Shown piece by piece: positions 1 to 64,000 of a stretch of 64,000 nucleotides of DNA. The position numbers and the translations under genes were made by a program. The notes under the pieces are model-generated. The model was not told where the DNA came from, did no database searches, and saw only the letters and a list, made by a program, of their open reading frames with translations. How positions within the stretch are numbered: position 1 is the stretch's first letter; every line of letters begins with the position of its first letter. The stretch is from positions 57,974,501-58,038,500 of the forward strand of contig CM027381.1 in NCBI GenBank assembly GCA_015680905.1. The letters run 5' to 3'. The stretch comes from Coptis chinensis (taxonomy: Eukaryota; Streptophyta; Magnoliopsida; Ranunculales; Ranunculaceae).

Positions 1-1853
1 TCTTTAATTAAATTTACAAATGAAAATACAAAAACATTGTCTAGACTGAAAATCTATATCACCTCAAGGGAAAACAAAATATATCCTGAGATGCAACGCT
101 AACGCAAACCACAAGTAGCAACCAATCTTTTTCAACACTAAACTTGTCAAGACTTATCAACTATGTTCATTTAATGAACACACCCGATAAACAAACATGC
201 AAATCGGGTCAACATTATAAAAATGCTGGTGTGAGTAGCCCTACAATACAACATATATTTATACATATACATACACAATCCATAAGGCAATTAGTTCCTC
301 CACCGAGGCGCCTTAACTTCCAACAACTAATACAACATCCTTAAGTACGATAATTAAGGCAGGTAGTTCCTCCACTGAGGCGCCCTAACTTCCCACTATC
401 CACACAACAAACTATACACATATTAAAAAAGCATTTAGTTCCTCCACGAGGTGTCTTAGGTTCTAACTAAACTAATAACCAACCAAACATATTATATCCG
501 TATCGCATTTCATGCTCAATAACAGAGTGGGTCGTCTCTGCCCAAGAAATTAGTTTGACCCACCCTTATGCCAAACCATATACAATCATCTGTCTAAAGA
601 TATATCATTAACCAACATATTACCATAATTATATTAATTAAGGCTTTCTTTGTGTGTCCCTAAAATCACGTCGTATCTATGTCTTACCTAGTTTCCCTGG
701 CTACCACAATCGCTTCCCAACGCCGAACATGTACATCCACATGCCTCCCCTTACATAATGAACCACTCCGTGCGTAACTACCTTGAGAGGGATGCCGCAC
801 ACCAGGTAACCATCACACGGAAGCCATTATATAAGTACTGCCACTATTCGGCATAAAATATCGCGCGTCTCGTTCTATTTTGCGAACAGAATAATCAAGT
901 CACTATTCGGCTACGATTGCCCAACACATGGGTCAATCAACATCTTATATATACACCCTACACAAGGGCCAATCATATCACATACGCCCACACATGGCAA
1001 ATCACATGAGTTGTGGTAGCTAGGGTCTAGGATTTTCGTTACGTAATTTATTCAGGTGTCATACATTTATGACTCATAATAATTCTTATTCTATCCCATG
1101 CCAGTATACTTAATTGTACTGAAGCTCAACGTTTCTCGTTATAATACAATTCACATTATCACGTGCCAATACTATTTATTGCACGATATCCAAGTATCTC
1201 TATATCAAATCTCGAAACTTATTATTTCACGTGTCAATCATATATTGCACTACGCCAAATATATTTAGAATTATCTCAATATATCTCATAACAACTTTAA
1301 TTCTTTCACGTGCCAATATATTATTGCACTACGCCACAATCCCGTGGGAAATATCCACAAATACTCTATTAGCATATCACAGATAAAATAATGGAGTGTC
1401 TATACATTTATTTCTCCAAAACTATTGCCTTTAATATATATATCCCAACATATTATATAATGTCACAATATCAACGTCAAATCTTATTTAGATAATGACA
1501 ACCAAATTTATACAAGCTTCCACAGCATTTTAGCATTTGATTTGTCCATACAATTTACAACATAAAATGTAGCACAATTAAACAGTCCACAGTCCACAAT
1601 CAAATCCCAAAAATCTAAAGTCCATGAATCTAAGTCCGTATATAATTTAATTCTCGTAAAAATGTATATATCTAAGTCTTATAAAAATTTCCCGCTTGTT
1701 ACGTGCCAATATATATATGCTTTACACACTACTTACGTCAAATCTTAATTAGATAATGACAAACAAGGTTATACAATGTTTGACAATATTTTATTATTGC
1801 AATTGTCCATAAAATCAAATATGTGAAAATCTGGAAAAAGTTAACATTCCACA

Positions 1854-1885
1854 GTCAACGGTCAACAGTCAACGGTCAAAGTCAA
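1854..1885 (-). promoter_or_regulatory. Cluster of five W-box cores (TTGAC)
   Basis: GTCAA occurs at 1854, 1861, 1868, 1875 and 1881, so TTGAC (the WRKY-factor core) appears five times on the minus strand at near-constant 7-bp spacing. It lies inside the LTR-like element, where a stress-responsive enhancer would be plausible. The spacing is seen in the sequence; the function is inference. Confidence 0.4.
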
Positions 1886-2029
1886 CACATCATGGTCGAA
1901 GTCAAACTGTCATTGTCAAATTCAAACTGTCGTTTCTATGTTCAACAGGTTCATGGTCATAGCCATGGTTCATGGCTAAGGTCAAAGGTGCATGGTTCAT
2001 GGGCTCATGGCTAAGGTCATGGTTCGGAC

Positions 2030-2777
2030 CATTGTCACCAAGTACGGTACGGGTTTAAAACGGTGTACTTGAAAAAAACTTAGTTAGTGTTTTAAACGGA
2101 ACGTCTCGGGAAAAAAACGGAAAAAAAAGAGTAAAAAAACGTGGGGCATAAAAAACGGGTTTAAAACGGTAAAACGGGTTTAAAACGTATAATACGTAAA
2201 AAAAACGGTAAAAACCGATGATAAATAATATAATAGATAAAGAGTTTGATTTTCTATAAAAGTGGAAAAAAAAAATAGACACATAAAATAAAAATAATAA
2301 TAATACAAATGAAAGAAAATTCAAATACATGAAAATATCAAATTATCATTACTCATCCAAATACTATAAGTTTTAGATTCAATTACCAAAACACTACTCA
2401 AAATAAGATACTACTAATTACCAACCATAATGGCATAATTAAGTACTACAAAGAAGTTAATAACTTTAAAATTTTCAATTAATTATTAATAGTCCAAAGC
2501 AAAATAGAACGGGTCTCAATAAGTCAATCTAACGCCCACTCTTCAAAAAAGGTAAACTCCAAAACCTTTTTTTTTTCTAGCGTTTAAAAAAAAAAAAAAA
2601 AAAAAACGGAGATTTTCAAAATCTCGGGTTTTAAACGCTTTTAAGTTTAAAACGGGTTTAAAAGCGTTTAAACGCTGCTTTTTGAAAACCCGGTTTTAAA
2701 TCGGAACCGGGCACCTTGGCAATATCTCGGGTTTTAAACGCGTTGTTTTCAAAAAAACGCCGTATTTGGTGACAATG
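2030..2777. mobile_element. hAT-like non-autonomous transposon, 748 bp
   Basis: The terminal inverted repeats are CATTGTCACCAAGTACGG at the left and, reverse complemented, CATTGTCACCAAATACGG at the right. They are flanked by a perfect 8-bp duplication GTTCGGAC at 2022-2029 and 2778-2785, the length made by hAT transposases. The interior is low-complexity and built from AAAACGGGTTTAAAACG-type motifs, with no transposase. The left boundary could shift by one base because of repeated bases. Apparent open frames inside are by-products of the repeats. Confidence 0.7.
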
Positions 2778-4224
2778 GTTCGGACCCACTAGCCAAGCCC
2801 CAAGCCCCAAACTTTATAACCCAAAAGTCTAAATGTTGAAAGATCCATTTGGATCTCTATTTTAAGTTATATGGACCGGTCCAACCAAAAAGTCCAAAAA
2901 GAAATGAACTGGTCCAACACAACTAACAAGCTAAGGCCCAAAAACTGAAATTAGATTTCGGCCCAACCAAAACTAAAACATTTCGGCCCAAGCCCAAACC
3001 GACCTACTGTTCATCTTCTCCAACAGTTCTCTCCTCCACCACCACCAAAATCGACCACCACTTCTCCATACACCACCCCTTTTTAACAAGCGGTTGGTCT
3101 CCTAAAGAAAAACCCGACATCATTAATTCATACCAACACCGGTTTTGGCAACTGTCGAGATCACTCTCCAACAGATCTTGACCGCCATTGCCGGCTGTTC
3201 AAGCTCCCCCCACAGCCCTCATTTGACAGCCCTCATCCCCTCAATCAATCCTCATAATCCCATCACCAACAATCCATTCAAATAGACAACCAAAACCCAA
3301 ACAACAAAATTTAATCAAAATCAAGGATTTACGGTGCGCCATTAACGACCTCCAAGCTTCAGCAACCCCCATCCTTCAGTACACGAGCCAATCACAGTTT
3401 AATCAACACCCTTCACACAGTCCATCCAACACTACAACAAAACAATCAACAAAATACAAAAAAACGATACTGGGGTTTGCGCTGCCATTAACGCTTGTCG
3501 AAGCTTCGACAGCACCCAGCCAAACTTCAATACACTTCACACGTACACCATCAACCAACATCAATACTAAAGAGTTCAACCAAATTAATAGGATTTTGTT
3601 CCCCTTTTTTTATTTCTCTGGGCGACGCCATTAGCACCTGTTCAAAGCTTGAACAGAGCTTCAATGTTCTGCCGCATGACAGTTCAATAAAATATATCAC
3701 ACACACACACACACACAGTACCACAGTATTTCAATACACAGGAAAGAGGAGGAGGTTCGCGCCTCCATTGACGCTCTTTGGAGCTTCGCCAGCACAATAA
3801 CTTTTGTTTTCAATACTCTAATAACAACTAACCATATATACAGAACTCAGTTTAACACTAATGACACCGCGGCGAGGGAGAACGAACGGTAAAATGAGTG
3901 AAAAACATTAGACCGTAGAATCTGTTTTGATATCGGTGAAGTAGAAAAACTAACTACTCACCATTAACAATGCTCCTACGAATTCCTCCTCCGAATTAAA
4001 TCAGCTTCCAACCCAAACTCGAGCAAACAAGCCGCCTCTATTTTTATTATTTTTTTTTATTATCTCAGAACCCTATTCTCTAGAACAATGTGATTATATA
4101 CTTGGGTTTGAAACCCAAACCCAACACAGACTCGGGCCAAGAAACCAGGCCCACATATCCCAAACCCAATCCGATCCAATTTTAAATAAATAAATAAATA
4201 CGTATTTTAAATACGGGCGTTATA

Positions 4225-4369
4225 GTGTGATTTTCATGTTGCAAGAAATTTGGATGAGTGACCAATGTAATATTCATATCTCATAAATGGATCTATCTAC
4301 ATAGTTAAAATATTTTTTAGAATAATTTAATATAACGGCACCTGTTCGTAGGACGGGTTCAAAAGCTAG
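4225..4369 (+). mobile_element. Helitron 3'-terminal fragment
   Basis: The fragment ends in CTAG (4366-4369) followed by T, as expected for insertion between A and T. Seven bases upstream is a hairpin: stem ACCTGT (4340-4345), loop of 7, stem ACGGGT (4353-4358) with one wobble pair. The reverse complement matches the conserved block at 42508-42620 in the Helitron-like region, including the TACGAACRGGTG core and the TTATATTAAATTATT that follows. Its left side is cut by the LTR-like element ending at 4224. Confidence 0.6.
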
Positions 4370-4393
4370 TTGACATATAATGTCAGCTCTGCA

Positions 4394-5666
4394 TAGGGGT
4401 GATAATTTGGCCCTCAGGCCCTCAACCCGGCCCGACCTGGCCATCAAAAATGCGTGTCAAAACCCTCAAAAGTTGGCCCTTATAGATATGAGGGACGGGC
4501 TGGCTCGACCCTCATGCTTGTTAGGGGCGGACTAGGGTCTAGGTTCTGGAGCATGGGCCCGTCCCTCATTTGGCCCTTCCAAGCCCTTACTTGGCCCTCA
4601 TAAGTTTTCTTGTTATTTTACATTATATTTATGTATTATACTATAATTATCTAAATTGTATAAAAAAAATTCTTAAATTAGTTTTCAATAGAGAATAAAT
4701 TATAACATAACATAACATATGTGTTTTGTAATATAATTGATTTAATGATAGGTATATAAGTCATACATAAAAGCAAATTCAACCTAACAACATAGTTAAG
4801 TATGAAAAATGTAGATGTTTTAAGAATATCATCTCTTCCACCATCTCTATCTATTTTTATTTTATTTTATTTTTATTTTATTTTAATTTTAATTTTTGTT
4901 TCTAAACACATAAAGAGCATCTCTAGGTGGTAGTATAACTTGCCTTTTTCTTCATATTTGAAAGAAAAGTTCGGAATTTCTCAGAATTCCATCTCTAGGT
5001 GGCCTCAAATCCGATCGCATCACCTGCTTGTTCGCATTCTTGTTCGCAAATTTGGCAATTTAGATGCGGATGCGGAGCGACATTGGTAATGTCGCCCCAC
5101 TTTTTTTTTTTACTTTGACCAGCACCATGTGTCAGTGGTACTGTCGCGCGTCACTCCTAATGTCGTGTGGTTTTTTTTTTTGAATGGTTGCGCGCCACTC
5201 CTAATGTCGCGTGGATTGTTTTGGAATTGTACATGGGCGATAGTGGTAATGTCGCGTGGGTTGTTTCAAGATAATCAAATTTGCGACCACTTAGAGTTAG
5301 TTAAAATTTGCGACCAGTTTCTTTAAAAAAATTCTTCAAATTTGAAGAGTATATTACCACCACCTAGAGATGCTCGAATTAGTTTTGTATACTTAGTTAA
5401 AATTGATATTCATAATCAAAATATAATAAAAATAAATAAAAAATTACAAAAATAAAATAAACTAGTAAAATATAATTAGACCGGACCCGATCCGGCCCTA
5501 AAAAATGAGAGTCGAGAGACAGGTTAAGAGCTTGAGTTTTCATACTTGACTCTACTCGACCCGGCCCTCAATACAAAATAGGGGCGGGTTGACCCGGCCC
5601 TCAATCATGAAGACTTTTGTGATTTGAGAGACGGGCTAGCCCGGCCCGGCCCTTTTATCACCCCTG
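4394..5666. mobile_element. hAT-like non-autonomous transposon, about 1.27 kb
   Basis: The ends are TAGGGGTGATAA and TTATCACCCCTG, inverted and of the TAGGGNTG type known from Ac/Tag-like hAT elements. Both subterminal regions are rich in GGCCCT, CCCGGCCC and related motifs, a usual hAT arrangement of transposase-binding sites. The flanks share CTCTGCA, with two extra bases at the right, so the duplication is imperfect. No transposase is encoded. A second MITE (4915-5375) is inserted inside. Confidence 0.6.
4915..5375. mobile_element. MITE with GAGCATCTCTAGGTGG termini, nested
   Basis: GAGCATCTCTAGGTGGTAGT at the left is repeated in reverse complement at the right (ACCACCTAGAGATGCTC). The 461-bp body holds repeated TGGTAATGTCGC motifs and no long reading frame. 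GAGCATCTC-type termini are common among plant MITEs. No clear target duplication is visible, so the superfamily is left open. Confidence 0.6.
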
Positions 5667-5867
5667 GCCCTCTGCATCTAATGCCGCGCAATCCAACTAT
5701 TATGGGTACAAAGTCCATCGGAATATTGAACCGTCTACTAAAGAAATCTCAAAGAAAAAGATATCCATTTGATTGATTTGCGCTAACGAGTATTCGGCCA
5801 TAGTATTGGGTGGTAAAAATTGACACTGGAAAAAATAAAATCAAAGGTAAACTATATCCGGCCCGAA

Positions 5868-6092
5868 CTAATACTGGGCTTTATATTGAGGATCCATCAT
5901 CCATGCTTGGCCTGGATTGAGTTGTCGGCCCCCACCTGGGTTGGCTGCAGGCCATACTGTGTATGAACATTGATTATGGATCTCAAAGATGGTTCCATTA
6001 GTGAAGGTGAAGATGAGAGATAAGGGGATTAAGAAGGGGGAGAAAAGATTAACTGAGGAGCTCATTGTGATGGTTCTAGTTGTATTATTCAT
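5868..6092 (-). pseudogene. Thaumatin-like (PR-5/osmotin) gene fragment, N-terminus only
   Basis: The 74-residue frame has a hydrophobic signal-peptide-like stretch (about residues 12-33) followed by [20 protein letters not shown], the mature N-terminus typical of thaumatin-like proteins, then RQLNPGQAW. Family members are about 220-250 residues with 16 cysteines and act in the apoplast or vacuole in pathogen and osmotic-stress responses. Here similarity stops soon after the GQ-W motif and a stop follows, so over two thirds of the protein is missing. No continuation is visible between 5667 and 5867. I read it as a relic, possibly cut when the neighbouring transposons arrived, or as an exon 1 whose partner is lost. 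Confidence 0.7.
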
Positions 6093-6099
6093 AGTACAA

Positions 6100-6465
6100 A
6101 ATATCAGGATATGAGTATTTATCGATATTCAATTTCTGGATATGTATCGTGGATATATTCCCTTCTTTGGAGATATTTGACATTGTTTCACATGCAAATA
6201 TCATGGATATATCTAAAATATCAACAAATATTGTAGATATTGTAGATCTTTATTGATATATCATGATACATTATTTATATTTATTTGAAATATAATGGTA
6301 AATATTAAATAAAATTGTTATATACACAAAATATCGCAAAATATCACAAATATCGATAATATTGTCGAAATATCACCGATATTTAATAAATATCTGCATA
6401 TATATATTTATATATCCGAAAATATATCTCAAATATCATGAGGATATTTTGCGTTTATATGGTGA
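6100..6465. repeat. AT-rich sequence with repeated ATATC/GATAT motifs
   Basis: Dense, irregular repetition of AATATC, GATATAT and AAATATCG motifs in both orientations, starting just upstream of the thaumatin-like fragment. AAAATATC lies near both ends in inverted orientation, so it could be a decayed MITE, but no target duplication can be defined. Confidence 0.35.
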
Positions 6466-7031
6466 TGGGTGGTTTGATTTGGACTACTGTTGGCATTTTG
6501 AGTGGCAAGTATTGTCGTTCTAAAAGTCCAGAGACATGTTTGACTTGACATAGTTGTATTCTATTGACTTCAGATATGGAAACTTTCTAGGAAAGAGCTT
6601 CAGGAATATAGTTTGCAATTATTGTCCAACTTCCTATGATGTTGACAATGGGGCTTATATGTCGATGGCATGCAGACAGTCGTTACCAAAATGGCACTTC
6701 ATTTTGAAATTTCAATAGATTGCGTGCACGGTTTGGATTAAAGAGATATATGTGCGGACTCTAGTGGTGGTTGTTTTAATTTCTTCCAGTCCGCAGGGTG
6801 ATTTAACATGTAAAAACTGAACTCAGTGTAGGAGCACTGAGGCCATACAGAAAAACAACTCTATACTAAACCAAACTAACGCCATGCAAACTTCATGTCT
6901 ATAAACAACACGTTCTTGGAGACGACTACAAAAAAATATGGACATTGTGGATTTGTGGGAAAGCTTTTATCCGTGGTATGCAAGTATACAACTAATCACA
7001 GGATACATGATCATACCTATAATTACCCAAA
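6466..7031 (-). other. 3' flank of the potassium transporter gene
   Basis: No coding signature on either strand. The part nearest 7031 should hold the 3' UTR of the minus-strand transporter gene; I could not fix a polyadenylation site. Confidence 0.3.
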
Positions 7032-10000
7032 CTAAACAAGGTAAACCATTCCAACTTCAAGTGTGGATACATGAGGTATACTTGATGCATATGTAGGACC
7101 TCTGGAATTCCTCCTCAAGAAATCATATCCAAAATTGATCACCAGCCTCTTTATCAGACTTGACTGACGCTTTGCTCTCACATAAGAGTGCCCAAGTATA
7201 AATGCCATTCCAGCTTCCCTTGCTTCCATCAACTCCTGAAGCTCCTCATGCGCACCTTGGTCAATTTCTGGGCTTTTTTCAGGCAGTACAAACCTTACCC
7301 TTTTCCTTGGACCAACTGGAGACTGAATTTCTCTTACCTCTGATGAACCGGCAATATCTGAAGGGCCCTCATCTTCCTCACACATCTGGATCCCTTCAGT
7401 ATGTGCTGAAGATGTGCCAACCACTGTCATATTTTCATCTTCCTTCTCCAAGTCTTGTGCTCTTCCATTAGGCTCCAGTCTTTCTGATCGGATAAATTCT
7501 GCTATACTACAAATTAGGTCCTTCTCAAAAGCCACATCATCCTTGTGAATGTCATGGTAACCATATCGCACGATGCACCTATAGATTCTATATTCTTTAG
7601 GACCAATACGACCAACAAGAAAACGTTCGTCGGGCAGAACATATGGCACAGGGACAGATTTGATGCAAAGGAAGACTAGGACCTGGTGGAAAGCTGGAAG
7701 ATTTGTGACAAAATGTGAGAAGATTGCAGGAATCCCAGAAACAAGCTCAGTGTGCACAAGGCCAATTCCTCTTACACGGACGATACCAAGACTGGGGCCA
7801 AGGCTAAGGAGCCAATTGATGGAAACCTTGTTTTGGACATCAAACTCGTACTTTTTCAGCGTGCCATAATGCCAGGCGTACATAATAGCCATGAATACAA
7901 AAGCAAGAACTATAGGGACCCATGCCCCTTCTCGAAACTTTATGAGTGAAGCCGAGAAATAGAGAGCCTCAATAGCTCCAAAGAACAGGATAAAGCAAAT
8001 AGCTAGAAAGATGCTTTGATGCCAGCACAGGACCATAACTAAAGACATCAAGCATGTGGTGACCAACATGACAGTTATAACCGCCAACCCTGTTGCATAA
8101 CATAAAGGGATTTAGAACTTGTGGGTTGATCTTACTATATTCTGAAGTGTAGTATGTTGGCGTGATTGGCCTTATGAAAGGCTCCGCATTCACTTGTGAC
8201 TCAGAATTTAACCATTCTGTGACTTGCTTGCTCAAAGTAGGATTCAAAGTGCTGTATAAGGATGTGATTCAATAATAAACTCGACCAGGAACAAACTTTT
8301 CATGATGTTATAAGCTCATACCTGAAGCATTACCCAGCCTCTTTGTGTCTCTGAAACCAATTGTAACAACTAAGCACAACAACATCAAAATCCAGTTGAT
8401 CTCAGGGATGTAAATCTGACCGTGTATTTTAGATGATGTGTGTATTATTTTGACCCTGGGGAAAGAACCTAAAGCAGAGCACTGTTTGATTATGGAGAAA
8501 GTGCCTGTGATGATGGCTTGGCTTCCAACAACCGCTGCAAGTATTGCGATCGCCAAAACTGGCCATCTTAACGGCTCTGACACAACAAAACTATTAGTTT
8601 CAATTAGGCTTAGTTCAAACCACTGGTCCCAGCTAAAAACAAAACCATGATAACTACCTGGTACTGATACATAGAATCCAATTTGGTAATTGTTTTCAAC
8701 AATGTGATGCTTCGATATATATGCAGCTTGTCCCATGTACGCTAGAATTAAAGATGGATAAACCACGGAGGTAAAAGCAATCTGCACAAATATAAAAGCC
8801 TATTAGGTGGCATAAATGCCACGTAGTAGTCAATAATATGAATGGGATGACATTTACTTGAATCATCACGACATAATTATAATCCAAAGTGGAGCTTAGA
8901 TGTTGATAATCCTTCTGTATATAAAAACAGGCTTTTTAGTCTTGTGTATTATACCACAATACCTTACCACACATAAAAGATGTTGCACAGGCGTTCATCA
9001 TACTTCAGCATGATGGTTACTTGAGGAATATGTTACGTCCTACGTCCTGTATAGATGTGTAACTTTGTTGTGAATAGGATAATGCGGAAACAACGTTACC
9101 CATAACAAATAGATCAATCCTACACAAAGATCGATCATTCTTACTAGACAAGACTTCAACACCCTCCAAATAATATCCCAACACTTCTCAATATCAAATA
9201 ACAAGCATATAAAGTAAAACAATAGATGTAAATGAGAACAAACCACAAGACAAAGATATATCGTGGTTCGGCAATTTGCCTACGTCCACAATGCGAGTTC
9301 CAAACTTTCCTTGATATCCAGAGTAACAGATTACAAGATCTCTCAATTCACTCACACAGAATGAACACTCAACTCATTAAGAATTGCTCTCTTACAATCT
9401 CTCTCTTGGTTTTGGTTAGGTTAGGTTTTTACAGAAAAAACCTATATTTATACTGTTACAGAAAAAACTTCCGAAACAGTCTTTTCATGCTGAAATACAG
9501 TGGAGTGCGGGTCGCGTCCTCGACAAGGCAAAGTCGAGCGCGGGTCGCGCCTAATCGCCTGGAGGTCGACCAAGACATGAGCGCGGCTCGCGCCTTGTCC
9601 AGGCATAAATAGAGTGGGTTGCGCCCTTCACACCAGAGAGAAAAACGTCTTTTTTCTCTACACTCTCCACCTCGGTGAGGTTTTAACACATAAAACCGAG
9701 CCGAACACATTCAGCAAGAACACATCTATCCAGAATTCGCAGTCACTGCCCCGAAGGGCCATGGCCACAAAGGGCTCATTCAAGCATGTAGGATTTGGAG
9801 CAAGTCCAAATAGTGTTGGAACTTAACTCTGGTGACAACCTTTGTCAACATATCAGCAGAGTTGTCATAGGTGTCCACTTTTTCAAGTGCTACATCACTA
9901 TTCTCCACGACATCCCGTATAAAGTGATAACGGACATCAATATGTTTGATCCGAGCATGATAAACCTGGTTCTTTGCCACATGAATAGCACTCTGACTAT

Positions 10001-13000
10001 CACAATACAAAACAACACTGTTTTGCTCAATACCCATATCATCCAGAAGACCTCGAAGCCATAGTACCTCTTTAACGCCTCGCCAACGCCATATACTCGC
10101 CGGTAGTAGATAGAGCAATCAGAACTCGTAGCATAGACCTCCAACTAACCGGTGCACCATGCATCATAAACACATAACCAGTAGTTGATCGTCGTCTATC
10201 TAGATCACCTGCATAATCTAAATCCACATACCCACTTACATAACAAGTGCCTCCACCATAAACTAATCCCATATCTAAGGTACCCTTCAAGTACCTTAGT
10301 ACCCATTTCACTGCCTCCCAATGCTGCTTCCCAGGATTTGCCATATATCCGCTACAACACTAATAACTGCGGAAATGTCCAAGCGCAGTACACCATAGCA
10401 TACATCAAACTGCCCACTGCACTAGCATAAGGAACATTAGCCATATGCTTTTGTTTTTCCACCAAACTAGGAGAGAACTTAGCTAAAAGCCTAAAATGCC
10501 CAGCCAAAGGAGTAAAAACCGACTTTGCATTCTCCATATCACAACACTCATACTTACTTCGGGTGTACTCATGTTGCATCATGAATGTGTCAAAGCGCTT
10601 GTACCATTGCCTAGGCAATTGTTTTAACCCATACAGTGACCAATTCAATTTGCACACATGATCTTATTTCTCAGCAACAACAAACCCTTCAGGTTGTCTC
10701 ATATAGATCTCTTCCTCCAAGTCCCCATGCAAGAAAGCAGTTTTCACATCAAGTTGCTCTAACTCCAAATCGAATTAAGCAACTAAACTTAATAACACAC
10801 GAATGGAAGTATGTTTGACCACCGGGAAAAATACCTCATTGTAGTCGACTCCTTCCTTCTGTGAGAAACCCTTTGCTACCATTCTTGTCTTGTACCCAGT
10901 ACTGTCGGACTCAAGAAGGACCTCTTTCTTTCTGAACACCCATTTACTGCCGATAATCCTTTTGCCCTTTGGCAATAAAACTAGGTCCTATGTGTGATTT
11001 TTATCAAGAGACTCATCTCTTCTTGCATAGCAACCAACCAATCTCTGTAATGAGCATCTCTAACAGCTTCCTTGAAACTATCTGGCTAATCATCTTCGAT
11101 ATTCAGTGCATATGCCACTAAATCCGCGACCATAGTGTTTCACCGGCTTCTCGTGCCCATACTTGTGCACTTCTTTAACTTGTCTCTTTGGCCTAGGGTC
11201 AGCCAATACAATTTGCGGATGCTCTTGCTCTTCTTCCTGTTGATGTGTGGTTCCATGATTTGGTACCTCATCATGAACCAACCATTCATCTGCTGCATCA
11301 GACAACTTAAGCTCAGTGGCTTGAACTTCTATAGACTCACCATTCTGCCCAGCTCCTTCCGGCTTACTGAAAGATAACACGAAAGTCTCATCAAAGGTAA
11401 CATCTCTGCTGACTAGGAACTTGTGGTTTTGTAGACACCACAATCTGTATCCCTTTACCCTATTTACGAAGCCTAAGAATATGACTTTTTTAGCTCTAAG
11501 ATCTAGCTTGCTTACCCTCACATGATAGTAAGCAGTCAATCCAAACACTCGCAAAATACTATAATCAGCTGGGTTACCTGACCACACCTCATAAGGTGTC
11601 TTGCAATCTATAGCTGGAACTGGTGACCTATTATATAGGTAATACACCATGGACATTGCATCTGCCCAATACTCTTTGCCTAAACTGGCATTAGACAACA
11701 AACATTTCGCTCTTTCAAGCAAGGTTCTATTCATCCTCTCTGCCATTCCATTCTCACTGAGTGGCTCCCCGATTGTCGATTAATGCAGCAATTCCTTGTT
11801 GTGCACAAAACTCTTGGAAAGGCCCATAGGTATACTCAGTATCATTGTCAGGCCGTAGTGTCTTTACTTTCCTATCTGTGCAATTCTCAACCGTTGCCTT
11901 CCACTTCTTAAATGTCTCAAACACTCCATCTTTTATTTTCATCATATACACCCACACATAGCGGGTATGATCATCAATGAATGAGACATAATAACGGTTA
12001 CCTCCTTTAGAAGCCACTCTAGAGGGTCCCCAAACATCCGTATGCACATAGTCAAGGATGCCTCGTTGTCGTGTGCTTGCTTGACTTGAACTTGACTATC
12101 GCTTTACTTCCCATAGACGCAATGCTCATTGCGGAACCCATACTTGGCTTCTTCAAGTCCTTCAAGAACCCTCGCATGTACAACTTCGGACAAACTCTTT
12201 TCACTCATATGCGCTAGTCGATATGCCACATCTTAGTGCACTCGGGGAATCATCACTACATACAACTACTACTACATCGCCTATCACCGTACTACCAGTC
12301 AAAGTATACAAGGTTCCATGTTGTTGACCCTTCATTATAACTAAAGAGCCAGTGACAATCTTTAGGACTCCACATTTGCCCACAAACTTGTGGCCTTTGG
12401 AATCCAAAGTACCAAGAGAAATAAGGTATTTTTTTAGCTCAGGAATATGCCTCACATCAGTTAAAGTCCTTACTACACCATCATGCATCTTGACCCGTAT
12501 AGTTCCAATTCCTACCGTCTTACAAGCAACGTCATTACCCATCAAAACGAAACTACCATCAATGCTCTCATAAAAAGTAAATCACTTTCTATTCGGGCAC
12601 ATATGGTAGGAACATCCGGAATCAAGAATCCATCTTTCAGCCATATAGTCTTGTGTGGACACACAAAGACTCAACTCGTCCCCTTCAGAGCCTGAAGCAT
12701 AACTTGCCTCAATTTTAGCCTTACCTTTCTTCTTACCATCTCTTTTATTCTCTTTCTTCGGGTGAGGACAATTACTTGAGTAATGTCCATTTTCATCGCA
12801 ATTGTAGCACTTTACATGTGTCAAAGGCTTCTTTGACTTGGACCTAGACTTCTTATTGCTTGTAGAAGCCTTTTCATGCGACATTCCTCTTGCCACTAGC
12901 CCCTGGCCTGCATCAATGCTATTTTCAACTCTTGTCTTTTTCATCAAGTCATAAGAAAGTAACATCTTTGTCAAAATCAACATCTTTTCTGTTCATAAAT

Positions 13001-16000
13001 GTGGTCATTAGATGCTCATAGCGTTCAGGAAAAGAGAATATTAAACATGCCGCTTGATCCTCATCATCCATCTGCATACTAACATTCAAATAATCTGCTA
13101 GGCGTCGACGAAACTCACTAACATGGTCTTGCATCGTTGAACCATCCACCATCATGTATCGATAAAGACGCTTCTTAAGGTATATCTTGTTCGTCATGCT
13201 CTTGGCCATATACATAGATTCTAGCTTGGGCCAAATACTGGCAGCGGTATCTTCTCCTATGACACTATACATAACCTCATTAGCAAGACACAACCGGATT
13301 GATGAACAAGCCTGTAGATCGAACTCTTCCCAATCATCATCACTCATACTCGCCGCCTTTGCTTGTTTCCCATTTAAGGCCTTATGTAAACCTTGTTGGA
13401 TGAGGATGTCCCTTATTTGGATTCTCCAAATCCCCAAGTTATTCTTCCCATTAAACTTTTCTACTTCAAACTTAGCATTTGACATCTTGGGAGCCATTTT
13501 TCAAGTTACACACAATAACCCAAAAATAATTTCACTTCAGAATTTTATCGAACACCTTGTCTACACAAATTTCGAGCACTATGGTTCTCACCAAAACTCA
13601 AAATCCTAGGTCGTATACCTAAACTCTGATACCAATTGTTGTGAATAGAACAATGCGGAAACAACATTACCCACAACAAATAGATCAATCCTACACAAGG
13701 ATCGATCCTTCTCACTAGACAAGACTTTAACACCCTCTAAGTAATATCCCAACACTTCTCAATATCAAATAACAAGCATATAAAGTAAAACAATTAATGT
13801 AAAGGAGAACAAACCACAAGACAAAGATATATCGTGGTTCGACAATTTGCCTACGTCCACACTGCAAGTTCCAATCTTTCCTTGATGTCCAGAGTAACAG
13901 ATTACAAGATCTCTCAATTCACTCACACAGAATGAACACTCAACTCACTAAGAATTGCTCTATTACAATCTCTCTCTTTCTTGGTTTTGGTTAGGTTAGG
14001 TTTTTACAGAAAAAACCTATATTTATACTGTTACAGAAAAAACTTCCGAAACAGTCTTTTCATGCTGAATTACGGTAGAGTGCGGGTCGCGCCCTCTGCA
14101 AGGCAAAGTCGAACGCGGGTCGCGTCCTTCACACCAGAGAGAAAAATGTTTTTTTTCTCTACAAACTTGTATCTTGAAAAATTCATCAAGAATGTGTAGA
14201 AGCAAGAACACCAAGTACATTCTCCCGCTCTCTTCCAAGACTATTCTTGTCACTCAATCTTATAATAAGCAAGATGCAGCAAGTGGGGCAAGATTTTATC
14301 TCTTATATATTGTTTTTTCCCCTTATCAGTGTCATATGCATTTATTGTGACAATGTATAAAGCATAAAAAGTACAACTAGAATAGCTAGTGAGAGTTCTC
14401 TCTATTAAGGCTCAAAAACTTTGCTTTACTAAAACAGCTAAAACAGTCAGGATAAAAAATCCAATAAGGACATCAAGGAGGAGGAAGAGGGGGCCAGGGG
14501 GGGAAGGAGAAGGGTTTTTTTTGGGGGGGGAGGGGGGGGATGGGGATGGGGGTGGGGGTGGGGGTTGCTAGCACTAAAATATCCTGGCTCTGCCTTATCT
14601 ACATTAGTTTATATAGCCGGTCTTATCATTTTGGCAGATGGCTTTTACTTCATTTTTCTCATTTGAAGACTCTTTAAGTAGCTGATCGTCATAATTAGAA
14701 GATTAACCTGATGAAAACCACATGTGATCCCCGTTCACATATCATAAAATGGAGTTACTGATTAGTGTGCACGTCTTATACTATGCAAGTCTTTTGAGTA
14801 TGCCTATGATCAATGCATCATCATCAAACTTGAGGCATTTTCTATTTTCTTTCTCAAGCTTCACTTAGTAATCCATAACTAGAAAACAACAACTCAGGAA
14901 GTGTTGGTAAAAAGCTAAATCCATTCATACAAAAATGTCTTAGCAATCTAAAACCCACTTCAATTAAATAGTAACAGATTTCCAGGAGATGTGCCAAGTA
15001 CTAGTAGTCACAAATCGGAGCTACATGGAGGTTGCTATTGTTTATAGGTTTGACAATTCTCCGTGAGGCATTGTAGGTTAAGTTTTTTCCTAAGCCTTTC
15101 CTAAGATGTCTACATGTCGGTGTCATGTCTGAAAAAACGATCAGCATCACGTAGACAAGAAGACACATGAAGAGGTCAGAGACAAGGAAAAGACCTCATT
15201 GAGCCAAAACAGGTACCATACCCAGACACAAAGCATCTACATAACCTGGACTAATACCTTGGACTCCTCGAGAGGTGAACCATAGATCTAAGATATAAAT
15301 TTATGGCTACGCTAAGCTAGAAAAAGGTTTGAATAGGGCTTAGGCTGATCATTTAGGAATGGAAATTAACATGGATTGAAAAGGAAAAAAAGTTGTGAAT
15401 ATATGTAGGATTCCAACCCACAGCCTACAAGGAGTACTTATTAGGACTCACTGTTTTCAGACAGAATACGCATAAGCTGTATCAGTTGGGATTATTATTT
15501 TTAAAAAGAGTAAACCGCCGAACTCAAATTATGATTTAGCATTCACCAACTAGGGCCATCTATATAAAGACTAAGAGAATTCACATCAATTACATCATCT
15601 GCAAGAAAGCAAAGAAGTCTTTAAAGTCAAGAAAAGCTATTGTAAGAGCCTTTGAGAAAGAAACATTAATGTTCATAGAATTCACTTATTCTAGTTGTGA
15701 GGGTCTGAGAGATTGTTAGTTCGACAATTGAATATATGGTGATCCCTACTTACCTATCTGTTGAATAACAAAGTGATGGTCACGTTTGACCAAGATATGA
15801 CTTTGGAATCTAATTCCAAGATCTATGTTGATTTTAGGGTTCCACAACCTTGTTCCTCGCGAAGAACACGAACTCTCACAAGAATTCAATTGAGAAAACC
15901 TTTCTCTAACACTCAAACTTTATTATTCATCAACTCTAACTATGGCCAATGGCCTACAACTCAATTTATAGTTTTCTACAACTTCAAAAATAGAAACCTA

Positions 16001-19000
16001 TTCTAAAACCAACTCTAATCAAAATAGAAACATTAAACTTGTAATTAAAATAACCTCAAAAATAGAAATAGCCTAAAACACCTAGAAACACTAAGGGGGT
16101 GTTTGGATCCTATTTATTTATTGCCAAAAAGTGTTTATTAGTGAAAAAACATTTTTTGAAAAAATAAATGTGTTTGGTCTCTATTTAAAAAAAATAGTTT
16201 TTCATCCAAAAAACATTTTTTGGTCCCAAAAACTTGTTTTATGATAATTAGGTAAATCTTGTTTTTCAAGTTAAAAAATTGTTTTCCTTTGAAAGAAACA
16301 GTTTGGGTGCTCAAAGAAAATGAACTCCATGGATGTTTTAGACTTTAGTGATTTATGCCACGATATGCCAAAATATATCGAGAAACATAGTGTGAAATCT
16401 GATTTGATAAAATAGCTTTTAAGAAAAATCACAACCAAACATGTTTATTGAAAAACTGTTTTTAGAATAAATACTTTTTAAGAAAAAATGATTTTTTGAA
16501 AAAATGATAACCAAACACCCACTAATTATACTCAATTCCTAAAAATCCAAAAATAAAATAAAATAATAATAATAATAATAATAATAATAGTAACTAATTT
16601 GGGGATGATCAACCCTGGAATGCATCACAAAGTGTTCATCCTAAACTCCTTTACGCCCAGCAAGTATAAAGTGTAACAAATATACATTATGGAAGTGTCG
16701 TGCACCTTGTATTCAGTAAACCACAGTACTACACAATACCTATGAGTGTGTGTTCACATGTGTCTAACATATGGGTGAAAAATGTTGTCCATTGAAAATT
16801 TCCTTGAAAATAAAGATCTGTTATTGCTAGAGTAAAAGATCAGTCTGAGAATAGAATACATACAGTAGAGTTGAAATTGTTTGTGCAGGAAGGCATTGCT
16901 TACCTTGATTGATAACTGCGAAAAGTGTCCAAGATCAGCAAACATAGCTTCTGAACCTACAATAATGGAACGAGAACTGAGAAAAGAAATTGATTAGGAG
17001 AAAAAATGGTGCAAGTAAAAATACTGCTCATATATACAATTAGTACCTGTTATACACAGGAGTATTCCACCTAATGACATCCACCCTCTACTTTGTGTCT
17101 TCTTTAAAAATTTATACATGTAATAGGGAGATAGTGCTTGATATACTTGAGGATTCCAGTGGAATATATTATACACACCGATCGAGCTGATGCATATAAG
17201 CCATGTTATGACAATTGGAGCAAACATGAAGCCCACCCGGTGAGTGCCGTAATGTTGGAGGGAAAACAAACATACCAGTATGACACAGGCAACAGGAAGC
17301 TCTACATCTGCAAAATTGATGAACTTTAGGAGATAAGAGTATTGACCTACCCAAATACAATACCATCAACCACTAGCTGATTAGTAGACACTCTCGAGTC
17401 AAATGCATTTTAGACGATTAATTATTTTTGACAAGGATATTTAAGAAAGGGGAAACGGTCATTTTCTGTGAAAGTTGTCGATGTTGTTACATTTGATAAC
17501 TTAATTAGCCTGACAGAGAGCATACTATTTTAAAAACAGTGAGTCACTAAGGTAGGGATAGTACTTTTGAGGTTTAGCAGTTGTGGTTAATTTAATTGTG
17601 TTTCACCAATCTTCATAGTTTCTTCCCTGTTTCACAGATTACCACCAAATTAAATAAATTAATATAAACGTGTGAGCTGTAAAATCGATCTAACCCAACT
17701 TCTAGAACTCGGGAAAAATGTCTCACTGGTCAAGCATAGACACCGATAGGTTTATTTCAAGATTATATTCAGGAAAAAATTATGCTTATCACTCTACTAA
17801 GAAAAAAACCCCCTGCAGTTTAGGCTTCTAGAGCGGACAATGCAAGCCTAAGATTTGCCTTTTGAGTTTCTCAGAGAATGCAAGCCTCAAGCTCCAAGGC
17901 TCATATTAAGCATTGAAATACATATATATTGGGTGTGTCTAAATTGGGTGTTCAGTGTGGGTAACCGGAGATTGAAAATGAAACCAAAAGAGTTCAAGTG
18001 GTTGATAGTATTGGTGCGCACAATTGTTTTTTTTTCTTTTAGATGTACACTTAAAGAACGAATCTGGAAAGCCAGTGACACCAGGTGCTAGAGTTAAGAT
18101 ACTAGGTTTCTATAATTTAATTCCATCACCACTTCAATAAGTCATGAACATTTTGTCCTGCATTTTGTAAATAATACAGTTGGAGCATAATTTGTTAATC
18201 AAGGTTCTACATGAACTTCCCCAACAAATAAAAGTACTATAAATACCACTTAAAGCAAAAAGATTTGGATATTAGCTCCATCAAGCAACATCTGAAAGAG
18301 TAACTGAGTGAGGAGATACTCTGATAGTACACCTAATTTTCTAGACATATGGCAAATTGACACGTACTTTGTTAAAAACACTATGAAGACACTATTAACA
18401 AATTAAAGAGTTGTCTTGTAATAAAAGGACAAAGTTTCAATTTGTAGAAGGGTGGGGTTTATACTAGAGTGCAAGTGCATTAGACCATGAAGAAAGTTCT
18501 TTCTGTGAGGCTGAATGCCGAAATCTGTGATAGATTTCAAATATGCAAATGGCATATGCGCCCTCCCAAAACCTCCAAACTCATGGACAAGAAATTTTAA
18601 ACTTTCAGTTTAACATTTTTTTTTTGGTTGGTAAGCCTGTTTTAAATGAGATCAGTAACTCTTTGATGCTGGCGGGGTTCGAGCCCCAAACCTCTGGTAT
18701 CATCACCCAAAGGTTTTACCGACTTTGCTAGTTGGCACCTGCTAACTTTGAGTTCAAAAACAGTAGGCTACATAAGATTTTGTGACTAGGAAATGGAAGA
18801 TGTGCGACAAAGTGATAGTAATATACTCATAATGGCATGATAGCTCATGAAATGGTCATACAATGTTACAGTGAACCTCATTATCAAGTGGATTATTCAG
18901 CAAATTACCATGACACATATTTTACAATATCTCTCCTTTCTTCTTCTTTTTTCAAGCCACTAGGTGGTTGTAAGTTTCATAACTTTTATAGAAGAAAAAC

Positions 19001-20291
19001 TAACTGCAAGCTACAACGTGCTTTACGTTTTAGTGTCCTAATCCTGTATGTGTTCCTATGCCCAGCATGGTTGAAGAAAGGCTCCAATCAGGTTGACAAC
19101 CATTAAGTGATCTGTCACACTCAAGAAGACCACAACAATTGGCATATATGATTCCAATGTTGACCACGGTAGGTAAGGGTTTGATTTTCTATAAATATAT
19201 AATTAAGACTATCCAACCCAGACATTCAGTAATGACAATGAAATGTAACCATCAATTCCAGGACATAAGTGGACTATTGTTTCTACCACAAAGAATTATG
19301 CTGTGGATTACTGTCTTTCTTTCCCCCAGAAGAGTCTCGAAGGTTTTAATTTTCTGTAATAGAAGTGCTAATATATTGAAGGTATATGACTCCAAATTGC
19401 TCTAGGAAAAATTGATATGCTATTATTAACAAAACCGTACAGTCTATTAGCACTGAAGAAAAGTCTCTAAAACACAACAGATGAATCTAAAGGCAGTAGC
19501 AGTGACAAGACTCTTACATTTATGTTGCTCTTTGGACATGGAAAGCTCGAGGCCAGAAACCGCAGAGAAAACTGCAAAATGGCCAAAACGCAGTAATTAG
19601 ATATGTAAAAATGAAGTCCCAGTATCTAGTCTACTAACAAAACTCCAGTATATGATGAGCATCAAAAGTACCGGAAACTGCAGGTGTGAGGACTCCATCA
19701 CCAATAACCATACATGTCCCAATTAAAGCCAGAATCAACAACATCTTCTGCAACACCCTGTGCTTCTCTAATTTTGATTTCAACCTCAACCCGATATTCA
19801 TATCAGGCGGACCAATGTGATCCTTCTTATAAGCTGATAGTTCCTCATCTGCTACTTGACAATTAGGCATGAAGCTGATCTTAGCATGCCGGCATAACAA
19901 AGAATACAGAGCAAATGTTCCTCCTTCACCATTATCATCAGCTCTAAGTACTATAAACACATATTTAAGTAATGGAACAAGTGTGAGCGTCCAAAACACA
20001 AAAGACAACACCCCATATATCTCTTCATTAGTCTCTGAATGTTGAATATCTTCAGCAAAAGTACTCTTATAAACATAAAGAGGTGAAGTACTCAAATCTC
20101 CATAAACAACACCCAAGCTCTGATAAGCTAACAACAATACACTCTTCCAAGACTCCTTCTGCAACAAATATCATCATAAACAAGTACAAAGAGTTAAAAA
20201 AAAGAGCTGTATACAACACTAAGTAGTACATATTAATGAACACCCATCTTACCTTTACATTATTCTTGTAAACCCCAACTTCCAGATCCAT
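7032..20291 (-). CDS. KUP6-like: HAK/KUP/KT potassium transporter, KUP6/KUP8-type, 8 coding exons, 776 aa
   Basis: Coding exons in transcript order: 20253-20291, 20158-19672, 19571-19518, 17307-17047, 16956-16904, 8781-8658, 8576-8322, 8089-7032. All seven introns are GT-AG, phases match at every junction, and the 2331 nt encode 776 residues plus stop with no internal stop, close to the usual length of about 780. The N-terminus is [17 protein letters not shown]. It is followed by the family hallmark [14 protein letters not shown], the [17 protein letters not shown] block, [14 protein letters not shown], about twelve hydrophobic segments and a long soluble C-terminus ending [11 protein letters not shown] and LEVGMVYLV, as in cluster II KUPs. 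These proteins move K+ across the plasma membrane or tonoplast in osmotic and growth control; in Arabidopsis KUP6-type members are under ABA/SnRK2 control. Intron 5 (8782-16903) is swollen by a Copia element and a MITE, and intron 3 (17308-19517) holds a SINE. Splicing is inferred from sequence only. Confidence 0.93.
9066..9662 (-). repeat. 3' LTR of Copia A (597 bp)
   Basis: Matches the 5' LTR from the TGTTGTG start to the CTCTACA end. It carries extra GC-rich motif copies around 9508-9632. A purine-rich tract follows the LTR internally (9663-9675 on the minus strand), as expected for the polypurine tract. Confidence 0.93.
9780..13497 (-). pseudogene. Degenerate Copia gag-pol polyprotein (element A)
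   Basis: Gag begins [17 protein letters not shown] at 13497, with a CCHC knuckle ([14 protein letters not shown]) near 12800 and the protease start [12 protein letters not shown] near 12620. Integrase pieces lie at 11754-12047 (HTDVWGPS) and 11090-11746 ([20 protein letters not shown]). RT pieces follow at 10775-10975 and 10352-10657 (SLYGLKQ). RNase H lies at 9780-10344, with [10 protein letters not shown] and [11 protein letters not shown]-like motifs. At least one in-frame stop falls just before the SLYGLKQ block, and the frame changes several times. About 90 residues between SLYGLKQ and the [10 protein letters not shown] block are absent, taking the YVDD active site with them. The copy is therefore non-functional. 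Confidence 0.92.
13624..13634 (-). other. Primer binding site of Copia A (tRNA-iMet)
   Basis: TGGTATCAGAG on the minus strand, two bases after the 5' LTR, complementary to the 3' end of plant initiator methionine tRNA. Confidence 0.9.
13637..14163 (-). repeat. 5' LTR of Copia A (527 bp)
   Basis: TG...CA ends. The LTR aligns with 9066-9662 but is about 70 bp shorter: it has two rather than four copies of a GCGGGTCGCG-centred motif. The difference can be explained by slippage or by recombination between the motif copies after insertion. Confidence 0.93.
14020..14027 (-). promoter_or_regulatory. TATA box of Copia A 5' LTR
   Basis: TATAAATA on the minus strand within the 5' LTR, embedded in a symmetric context of two TTTTTTCTGTA-type tracts. 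It would drive the element's transcript in the same direction as the host gene. Assigned by motif and position only. Confidence 0.45.
14169..16094. other. Intron 5 sequence without recognised genes
   Basis: Apart from the G-rich tract nothing codes here. Around 15840-16010 the sequence resembles the edge of an LTR (CTCACAAGAATTCAATTGAG followed by AACACTCAAACTTTATTATTC), but no partner or end motif was found. Confidence 0.3.
14475..14567 (+). repeat. G-rich low-complexity tract in transporter intron 5
   Basis: GAGGAGG runs grade into long G runs and GGGGGTGGGGGTGGGGG. Many closely spaced G tracts of four or more could form G-quadruplexes on the plus strand. The transcript of the host gene carries the C/U-rich complement. 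It follows closely after the Copia insertion. Confidence 0.6.
16095..16522. mobile_element. Tourist-like (PIF/Harbinger) MITE in intron 5
   Basis: TIRs GGGGGTGTTTGG and CCAAACACCCAC, flanked by TAA at 16092-16094 and 16523-16525, the 3-bp TWA duplication of PIF/Harbinger elements. The 428-bp body is AT-rich and non-coding, with subterminal inverted AAAAACA/TGTTTTT stretches that would let it fold into a hairpin. Confidence 0.75.
17308..19517 (-). other. Intron 3 of the potassium transporter gene
   Basis: A GT-AG intron (donor at 19517, acceptor at 17308 on the minus strand) between the short SMSKEQHK exon and the SLQHYGTHR exon. Apart from the SINE at 18611-18743 I see no element or gene in it. 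Confidence 0.75.
18611..18743 (-). mobile_element. tRNA-derived SINE (Au-like) in intron 3
   Basis: On the minus strand the element starts near GGTGCCAACTAGCAAAGTCGG, containing a polymerase III A box (TAGCAAAGTCGG). A B box (GGCTCGAACCCC) follows about 50 bases later, and the element ends in an A run (T run at about 18616-18625). Imperfect target duplications of the form AACTTTSAGTT flank it at 18600-18610 and 18744-18754. The start resembles the plant Au SINE family; that name is inferred from the tRNA-like head only. Confidence 0.65.
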
Positions 20292-20410
20292 TATACAACT
20301 CCTCAAAATCTCCAAAAACACATTTTTACTTCAAATTTAAACAAAACAAAAAACACCCAGACAAGAAAAAAATAAAAAACCTTCCAAATGATAAATGCTT
20401 ATATAGAAAT
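20292..20410 (-). promoter_or_regulatory. Proximal promoter and 5' UTR of the transporter, with TATA-like box
   Basis: CTATATAAGC on the minus strand at about 20398-20407 lies some 110 bp upstream of the ATG at 20291. A start near 20370 would give a T-rich 5' UTR of about 75 nt. A further 5' UTR intron cannot be excluded. Confidence 0.4.
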
Positions 20411-22309
20411 AGTTTGTTAATGAGTATAAGAAAAGGTTTACTAATAAAAAATGCCACAAAACCAAGGGGGTGGGGTTGTTAGGAATTAGGAATGTTTTAA
20501 AGTCTGTTGAGTTTTTTCCATTTTGTTTAGTTTTTAAAAACTTGAGTCAGTGTCTTGTTTCTTCAGTTGTAGTTTTGTCTGGTGATCATTGCTCCACTTG
20601 TATTTGTATTCTCTCTTCAAGTGAACTAGTGAAGTGGGCAAAGGAAGTGTTCTCTGAAAAGCAGCAAACAAAAATAGAAAACGTGTTACCAGTTAAAACT
20701 AGACCAACTGTTACTCATTTTATCTGCTTTAAATATTCTATATATATCTAACAGTTATATAAAAACAAGCGGACATGCACTTCATGCTTATAATAAGGTA
20801 CTGTTTTTAGTCCCAACTATTTAGTTGGCCTAATACATCTTGTTGTAGGTGATTTGCCTAATTAATTTGGCTACCTTACAGTTTTACAGATGGAGTCTGT
20901 CCATTAGAAATTGTTTACGTAAAAAAATTCATAGAAGTGTTATATGAGGTAAGCTGTTTTTCTCTTCACAGGAACGAGTCCCTATCCTTCCACTTGGTAC
21001 TTGAAGGAGTTGAAGCAAAACTTAAAGGATTCTATGTCATAGTGATATAGTGCACTGTGCACGACTAATCTAGCACAATGAAAGTGTGCAATTTGCGTCC
21101 CCAGCTAATTTGGGTGTCCTCATTTTATGTCTGCAATCATGGGCAGTTGGGCACAATTAATATCGCTGATTTTTCTGCCAATTTTTTTTATACTTTCCAA
21201 AAATTTCCGATATTTCAAAACTTAATCGACATTTTCATGACTAAACTGTGGAGATGGGGAGGTTTCTCTGCATGGTAAAATCCACCAAGTTGTCATTGAT
21301 CTTTCGTAACAGTTTGTTCTACGTGTACAACACTACTACAACCATATGGACGTGCACAACACTACTACAATCATAATAAGGACATATTCAACGCTTGGCT
21401 TAGATTGGACCAACTATATATACCAGAACCGGAGCGACTCAACGAGTTCGATACACCGAATCAGTTATAGAATAGTTACGAAAAATGTCCCTTTCGCTGT
21501 CCATTTCCACTCCCAAACGCAAACGTCCAAACAGAATAAAGCAACTCTGGAAGGGGATAGAGTTATAGAAAGGTAGCTGACGTATATAATTACAAATATT
21601 AAAATTTAGTTAAATAAATAGCTAAAAAACAATGTGGACCTAAGAAATGAGAAAGAAACCATCACAATCTAGATTAACTCAGTGGGTTTTAGAGTGGTGT
21701 CCACTTCAGGACCCTCTATTATCTTGTGTTGTCTCCATCCACTTTGAGCGAGAATATATATGCAACCAAAAGCAAACTTGATCACACCAAATCTTCTTGT
21801 GTTTGGTAATATGGATGAATCAATGGACAATGGATCCCAGATCCAAAGAAAAACTCAAATTGGACACCTCAATGTCTAAGAATGCATGTCTTGAGATCGA
21901 TCAAAATTTCGGAGCCCAAAATTTTATTCTCTATTGTCGATACACTATATATATATTTAGTTTGATCGAGATTGTAATAATTAGTATAAGCCCAAATCTT
22001 ATAAACATCTATCGTTTGTTCATTTATTTGTAAACAAAGATTAGTGGTATAGTGTTTGTTAATAAACTAGATAGAGGCCGGTGCAGTTATATATGCATTT
22101 ACGCATCAGGTAGCGACTCTAGAGGACAAATCGGCTGAAACATGAACTCTAGAGGACACGTTATTTTTATAATCACTCACAAAGACCGGGTGGATGGAAG
22201 TTCAAGTTTACCCTTGATGCGAAATAAGAATGGTTCGGGTAGATGAAATGTCAAGTATACCCCTGAAGAAAAAAATAAATGGCCCGACCCAACTGAAACA
22301 ACCCGGTTA
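20411..22309. other. Intergenic, no recognised gene
   Basis: No protein or RNA signature. A CAACACTACTACAA-containing stretch is tandemly duplicated at about 21326-21378. The rest is AT-rich upstream sequence of the transporter gene. Confidence 0.35.
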
Positions 22310-22968
22310 TGAACATTGATTGCTTATACCCACAATAGGTATGAATAATGATTGTTCATACCTATCCATGTATGAACAATAGCTATGAACATTGATTGTT
22401 CATACCCCCAATTATGAACATTAGCTATGAACAATGAATGTTCATACCTATTTGAGCTATGAACAAGCATTGCTCATACTTATCCAGTTATGAACATTGA
22501 TTGTTCATACCTACAATAGGTATGAACATTAATTGTTCATACCTATCCATGTTGAACATCAGCTATGAACATTGATTGTGGCTATGAAAACATGAACCAA
22601 AAACAGATATGAACAATAAATGTTCATACCCCAAATTATGAACAATAGGTATGAACAAAACAGATATGAACATTGATTGTTCATACCTTCTTTAGGTATC
22701 CAAAAAAACATAAACCTAAAACAGATATGAACATTGATTGTTCATACCCAAAACATATATGAACAATCAATGTTCATACATATATGAACATTGATTGTTC
22801 ATATATGTGTTTAAAAAAATATGAACCCAAAATAGATATGAATATTGATTGTTCATACCCAAAATATATATGAACAATAAATATTCATACCCAAAACAGA
22901 CATGAACATTGATTGTTCATACCCAAAACATATATGAACAATAAATGTTCATACCCAAAACATATATG
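22310..22968. repeat. Palindromic minisatellite, left part
   Basis: Repeats of TATGAACATTGATTGTTCATA and variants, joined by spacers such as CCCAAAACA. Each unit is itself an inverted repeat (TATGAACAAT...ATTGTTCATA), so the array can fold into many small hairpins. It continues at 29755 after a Copia insertion. Confidence 0.85.
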
Positions 22969-24245
22969 TGTAGGAACCGTTATTTTCAAAACAAATATTT
23001 CTACAAACTACGAGAACCCACGCGTAGCGGAATCAATGGGGTTCACGGTATTGGATAGAAACATACCTTTTAGATCCGGTTTAGATAACTCGGAGAATCC
23101 AAGCTTTATGAATCCGAATCAACAATCAACCCCTTGATCTTCTGTTGTATTCCTTTAGAACAGATTGGACATTGTGTGGGCAACGATCTACCAATCCCCT
23201 TCTTTCTCACAAAGCTAGATCCAATTTTGGATCTATCTTTCCTTGCCTTTTTTTTCTAATCCAGATGAATAGTGAATAGGTTAATTTCGGCCAGAGAGAA
23301 GAAGGATTCTATTTATAGACTACAACATGGACCATAAGGAGAAATTAGGGTTGGGCCTCCTGACGGGCTTGGGCTTTTCCATGTTTGCGTAGAACACACG
23401 GCCCAAGTTCGTCAACAAATGACTTATTCCACTAAAGGCCATTTTTGCACTATATCCCTAATCCCAAATTACGTGTCAGCGTTTATGGGTTACATATTAT
23501 ATGCTCGTTGATCTCCCTGTATTTAAGATATCGAATGTCCATTGATTAAGTCAAGTTACTGACAACTACATTAATCAACTTCTTATGTCCTTGAGTAGTA
23601 CCACTCAACCTCATTGTCATGTCGGAATAAATCCACCTGCAGGGTTTACATGACAATTTTTTTGAGCTCCTCAAGGGAACATCATCAACCTGACTTCCTG
23701 CGGGTCACAGATTTCTTTTATAATCAGCAGCACACCTTACATACAATGTCATTATCCAATCTATCGAGTTTATTGACTCACAAATGAATCTCACTCATTG
23801 ATGATTTAAAGCAATGTACAATGCACGTAAGTGCCCGTTATTATATCCGGATTAAGAGGACAAGCATCCATAATAACAAAGGCGTTTGTTATCTTATATA
23901 GTCAATATAAAGAGAAACAACCTCACTTGGTCCTGTTCAATACACACAAAGTGTACTAGTGTAATCCTATAGTCAAGATAGACTAATACCAGATTATACT
24001 ACAATCGTACTAATGGTTTGTCCAAATCTATCTAGGTTATGAACGATTACTTATACTTTATAAGGTACTGATGATATGATCTTCTGTATGTTCACACCAT
24101 ATCATCTACAATATCTAGTATTAGACATATGCATATAACTAATAACATATATAATATGCATAACATTTGCCCATATGATTCTCATTCAAAAAATGAAGAA
24201 TTAGAGTTAATACAAAACTAATGCTTTTAGTATATAACTCTATCA
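22969..24245 (-). repeat. 3' LTR of Copia B (about 1.28 kb)
   Basis: TG...CA ends, near-identical to 28485-29754. The adjacent internal sequence reads AGTATAAGTGGGAGAT on the minus strand, a typical Copia polypurine tract. Confidence 0.94.
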
Positions 24246-24783
24246 ATCTCCCACTTATACTCAAAGCATTGCTTTTTAGTATACTACTAACAAATCTCCC
24301 ACTTATACTTAAAGCTATGCTGCCAAGCATCTAATTCCCATCCCCTCAACATGCTGTCAAGGGGTTAGCTAGGTTACCTTCTGATGCTATCTTGGTAACA
24401 TAAACATCTCCTCTTTTCTAGGTGGTACTTGTGCTCATTGTGTTTACTTACTTACAAGAAGTTCCGGGCCCAAAACTGATTCTTTGGTTCGCCTCGGTGG
24501 CCATACATATTCGAAATTTCCATGGTGGAGTCGGACAAGCATTTATGCTTGACACTCCTCCATACTATGGCTCCACCTCACAAGGTAAACACACAACCCG
24601 AGGTAGACTTACTCTTGTCCCTATCGACCGCCAAAGACCCTCCACACCGAGAAGTAGTAAGCCATGATAGTGTGGATGTTTACCATTCTTCATTCGTGGA
24701 AATACTTTTAGGAGTTCACGATAGTGTAGATCAGATACCTTAAGGGAACCAAACTATCTGCATGGTATACTAACATATAATCC

Positions 24784-26145
24784 TTAGTCCTTTTCGTGTA
24801 CTTCAAGATATGTTTTACCTTGATCCGTGCCTTTGTCACGGGTTCTTCCGATATCGCTAACCATGCCAACGGAAAAGCGGATGTCTAGCCTCGTCATAGC
24901 ATGGCGTACATTAAAGCTTCCCACGGTAGAAGCATAAGGAACCGCTTTCATGTCCTCTATCTCTTTTGGTGTCATGGGACACATATCCTTTGATAGAGGA
25001 ACTCCATGCTTGAAAGGCAAGAAACCTTTCTTGGAGTTTTGCATGTTAGAACGAGTCAACACAGCATCAATATAGGTAGCCTGAGATAAGCACAACATCT
25101 TTTTCTTGCGATCTCTTATAATTTTGATCCCAAGGATGTGACCTGCTTCTCCCAAGTCATTCATATCAAATAGTTTGGATAACCATACCCTTATGTCTGT
25201 CAACACTTTCACATTATTTCCAATGAGTAAGATGTCATCTACATAAAGCATAAGAATTACCACTATGTTTCCATCAAATATCTTGTACAAAACAAGATGC
25301 TCTTGACCTTTTTCAATGAATTCTTCTGGTTGCTCCATATAGATGGTTTCCTCAAGACTTCCATTAAGGAAAACTATTTTGACATCCATTTTATAGACCC
25401 ACTTACATCCAATGGGTTTTATACCATTGGGTGGCTCTACAAGCTCCCAGATATGATCAGAATCCATAGATTCCATCTCAGAATTCATTGCCTTTTGCCA
25501 AGATATTACATCTCTATCTTGGAGTGCTTCATTATAGGTCCAGGGATCAGGATATTGGTTATCAGTGGTTATGTCTAAAGACATTCCCAAACCAATCATC
25601 TATATGGTTGTCTAACAACCCTCCCACTACGACGAAGCACCTCTTATTCTTGTACGTCATTTGTGACACGTTGTGGTTCCTATTCTTGTATAATTGGTAC
25701 TGAAGTAGTTTAATGTCTCTCCTCTCAATACTTCTAGAATAATACTACTCTGGGTAAAATTTAATGCACTGCGAGTGGAATAAGATTAATGATGTATAAA
25801 TTGCCTTCTAATGTACCAGAACAGATAAAAAGTTTATTTTTCTTAATGACAATCTTGTCATTTAAAAGAAACAGAATATCCATCCTTAATTAACATAGAA
25901 ACTGAAATCAAGTTCTTTCTAAAATTAGGCACATAAAGACAATTCTTTAACACCTTAGTCTTATTTCTACCAAAAGATAAATAAACATCTCCCCACTCGC
26001 AATGACTACTTTTTTTCAGAAGCATCCCCAAAGATATGACAATCTCTCCAGCACTAAGTTTTCTGGTTTCCTGGAACCTCTGCAACGAAATGCAGACATG
26101 GTTAGTCGTTCCCGTATCTACACACCAGGTTCTGGTAGATAACAT
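24784..26145 (-). pseudogene. Copia B pol remnant: protease and RT, integrase deleted
   Basis: The protease (25858-26145) retains WCVDTGTTNHVC and a CLYVPNFRKNLISVS motif. RT (24784-25599) starts at the NEALQDRDVISWQKAMNSEM region and keeps the YVDDI active site near 25230-25245. Conserved RT blocks are missing on both sides of MDVKIVFLNGSLEETIYMEQ. No integrase lies between protease and RT. RNase H is barely recognisable to the left of 24784. Confidence 0.88.
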
Positions 26146-26165
26146 TGCTAAACATGTTTAAACTA

Positions 26166-26991
26166 CTAGTGCATGAGACATACCTCCATTATTCTCTTTG
26201 TTGAGAAGAGGACAATCTGGCTTCCAAATGTCCCACCGCCACACTTGTAGCATTTGCCCTTAGGCTTTTTCACAGCTCCTTGAGGTCCCATGCCCTTCTT
26301 TGTCATATTCTTATGCTTTTGAACATTATTCTTCTTCTTACCGCCATTAGGCGTAGAAGTAGAAACCTTTTCAGTAGCATAAACCTGAACATAACTATGC
26401 TTAAAGAGACTCTCAGCTGACTGAAGTTTTGTCATAAGCTCCGCCAAAGAATACAACCTTTTGTTCATGTTGTAGTTAAGGCGGAACGGTTCAAACCTCT
26501 CAGGCAGCATCATGAGAATGATATCGACATGTGTTTCCGCATCGATATCAGCTCCAAGGATCTCCAACTCATTCAGATAAACCATCATCTTGAGTATATG
26601 ATCCCTTACAAGAGTCCCTTCAGTCATAGTTGTGGTCATCAAGTTTTTCATGGCAGTTTGCCGAGCAGCCCTATTTTGGTGTCTGAAGAGTTCCGTGAGA
26701 TTGGCCATCATATCATAAGCCGTGGTCATGGCCTGATGCTGATGTTGCAGCACACCTGACATAGATGCCAGAATGTAACACCGTGACATCTCATCTGCCT
26801 TGATCCACTTCTTATATGTTCCTTTCTCCTCTTCTCCAGCAGAATCGTCAGGCTTAGGTGGGCATTCCTCATTGAGTACATATTTCTTCAGCAGTCAACA
26901 CGATATCCAAGTTGCGTTTCCAGTCTATGTAATTAGGGCCAAGAAGTTTGTTTTCCTTAAGAATAGTTGCTAGTAGGTTGAAAGTAACCAT
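26166..26991 (-). pseudogene. Copia B gag (UBN2-type), frameshifted
   Basis: The frame opens with ATG at 26991 (MVTFNLLATILKENKLLGPN), shifts by one base near 26885, then continues from about 26789 as a gag core (DMMANLTELFRHQNRAARQT, LPERFEPFRLNYNMN). A zinc knuckle begins CYKCGG near 26235 but is then lost, so the CCHC motif is truncated. Gag packages the element's RNA; this copy would not make a normal one. Confidence 0.88.
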
Positions 26992-27969
26992 TTTGAAAAC
27001 CTGAGAATCACATAAAATAACTATTATGTAGGGCAAAAACTTCTTAAGTTAATAACAAAAATTAATTAATTAATCAACCCATCACTTGTACCCTCCACAC
27101 CGAGAAGTAGTAAGCCACGATAGTGTGGACGTTTACCATTCTACATTCGTGGAAATACTTTTGGAGTTAACTTAAAAATCAATAAATTAACCCGTCAGCA
27201 CCCTATACACCGAGATGTAGTAAGCCACAATAGTGTGGACGTTTACCCTGATATGATCAATCGTGTAGAGAGGTTTTTCCTATTAGTTCTACTTCTCATC
27301 AACTTAACAGCACACCACTCCTTAAAGTGGACACATGCCATCTAGACAAGTAAAACTAAAATGCTGACCTTCTTTAGTCCTACAAATAATAGCAGTGACT
27401 CCGATGGGGAGGATACCATTACTTGCATCTAAGTGTATACCATTACTCAACTTCTTAGTCCATTATTTGTAATGAATTCCTTCAGATGGAAAAGTGAATC
27501 CATACATTAATAACTTCATATAGTTGTCCTTTAGAAGTTTGTTCTGGTAATCCGTAATTAGACTCATCCGATATGGAGGAAGGCACTAAAACCGACGCGC
27601 AAGTATAATTACATTACCAACAAACCAATAATGGAGACTGTGGGATTTATACGAAACTAAATTCCCGCTCCCACTTAGTTATTTAGAACTGAGGATCTTT
27701 ACGTTTCTTGGGTCGGGTCTATGTCCATGTTATCTATTATTCATGTGGGCTTAGTTTTTAACAAACATCCACAAATAAAAACATGCATATAGAATAAGCA
27801 AATATGAACAATAAAATGGAAAACAACTTTCCAACTGTTATGGCCCATATTCATTGCTCCATCCTGTTCACCGAACTCTTTTGGTTGCCTTCGCAAAATC
27901 ACTTCATAGACCCCCAAACAGCAAACAAAAATCATCTCATTATAGAAAAAAAAAAAATTTTCTTTCTGC

Positions 27970-28195
27970 CTTGAAGGGCGCGACCCGCGCTCCAAATATA
28001 GGTGTATAGGGCGCGTGGCGTGCTTATACCTTCAGCGACTTCCAGGTGCATCAGCGCAACCCGCGCTCCATTTTTGTCTATCCAAGGCGCGTGGCGATCT
28101 CACTTCCAGTTTCTCTCTTTTTGGCATTAAGGGCTCGACCCGCGCTCACTTCCAGGCGCTTTAACGCGATCCGCACTCCACCCGCGCTCCAGCGG
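27970..28195 (-). repeat. GC-rich GCGCGACCCGCGCTCC repeats in Copia B leader
   Basis: At least four copies of a GCGCGACCCGCGCTCC-like motif, alternating with GGCGCGTGGCG, between the primer binding site and gag. The same motif, as its complement, is repeated in the LTRs of the unrelated Copia A. Confidence 0.65.
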
Positions 28196-28471
28196 AAAAA
28201 ATTAAGATCCAGATTTCGACCCATCCAAATCTTGATCTTTTTGATTTTTTGATCTTTACAATAGATTACATCAATGATAAAAACAATAACACAATACATA
28301 CCGTGATTTAAATTACATCCATTGATAATCAAAACTTGTAAAACTGATCAATTTTTCATAAAATAAAAAACGATCCATTTCTTTCCAGAAATCATTCTGA
28401 CCATAACAGTTGGTCTAGATGCTTGCAAAATCATGTTAGAACAGTTCTACATCTACCAACAAATCTACATG

Positions 28472-28482
28472 CTCTGATACCA
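28472..28482 (-). other. Primer binding site of Copia B (tRNA-iMet)
   Basis: TGGTATCAGAG on the minus strand two bases after the 5' LTR, the same primer as Copia A. Confidence 0.9.
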
Positions 28483-28484
28483 AT

Positions 28485-29754
28485 TGTAGGAACTGTTATT
28501 TTCAGAACGAATATTTCTACAAACCGCGAGAACCCACACACAGCGGAATCAATGGGGTTCATGGTTTTGGATAGAAACATACCTTTTAGATCCGGTTTAG
28601 ATAACTCTAAGAATCTAAGCTTTATGAATCCGAATCAACAATCAACCCCTTGATCTTTTGTTGTATTCCTTTAGAACAGATTGGACGTTGTGTGGGCAAC
28701 GATCTACCAATCTCTTTCTTTCTCACAAAGCTAGATCCAATTTTGGATCTATCTTTCCTTGCCTCTTTTTCTAATCCAGATGAATAGTGAATAGGTTAAT
28801 TTTGGCCAAAGAGAAGAATGATTATATTTATAGGCTACAACAGGGACCATGAGGAGAAATTAGGGTTGGGCCTCCTGACGGGCTTGGGCTTTCCATGTTC
28901 GCCCAGAACACACGGCCCAAGTCTGTCAACAAATGGCTTATTCCACTAAAGGCCATTTTTGCACTACCTCCCTAATCCCAAATTACATGTCAGTGTTTAT
29001 GGGCACCATATTATATGCTCGTTGATCTCCCTGTATTTAAGATATCGAATGTCCATTGATTAAGTCAAGTTACTGACAACTATATTAATCAACTTCTTAT
29101 GTCCTTGAGTAGTACCACTCAACCTCATTGTCATGTCGAAATAAATCCACCTGCAGGATTTACATGACAATCTTTTTGAGCTCCTCAAGGGAACATCATC
29201 AACCCGACTTCCTGCGGGTCATGGATTCCTTTTATAATCAACAACACACCTTACATACAATGTCATTATCCAATCTATCGAGTTTATTGACTCATAAATG
29301 AATCTCACTCATTGATGATTTAAAGCAATGTACAATCCACGTAAGTGCCCGTTATGATATCCGGATTAAGAGGACAAGCATCCATAATAACAGAGGCGTT
29401 TGTTCTCTTATACAGTCAGTATAAAGAGAAAAAACCTCACTTGGTTCTGTTCAATACACACAAAGTGTACTAGTGTAATCCTATAGTCAAGATAGACTAA
29501 TACCATATTATACTACAACCGTACCAATGGTTTGTCCAAATCCATCTAGGTTGTGAACGATTACTTATACTTTATAAGGTATTGATGATATGATCTTACA
29601 TAGTTCAAGATCATGTACAACATAAAGTATTAGACACATGCATATAACTAATAACATATATAATATGCATAACATTTGCCCATATGATTCTCATTCAAAA
29701 AATGAGGAATTAGAGTTAATACAAAAGTAATACTTTTAGTATATAACCCTATCA
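28485..29754 (-). repeat. 5' LTR of Copia B (about 1.27 kb)
   Basis: Second copy of the LTR; the primer binding site sits beside it at 28472-28482. Confidence 0.94.
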
Positions 29755-30200
29755 ATATGAACATTGATTGTTCATACCTTCTTTAGGTATGAACAATCCG
29801 TGTTCATACGCAAAAAAAATGAACCCAAAATAGATATGAACATTGATTGTTCATACCCAAAACAAACATGAACAATAAATGTTCATACCCAAAACATATA
29901 TGAATATTGATTGTTCATATATGTTTTTTTAAAAAAACATGAACCCAAAACAAATATGAACATTGATTGTTCATACCCAAAATATATATGAACAATAAAT
30001 GTTCATACCAAAAACATATCTGAACATTGATTGTTCATACCCAAAACAGATATGAAAAATACTTGTTCATACTAACAAAAACAGATGAACCCAAAGCAGA
30101 TATGAACAATAAATGTTTATACCAAAAACAGATATGAACAATACGTGTTCATACTTAAAGTAGGTATGAACAATACATGTTCAACAGTAAAAAATGAATA
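29755..30200. repeat. Palindromic minisatellite, right part
   Basis: Continuation of the TATGAACA...TGTTCATA array cut by Copia B. It fades into AATAATCATTG sequence just before the tRNA-like feature. Confidence 0.85.
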
Positions 30201-30231
30201 ATCATTGTTTGATTAACATTAAAATGTTAGA

Positions 30232-30304
30232 GGATCTTGGTGGAATCGAACCACCATCACCTTTGGATATCTCCAAAGTGCTCGCCCATTTGAGCTAAAG
30301 TTCC
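30232..30304 (-). tRNA. tRNA-like sequence, probably a pseudogene
   Basis: The 73 nt fold as a cloverleaf. The acceptor is GGAACTT/AAGATCC with one A-A mismatch; the D stem GCTC/GAGC is perfect. The anticodon stem CTTTG/CAAAG has an 8-nt loop GAGATATC, and the T arm GGTGG-TTCGATT-CCACC is perfect. A and B box promoters fit (TAGCTCAAATGGG and GGTTCGATTCC). The oversized anticodon loop leaves the anticodon uncertain (GAT or TAT, both Ile), and the acceptor mismatch argues for a pseudogene or a SINE head. Confidence 0.45.
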
Positions 30305-30918
30305 ACCAGGGTTTAATTATTAAAAAAAAAAAGATAAAATGATAATGGTGTGATACTTCATCTTCAATGTGAACATTGGATAATGGTTGCCATCTTTGTT
30401 CAACTTCTTTAAAATAAATGAAGTATGAACAGGTTTTTTCTCATAATTTAGTTTGATTAAAACAGGGGAAGGGGTTTTGGGTTTTCTCTCTCTCGTAATT
30501 TCGTTGATTAAAACAGGGAAGGGATTCTTTGTAGTTTGATGAGGTCGTCATGAATCAAAAGTCACGTCGGTTAAGGAGAAGAAAGGGGTTTTGGGTTTTC
30601 AATCCATTTTGTTTATTTGGGTAAAAAAGTGGTATTTAAGAAATATAAAATAAACCGGGCCAACTTATTTTGTCCTTGAGGGATATTAAAATCAAGAAAT
30701 TGGGTCCGTGAGTTATTTCATTGATGAAAATGGTTTGATGAGTTATTTCATTTTGTTCTACAGTTGTTCTGAATTGAAATTCGGCCCAATTTCTTGTTGA
30801 CGCATTGTATATGTCCCTTATTTTGTTTTCCATGCGAGATTTTCAGATACTATATTATTGCATTGGGCAACCAATATTTATAGAATCTAGTTTTTTTCTT
30901 TTATTAAGAAAGGGGATA
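30305..30918. other. Intergenic, nothing recognised
   Basis: AT-rich sequence with a duplicated GTTTTGGGTTTTC-type stretch near 30475 and 30588. No gene seen. Confidence 0.3.
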
Positions 30919-31320
30919 TAGTTATATGAACTCTACTTTATAGTGACACTAAAGTTATCCCACTCTCAAAAGTGGACTTATGAGATGAATTGAGGGCTAA
31001 TTTTTTGTGGAGATATACATCACAATCACATGATGGAGAACACCACCACAAAAAATCAACCCAATTGAATATATGTTTAACCTTATCAAAAGTTGTTATC
31101 AAATCAAAAAAATCTAGGCCATTGGATAATTACATAATATTTTTGACGAGGTTGTGCATCTTCAAATGAATTGATTTTTTGTGAGTATGATCTCTATTGT
31201 GTGGAGAACATTTTTACCAAAAATCAGCTTCTAATTTAGATTTAGTGGTGGAGTCACTTTAAGTGGAGTTTATATAACCATCCGATCTCCATTTAGGAGG
31301 TGGTAGAGTTCATATAACTA
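30919..31320. mobile_element. MITE with TAGTTATATGAACTCTAC termini
   Basis: TAGTTATATGAACTCTAC at the left is exactly repeated in reverse complement at 31303-31320. The 402-bp body is non-coding. A target duplication is not clear, so the superfamily is open. Confidence 0.6.
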
Positions 31321-31609
31321 AACTAGTGGAAATATGTACACATAAACCTCAACAAGCAAGTAGAACGGTGTAGTGTTTTGGGTTGAGGCAAACAAATAGT
31401 AATAAGTTGATTGATATGATTTCAAAATGGTGCAAAGTTCCTTATTTCGAATTAGGGAGCCAACTTCACAAATCATGAATTAATAAATCAAAATGTGTTT
31501 CTCGATCATTAAACTTTTAGAATAGATTATACTAGATTTTGGACCCCCATACGCCCAGGATCTATTAAATATTTTGTGTGTTAAAAAGGCTTTACAAAAT
31601 GTCTAACAC

Positions 31610-32270
31610 AAATTTTCAAATTAGAATATATTTTTATTGAAAATAAACCAAAATACGTTAATGACCAGCGATTATGGTGCATAAGTACTTGGAAACTAAG
31701 GAACAAATTAAGATAGTCTCTTCACTTTGTGGTTTATGATATTAATCCGTAATTTTCAAATGGAATTATCTTAAACTCGATCTAGATTTTATAATAGTTT
31801 TCTTATATTTATGGTGATTTAGCGGCAAATTTTCGAATCAGAATATATTTTTATTGAAAATAAAATGAAATACGTTAATGAGCAGCGATTATAGTGCATA
31901 AGTACTTGGAAACTAAGAGATCAAATTGAGATAGCCTATTCATTTTGTGGTTTAGGATATTAATCTGTAATTTTCAAATAGAATTATCTTAAACTCGATC
32001 TAGCTTGTATAATAGTTTTATTAGATTTATGATGATTTAGCAGCAAATTTTGGAATCAAAATATATTTTTATTGAAAATAAACCGAAATACGTTAATGTG
32101 CAGCAATTATGGTGCATAAGTACTTGGAAACTAAGTGATCAAATTGAGATAGCCTCTTCACTTTGTGGTTTAGAATATTAATCCGTAATTTTCAAATGGA
32201 ATTATCTTAAACTCGATCTAGCTTGTATAATAGTTTTATTAGATTTATGGTGATTTAGCGGTAAATCATC
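31610..32270. repeat. Tandem repeat, three copies of about 218 bp
   Basis: The block AATATATTTTTATTGAAAAT, then TACGTTAATG, GCATAAGTACTTGGAAACTA and TTATCTTAAACTCGATCTAG, recurs three times with starts near 31624, 31841 and 32059. The copies differ at scattered positions. No reading frame is preserved. Confidence 0.8.
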
Positions 32271-32379
32271 ACCGTTCGGCTTACGTACTAATATGTACAA
32301 ATCACTAAAATAGACTGATTGTTTCTATATCCTCAAAGAATATACTACTCTCACTTAAAAATATTTATCATAGGAACAT

Positions 32380-32801
32380 TGTATTCACCACAAATTACAC
32401 TACTGATCTCCCTAGTCTCTCACTCACTCTCTAGTCACTCTTTTTCTTTTTTTCTCCCCTCTTTCTTTCTCACTACTGTTCCTTTTTATATCACCCCTCC
32501 TTCTCTCTCATCCCTTGATCTTTCTCCCATCCTCTGGTCCACCTCCACACACCTGTCCTCTTAGGGTTTCGCATCCCTGCTCTAATACTCCCCGTTCCTT
32601 TTCCCTTACGCTACCTTTTCTTTGACTCTGACCACTCTTCTCTCACATGCTTCTGTACCACTCTGCTCTCACATGCTTTTGTACGACCTGACCCCCATTA
32701 TAGTGCCACGGCCTCGATCCGGTGTTTCACGCCTCCCCTTTCTTACTCTACTTCGGGCCAGCGGACATGCCACCTTAGTGGTCACGAAATATGCTAATAC
32801 A
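32380..32801 (-). repeat. 3' LTR of Tat element 1 (422 bp)
   Basis: TG...CA ends; matches 42105-42501 with small indels and scattered substitutions. Confidence 0.93.
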
Positions 32802-33440
32802 GATGCCCCCTCTCGGCCCTCGGATCCGATTGGGTCCACGGGCTGAGATTTGCCAACTAACCCCTTGTGGTGTTGTCCCATCCTGGGGTCTGTCGCTTGC
32901 TTTTGAAACATCACTTCATCTGACATCCCTATTCTCACGCCCGTTCTGAACCTCGCGTCATTGAACACGTGTCTCATAGCACATGCCTCTCAGCGCATGC
33001 GTCACCACCTTTACCTCTTCAAGTTTCGTGTGACCACGTGTCTCTTCTTGGGTGGTCCTTTTCTTTGCTTTTCACGCTTTTACCCCTGCCTCTTCGAATC
33101 CCGCCCAAAATAAAACTCTTTGCTCACTCATTTCGTCTCCCTACCTCAAAGCTTTGTCTCTCCAGTTCAAAAACTTGTCTTCCCTTTCTAGCACCCACAG
33201 TTCCCATATCTTCCCTTCCTTTCTCTCCGGTGAACCTTTCTTCTCTCTTGCTCCCGTTCCACAATAGATCACCGTCCGGTTTTTGCTTCTCCCTGAACAA
33301 GTTTGTACTTTCCCTTATTTTCCGTTTATAGTGCATTTCTGTTTGAATGCGTTTGTTTCTCTTCCGGCTGTTCACCTTCCCCTTCATCGAATGCTCTTTG
33401 TAATCCAAGACCCATTTTGTCTTTGAACATTGATTTCACC

Positions 33441-35690
33441 ATGTCTGACTCCCCTTCTGGTGGCTCCTCCGCTACTAGATCTGCCGGATCTGGGGCTTCG
33501 TCCCCCATATCTACTGGCTCCCCTGCCCAATCTAAATCTTTTGGACCCACCGCAGACCGGTCGGAGTCCCCTTCTTTGGGGCCCACTCGTTCATTCCCCG
33601 TCCCCTCCACCTCGGGGAGACCTTCTATGCTTCCTCCTTCCCCTCTCGTTATTGCAGGCCTAACTTGGTTGCCGTTCAAGCTGCTTACGGCATCCCGGAG
33701 GACGTGATTCTAGAACATGTACCGGGTGTCACCCACTTTCCTCACCTTGTACCACCACGGCCCGGGTTTTTAGTAGCCACTGTGGGGCAAATTGCCACTG
33801 GACTCCGCTTCCCCCTATCCCTACTGGACGTTGAAGTCTGCAATCACTTCAACATCCTACCGTGTCAAGGTATCGACAACTTCTGGCAAATCATGTATGC
33901 CGCTAATTACTACAACAAAACGAATATCCCGTGGATTGGCCTGCATGACATCACGACTCATTACTTCATAAAGAAGAGTACCAAACTGGGGAGCATAGGG
34001 TATCAGTCATTTTGGGTGCGTCCGCAGAAGAAGTCTTTCGTTATCCGCATCACCTCCTCTGACAAAGTGTGGCACCATTACCCTCCGTATGTGTCTGGGA
34101 ATTTCCTTTCCACGGATCTTCCCCCCGAACTATCTTTGAGACACTCCCATTTCATTGATCGCAGTGAGTGTAGTTAGCTGCTCTGTTTGCCCTTGGGATG
34201 ATCCCTTTCTTAATGCGTCTACTTTTTTATGTTTCAGGTTGGGCCCTAGACTTACACTCCCAAGTATATGCCGGTGTCTCCTCTGAGATTTTCAACAGAC
34301 TTCGCGGCCTAGGAGACAGCCAGTGTGACATTCTCAGCATCAACCCTAACAAAGGCAGCCCGCTCCTTCTAGATCCTTCCCTTAAAGATATCGGAAAGTA
34401 CTGCGGTCCTTTATACCTTCTTCCGCTACCCAAGGAGAGGAAATCCAAACTGTCTCCCCCCAAAAGCCGGCGAGCGAAGCGCCCGGTTCATCGGTCCTTC
34501 GGGTATACCACCAAAATCTCTCATAGTCAAGCTCTCGCACAGAAGGCCGTTGCTTCCCAGACTCGTGAGGCCCCCATTAGCTCTCCAGCGACTATTCCTG
34601 ATCCTGTCCCCAGATCCTATTCTTCCATAGCTGATTGGGAGGACGACTTTGCTCCCCCCCCTGACATGGACGTCTCCAAACTTAGGCTTTGGGAGAATGA
34701 TTCAGATGGTGAGGCCCCCTCCACTGCCGCAGCCAAGGGCCCTCTTGCCAAGAAGGCCAATACCACTGCCTCTACCACCAACGCTCCTACCTCTCGGTCC
34801 ACTTCACTGCGGCCTGTAGCCCCACCACGCCGCTACGAGAAGGAGGCAGTCCCCATCGGTCCCCTGTCCGTGGGGCCAGTAGAACTCTGGCACCCCCAAT
34901 TTAAGCCTAGGGACCGGTATATCACCACTCGGGACTCCGCACTGGACAATCCAATGGTGGCCGCCTCCCTGTTCTTCAGCTCCCATCTCCCTAGGGACCA
35001 AGCTTACGGGGACTCTGGCTCATATGCCTCCCACCAGGCTGCTATCTACACCGGATGGGAGAGGGTACGTCTTCCCCGCTTTTTCCCTTTCCTTCGTTAC
35101 TGCTCAACTCTTCCTAACTTTGTCTCCTTTTCCAGCTGAGCCTTGACGTGGGCTATGTTATCTGCGGCCTCACCAATACCCTGGATGCCCTCGAAACTGT
35201 AAAGACGGAGATCCACAGACCAGAGGGGTGGAAGGCAAGGTATGCTCAGTTGGAGGTGGAGAGAAACAAAGACCGCCTCGCAGCCATCAAACATCACAAG
35301 GAGCTTCAATGTGCAGAGCAAGCTCACCAGGACTACGTGGCTGGCGTCACTCCTCAACTGGAGTGTCAGAGGGAGTCGGATAGGACTGCGGCCAAGGCTG
35401 ACCTTGAACAATCACTGAAGGACGTAGCAGAACACTTCAAAGCCTTGGCCTCCAAAAAGATAGCCCAGGAGCTGAAGCAACAATTAGAAGCCCTCACCGC
35501 AGTTGGACGTCTTCTCCCTTACCAGCCCCCTGCTACCGCCCCTCCTGATTCCGCGGTCACCTCCCCTGCTCTGGGCCCGGAGGCTGTTGTCCATTCTGCC
35601 ATGTCAAACTCTCCTATAGATGTGGATGAAACTACTGAGGTGGTGGAGGAGGATCAACTGCCAGTGGAGGCCTCGGAAGATCCCAAGTGA
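33441..35690 (+). CDS. Antisense, intron-containing gene of Tat element 1 (PF04195-like domain plus coiled coil)
   Basis: It lies opposite to gag-pol, between integrase and 3' LTR. The likely start is ATG 33441 with a Ser/Pro-rich leader. The frame changes near 33657, where TTATTGCAG could be an acceptor, though a frameshift is equally possible. Exons 33658-34163, 34238-35064 and 35136-35690 join in phase through introns with GTGAGT...TTTCAG and GTACGT...TTCCAG. The core reads RPGFLVATVGQIATGLRFPL, LDVEVCNHFNILPC and YVSGNF, resembling the 'putative gypsy type transposon' domain (PF04195-like). A proline/serine-rich middle follows, then a charged, alpha-helical C-terminus (VERNKDRLAAIKHHKELQ) likely to form a coiled coil. 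The total is about 700 residues. The three exons from 33658 have no stop, unlike gag-pol. A related gene lies at 61700-63932. Function unknown. Confidence 0.72.
34164..34237 (+). other. Intron of the antisense gene (element 1)
   Basis: Donor GTGAGT, acceptor TTTATGTTTCAG, 74 bp. Translation through it would stop at TAG within four codons, while removal keeps the frame (phase 1). Confidence 0.7.
35065..35135 (+). other. Second intron of the antisense gene (element 1)
   Basis: Donor AGG/GTACGT, acceptor CTCCTTTTCCAG, 71 bp, phase 0. Unspliced, the frame ends at the TGA right after the acceptor. Confidence 0.7.
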
Positions 35691-35959
35691 CGTTTGTTTG
35701 TGTTTAGCTTTGGATGTTTATCCATCTGTTATGCAATTCTGATAACTCAAGTTTTTGTTATAACTCGCGGTCCTGGATTTTTGGGTAGTCCCAGTAGGTC
35801 GCAGGGGAACTTATTTCTTGTCAACCACTTTGCCCATGGTTAATCTTGGTGATAATTGTATCTCTTCTTGTGTAGTGCGTGCCGCTCTATCCATACTTGC
35901 TGGCTTCTTTGCACCACACAGGCATTTGCCAAACCTACACGTTCACCCAACGCTGCCTG

Positions 35960-36480
35960 GGCCACTCAGCGGGCCCCAAGTCGATAGGGGAGATGTTGAG
36001 GGCCACTCAGCTTGCCCCCAAGTTGACTTAGGAGATGTTGAGGGCTGTTGAGTATGCCCGGGCAACTCAGCTTGCCCTCAAGTTGACCGTGGAGATGTTG
36101 AGGGCCGCTAAGCATGCCCGGGCCACTCAGCTTGCCCCCAAGTTGACCGTGGAGAGGTTGAGGGCCGCTGAGTATGCCCGGGCCACTCAACTTGCCCCCA
36201 AGTTGACTTAGGAGATGTTGAAGGCCGCTGAGTATGCCCGGGCCACTCAGCTTGCCCCCAAGTTGACTTAGGAGATATTGAGGGCCGCTAAGTATGCCCG
36301 GGCCACTCAGCTTGCCCCCAAGTTGATCGTGGAGATGTTGAGGGTTGCTGAGTATGCCCAGGCTACTCAGCTGGCCCCCAAGTTGACTTAGGAGATGTTG
36401 AGGGCCGCTGAGTATGCCCGGGCCACTCAGCTTGCCCCCAAGTTGACTGTGGAGATGTTGAGGGCCGCTGAGTATGCCCC
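35960..36480. repeat. 60-bp tandem repeat between antisense gene and pol (Tat element 1)
   Basis: Eight full units run in exact 60-bp register from 36001 to 36480, after a partial unit. The core is GGCCACTCAGCTTGCCCCCA, then AAGTTGAC and GGAGATGTTGAGGGCCGCTG. Because 60 is a multiple of three, a minus-strand frame stays open and gives an artefactual Gly/Leu-rich repeat protein. Tandem repeats in this position are known from Tat/Ogre elements. Confidence 0.92.
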
Positions 36481-36676
36481 CAAGCTGACATTCGAACTCG
36501 GGACCCATCGTCTGTTGCCTTTGGCCTAATCCACACATAAATGAATACACACACATCAGATGGAAGAAGTTTGATATTGCTTTCATTGACATATTAGCTA
36601 ATTCAAAATACCATTACAAGACTTGAATGAAGCAAATACACTTTTCTTTAATTGAAAAAGGAAACTAATGACTAAG

Positions 36677-39600
36677 TTACTCATGAAATTCCTTCAACAT
36701 CCGGATGTTCCAAGGCCGCTTGATGTTCTCCCCTTGGGGCGTCTGCAACCTGTAGGTCCCGGACGTTTCAGCCTCCATCACGGTATATGGTCCCTCCCAG
36801 TTGGGACCCAACTTCCCGTCTATCTCCTCCTTGGTGGCCGGGGTCACCCTCCGAAGCACACAATCACCCACATTGAATTTCTGCGGCTTCACACGCTTGT
36901 TATACTGTCTCTGGAATCTCCTATGGTACTCTTCTAGTTTAATGTGCGCGGTGTCTCTCCTTTCCTCTGTAAGGTTCAACTCCCCAGCCAATATCTTCTC
37001 ATTAACTCTTGCTTCCACGACTTTGGTTCTAGTTGTTGACGCCATCATCTCCACGGGAATCACTGCCTCCACGCCATAGGCCATCATGAACGGGGATTCT
37101 CCTGTAGATGTTCCCAGTGTAGTGCAGTATGCCCACATTAGATGGTGTAACTCATCCGCCCAACATCCCTTGCGTTTCTCCAGCTTTTTCTTTAGATTAT
37201 CCATGATCACTTTGTTTGACGACTCTGCCTGCCCATTCCCCTCTGGATTGTAAGGGGCTGAAAAACCTTGCTTCACTTTGTAGGCTTGGAGGAAAGCTTC
37301 TCACTTTCCCTCCTGTGAACTGGGTACCATTGTCCGCATTGATGGTGTGTGGTAGTCCAAATCTACATATGATATTCTCCCATAAGAACTTCCTTACCTG
37401 CTCCTCCTTCACCTGCTGCAGAGCCACCCTCAACCCATTTCGTAAAATAATCAGTCGCGGCTAGCATGAACCTCTTTTTGCCGCTGGCCATGGGTAGAGG
37501 TCCGACGACATCCAACGCCCACATAGCAAACGACCATGGGCTGAAAACCTTGTGCAGTGGTTCTGCAGGTGCGTGTATCAGCAGTACAAAGGTCTGGCAT
37601 TTCCTGCACCTCTTGGCATACTCGGTCGCATTTCTCTTCATGTGGGGCCAAAAGTACCCCTGTGATAGTAGTCGGTGAACAGTTGTCCTTCCTGCCGAGT
37701 GGCTTCCACAATCTCCTTTGTGAACTTCTCCCAACACCTCTTGCACCTTTTGCGGTCCCAGGCATTTCAGGAGCGGCCCACTGACACTCTGCCGATATAA
37801 CTCCCCATCCAGCAGAACGTATCTCTGTGTCATCTATTCCATCCTCCTCCTTTCACCCTTGTCCTCTACTTCTATCCCTGAAAGGAAACTCTTGATGGGT
37901 TCCACCCATCTAGGCTCTTGCTCAGTGGTTAGCCATACCCCCTTGTCCTATGCGGTGCTTGGTTTGCTTAGCACCCTGACTTCAATGGATCTACCTTCTG
38001 TCCCAGGGAGTACCGCGAAAATGTATGCCAAGGCGTCGGCGTGTCTATTCTCTCCCCGGCCCAGATGAGCAAAACTGATTTTCTCAAAGTTGTCGACCTT
38101 CCGCCGTAATACCTCCAGGTATTTCGCCATCCTAGGACATCGGGCTACTAACCCTCCATTGACCTGGCATACCACCAAGTTCGAATCAGAATATACTATC
38201 AACTCTTGCACACCCAGATCCCTGGCCAAATCCAACCCTGCTATCACTGCCTCATATTCAGACTCATTATTCGAAGCAGTGAAGCCCAGCTTCATTGATA
38301 ACTCTAGGCGAGTATTCTCGGGGGTGACCAGCACCACCCCGATCCCATTACCCGTGTCGGTAGTAGACCCGTCTGTGAAGACTCTCCATCCATTTCACAT
38401 GTCCCAAGGGTCATGGTGTTGGTCCACCTCTTGTTCCATGACCATCTCCTCCCCCCAGGTAGGGTCCTCGGTTGGAAACTCGGCCAGAAATTCCGCCATT
38501 GCCTGGGCCTTCTCCGTGGTTTTGGTTTGATACTCAATGTCATACGAACTAAGCAGCACAGCCTATTTCAACATTCTCCCTGATTTCTCTGCTTTCAGAG
38601 CCTGCTTGAGTGGCAAGTTGGTCACCACTACCACCGAATGAGCATCAAAATAGGGTTTCCACTTGAGTGCAGAGAAGACCAGAGCCAAGGCATATTTTTC
38701 AATCCTAGTATATCTTGTTTCGCCGTCCAACATTGTTTTGCTCTGGAAGTACACCGGCCTCTCTGCCTTGTCCACCATCCTTATCAACACTGAACTAATT
38801 GCACACTCTGACACCCCTAGGTATAAATACAGCTTCTCCCCCTGCCCTGGCCGCGATAGGATTGGGGCCTTGCCCAAATATTCTTTCAACTCTTGGAAAG
38901 CCCTTTCACATGCCTCGGTCTACTAAAAGTCAGTCGTCCTCCTTAATAGTAGGTAGAAGGGTCAGCACTTATTCGAGGACTTGGATATAAACCTATTGAG
39001 TGCTGCGACCCTACCAGCCAGCCTCTGAACCTCCTTCAAGTTATGCAGAGATGCCATTTCCAACAAAGCCTTTATCTGGTCCGGGTTTGCTTCTATTTCG
39101 CGGTATGTGACTATGTACCCCAGGAACTTTCTGGAAGTCACCCCAAATGTACACTTTTCTGGATTCAGCATTAGTTTGTGTCTCTGCAGTATAGAGAATG
39201 TCTCCTTTAGCCCTGCCAAATGCTCCTCTTCAGTCATACTCTTTTCCACCATGTCATCTATATAGATCTCCATCCTCTTTCGGATTTTACTCTCAAACAT
39301 CTTCTCCCCCACTCTCTGAAATGTTGCCCCCGCATTCTTTAAACCAAAAGGCATTATGGTGTAACAGTACGGCCCCCCTTCCACTATGAATGTTGTCTTT
39401 TCTTGGTCCGGGCTGTACATCACCACCTGATTGTAGCCCATGGACGCGTCCATGAATGAAAAGAACTTATACTCCGCGGTTCGGTCCACCAACTCATCTA
39501 TCCGCGGCATCGGGTAACAATCCTTTGGACATTCCTTGTTGACATCTGTGAAATCCATGCACATTCTTACTTTCCCATTCTTTTTCGGTACCACTACCAC

Positions 39601-42160
39601 GTTTGACAGCCACTCAGTAAACTTGCATTCGCGGATGATACCCGCATCTTTAAATTTCTTCACCTCCTATCGAATTCCTTGCGCATACTGCGGCTTCGTA
39701 CCCCTCATTTTCTGCTGGACTGGGCGAGCACCTTCCCGCATATGCAATCTATGACACGCGAACTCTGGATCCAATCCTGCCAAATCCTCGATTGTCCATG
39801 CAAATACATCGTTATTTTCAGTTAACAAGGCAATCAATTTCACTTTCCAATCTTCGGACAAACTTGTCCCCACATTCACAAACTTCTCCTCCTCTGCCAC
39901 CCCGATGCTCACGACCTCAATCTTGCCCATTGTCTTTCCCCCAATGAGCGACTTCTTCTCTCTGGCCGCGGTCTGTAATTGCTATGCTAGCCTGTCCCCT
40001 GTCTCCGACGCCTCTTTCCCAGGTGTGCGGCTGAGACCCCTCGTTGTCACTTGGTGGATGTTCTGTGCTGCTACCTGATCACCCCTTATCTCGTACGTTC
40101 CTCCATTTGTCGGGAAGCGGATCACTTGGTAATAAGTATACGGAATTGCCTTCATTTCATGAATCTATTTTCTTCCCAGGATCGCGTTGTATTGCGAGTT
40201 AGTGTCCACTACCATGAACCGGGTGAAAATGGTCACTGGCCCCGCGGTCACCGATAGTATGATTTCCCCTAATGGCTCAATCATGTTGTCGTTGAATCCG
40301 AACAAGTTAGTCTGAGGGGGCTTCATCTGCTCCCTTCCTATGCCCATTTCCTCCATTGCGCTTTGAAATAGCAAATCCACTGAACTTCCGCAGTCTATCA
40401 ACACCCTTTTCACCATGTAGTTCCCCATCGCTATAGTAATCACCAGTGCATCTTCATGGGGCGAGCTCACCGACCCCAGATCTTTTGGAGTGAACTATAT
40501 CCTGTCATTTCCCTTGCCCCTTCCTGGAACTGGCCGTGGACCGCTCACAACCTCATTGATCTGCTGCAGAATGGCTGTCATCCTCACCTTATCTTGGTTG
40601 GCGTTCCTTCCCAGCGTTTCACCACTGAAAATAACATTTATAATGCCTAGGATTCTAGCCGCGGTAGGGGCCTTTTCGATCAGCTGCACTTCCTTAACAA
40701 ACTCCTTCAGATGTCCTTTCCTAATCATTCTCTCCACTAACCATTGCAAAGCAAAGCACCCATTGGTTGCATGATTTCTGACCTGATGATACGCATAAAA
40801 TGGCTTTCCCTCTAGTTCCTTAGGTGAGCTCCGCGACTATACATAATGCGGCTGTCCCTTGATCAGTGGCAGGATTTCCTCTAACGGCTTATTCAGCGGA
40901 GTTGGATCTATTTCTCGATAAGGTTTTCTCTCCCTGTGTTCTCTTCGGGATTGTTCTCTGCCTCTCTTCATTCTCTGTGTCTCCCTTTGGTAGGTTCCCC
41001 CATCTCTTGCTGCGGCCCTATCCCTATCTCTCCTGTCCTCTGCGGCCATGGCGTGCACTGACTTGTCAGGTTTCTTGTGTTCTTTACTATTCCTCTATAA
41101 AATGTCCTCGTATCTAATGTATCTTTCTACCTTCAGGTACAAAGCATGCAAGGTGGTAACTTTGATCTTAGATACCGATTCATGCACTCTGGTTCTCTGC
41201 TTCAATCCATGCTGGAACGCTATAATCGTGGTGCGCTCATCCAAATTTTCCACCCTCAGCATCTCTTCCTTAAACCTGCATAAGAAGTCTTTGAGTGTCT
41301 CGGCGGACTTCTGCTTGACATTAAAGAGGTCCGCTATATCTACTACCCTATTTCTCTGATGGATGAAGTGATTTACAAAAGCTTGCTCCAGCTCCTAGAA
41401 CTGTTGTATACTCCGCGACGCCAACCGATAATACCAGTCGGATGCTCCTCCTTCCAGACTGGCAGGAAACATCATACAACGGAGGCCATCATACTTTGCC
41501 TTTTGCCACAGCGGCATCTGTTGCCTGAAGTGATGCAAATGGTCCGCTGGATCTCCTTTTCCATCGTACCTTTCAAACTGCGGCTGAGTGAATCTCTTGG
41601 GTACCTCAGAATTCTAGATAGAGTCATCAAGTGGATTTTGATTCAGGCTGTCCACCACCTTCTTAGTCGTGCCCTGTTTCTCCTTTTCCACCGTGCGGTT
41701 AGCCTCTCTGTCTCTTTTAATCATTGCCTGCACCATTTCCATGGTAATGCCTCCTGCATTGTCCGCCCTGGGTTCTTGATGAAGTTCCTCGCTTTGTCCT
41801 TCCACTTCACTACCCGCGGGTACTGCTGTTTCCGCTGCCCCCTGAGGGTCTTCTCTTTCCCTCCTCAACTCATCATTCTCTTCTCTAAGTCTACCTACCT
41901 ACTCTTGAAGCAACCTAGTCTCCTCAACCACCGAACCCTCAACCTCCTCTTCCCCTATCTCTATGTTTTCCATGCTCGTCGTTTCATTCTGAATAGCCTC
42001 CACCCTCCTAGGTCTTCCTCTTCCCCTCTTAGCTGGAGCATGTTCTGCAACTTTCCCTTCTTCCCAGATCGTGGAGTAATCTCGTTCCCACAGACAGCGC
42101 CAAATGTATTCACCACAAATTACACTACTGATCTCCTTAGTCTCTCACTCACTCTCTAGT
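36677..42160 (-). pseudogene. Decayed Tat gag-pol polyprotein (element 1)
   Basis: One frame can be followed from about 42050 to 37440. Gag has an AT-hook-like KRGRGRPRR and a core with DWYYRLASRSIQQF near 41420. Protease (40165-40470) has VLIDCGSSVDLL. RT (38962-39663) has YIDDM near 39250. RNase H is at 38563-38889, and the archaeal-type second RNase H at 37948-38395 has FTDGS and VYSDSNLVV. Integrase runs 36677-37833, with HHCC region CRKCQ, LDVVGPL and NGQAESSN. In-frame stops are TAG at 41899, 41614, 41395, 41095, 40837, 40495, 40165, 39982, 39667, 38923, 38920, 38563, 37948 and 37834, and TGA at 38962 and 38395 (lowest coordinate given). Two frameshifts, near 37433 and 37300, break integrase. 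No TAA was found. Confidence 0.92.
42088..42104 (-). other. Primer binding site of Tat element 1
   Basis: TTTGGCGCTGTCTGTGGG on the minus strand directly after the 5' LTR, of the TGGCGCYGTCTGTGGG type seen in Tat-like elements. Confidence 0.75.
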
Positions 42161-42501
42161 CACTTTTTTTTCTCTTTTTCTCCCCTCTTTTTTTCTCAAT
42201 ACTGTTCCTTTTTATATCACCCCTCCTTCTCTCTCATCCCTTGATCTTTCTCCCATCCTCTAGTCCACCTCCACACACCTGTCCTCTTAGGGTTTCACAG
42301 CCTTGCTCTAGTATTCCCTGTTCCTTTTCCCTTACGCTGCCTTTTCTTTGACTTTGACCACTCTGCTCTCACATGCTTCTGTACGGCCTGACCCCTATTA
42401 CAGTGTCGCGGCCTCGATCTGGTGTTTCGCACCTCTGCTTTCTTACTTTACTTCGGGCCAGCGGACATACCACCTTAGTGGTCACGAAATATGCTAATAC
42501 A
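42105..42501 (-). repeat. 5' LTR of Tat element 1 (397 bp)
   Basis: Second LTR copy, next to the primer binding site. The two copies differ at many scattered sites. Confidence 0.93.
42207..42216 (-). promoter_or_regulatory. TATA box of Tat element 1 5' LTR
   Basis: TATAAAAAGG on the minus strand in the 5' LTR, conserved in the other LTR. It would start the gag-pol transcript. Confidence 0.55.
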
Positions 42502-42879
42502 AACGTGTTCTACGAACGGGTGTCATTATATTAAATTATTCCAAAAAATAGTAGCAACTATGCATAGCCATGAGATATGAAAATTATATTAATTACTCAT
42601 TTAAATTTCTTGCACCACTCTCTATAAAAAGGAAGCACCAAACCTTGATAAAACTCATCGACTTCTTTTTATTGTTAGGTTTAATAATAAAAGTTTGATT
42701 GAAGTTTTGTGAGAATGCCCAATGTGGCGAAGATAATATTGAAGCTACTTGAATAGTAAGGCATTCCCAATCACAATAAAAGAATTATAATAAACACTAC
42801 TTAAAATGCAAAACTATATTTGTCGAGACATTTATTCCCCCTACATATAATACAAATATGTTTTAGGGTTATTAGTTCA

Positions 42880-44300
42880 ATGCATTTGCATCAAGTTTTT
42901 GATTTTCCATTAATTATTCTTTGAGGTTAGTTTAATGTAGTGTGTTGCATCCAGTTTCCAATTTCTCATTAATTATTCTTTGAGGTTAGTTCAATGCAGT
43001 TGCATCAAATTTTTGATTTCCCGTTAATTATTATTTGAGGTTAGTTCAGTGCAATTGCATCCACTTTATGATTTCCTGTTAGTTATTCATTGAGGTTAAT
43101 TCAGTACAGTTGCATCCAGTTTTTTATGTTTCCTTAATTAGTATTTGAGATTAGTTCATTGCATTTGCATCCAAGTTCCAATCCCCCGTTAATTACTCTT
43201 TGAGGTTAGTTCAATACATTTGCATCCAGTTTCTGATTTCCCATTAATTGTTTTTCTAGGTTAGTTCGATAGTTTACAATTTCTATACAGTTTGCATACA
43301 TGTAAGAGTCTGTTTTTATAAACTCACTTTCATTTTGGGTTCCTAATTACTCGTAATTACTCATGTAAGAAGGCTAAAAAAGTGGACATTTATGTTTTGA
43401 GGATAATGCGATGCAGTTACATTCGACTTCCGATTTTTAGTTAACTATTTTTTGAGGTTATTTCAATGCATTTGCATCCAATTTCTGATTTTCCATTAGT
43501 TAATCTCTGATTTTAGTTTAATACAGTTGCATCCAATTTTTAGTTTTCAGTTAATTATTCTTTGATGTTAGTTCAATGCAGTTGCATCCAATTTCTGATT
43601 TTATGTTAATTGTTCTTTGATGTTAGTTCAATGTATTTGCATCAAGTTTTCGATTTTCCGTTAATTATTTTTTGAGGTTAGTTCAATGCAGTTACATCAA
43701 ATTTATAATTTCCCGTTAATTATTTATTTTGGTTAGTTCAGTACAGTTTCATCCATTTTTCAATGTTTCGTTAATTAGTCTTTAAGATTAGTTCACTGCA
43801 TTTGGATCAAATTTCCGATTTCCCGTTAATAACTCTTTAAGGTTAGTTTAATACATCTGCATCTAGTTTCTAATTATTTATGCTTTGAGGTTAGTTCGAT
43901 ACAATTATATCTAGTTTCTGATTTCCTGTTAACTATTCTTTGAGGTTATTTCAATGTATTTGCATTTAGTTTCCGATTTCCCACCAATTATTCTATGAGG
44001 TTAGTTCAATGCAGTTGCATTCGGTATTTTATTTTCTATTAATTATTTTTTGAGTTAAATTCAATGTATTTGTATCCAGTTTCTGGTTTCTCATTAATTA
44101 TTATTTGGGGTTTGTTTTATGTATTTGCATACCATTTCGGATTTTCGGTTAAATATTTTTCAAAGATTTGCATCTAATTTCCAATTTCCTATTAGTTACT
44201 CTCTGTCGTTAGTTTAATGCAATTTGTATAAAGTTTCTGATTTCCAGTTAATTACTCTTTAAGCTTAGTTATGTATTTGAATCTAGTTTCCGATTTCCTT
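42880..44300. repeat. Minisatellite array 1 (GTTAGTTCAATGCATTTGCATC type)
   Basis: Degenerate units of about 55-60 bp with the core GGTTAGTTCAATGCAGTTGC, ATCCAGTTTC, GATTTCCCGTTAATTATTCT. More than 20 copies with frequent point changes. Confidence 0.85.
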
Positions 44301-44829
44301 TTAATTATCCAATGTGATGTGTAATATCAACTTCTACTGATCCATCTGTAGTGTCCTTGCAAACATGACATAAAAAATAAATTATACTTAATTTACTATG
44401 TGGGATCATCGAAGATTATCCAGTTCCCAATTTCCCGTTAATTATTCTTTAAATTATGCATGACTCACTATGTGGAATCTTCAAAGATTATCTACGAATG
44501 GGTGTTGTTATATTCATTATTCTGAAAAATATTTGTAAATATGTAGAATTATTATATATTAATATTATATTGATCACTCAACCAAATTTCTTATAACGTG
44601 AAAACCTCACTCTCCATTAAAAAAAAAACTCACCTTCGCGTCAACTTCATTTTGTTGTTTAATAATAGAAATATGATTGACGTTTTGTGAGATTGCCTAA
44701 TAAGGCGAAGTTCATATATATTGAAGCTACTTGAATAGCAAGGAGTTCACAATTATACAGAAAGAGATAAGATAAACACAATTTTAAATGCAAAACTATA
44801 CTTATCGAGACAATCCCATAACATATAAT

Positions 44830-45760
44830 CAACTATTTTTTGAGCTTAGTTTAAAGCATTTGCATCAAGTTTCTGATTTTTCGTTATTTATATTTTGAGG
44901 TTAGTTCAATGCAGTTGCATCCAATTTCCAATTCCCGTTATTTATTTTTTGAGATCAGTTCAATATAGTTGCATCCAGCTTCTGATTTCTCGTTAATTAT
45001 TCTTTTCGGTTAGTTCAATACATTTGCATCTAATTTCCAATTTTCTGTTAATTGTTCTTTGATGTCAGTTCAATGCATTTGCATCCAGTTTCTGATTTCC
45101 TGTTAATTATTTTGTGAGATTAGTTTAATGCATTTGCATCCAGTTTCCGATTTCTCATTTATTATTTGAAAAAGTTGCATTTGCATCTAATTTTTGATTT
45201 TCCGTTAATTATTGTTTGAGGTTAGTTCAATGAATTTGCATCCAACTTCCGATTTCCCGTTAATTATTTCTTGAGGTTTTGCATCCAGTTTATTTTTTGA
45301 GATTAGTTCAGTGCAATTGCATTCGGTTTCCGATTTCTCGTTAATTATTTTTTAAGATTAGTTCCACGTATTTGCATTATGTTTCCAATTTATAATTAAT
45401 TTTTCTTTGAGGTTAGTTCAATGCAGTTGCATCAAGTTTCTGATTTCCCGTTAATTTAAACTTTGAGGGTTAGCTCAATGCATTTGCATCCAGTTTCCGA
45501 TTTTCCTACAATTTTTTTTTTTATGTTAGTTTGATGTATTTGCATCCAAGTTTTGATTTTCCGTTAATTATTCTTTGAGGTTCGTTTAATGCAGTTGTAT
45601 ACATATTTTGATTTTCTATTAATTACTTTTTAAGATTAGTTTAATGCTTGCATTTGCATCCAGTTTCTGATTTTCCGTTAAATATTATTTGAAGTTAGTT
45701 TGGTGCATTTGCATCCAGTTTTCAGTTCCCCATTAATTTTTTTTTTTTTTTATGTTAGTT
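44830..45760. repeat. Minisatellite array 2
   Basis: Same unit as the array at 42880-44300, in the first half of Helitron B. It matches 48540-49480 copy by copy, showing that the two arrays descend from one ancestor. Confidence 0.85.
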
Positions 45761-46333
45761 TCATTCAGTATTATATATATTTTAAAAGATTTGTCATTAT
45801 TGCTTTGCCGTTATTTTTTTTTTCATTTTCTATTATATATTTTATGATATTATTTTTTTGTATAATTGTTTTTAACTATGTTTTGAGACCGTGTTAAGGA
45901 TATATTTGAAATAAGTCGGTGCTTTATTATAGATACTAAAATTGTATGATTTGTAATAGGGAATTAGTTTCTACAAATCACCTATTTTTTAGTAAATCTT
46001 TTTATTTGATCAAATATATAAGAATTAGAACACTAAAAGTGTTTGATTCGTAATAGAAAATTACTTTCTACAAATCACCTATTTTTTAGCAATTTTTTTT
46101 TTTTTGATCAAATATATAAGTATTAGAACTGCACTCAAACTCTCAAAATATAAGAATTAGAAATACACTTAAACTTTTCAAAGAGTTTCCATGTACGTAG
46201 GATTGCAGGCTATTAGAAAAGATTATCTTTTATATTATAGTGTCACATAGGAGAGAGAAAATGCTAACTCTCATATTAGAGTGCCACATAGGAGAGAAAA
46301 AATCTTCCATTAAAGGTTTTTGTTTTAGTATAT

Positions 46334-47703
46334 TAATACAATGTAAAACGATAGTTTTACCTACGAATAAGTTGTGAAACTCAAATGTAAGTAAAACTAA
46401 AACTATTTTCGTGTTTAATATATCAAAGTTATCTACTCTCGTTATCAATGCAAAATATTTAGAGTAGAGAATTCGTTACACTCCTAGTTTGTTTAGGTGT
46501 AACGTTTCCTAGTTCGTTTAACTACGATGGTGAATCAAACAATCAAGATGATATGATTCAAACTACAAAAATACTAAATTGACAATATGAGGAGGAATTA
46601 AGGGGATTTGATTCCACCTTAATTCGACTTAATCAACTAGCGAGGAATTGTTGTAATCCGAATTGCAATGCTTTTGCAATTCCTAATTGTTCATGGTAAT
46701 CTCTACCAACTAACAACTAGCATGTGAAGCAATCAAACTCATTCTCATGGTGAACTAATTACTTTCTAGAATGGAATAGATTATTACAAACAATTCTACA
46801 CTAACAACAATAAAGTTTCATCAAAGTTTCCTCAAATCCTTCTAATGGAGTTTTAGTCTTGAATCATTATACTATCATTTCTAAAACAAGAACAATCAAA
46901 ACAAGTCATTATTAAATAAGTAATTAACTTTATTGATCTAATTTAACAATAGTCTAAGATTCAAAATAAATTAAAACTAAATTTAAAACTAATTTAGAAC
47001 TAAGATTATGAATAACTAATTATCAAATTAAGACAAACTAATTATGAATTTAAGACAACTAAAGCTAAATAAAAGTTGAATCATAAAACTAAGTTGAAAT
47101 GAAAAACTAATTCTTAATTATAAACTAAATCTGATTCTAAATAAAACTCATTTCTTTGTTCTAAAACTAATTAATTGAATGTAACAACTAATTCTATCAA
47201 TTATAACTAAGTAAAAACTAATTTTAACACTAATTTTCTGATCTAGAACTAGGTAGCTTAAGAGCTAAGCTTTTGTCTGTTGATATAGAAGAGACCAGAT
47301 CCACAATTTCATGTATGGGCTTAGAGCCATGTTTTGGGTCGGAAAATCGAGCCCAAAACCTCATTCCGAGGTCTGAGTCCAAAGCTACGACTTTCGGAAG
47401 TTCTGCTGACTTTGTGCGCTGTTTCTGCCCGCGTTGACTTTGACTTTGACTTTTCAGCTTTGACTAGGCTTTAAAAAGGTTTTTTCTCCTGGAATTTTGG
47501 CCTTTTATCATAGAACTTCTTAGCAACCAACCCTTGCTCCTTTATCTCGCAAAAGGGGCGTATATATTTCTGCCCATATTCAACTCTAATGCCTAAAATA
47601 CATAAGAACATGATAACAACACTAACTCTTACTTATTAATCACATAATTGGTCAAAAACGATATTGTTAAAGGGGTTAAAACAACAGTTTTGGGCTCTTA
47701 TCA
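46334..47703 (-). mobile_element. Solo LTR, 1.37 kb, inside Helitron B
   Basis: On the minus strand it begins TGATAAGAGCCCAAAACTG and ends near CATTGTATTA. TATAT flanks both sides (46329-46333 and 47704-47708), and removal restores the Helitron 5' end TATACTAAAAC sequence. The start resembles Gypsy LTRs with TGATAAG ends. No coding region or second LTR is nearby. It contains a cluster of TTGAC (W-box) motifs at about 47434-47466. Confidence 0.65.
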
Positions 47704-47714
47704 TATATAGATAG

Positions 47715-48010
47715 TAAATGCAGTTGCATTCGATTTTTGATTTTCTATTAATTATTTTTTGAGTTAAGTTCAATGGATTTGTATCCAGTTTCTGATTTCC
47801 CATTAATTATTATTTGAAGTTTGTTTGATGTATTTACATACCGTTTCCGATTTTTCGTTAAATATTTTTCAAGGATTTGCATCCAATTTCTAATTTCCCG
47901 TTAGTTATTATCTGACATTAGTTTAATGAAATTGCATCAAGTTTCCGATTTCTAGTTAATTACTTTTTGAGTTTAGTTTATTGCATTTGCATAAAGTTTC
48001 TGATTTCTTT
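47715..48010. repeat. Minisatellite array 3
   Basis: Short remainder of the second array of Helitron C, same unit as above. Confidence 0.8.
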
Positions 48011-48539
48011 ATAATTATCCAATGTGGTGTGTAATATCAAGTTCTACTGATCCATTTGTAGTGTCCTTGCAAACATGACATAAAATGTAAATTATGCTTA
48101 ATTTACTATGTGGGATCATCGAAAATTATCCAGTTCTCGATTTCCCGTTAATTATTCTTTAAATTATGCATAGCTCACTATGTTAAATATTCAAAGATTA
48201 TCTACGAACGGATGTTGTTATATTAATTATTTTGAAAAATATTTGCAAATATGCAGAACTATTATATATTAATATTATATTGATCACTCAACCAAATTTC
48301 TTATAATGTGAAAACCTCACTCTCCATTAAAAAAAAAGAACTCACCCTTTATAAAACCCTTCAACTTCATTTTGTTGTTTAATAATAGAAATTTGATTGA
48401 AGTTTTGTGAGATTGCCTAATAAAGCGAAGTTCATATATATTGAAGCTACTTGAATAGCAAGGAGTTCCCAATCATACGGAAATAGATAAGATAAACACC
48501 ATTTTAAATGTAAAACTATACTTATCTAGACATTCCCAC

Positions 48540-49480
48540 AACATATAACCTAACTATATTTTGAGGTTAGTTCAATGCATTTGCATTAAGTTTATGATTT
48601 TCCATTATTTATATTTTGAGGTTAGTTCAATGCAGTTGCATCCAATTTTCAATTCCCGTTATTTATTTTTTTAGATCAGTTCAATGGAGTTGCAGCCAGT
48701 TTCTGATTTCTCATTAATTATTCTTTTCTGTTAGTTCAATACATTTGCATCCAATTTCTAATTTCCTGTTAATTGTTCTTCGAGGTCAGTTCAATGTATT
48801 TGCATCCAGTTTCTAATTTCCCGTTAATTATTATGTGAGATTAGTTTAATGCATTTGCATATAGTTTTCGATTTCTTGTTTATTATTTGATAAAGTTGCA
48901 TTTGCATCTAGTTTCTGATTTTCTGTTAATTATTGTTTGAGGTTAGTTCAATGAATTTGCAACCAGTTTCTAATTTCCCGTTAATTATTTCTTTAGGTTT
49001 TGCTTCCAGTATATTTTTTAAGATTAGTTCAATGCAGTTGTATCCAGTTTCCGATTTCCCGTTAATTATTTTCTAAGAGTATAGTTCCACGCATTTGCAT
49101 TATGTTTTCAATTTATAACTAATTTTTCTTTAAGGTTAGTTCAATGCAGTTGCATCCAGTTTCCGATTTCCCGTTAATTTAATCTTTGAGGGTTAACTCA
49201 ATGCATTTGCATCCAGTTTCTGATTTTCTGACAATTATTTTTTTATGTTAGTTTGATGTATTTGCATCCAAGTTTTGATTTTCCGTTAATTACTCTTTGA
49301 GGTTAGTTTAATGCAGTTGTATCCATATTCCAATTTTATATTAATTACTTTTTAAGATTAGTTTAATGCTTGCATTTGCATCCAGTTTCCGATTTCCCGT
49401 TAAATATTATTTGTGGTTAGTTCGATACATTTGCATCAAGTTTTCGGTTCCCCATTAATTGTTTGTTGACGTTAGTTTCA
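48540..49480. repeat. Minisatellite array 4
   Basis: First array of Helitron C, the counterpart of 44830-45760. Confidence 0.85.
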
Positions 49481-50060
49481 TTCAGTATTATACATATTTT
49501 AAAATATTTATCATTATTGCTTTGTTGTTATTTTTTTTTTTTTCATTTTCTATTATATATTTTGTGATGTTATTTTTTGTATAATTGTTTTTAACTATGT
49601 TTTGAGGCCGTGTTAAGGATATATTCGAAATAAGTCGGTGCTTTATCATAGACACTAAAATTGTATGATTTGTAATAGAGAATTAGTTTATACAAATCAC
49701 CTATTTTTTAGCAATTGTTTTTATTTGATCAAATATATAAGAATCGGAACACTAAAAGTGTATGATTCGTAATAGAAAATTACCTTTTACATATCACCAA
49801 TTTGTTCGTAATTTTTTTTTATTTGATCAAATATATAAGAATTGGAAATACACTAACTCTTCAAATATAAGAATTAGAAATACACTCAAACTCTCCGAAG
49901 ATATTCTATGTACGTGGGATTGTAGGCTATTAGAAAATACTATCTTTCATATTAGAGTGCCAAATAAGATAGAGAAAATGCTAACTTTCATATTAGAGTG
50001 CCACATAGGAGAGAGAAAATCCTTTTTTAAAGGTCTCTGCTTTAGTATATAGATAGTAGA

Positions 50061-50514
50061 TTGCATTATCAAATTAACTTAGGTTGTACTTTTTTCGTGT
50101 AGGTGTATAGTAATCGTGTTTATGATCATATAACCATATTATTCGTAACAAGTCTTTTACGTACAAGACCCCAAATCAAATTAATAAACTAATAAACTGG
50201 ACTGTGGAACTATTGAGTTCAATATATGTGATTTGTTTGTATAAGCATCTTGACTTCTTAAATTAGTAGAATGAAATTTAGTTTCTTCTTTTTTTTCTCT
50301 TTAACTAATGAACCGATTCTTTATTTTTTGTTCTCTCTCTCTTTAAAACTTAACCTAGCTAGTTTTTTATATTGAGAACTATTTGGACTTCCTCTCATTT
50401 TCTTAATAAATATGAATTCCTTTGCAATCAGATTTTTTTATTAACACAATGGTAGATTTTAATATTAGTAAGAATTTTGACTAGCAAATGACAACAGCTA
50501 CCTCGATAAATTAA
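50061..50514. other. Intergenic, nothing recognised
   Basis: AT-rich, non-coding sequence between Helitron C and a MITE half. Confidence 0.3.
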
Positions 50515-50628
50515 GGGGTTGTTTGGCAACAATTACGATAATCCATTTTATGACATATAATCTATTATGAGTCCCATAATTGTTTTTTTGACTTCAAAAA
50601 AATTTGTTTGGTAAATTTTTTTAGAAAC
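50515..50628. mobile_element. Left half of a Tourist-like MITE, cut by Tat element 2
   Basis: TTAAGGGGTTGTTTGGCAAC gives a TAA followed by a GGGGTTGTTTGG terminus like that of the MITE at 16095. The matching right terminus is not found before the LTR of Tat element 2 begins at 50629, so it should lie beyond the window. Confidence 0.45.
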
Positions 50629-51081
50629 TGTAAGTACTCTCCATTCTGCACTACAATACACGTGTCCACATACCAGGTTGTATCTCCATCAGTTCGTACC
50701 ATAGCGCCAGTACATCGTAACGACCCAAACGCAGGTCATCCCAAATCTCAGTTACAGCCATATATGGAAGCAAATCATCTAGCGTAATCCTAGAGCTCAG
50801 TCAACACGCCAATCAAGGAGACATTAACTTTGTAACATCAGGAGTAATGACGAATCATCAAGATAGCATACAGTGTGGATCTACACCGGATAACGACTTA
50901 GAGCAAATATGGAAGGTTAACTCAAACATCTATAAGCAGAGAGAGATTTAATGCGTGAGGCTTGATTCAAGTTGACCCCAAGAAACTTGATACGTAAGCA
51001 ATTCTTAACCCAAGAAGAGTGTAGCCATTCCCTATCAAACAGAACATCAGGTTGTTGTCCCCTAAACTCCAAACTTCTACA
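50629..51081 (+). repeat. Putative 5' LTR of Tat element 2 (453 bp)
   Basis: TG...CA ends, with the inner end fixed by the primer binding site. The outer end is inferred because the partner LTR is not available. Confidence 0.55.
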
Positions 51082-51099
51082 TTGGCGCTGCCTGCCAGT
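51082..51099 (+). other. Primer binding site of Tat element 2
   Basis: TTGGCGCTGCCTGCCAGT directly after the LTR, comparable to the TTTGGCGCTGTCTGTGGG site of element 1. Confidence 0.6.
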
Positions 51100-51163
51100 T
51101 CGTTTCCTTAAGAAAAAAACACACTCTTTTCTCAAGCCCACGAAGCTGGTCAGAAAAACCACC

Positions 51164-52878
51164 ATGGACCCATCACTTCAAATGTTAGCAGACCAGATGA
51201 AGACGCTCCAGGAGGCCTTCATCACCCTATAACAAGAAAACCAAACGATGTGTGAGCAAGCTACCTCCAATGCCAACAACAACACTCCAGACACAGTGGA
51301 GAACAACGCCGTCACAGCCTTCACCACCACCACCAATCAAAGACTAGAAAACTTCTCCCAAAGGTTGGAGAAGTCAAACAACAAAGCCAGCGCGATCCAG
51401 ATCGCTCAGAAGATACTTCAGACGTACAAAGCGTCACCATTCACCACTGAAATCAGGGACAAGCAGCCTCCTTCAGAATTCATCCAACCAAAGTTTCCGC
51501 TATACGACGGTAGCTCGTGTCCAGGCCAGCACGTAGCTCGTTCCACCTAGATCCTCACACTATATAGCGCTCCAGAGTACGACTACCTGAAGTGCAAACT
51601 TTTTCCAACCAGCCTGAAGGACGGAGCCTTGGAATGGTTCTGCACGCTCACTCTTGATTCAATCAGCAACTTTGACAAGCTAGCTGAGACGTTCGCAGCA
51701 GAGTTCGTCCACAACAGGAAGAAACAAGCCGACCTGGATTCCTTGTTTCAACTCAAGCAAGCACATGGCGAAACGATCTACGCTTTCCTAGGATAAATCA
51801 AGAGGGAACTTCTATCAATGGAGATAGGCCTAAAGGACAGTTTTGCCACTTCTGCATTCACCAACGCCCTCCTGGACGACTCCAACCTAGCAGGGTCTCT
51901 AATGCACAACAAGCCAGAACGCTTAGACGACCTATACCACAGAATAGACAAGTACATCAAGTATGAAGAATGGTTGGCCCAGCACAAGGACAAAGAAGTC
52001 CTTGTAGTAAGTGACAAATGAGGACCCAAAGAAAGCAATCACTACTCAGGCAACACCAACAAGGGTTACAACTCCCACAAGCCCTCCTACACAAAATGGG
52101 AATTCTCCAACTTCTACAGGATGCCAAGCCAGATCCTGAAGAAGATTTATACAACACCGTACTTCAAGCCCAACATCAACAAAGTAATAGCAATCCAAGG
52201 ACGTCCATACTGCCACTTCCACAAACTTCAACACCATGAAACAGATGAGTGTTGGAGCCTCAATACCTCCAAGACTTAGTCAAGGAGGGAAAACTGAAAG
52301 AGTTCACGCCGCGACCTCGGGCCTAAGCATAAGAAGGCCAATCCCACGTAACTAGGGCCGAAGCCATGAACGACACGCTAACAACAAGATGGCGGGGGCC
52401 GAAACGGCTTCGACGATCTAAATCTCCAGGTCGGTCGAGGCACAACAAGAGATAGCACTCCTCCGACTACGACGAGGAAAATATAATCAACATGATTACA
52501 GACACCTCAAATGACGAAACCTCAGGTCGGGAAAAGCGCAGACGGGTAGGCGCGCTACAAGAAATCTACCACCTCTCCCACAAAGTTGAAGTCATCACTC
52601 CTACCAGCTTTTAGTCAACAACTCCATAGCATTCACGGAGGACGATCTAGACAAGGTGTGCCTTCCCCACAATGATGCCCTAGTAGTGCACGTCAAAATC
52701 AATGGGTGGACAGTCAAAAGAGTCCTCATCGATCCAAGCAGCTCCTGCGACATCCTTTTCTATCAAACATACAAAGACATGCACCTGCCAGACTCGATTA
52801 TGATAGAATCAAACACACCACTTTATGGGTTCAACGGAGAATGCACAGATGCCATTGGAGTCGTCATCCTACCAGTCT
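51164..52878 (+). pseudogene. Tat element 2 gag and first part of protease, broken
   Basis: The frame starts at ATG 51164 (MDPSLQMLADQMKTLQEAF). The gag core includes LKDGALEWFCTLTLDSISNF near 51620-51680 and a zinc-finger-like YCHFHKLQHHETDECW near 52210-52255. In-frame stops are TAA 51230, TAG 51548, TAA 51794 and TGA 52019; more follow. The protease is in another frame from about 52656 (VKRVLIDPSSSCDILF) and is interrupted at 52878 by the inserted element. Gag assembles particles and protease matures them. Confidence 0.85.
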
Positions 52879-55800
52879 TGTCACACCCCAAATTTCCAGA
52901 CAATATTTAAAACAATGATATTCAATCATCTGGGAACCCGGGGTGCAACAAAACCCAATACCCTGTTATCAAACACGATATAAAAAAACTACAATAAAAA
53001 GAAAAGTAAAAGGAACAACTCTTCATCACATTATTAAACTACAAAGAAACTAACCAACTCTATTACATCTGTCTCAAAACAAAACCGTACACTTTAGAAA
53101 AACTTAAACCAGAAGACTCCAAGAGCAACTCCAAATCACGTGTTCTCATCTACTGCACTCCACCATCTATGTTTCCAAGAACACACCCACGTTGCAAAAC
53201 AAAGCAAACATGGGTAAGTAAATTGAATTTGCTGGTATGAGTAAGACTAAATATAAAATAGCAATACGTTCATATCTTTTGAATAAAGAAATATACTATT
53301 CAATCATTTCAACTTGGAAGATAAGTTAGTTCCGTATTTTCAAAACGGCATTCAGTTTCTTCCCAAGTAAAATTTCAACCCCCAATAAACATTTCCAAGA
53401 AATCTCAGATAACAGTATTCATCATGCTCAATTTTCAAAATAACTCACAATATAATTTCCACTTACATTCAACTTATTACATACACATATGATAACTTAT
53501 TTAAATATGAGTTTGATACACTTTATCTTTAAGCCAGCATGTCGTCTTAGGGTAGGACAATGTCTCTGCATAAAAAGTTAATAAGTCGTACCCTCCTACA
53601 AAACAAAGTTAAATTTCCCAAACGTAATCATTTATAGTATACATTTATTTTACTCTCACTGCAACCCTCATGGGTATATACAATCTGGCATAATATATCG
53701 CCAATATTAACTAACATTCATGTCATACCACCATGTCCATCATATCACGCTAACCATATCCACATTCTTTCATAAGAAATTATATGCATTATATCATAAT
53801 ATATCACCACTAGGGAGTACATTCATCCCTCGTGAGTATTAACTCACACAAACCACGTATACATTTCCTTGTAAGAAATCATATACATCATAATACATAA
53901 ATATTCATATGCAATAATTCAGTCACATGTAAAATCAATATTTTACTTTAATATCACTCGTTTACTTATGAGAACGAGGAAAAAGTCACAACTAGGGAGT
54001 ATATTTATCCTTTGTGAGTATCAACTCATACAAACCACATAAACATTTCTCATAAGAAATCATATATATCATATGCAATAGCTCCATCACACGTAAAATC
54101 AATATTTTACTTTGCTTATTAATTATCTTGTCGACTCATTTATTAAAAGACACATCCCAACCTTTAGTTCCTACTCCACGATTTGCACTACACACATTTG
54201 CCAAATCACACATATCCGTGTGCCTTACTCACACCGAGTACCACTACAAGACATATATCCCAAGCGGGGATATCGCCTCCAGGAAACATATTTTCATCTT
54301 GTAAACTCGTAACTTGTGAGTCACAGCCATCTCTGGGCTTTCCATACACATAATCACAAAGCCTCCTTTAGGCATAACAAAATATCAGGTCATTCATGAC
54401 ACATTCAATGAATACTTTGGGTCATTCCCGCTACATTCAAGGAATACCCATCATAATACTAATAGGTCATTCATGGCACATTCAATGAATACCTTAGGTC
54501 ATTCCCGCAACATTCAAGGAATACCTATCATAACACTAACAGGTCATTCATGGCACATTCAATGAATACCTTGGGTCATTCCCACCACATTCAAGGAATA
54601 CCCACCTACATTCCTGTACATTCAAGGAATACAGCCAACCCACAAGGTGAATGCATTAGTTCCTCTCTAAGGCGGCTTTTCACATGACATCATTAGTCAT
54701 AAATATTTCATTTCCTTTCTTTTCATCAAAGAGGCGTGGAGAGATCTAAAAATGTGGGCGACACATTAAATTTTCACCGAACACTTTTACACCGGATTTT
54801 TAACACAAGAGTTCTCATTTATTATAATATTTTCATTACAAAACAAATATCGTCTCAAACAATAGAATCATTACTAAATATTCCAAACACAATAACTAAT
54901 CAACTCACCTCATTATCAATTATATAAATCATAAATATCAAAAGGTTCAATCAGGAATAACGCATTAGTTAAATATCTCATGAATACATTTTAAATAACC
55001 ACAATCACGTACACAATTAAGTACTAACATTGTACATATATAGTTATCACAATAACTAATAACTAATAACTAAAATATAATATAGTGGCTGCACTTTTGC
55101 TCAAAGCTGCCTACGTATCCAAATCTTTCAAAATTGGAATCAAGCATTCGTAGTTATTATCAGCCACTTAGTCAATGCTATAGTTTTTCTTACATTCATC
55201 CAAATGACATGTAACTTAAATATTTAGAAACTAGGGTATGTAGACATATTTTTTCATGTAGAACTTCGAAGTCCCAACCTCAGCCCATCTAGAAGAAAAC
55301 TTAAGTTGAAAACGGTAAAAATCCTAATTTTTCAGCAAACTAGATTTCTGACGGACTATCCTCCGAATGATACAACGCTTTCCACGGGTGTCCAAATGTA
55401 TCGAGGCTTTTTGAGTGGAAAAGCTAACACACAGAACTTACTTTCTTATGTTTTACAAAATTACTCAATCTCATTCTAAATATTTGATAGCTAAGCTCGA
55501 ACACAGTACGCAGAAACTGATTTCTGACGCACTGTTTTCTGCCAGTCAAACTTCCAAACACCATAATTAATTTCACGGGCCTCGGAATGCGATGAGGCCA
55601 ATTGGAATAGAAAGCAGACTTCCAAATATTATTTTTTATGTTTTATAAATCTAACTCTCACCCTAACTATTTTAAAACTGGACTTGAACACAGTGTGCAG
55701 AAACTAATTTCTGACGCACTATTTTCTGTCAACCAAACTTCCAGACCTTATATCTATCTCCACAAACCTTGGAATGTGTTGAGGCCAATTGGGTTGGAAA

Positions 55801-57323
55801 GAAGACTCAGAAAACTCATTTTTTTTTTAATGTTTTGGAGAGAGTTTGAATCTGACCCTAACTATGTGAAAACTCGATTCCAAACCAGGCACAGACCGGA
55901 TTTCTGCAGTCTACAAATTCTGACGTGCCAACTTCCGAAAGGTGTAACTCCTTCTACATAAACCGAAATGCTATGGGGCTTTTTGAGTTTAAAATAGGGC
56001 GGATAACACTTAGTTAGCATGCTTTAAAGAAAACCAAAATCAATCTCTAAACACACTTAAATTCGTCTCCAAATCAGAGAAAATTCATGACTTGAACAGG
56101 ACTAAACAACACCAAATTTTGCAACAACATAGACACCCATGTCAGTACTTATACATCCGTTATTAGTATTAGATATATACGATTTGAGACCTCATATGAT
56201 TTAATAGGAAGGGTCATGCTCATCTAGGGTCTATATACAAAAGCAAAGGTAATAGATAAGTTCAAAACTAAAATAAGGTTAAGCTAATGCATTACTAAAG
56301 TGTGACGACTTAGCCTTGTACAATCCATCTGAGTAATCAAAACTCGTCTAAAATACCAATACGTTGGCATCCTATGTCATGGTTTATTTCTTATAAACAT
56401 TCACGGGCACAAACAAGATAAACAAATAGTCGGCAATGTATTTCAAACACACATAATCATCACTTTTCAGATGCTAGATATCATTTTGTGTGTCAAGTCA
56501 AATAAGACAATACTGTATTAAATCATTGAACAGGGAGAAATATTTTCATGTATAATAGCCAAACATTTCCGCTATTGAGCACGTATCGTTAATCAAAGTC
56601 AGATCTAAAAATATTCTATATGGTTGTACCTATAACTATCTCATGCATGGCAAATAAACATTTCCGCTTATAACCTAATAACACTAGTTAAAGTAGTAAT
56701 CTCTAAAGTTCACACCTGTAGCTATAAACAACCTTTATATATATAAATTAAGCACTTCAACCTTTAAAGTTCGCATCTGTAAGCTTCTAACATGAATATA
56801 TAGACACTTTAAGCCATGCACTTTACTTCACCATATTCCCATAGAGCAAATAAACAAAGGCCATGAAACCCATATTCCACAATTAAATAAACTTTGGCGT
56901 CTGTAACTCAGTATACCAAATGCGTCTTTGTTTAATTCAATAATTTTCGACTTCAAAGTTCTAACAATTAAATTAATACACAACTATTATAAACTACATG
57001 ATAATCAATTAATTATACATATATATACAGATTTAGACTACTCACTCGTGATACGCTCCTGTTGCCAGCAAATCCCCAACAAGAAACCTCCCTTTTCTTC
57101 TTTGAGTAAAACTCTCTCTCTCTCCACTGTTTAAAACTCTCAATGTAAACTCCTATGTAAACACCTTTTTTTTTTCAAAAACCCTTTAAAAATAGGGAAT
57201 GGGGTTTATCCTCTTTACCCTATCTCTTTCTAATCTTTATCCTTTTTATTTTTATCTATTATTATTATTATTTAACTTTATATATATTTAATTAAAAAGA
57301 AGAATAAAAATAGGGGTGTTATA
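52879..57323. mobile_element. 4.4-kb solo-LTR-like insertion in the Tat 2 protease
   Basis: Begins TGTCACACCCC and ends GGGGTGTTATA (imperfect inverted ends), with a perfect 5-bp duplication AGTCT at 52874-52878 and 57324-57328. The protease reading frame continues without loss across the join when the insertion and one AGTCT are ignored, so both ends are exact. No protein domain is found inside. Internal features are three copies of a GGTCATTCATGRCACATTC repeat (54385-54600) and AT-rich sequence. It resembles the element at 1-4224. Confidence 0.8.
54385..54640. repeat. About 88-bp tandem repeat within the 4.4-kb insertion
   Basis: GGTCATTCATG-CACATTCAATG and GGGTCATTCCCGC-ACATTCAAGG alternate; three near-complete copies. 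Confidence 0.75.
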
Positions 57324-60300
57324 AGTCTCCATTGGAGAAAAAGAGGACATGGTCAAAACCTCAACACGTTTCAGTGTGATTGATGTCAAGTCGTCCTACA
57401 CTACCATCCTAGGGCGTAGGTGGATCCACAAGATCCAAGCAGTTCCATCTACCTTGCACCAAGTGTTGCGGTTCCCCGAACCCCGAGGCATCATGGAGCT
57501 CAAAAGCAACTAACTAGAGGCTCATAGATGCAATCAAGTCAGCACAACAACCACGACCAAACCTCAAGTCGTCCAAGCAAAAGAAAGCCCAAAGCTGCAA
57601 GATCCTCAAGCTTCCAGCCCTCCAACAACTGAAGAAGACAAAATCAAGGGGAAGCAAGCACAAATAGAATCAGAAGAAAAAGTCAATTTGGGCACAAATG
57701 ATGACCCAAAGTTTGTCTATGTGGGGCCTGATCTAGACCCCAAGCTCAAGGAGCAACTTGTCAAATTTCTATCTCTCAATAAAGATGTTTTTGCTTGGTC
57801 GTATATTGATATGCCTGGAATTGACCCACAGGTCGCTTGTCACAAATTAAATGTCAATCCAAATGTAAAGCCTATCAAACAACGACCTCGCAAACTGGCA
57901 CTCAAATTTCAAAAAGCCATCAATGAAGAAATAGAAAAACTCAAAAATGTGGGATTCATCAGAGAAGTCGAGTACCCAACCTGGCTAGCTAACATCTTAG
58001 TCATTCCTAAGAAGAACGACCAGATACGACTCTGCATAAACTTCACAAACGTCAACAAACATTGCCCCAAAGACAACTTCCCCTTACCAAGAATTGACAT
58101 ACTGGTAGATCAAACTTGCGAACACGAACTCCTATCGTTCATGGACACATCAAATACCACTTGCAGAGGAAGACCAGGAAAAGACGTCCTTCATAACCGA
58201 ACAAGGAACATTTTGCTACAACGTCTTACCATACGACTTGAAGAACGCAGGCGCGACCTACCAACGACTTGTCACAAAGATGTTCAAAGACTTGCTGGGC
58301 GACACTATGAAAGTCTACATGGACGACATGGTAGTCAAAAGTGAAAAGGCTAAAGATCACATTTCTCACCTACAAGAAGCCTTTGAAAGATTGCGCCGAA
58401 AACAAAATGAAGCTCAACCCAGCAAAATGTGTATTTGGGGTAGCTTCAGGGAAATTCTGAGGCTACCTCATTTCACAAAGGCGCATCGAACCAAACCCAT
58501 AACAGATACGAGCTCTCCTTGAAATGCCAGAACCAACATCTAAGCAATAAATCTAAAAGTTATTTGGCATGGCTTCAGCCTTCAACAGATTCATCTCACG
58601 TGCATTTGACAAGTGCAGACCATCCCTACAAATATTGAAGAAGGGCGCAACATTCACATGGACAGACGAATGCCACAAAGCTTTCAACGACCTGAAATCT
58701 TACTTGTCAACTCCACCCGTCCTGTCCAAACCAACTGAAGGAGAGACACTAGGGTTTTACCTTGCAACTACCGACTTTGCCATCAGCTCGGTCCTTTTTC
58801 GCGAAAGCAAGGGAATCAAAAAGCCAGTCTACTTCACCAACAAGACTTTGGTAGATGCAAAAAAGCATTACTCAACATTAGAGAAAACAATGCTGTCTTT
58901 GATGTACTCTGCTCGAAAATTCCGACCTTACTTCCAAGCTTACAGCATCAAGGTCATCACAGATGTACCCATCAAATAGGTCTTAAGTTCTAGCAACAAA
59001 ACAGCCCGCATGGCCAAATGGGTTGAAGAACTCGGAGAGCATCACATAGACTTCATTCCCAAAACGTCTCGCAAGGGTCAGGTCGTCGCAGATTTTTTGG
59101 CAGACTTCCCCGTCGAAGATATCAATTGGGAACCAGAGCCAATCACTTCATTTCATCAACCATCAACCCCAGACACATGGCACCTTTATGTAGATAAAGC
59201 ATGCAACAATAGTGGTAGTGGACTGGGGTCTGCGTTAACTTCACCAGAAGGAACAAAGCTACAAAAGTCAATCAAGGTCGATTTCCCAACATCCAACAAT
59301 GAAGCAGAATATGAAGCATTAATCACAGGCCTCCGCATGGCGTAACAGCTACAAGTCCAGAAACTCAAAGCTCACAGTGACTCACAGCTAATTATCATGC
59401 ATATCACCAAAGAGTATGTAACAAACGGAGCAAACCTAGCCAAATACGCTCAGGTCGTTAATGACATCATCAACTCGTTCAAAACATTCTCCCTGGAACA
59501 CATTCCTCGAGAGGATAACAAACATGTAGACAGCCCAACTTTCTTAGACTCGAAGACACAAGAGACATGTCCAACCACAGTCTACATTGACATCTTGGAG
59601 AGGCCCGCATACCAGCAAGAAAATGTCAACAACCTCACAGATTTTCAGCCCTCATCCGAAGAAGAGATCACTCAATCTTGGATAGGCCCATTTCTGAAAT
59701 TTATCTTACATGGTGAGCTCCCAGTAGAAGCAATGAGCGCTCGTGCCATCAAATTCTGAGCTCCCAAAAACACCATAATCAACAGACGATTGTTCCGTAA
59801 ATCCGCAGGAGGACCCCACCTAAGGTGTATAACTCCACACGAAGGCCAACTCATCTTCAACGAAATTCACAAAGGTGAATGTGGCAACCATGCAGGGGCA
59901 AGATCTCTAGCTCATAATCAATCACCCAAGGGTATTACTGGCCAAGCATGCACATCGAGGCAAAGAAGTACATTTTCAGATGCCACCAATGTCAAACATT
60001 TAGACACAACCATCTAAGTCCGGTACGAGAATTGATCAACATAGCCATCCTATGGCCCTTTCATATGTGGGGGCTAGACATCATGGGACCATTCATCCCA
60101 CAAAAGAAAACAGGACTCAAATATATCCTAGCAACCACATATTACTTCACCAAATGGGTTAAAGCAATCCCACTAGTTCAAGTCAAAGAAGTCCACGCCA
60201 TCAACTTCATATGGACCAATATCATCACAAGATTTGGTCTACCCCACACCCTTGTCATGGACAACAGAACTCAATTTGCTGGCTCACAAGTCAAGGCATT

Positions 60301-60860
60301 TCTACAAAAATGGGGCATCATTCAAGCATTTTCTACACCTACATATGAACAAAGCAATGGTCAATCATAAGCTACCAACAAAGCAATCAAGGAAAATCTC
60401 CAAAAAAAAGTTGGAAAGCAAGAAAATCCAATGGCCAGAACAACTCAAAAACATTCTATGGGCATACAGAACAACAGCCAGAGCCAATACTAATGAGTCT
60501 CCTTTCACACTTTGCTTCGGAATAGAAGCAGTCATGCTATCAGAACTCACAATCATAACCATACGTTCTGACATCGTCGAATCAGGAGAAAATGACAACA
60601 TCTTGACAAAGAAGTCGATCTTCTAGAAGAGCGAAGGGAAACAGCTGCAATATCCCTAGCTCGGTACGACCAAACAATCTAACAATCTTATAACAAGAAG
60701 GTCGTCCCAAGATCTTTCCAAGCTAGCAACTTAGTCCTCAAAAAGACACTAGCTCTAGCCAAGTTCGACCCGACATGGGAGGGCCCCTACATTGTTGACA
60801 AAGTCGTTGGAAATGGAGCATACTAGATTAAAACTCAGCTCGGTGATGTGCTTTCCGACC
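57324..60860 (+). pseudogene. Tat element 2 pol: end of protease, RT, RNase H domains, integrase, broken
   Basis: The protease resumes with the TTILGRRWI motif near 57400. RT (57688-58144) carries the KDVFAWSY and PKKNDQIRLCINFTNVNKHC blocks, then shifts frame; YMDDM lies near 58315-58330. RNase H follows at 58569-58979 (FYLATTDFAISSVL) and the second RNase H-like block at 59010-59345 (LYVDKACNNSGSG, NNEAEYEALITGL). Integrase spans 59790-60626 (HKGECGNHAGARS, CHQCQTF, LDIMGPF, YEQSNGQS). Several frameshifts and stops separate these pieces. Confidence 0.88.
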
Positions 60861-60999
60861 TTGGAACACAACTCTCCTCAAGCGATTTTATCAATAATTT
60901 TTTCTCCAGATGTATCATTCAATATGAATAAAATTCCATCAGCGTTTCGCGTACAAGTGTCATCTGGAACACACAATGTTAGGTCGTATACCAAAGTCG

Positions 61000-61290
61000 G
61001 AGTTAAGAATGACTCAACTACAATTACCACGCAGTGGTTAATTACTAACCAAATCCAACCCAAGGTCTCCCAAAAGGACACAAAATCAACTTAACACCAA
61101 CGCCAGGGTTAAACATGATTCAACTGTAATTGCCATCCAATTCTCAGTCAAATACAAACATAAAGGACCCCCAAAAGGACCTAAAGCCAACTAAAGGCCT
61201 TTGAAAATGGTTAAGTTCGGCTCAACTATAACTACCACTCAAAGGCTAGTTATCAGTCAATAAGAAGTTCCCCCAAAAAGAACAACTCAA
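61000..61290. repeat. Degenerate repeat of about 105 bp downstream of Tat 2 pol
   Basis: Three diverged copies start near 61002, 61107 and 61208. They share GTTAAG/GGTTAA, CTCAACT-YAATTACCAC and CCCAAAAGGAC motifs. The array occupies the same position as the 60-bp repeat of Tat element 1. Confidence 0.5.
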
Positions 61291-61699
61291 TCAAACACAC
61301 ACGAGTAGACCTAGGTGACAGCTACGCTCATCTAATTAGGTCATGAACCAAACAATCACTACATTTGAACATCAGACGATCTACCATAGTTCAACAGGTC
61401 GTCAAGACTGCTACTATGCAACACAGGTCGTCATACAACAAATCAAAAAGCAATGAAAGTAATCACATTCATGCATCATTCAAAGACGATATCAAAGCAG
61501 AACAAGTAAGTAATTTAAATATTTTACTTCTTACAAAAAGTTGGTTAGATACTATAGACCCCTAGGTTATCCTGAGAAAACGACCTCAGCACCCCCCATC
61601 AGCAAAAATATCAGTTATCAGTATCAAACAAGAGAAATATTTAAACTCTGTTCAAAGAAGCTTCAACCAAACCTCAAAACAAAAACAACAAGATCAAGA

Positions 61700-63932
61700 T
61701 CAATCAACACGAGAAAGATTCTCCACATTCAAGGGCTCCAGTGGTTCACCCTCTTCACCAACATAGCCACTAGTTGGATCACAGTTTGTATTCACAATTT
61801 CTGTGGAAACCTCTTCAGTTGGTAGAATGGCAGGACCAGCACCAAGGTCGGATGGTAGATCAGGTCGTCTACTAGCATCTGCAATAACATTATCCACAGC
61901 TACTGTTGCAGGCCCATTTTCGATCGACCTCTTGAGGGTTTTGTACTTACGTTCTAGCTCTAGGTAGTTATCCACTAGAACGTAGACATCCCCACTCTCC
62001 ACCAGATCAACCAGGTCATTGTACTCCTTTTGAGCTCGTTCAGCAACGCCATGCGCATTCTTACACTCACCGACCCAGCGTTGAACCTCCACTTTGGAAG
62101 CATCAAGAGATGGTTGCAGCAAAGCCACCTTCCCAGCTAGATCCCCGACCTGCGACCTCAACCCAAACATTTCAGCTCATTGTACCTCTTGAAGAGCGAT
62201 CAACTTGTCATAGGCTTCCTTGGCAGCATCCAACTCCTTAGGTCAGAGATAAGGGCCATCTCTTTTAGTTTCCTATACATAGCCAGGACCTGACAACAAG
62301 CAAAGTAAATTAGAAAGCAGCAAAATCAAAGAACAAGACAAGGCTCAGGTCGGAGAGACACTTACAAAGCAAAAGGAGCGATCCATATCTCTCAGGTTCA
62401 CCCCCAAGTCCTTCCTGATCTCCAGCTGGTGCCTATCTCCATCCAAGGCAATACTCTCTAGCAGCCCTCCAACAACTAACGAGGACTTAAAGCTACAGTC
62501 CTTATTTATCACAAACTTCCTCAACCCGCTCATTGGGTCCTCATAGGTGATAAGCCTATCCAGGACGTCCTCTCCACTCTTGTCACTTGGGGCCGCACTC
62601 CCCGACCACTTGCACTTCTGGGAAACTAGCTCAGTCTCACTAGCCTTTTTCTTGCCCCGGGCATCAGCTACCCCCACATCAACCGCTAGCTCCTTCAGGT
62701 TCATCTTCTTCAAAGGAGTCTGACCTGAAGAGGTACGACCTTCCCCAGTACTATGTCGTTCCTCAGACTCAATGCGGGACCTCTTCGCCCCCTCAGACTC
62801 AGCCACCTCAGAGCGCCTCTTCAACTGAGGCCTCCGAAAAGAAGCAGGAGCATCACCAGCTCCCCCAGCACTTCCACCTGAACCACGACCATATCGGTCA
62901 CCATCACCCCCCTCAGCACGTTTAGGAGCAGAACAACTATCAGCAGCTCCTCCAGCCGTTCTCATTCCAGAAACAGGTGCCCTCCTTTAGCTCTCCCTCT
63001 CCATCTCAGCGTCCGAGCTAGAATCAGATATGTCAAAAACAAGCTTACGAGCCTTTTTCTTTTGCTCCACCTTCTTCTGGTTGATTTTCTCCCCTCCACG
63101 CTTCTTAAAGTAGTGGGCAACCTCCCCCAAGATAGCTCGTTTCTCCTCCCAACTCAAACAAGCAAACTTTTCTATAACGTCAAGCTAAGGACGACATCGA
63201 ATGGAAACCTCTACACAAAAGGAAACAAAAATATCAGAACGTACAACATATCAAACATAATACTTACATACGACCTACAAAATAACTACCTACCTAAACC
63301 TAATTTAAAAAGCGGGTATTCAGCTCACACCCACAGGGGATGTAATTACCCACAATGAACAACGGCCTACGTCCCCATTCCTCCTTACTCATCTCCACAA
63401 TCACATAAGACTTCCCCCTTACGACTTGCAAACTAAAGTTCAGTGTAGACGATCTCTTCACAAAGAAATGCTCCAACACATCTCCTAAGCGGATGTTATA
63501 ACCCCTTTCATTCAACAAATCCAACACATGGAACACCCTCCAACTATTCCCTACGAACTGACAAGGGGCTTTTCCACAAAAATTCAAAACCTCAACAGTA
63601 AGACAGGAAAATGGTAACCTCATCCCAGCCTTCAACTGCCCATAACAAACCACCACTCCCCCATCTGGAGGAACATATTCACTGTTATACAACCTCCTCT
63701 TTCCACTCAATTCGTACATGGCCATGTCAGCATCTACCCAACCAAACTCCTCCTTCAGATCAGCATAAAGCGACCTAGGCCCCAACTCCTCAGCCATCGT
63801 CTCCACTGAAGAAGACGATGAAGCCCCAACGCCACTACGAACTCTAACCTCATCATCCCCATCACTTACCGTTCTCTCTCTCCACTGATCTACCTCCACT
63901 TCCCCACTCAAACTATCACTGGTCATAGACAT
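61700..63932 (-). pseudogene. Antisense gene of Tat element 2 (PF04195-like domain plus coiled coil), broken
   Basis: It is on the strand opposite to gag-pol. Exon 1 runs from ATG 63932 to about 63300, with GQLKAGMRLPFSCLTVEVLN, SWRVFHVLDLLNERGYN and LFIVGNY; it aligns block by block with the element 1 antisense protein. Exon 2 (about 63184-62366) has CLSWEEKRAILGEV and a basic KRRSEVAESEGAKRSR stretch and ends at a GTAAGT donor. Exon 3 (62289-61700, after a TTGTTGTCAG acceptor) is a coiled-coil-like ELERKYKTLKRS region. Breaks are an in-frame TAA at 62987-62989, a frameshift near 62240 and a TGA near 62177. The end of exon 1 could not be placed exactly. The product, if any copy makes it, has unknown function. 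Confidence 0.68.
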
Positions 63933-64000
63933 TATGAAATAAAAAAGAAACAAAGATCAAGTTTTTCAAAGAAACGCACCTGGAAAACAAAAGGACGAGA

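Follow-up and report, generated by a model that had tools for sequence, protein, structure and literature searches.

Introns are expected to vanish from elements that copy themselves through RNA. Plant LTR elements are generally without them, and a December 2025 review names Ogre and EVADE as notable exceptions (PMC12786077); in both, the spliceosomal introns lie in the sense transcript (PMC6317226, PMC12786077). The accessible text of a survey of Retand elements reports antisense TRP28 (PF04195) and Smc-like ORFs together with tandem arrays, the latter in about half of the recently active elements, and DNA binding is predicted there for TRP28 (Vicient 2025, PMC11963269). Gene23 of the maize element Grande, as described in a 2020 review of additional ORFs, is likewise antisense and located between pol and the 3' LTR, has its own upstream promoter and encodes a nuclear product; the same review called for attention to antisense and spliced transcripts (PMC7264820). 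The antisense gene HBZ of HTLV-1, like that of other deltaretroviruses, encodes a regulator, and spliced antisense transcripts are reported for this group (PMC8622228).

We analyzed a stretch of 64,000 nucleotides from Coptis chinensis (the window; contig CM027381.1, positions 57,974,501 to 58,038,500, forward strand). It contains an LTR element that resembles those of the Retand survey in its POL-3'LTR region of ~3.9 kb with antisense coding sequence, its tandem array and a coiled-coil-like protein part (there Smc-like); it appears to differ in having one gene of three exons with two conserved introns, and a core that falls short of PF04195 (PMC11963269). The position and orientation of the gene are those of Grande gene23 (PMC7264820). 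With HBZ it shares being an antisense gene of a retroelement (PMC8622228), a likeness of logic for which we claim no sequence relationship, and in HTLV the promoter for antisense transcription is located in the 3' LTR (PMC7264820), whereas the conserved block described below lies inside the element. Unlike the introns of Ogre and EVADE, those of the window belong to an antisense gene. The prior sequence-only reading had noted that extra and antisense ORFs occur in Tat elements, as the TRP28 and Smc-like ORFs of Retand bear out (PMC11963269, PMC7264820). Antisense TRP28 ORFs are thus already known, and the presence of two conserved introns in such a gene appears to be new: neither the main text of the Retand survey (PMC11963269) nor the accessible text of the 2020 review (PMC7264820) contains a word beginning with "intron", and we found no report of introns in antisense Retand genes in the literature searched, outside of which Gomez-Orte 2013, Steinbauerova 2011 and Kejnovsky 2006 could hold one.

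The Retand-type element and its antisense gene

The minus strand of the window at 32380-42501 holds one decayed Retand-type (Tat) Ty3/gypsy LTR retrotransposon, with the antisense gene on the plus strand. The features are as follows.

42502..42506 and 32375..32379, no strand: flanks AACGT and AACAT, a candidate 5-bp target-site duplication with one mismatch
42105..42501, minus: 5' LTR, 397 bp, TG..CA
42085..42102, minus: primer-binding-site-like sequence (TGGCGC...) adjoining the inner side of the 5' LTR
41098..41394, minus: gag piece (Retrotrans_gag), Pfam match
38965..39666, minus: reverse transcriptase (RVT_1), Pfam match
38566..38919, minus: RNase H-like domain of the reverse transcriptase, Pfam match
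37951..38394, minus: second RNase H (RVT_3/RNase_H) between RH and INT, Pfam match
37366..37833, minus: integrase zinc-binding region (Integrase_H2C2), Pfam match
36680..37300, minus: integrase C-terminal part, rve_3 and SH3-like matches, both under their cut-offs
35940..36539, no strand: array of 60-bp tandem repeats that separates the antisense gene from pol
35136..35690, plus: exon 3, with three long helices predicted (coiled-coil-like), an acidic tail and a TGA stop
35065..35135, plus: intron 2, 71 nt, GTACGT..TTCCAG, phase 0
34238..35064, plus: exon 2, with a basic NLS-like cluster and an SSIADWEDDFA motif
34426..34494, plus: the basic cluster (KERKSKLSPPKSRRAKRP), candidate nuclear localization signal, K/R positions mostly kept in 7 aligned sequences
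34164..34237, plus: intron 1, 74 nt, GTGAGT..TTTCAG, phase 1
33441..34163, plus: exon 1, ATG at 33441, Ser-rich start followed by the TRP28-like core (33659-34162), broken in the window copy
33078..33110, plus: candidate core promoter for the antisense gene, a conserved block with CCCGCC that precedes the ATG by ~330 bp
32802..32820, minus: purine-rich, polypurine-tract-like sequence adjoining the inner side of the 3' LTR, well kept in copies
32380..32801, minus: 3' LTR, 422 bp, TG..CA

The two LTRs differ by a K2P distance of 0.0728. The frequency of the primer-binding-site pattern is at chance level, and we dropped it as evidence. On the minus strand the domains follow in the order gag, RVT_1, RNase H of the reverse transcriptase, RVT_3/RNase_H and Integrase_H2C2; gag-pol is decayed, since its stop-free pieces are short and spread over three frames. 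LTR lengths and an internal part of 9,303 bp are inside the Retand size ranges (LTR 315-1,194 bp, internal 7,380-12,869 bp; PMC11963269). The region from 36680 to 32802 (~3.9 kb), which includes the antisense gene, agrees with a Retand POL-3'LTR region of 2,933-6,566 bp with antisense coding sequence (PMC11963269). The second RNase H (aRH) between RH and INT on the minus strand is found in Retand, and is a mark of both Ogre and Retand (PMC6317226); the assignment to Retand and not Ogre would rest on the type of the gene and its orientation.

The surroundings of the element are rich in repeats. Long arrays of a 55-bp tandem unit lie just outside the 5' LTR (42834-45760), with more copies near 47.7 kb, and three head-to-tail copies of a 218-bp unit (31609-32354) adjoin the outer side of the 3' LTR. 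Repeated ATGAACA..TGTTCATAC units are present at two places of the window (29754-30217 and 22310-22968). An ORF on the minus strand (24784-25599) resembles a Ty1/copia reverse transcriptase fragment, an assignment which we presume from its motif.

The gene had been placed antisense to gag-pol, between integrase and the 3' LTR, and this is what we find: it is on the plus strand, with the integrase at 36680-37833 and the 3' LTR at 32380-32801. In 5 of 5 other copies with the integrase end in the fetched stretch (L002, L004, L005, L008, and L024), integrase is again on the strand opposite to the gene. The two short introns proposed likewise hold: the first has its donor after 34163 and its acceptor before 34238, the second after 35064 and before 35136, and both have GT..AG boundaries. 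The T content of intron 1 is 0.45, compared with 0.19-0.27 in the exons. Open stretches on the plus strand extend over 33536-34177, 34174-35139 and 35118-35690; the three exon frames all differ, and therefore both introns must be removed to obtain one continuous frame.

The claim that one frame runs over three exons from 33441 fails in the window copy, where the ATG is out of frame with the exon 1 core; exons 2 and 3 are open. The ATG frame ends at a stop at 33705-33707, and the core is open from 33536 in another frame; over its 723 nt, exon 1 has 7 stops in the ATG frame. Among 32 other complete copies, the commonest exon 1 length is 724 nt (8 of 32), which is also the length in L009, the nearest copy to the window in the tree. 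Exon 1 length fits phase 1 in 14 of the 32, and the other two phases in 9 and 9, so many copies are broken in the exon 1 frame. We infer that the frame is broken in the window copy as well. An extra intron linking the ATG piece to the core has 11 formal GT..AG solutions in the window; we rejected it because the 724-nt exon 1 of 8 of the 32 copies fits one continuous exon and a broken frame is simpler. All three exon frames are open, with both introns GT-AG, in 1 of the 33 complete sequences including the window (L018).

Conservation of introns and coding sequence among copies

Copies were taken from the window's own genome (935,630,033 bases in 116 contigs). A DNA search gave at least 45 matches, 72 to 100% identical (40 of 1518 candidates scored), and a protein search scored 150 of 5433 candidates, the matches listed being at least 72% identical. 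We fetched 38 further copies and aligned them with the window, and inspected another 22. The homologue of the ATG at 33441 is present in 37 of 37 copies with letters there and a stop in 31 of 34. The splice dinucleotides are present at donor 1 in 34 of 38 copies (L042, which has no intron 1 region, is scored as a miss), at acceptor 1 in 32 of 38, at donor 2 in 29 of 33 and at acceptor 2 in 33 of 36, and positions +2 to +6 of donor 1 are unchanged in 36 to 38 of 38. For comparison, GT and AG dinucleotides over the whole gene have a median retention of 0.69 and 0.71; those at the splice sites lie above this median without being outstanding (ranks 20 and 25 of 95, 32 and 18 of 127). Splice-site columns have fewer changes than other intron columns (mean 1.67 versus 2.69, permutation P 0.019). 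The retention of ATG, stop and splice sites in diverged copies, together with the coding constraint in the proposed exon frames, goes beyond chance.

The 22 further copies gave the same picture. All 22 have the intron 1 donor where it is expected, one of them off by a base. Exon 2 was recognized in 20 of the 22, with an adjoining AG in 18 of these 20, the exceptions being L085 (acceptor altered) and L083 (deletion at the junction). We located intron 2 in 18 of the 22; in three of these (L061, L065, and L091) it does not end in AG. In L089-L092, intron 1 is by eye unrelated to that of the window, yet exon ends and phase agree. The L089 intron 1 measures 78 nt; as this divides by three and holds no in-frame stop, its retention would leave the frame open, unlike that of the usual 74-nt introns. 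With the exceptions given for single copies, GT..AG boundaries are conserved and the inner sequence drifts, as in spliceosomal introns, and both introns are found at the same place and in the same phase across the inspected subfamilies, in nearly all copies aligned or inspected.

Copies without introns were sought with exact junction patterns, which diverged intron-less copies would escape. A degenerate pattern of the exon 1|intron 1 donor junction matches at 103 places of the genome (places, not confirmed copies) versus 6 for a reversed control, and the second donor junction at 54 versus 0. The pattern of the exon 1 end joined to exon 2 gave 3 matches versus 2 in the control, that is, chance level; two of the three were fetched and contain no homologue of the gene, and the third is identical over the 22 bases to one of these two. 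The spliced pattern of junction 2 gave no match in the genome or control. The patterns thus revealed no exact intron-less copy, a result also expected if the introns were never spliced. Long open frames of up to 599 aa had raised the suspicion of intron-less subfamilies, but both copies fetched to check this, L089 and L090, keep intron 1. The proposal that antisense orientation protects the introns fits this census (103 and 54 donor junctions against 3, at chance, and 0 spliced ones).

We estimated coding constraint from pairwise dN/dS among 31 sequences including the window (465 pairs, of which 445, 456, and 454 are usable for exon 1 core, exon 2, and exon 3). Median values are 0.10, 0.19, and 0.21, respectively; the closest pairs give 0.42, 0.78, and 0.56, and the deepest pairs 0.08, 0.17, and 0.19. 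Wrong-frame controls are at 1.37, 1.63, 1.17, 1.40, 0.88, and 1.47. Values near 1 across copies, together with introns that are not conserved, had been named beforehand as an outcome that would refute the reading; the deepest pairs and the constant intron places are the opposite. The pattern is what post-insertion decay combined with selection in the active lineage would give. Changes per site at codon positions 1, 2, and 3, counted on a tree of 33 sequences, are 1.62, 1.25, and 3.09 for the exon 1 core, 1.88, 1.75, and 3.39 for exon 2, and 3.26, 2.54, and 4.45 for exon 3, and the introns have 2.23 and 2.91. The Ser-rich 5' stretch has little codon-position pattern (2.63, 2.20, 2.80), which speaks against strong constraint there. 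Judged by these substitution patterns, the antisense sequence is a coding gene under purifying selection in the active lineage.

Upstream of the gene, CCCGC is found within the block at 33078-33110 in 16 of 25 sequences, distant copies included, versus ~0.04 expected per block. A TATA-like AATAAAA beside the block is present in closer copies only. We consider the block a candidate promoter.

Relationship of the predicted protein to PF04195 (Transposase_28)

The core had been called PF04195-like, and a Pfam HMM search of the translated exons had been proposed as a check. That search returned no match for the window exons even at E≤5, and PF04195 is absent among the Pfam matches for 8 core sequences; a CBM_3 match in 3 of the 8 (best E 0.037) was taken as chance. 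The likeness survives in a more remote form. At least 17 other loci of the genome are over the PF04195 cut-off (150 of 1296 candidates scored), and one of these, L052, aligns with the exon 1 core (A1) at an hhalign probability of 97.8% (E 1.1e-12, 32% identity over 111 columns); a second locus, L051, aligns more weakly (52.7%, E 1.4e-4). The core, itself short of the curated PF04195 cut-off, is thus a remote homologue of a PF04195-positive protein.

L052 has a candidate phase 1 intron just past the domain, and joining across it leaves 343 codons open, with other choices of GT available. A candidate phase 1 intron is at the same place in L051 (76 nt) and in L054, a further PF04195-positive relative, a weak case in which the L051 frame stops 7 codons past the junction. 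L050 and L056 are without this intron motif, and L049 combines the donor with a changed acceptor. Intron 1 may have an older origin. The 1,500 bp beside L051 contain no match to the gag and pol pieces of the window.

The aligned core gave no match in the PDB at E≤10, and a structure predicted from the window sequence alone was unusable (pLDDT 31.5). For exon 3, single-sequence prediction places helices at residues 2-26, 29-68, and 76-124 with a mean pLDDT of 68. Scans of IMG/VR found no relative.

Alternative explanations and wider meaning

We regard it as probable that the locus is a Retand-type element with a real three-exon antisense accessory gene, which has its own promoter, is spliced twice and keeps its introns by its antisense orientation. 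The observation in the sequence-only reading is in this sense partly confirmed and its interpretation supported. Transcription would start from a promoter upstream of 33441, where the conserved block is found, and two splicing events, to which sites, frames and constraint point, would yield a product of ~700 residues with a Ser-rich start, a TRP28-like core, a basic NLS-like cluster and a coiled-coil-like tail. The genomic RNA that is reverse-transcribed would carry the complement of the introns, unread by the spliceosome, and the introns would persist, consistent with the lack of intron-less copies. Their retention would need no special device, because the genomic RNA holds their reverse complement.

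By analogy with HBZ, the product may act in the nucleus, associate with itself, bind DNA or chromatin and regulate transcription of the element that encodes it, a role to which we give slightly less than an even chance. We find it rather unlikely that the protein of the same spliced gene acts in the replication cycle, for example in import of the pre-integration complex or in the choice of integration site. The basic cluster and the coiled-coil-like tail would fit a nuclear adaptor, and nuclear entry of the pre-integration complex is discussed in the review of additional ORFs (PMC7264820), but the core has no Pfam or PDB match pointing there, and nothing in our results separates such a role from that of a regulator.

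It is improbable that the locus holds three separate antisense ORFs that are never spliced, the apparent introns being spacers. The Retand survey counts its 104 antisense ORFs separately (PMC11963269), and an absence of intron-less copies would follow here too. Separate starts are conceivable in part of the sequences: 12 of 33, including the window, have an in-frame ATG in intron 1 that reads into exon 2, and in 10 of 33 exon 3 starts with ATG, which weakens an argument we had considered, that exons 2 and 3 cannot start alone. These counts therefore raise the standing of the unspliced reading a little and lower that of a spliced gene. However, the possible starts are missing in 21 of 33 sequences for exon 2 and 23 of 33 for exon 3, and an ATG in intron 2 opening into exon 3 is found in 0 of 33. 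Separate starts are not conserved, in contrast to the intron boundaries and to the ATG at 33441; boundaries and phase stay constant in the inspected subfamilies while intron length and sequence drift, and +2 to +6 of donor 1 are kept in nearly every copy.

A host gene captured with its introns by one element in recent time is very improbable. The introns, and the distant relative L052, whose candidate intron agrees in place and phase, could suggest a cellular origin, but any capture must be old, since the gene is a member of a very large repeat family (5433 candidates, 150 scored) diverged to 72% DNA identity; TRP28 ORFs are moreover found in Retand of eudicots and monocots (PMC11963269). It is likewise very improbable that the element makes functional use of the antisense RNA and not of the protein (for silencing or control through dsRNA, with incidental frames): silencing by antisense transcripts is discussed for LTR elements (PMC7264820), but the low deepest-pair dN/dS, confined to the exon frames, and the codon-position pattern require selection on protein. 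An RNA role in addition to the protein may exist.

If the spliced antisense gene is taken as the working explanation, a broader proposal follows, which we put forward tentatively and hold to be somewhat short of an even chance. Antisense TRP28 genes of Retand elements may generally be ancient and intron-containing, their introns predating the diversification of the family and having survived very many rounds of RNA copying on the strand that the genomic RNA does not express. The TRP28 and Smc/coiled-coil ORFs would then be united as one spliced nuclear regulator, and retroelements could hold stable spliceosomal introns if the gene is antisense. In intron-marked retrotransposition reporters, the intron is oriented so that it can be spliced out of the genomic RNA; a large gene family that keeps two introns would be their natural mirror image. 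Annotation would change as well, as ORF surveys would split such a gene and under-call its protein.
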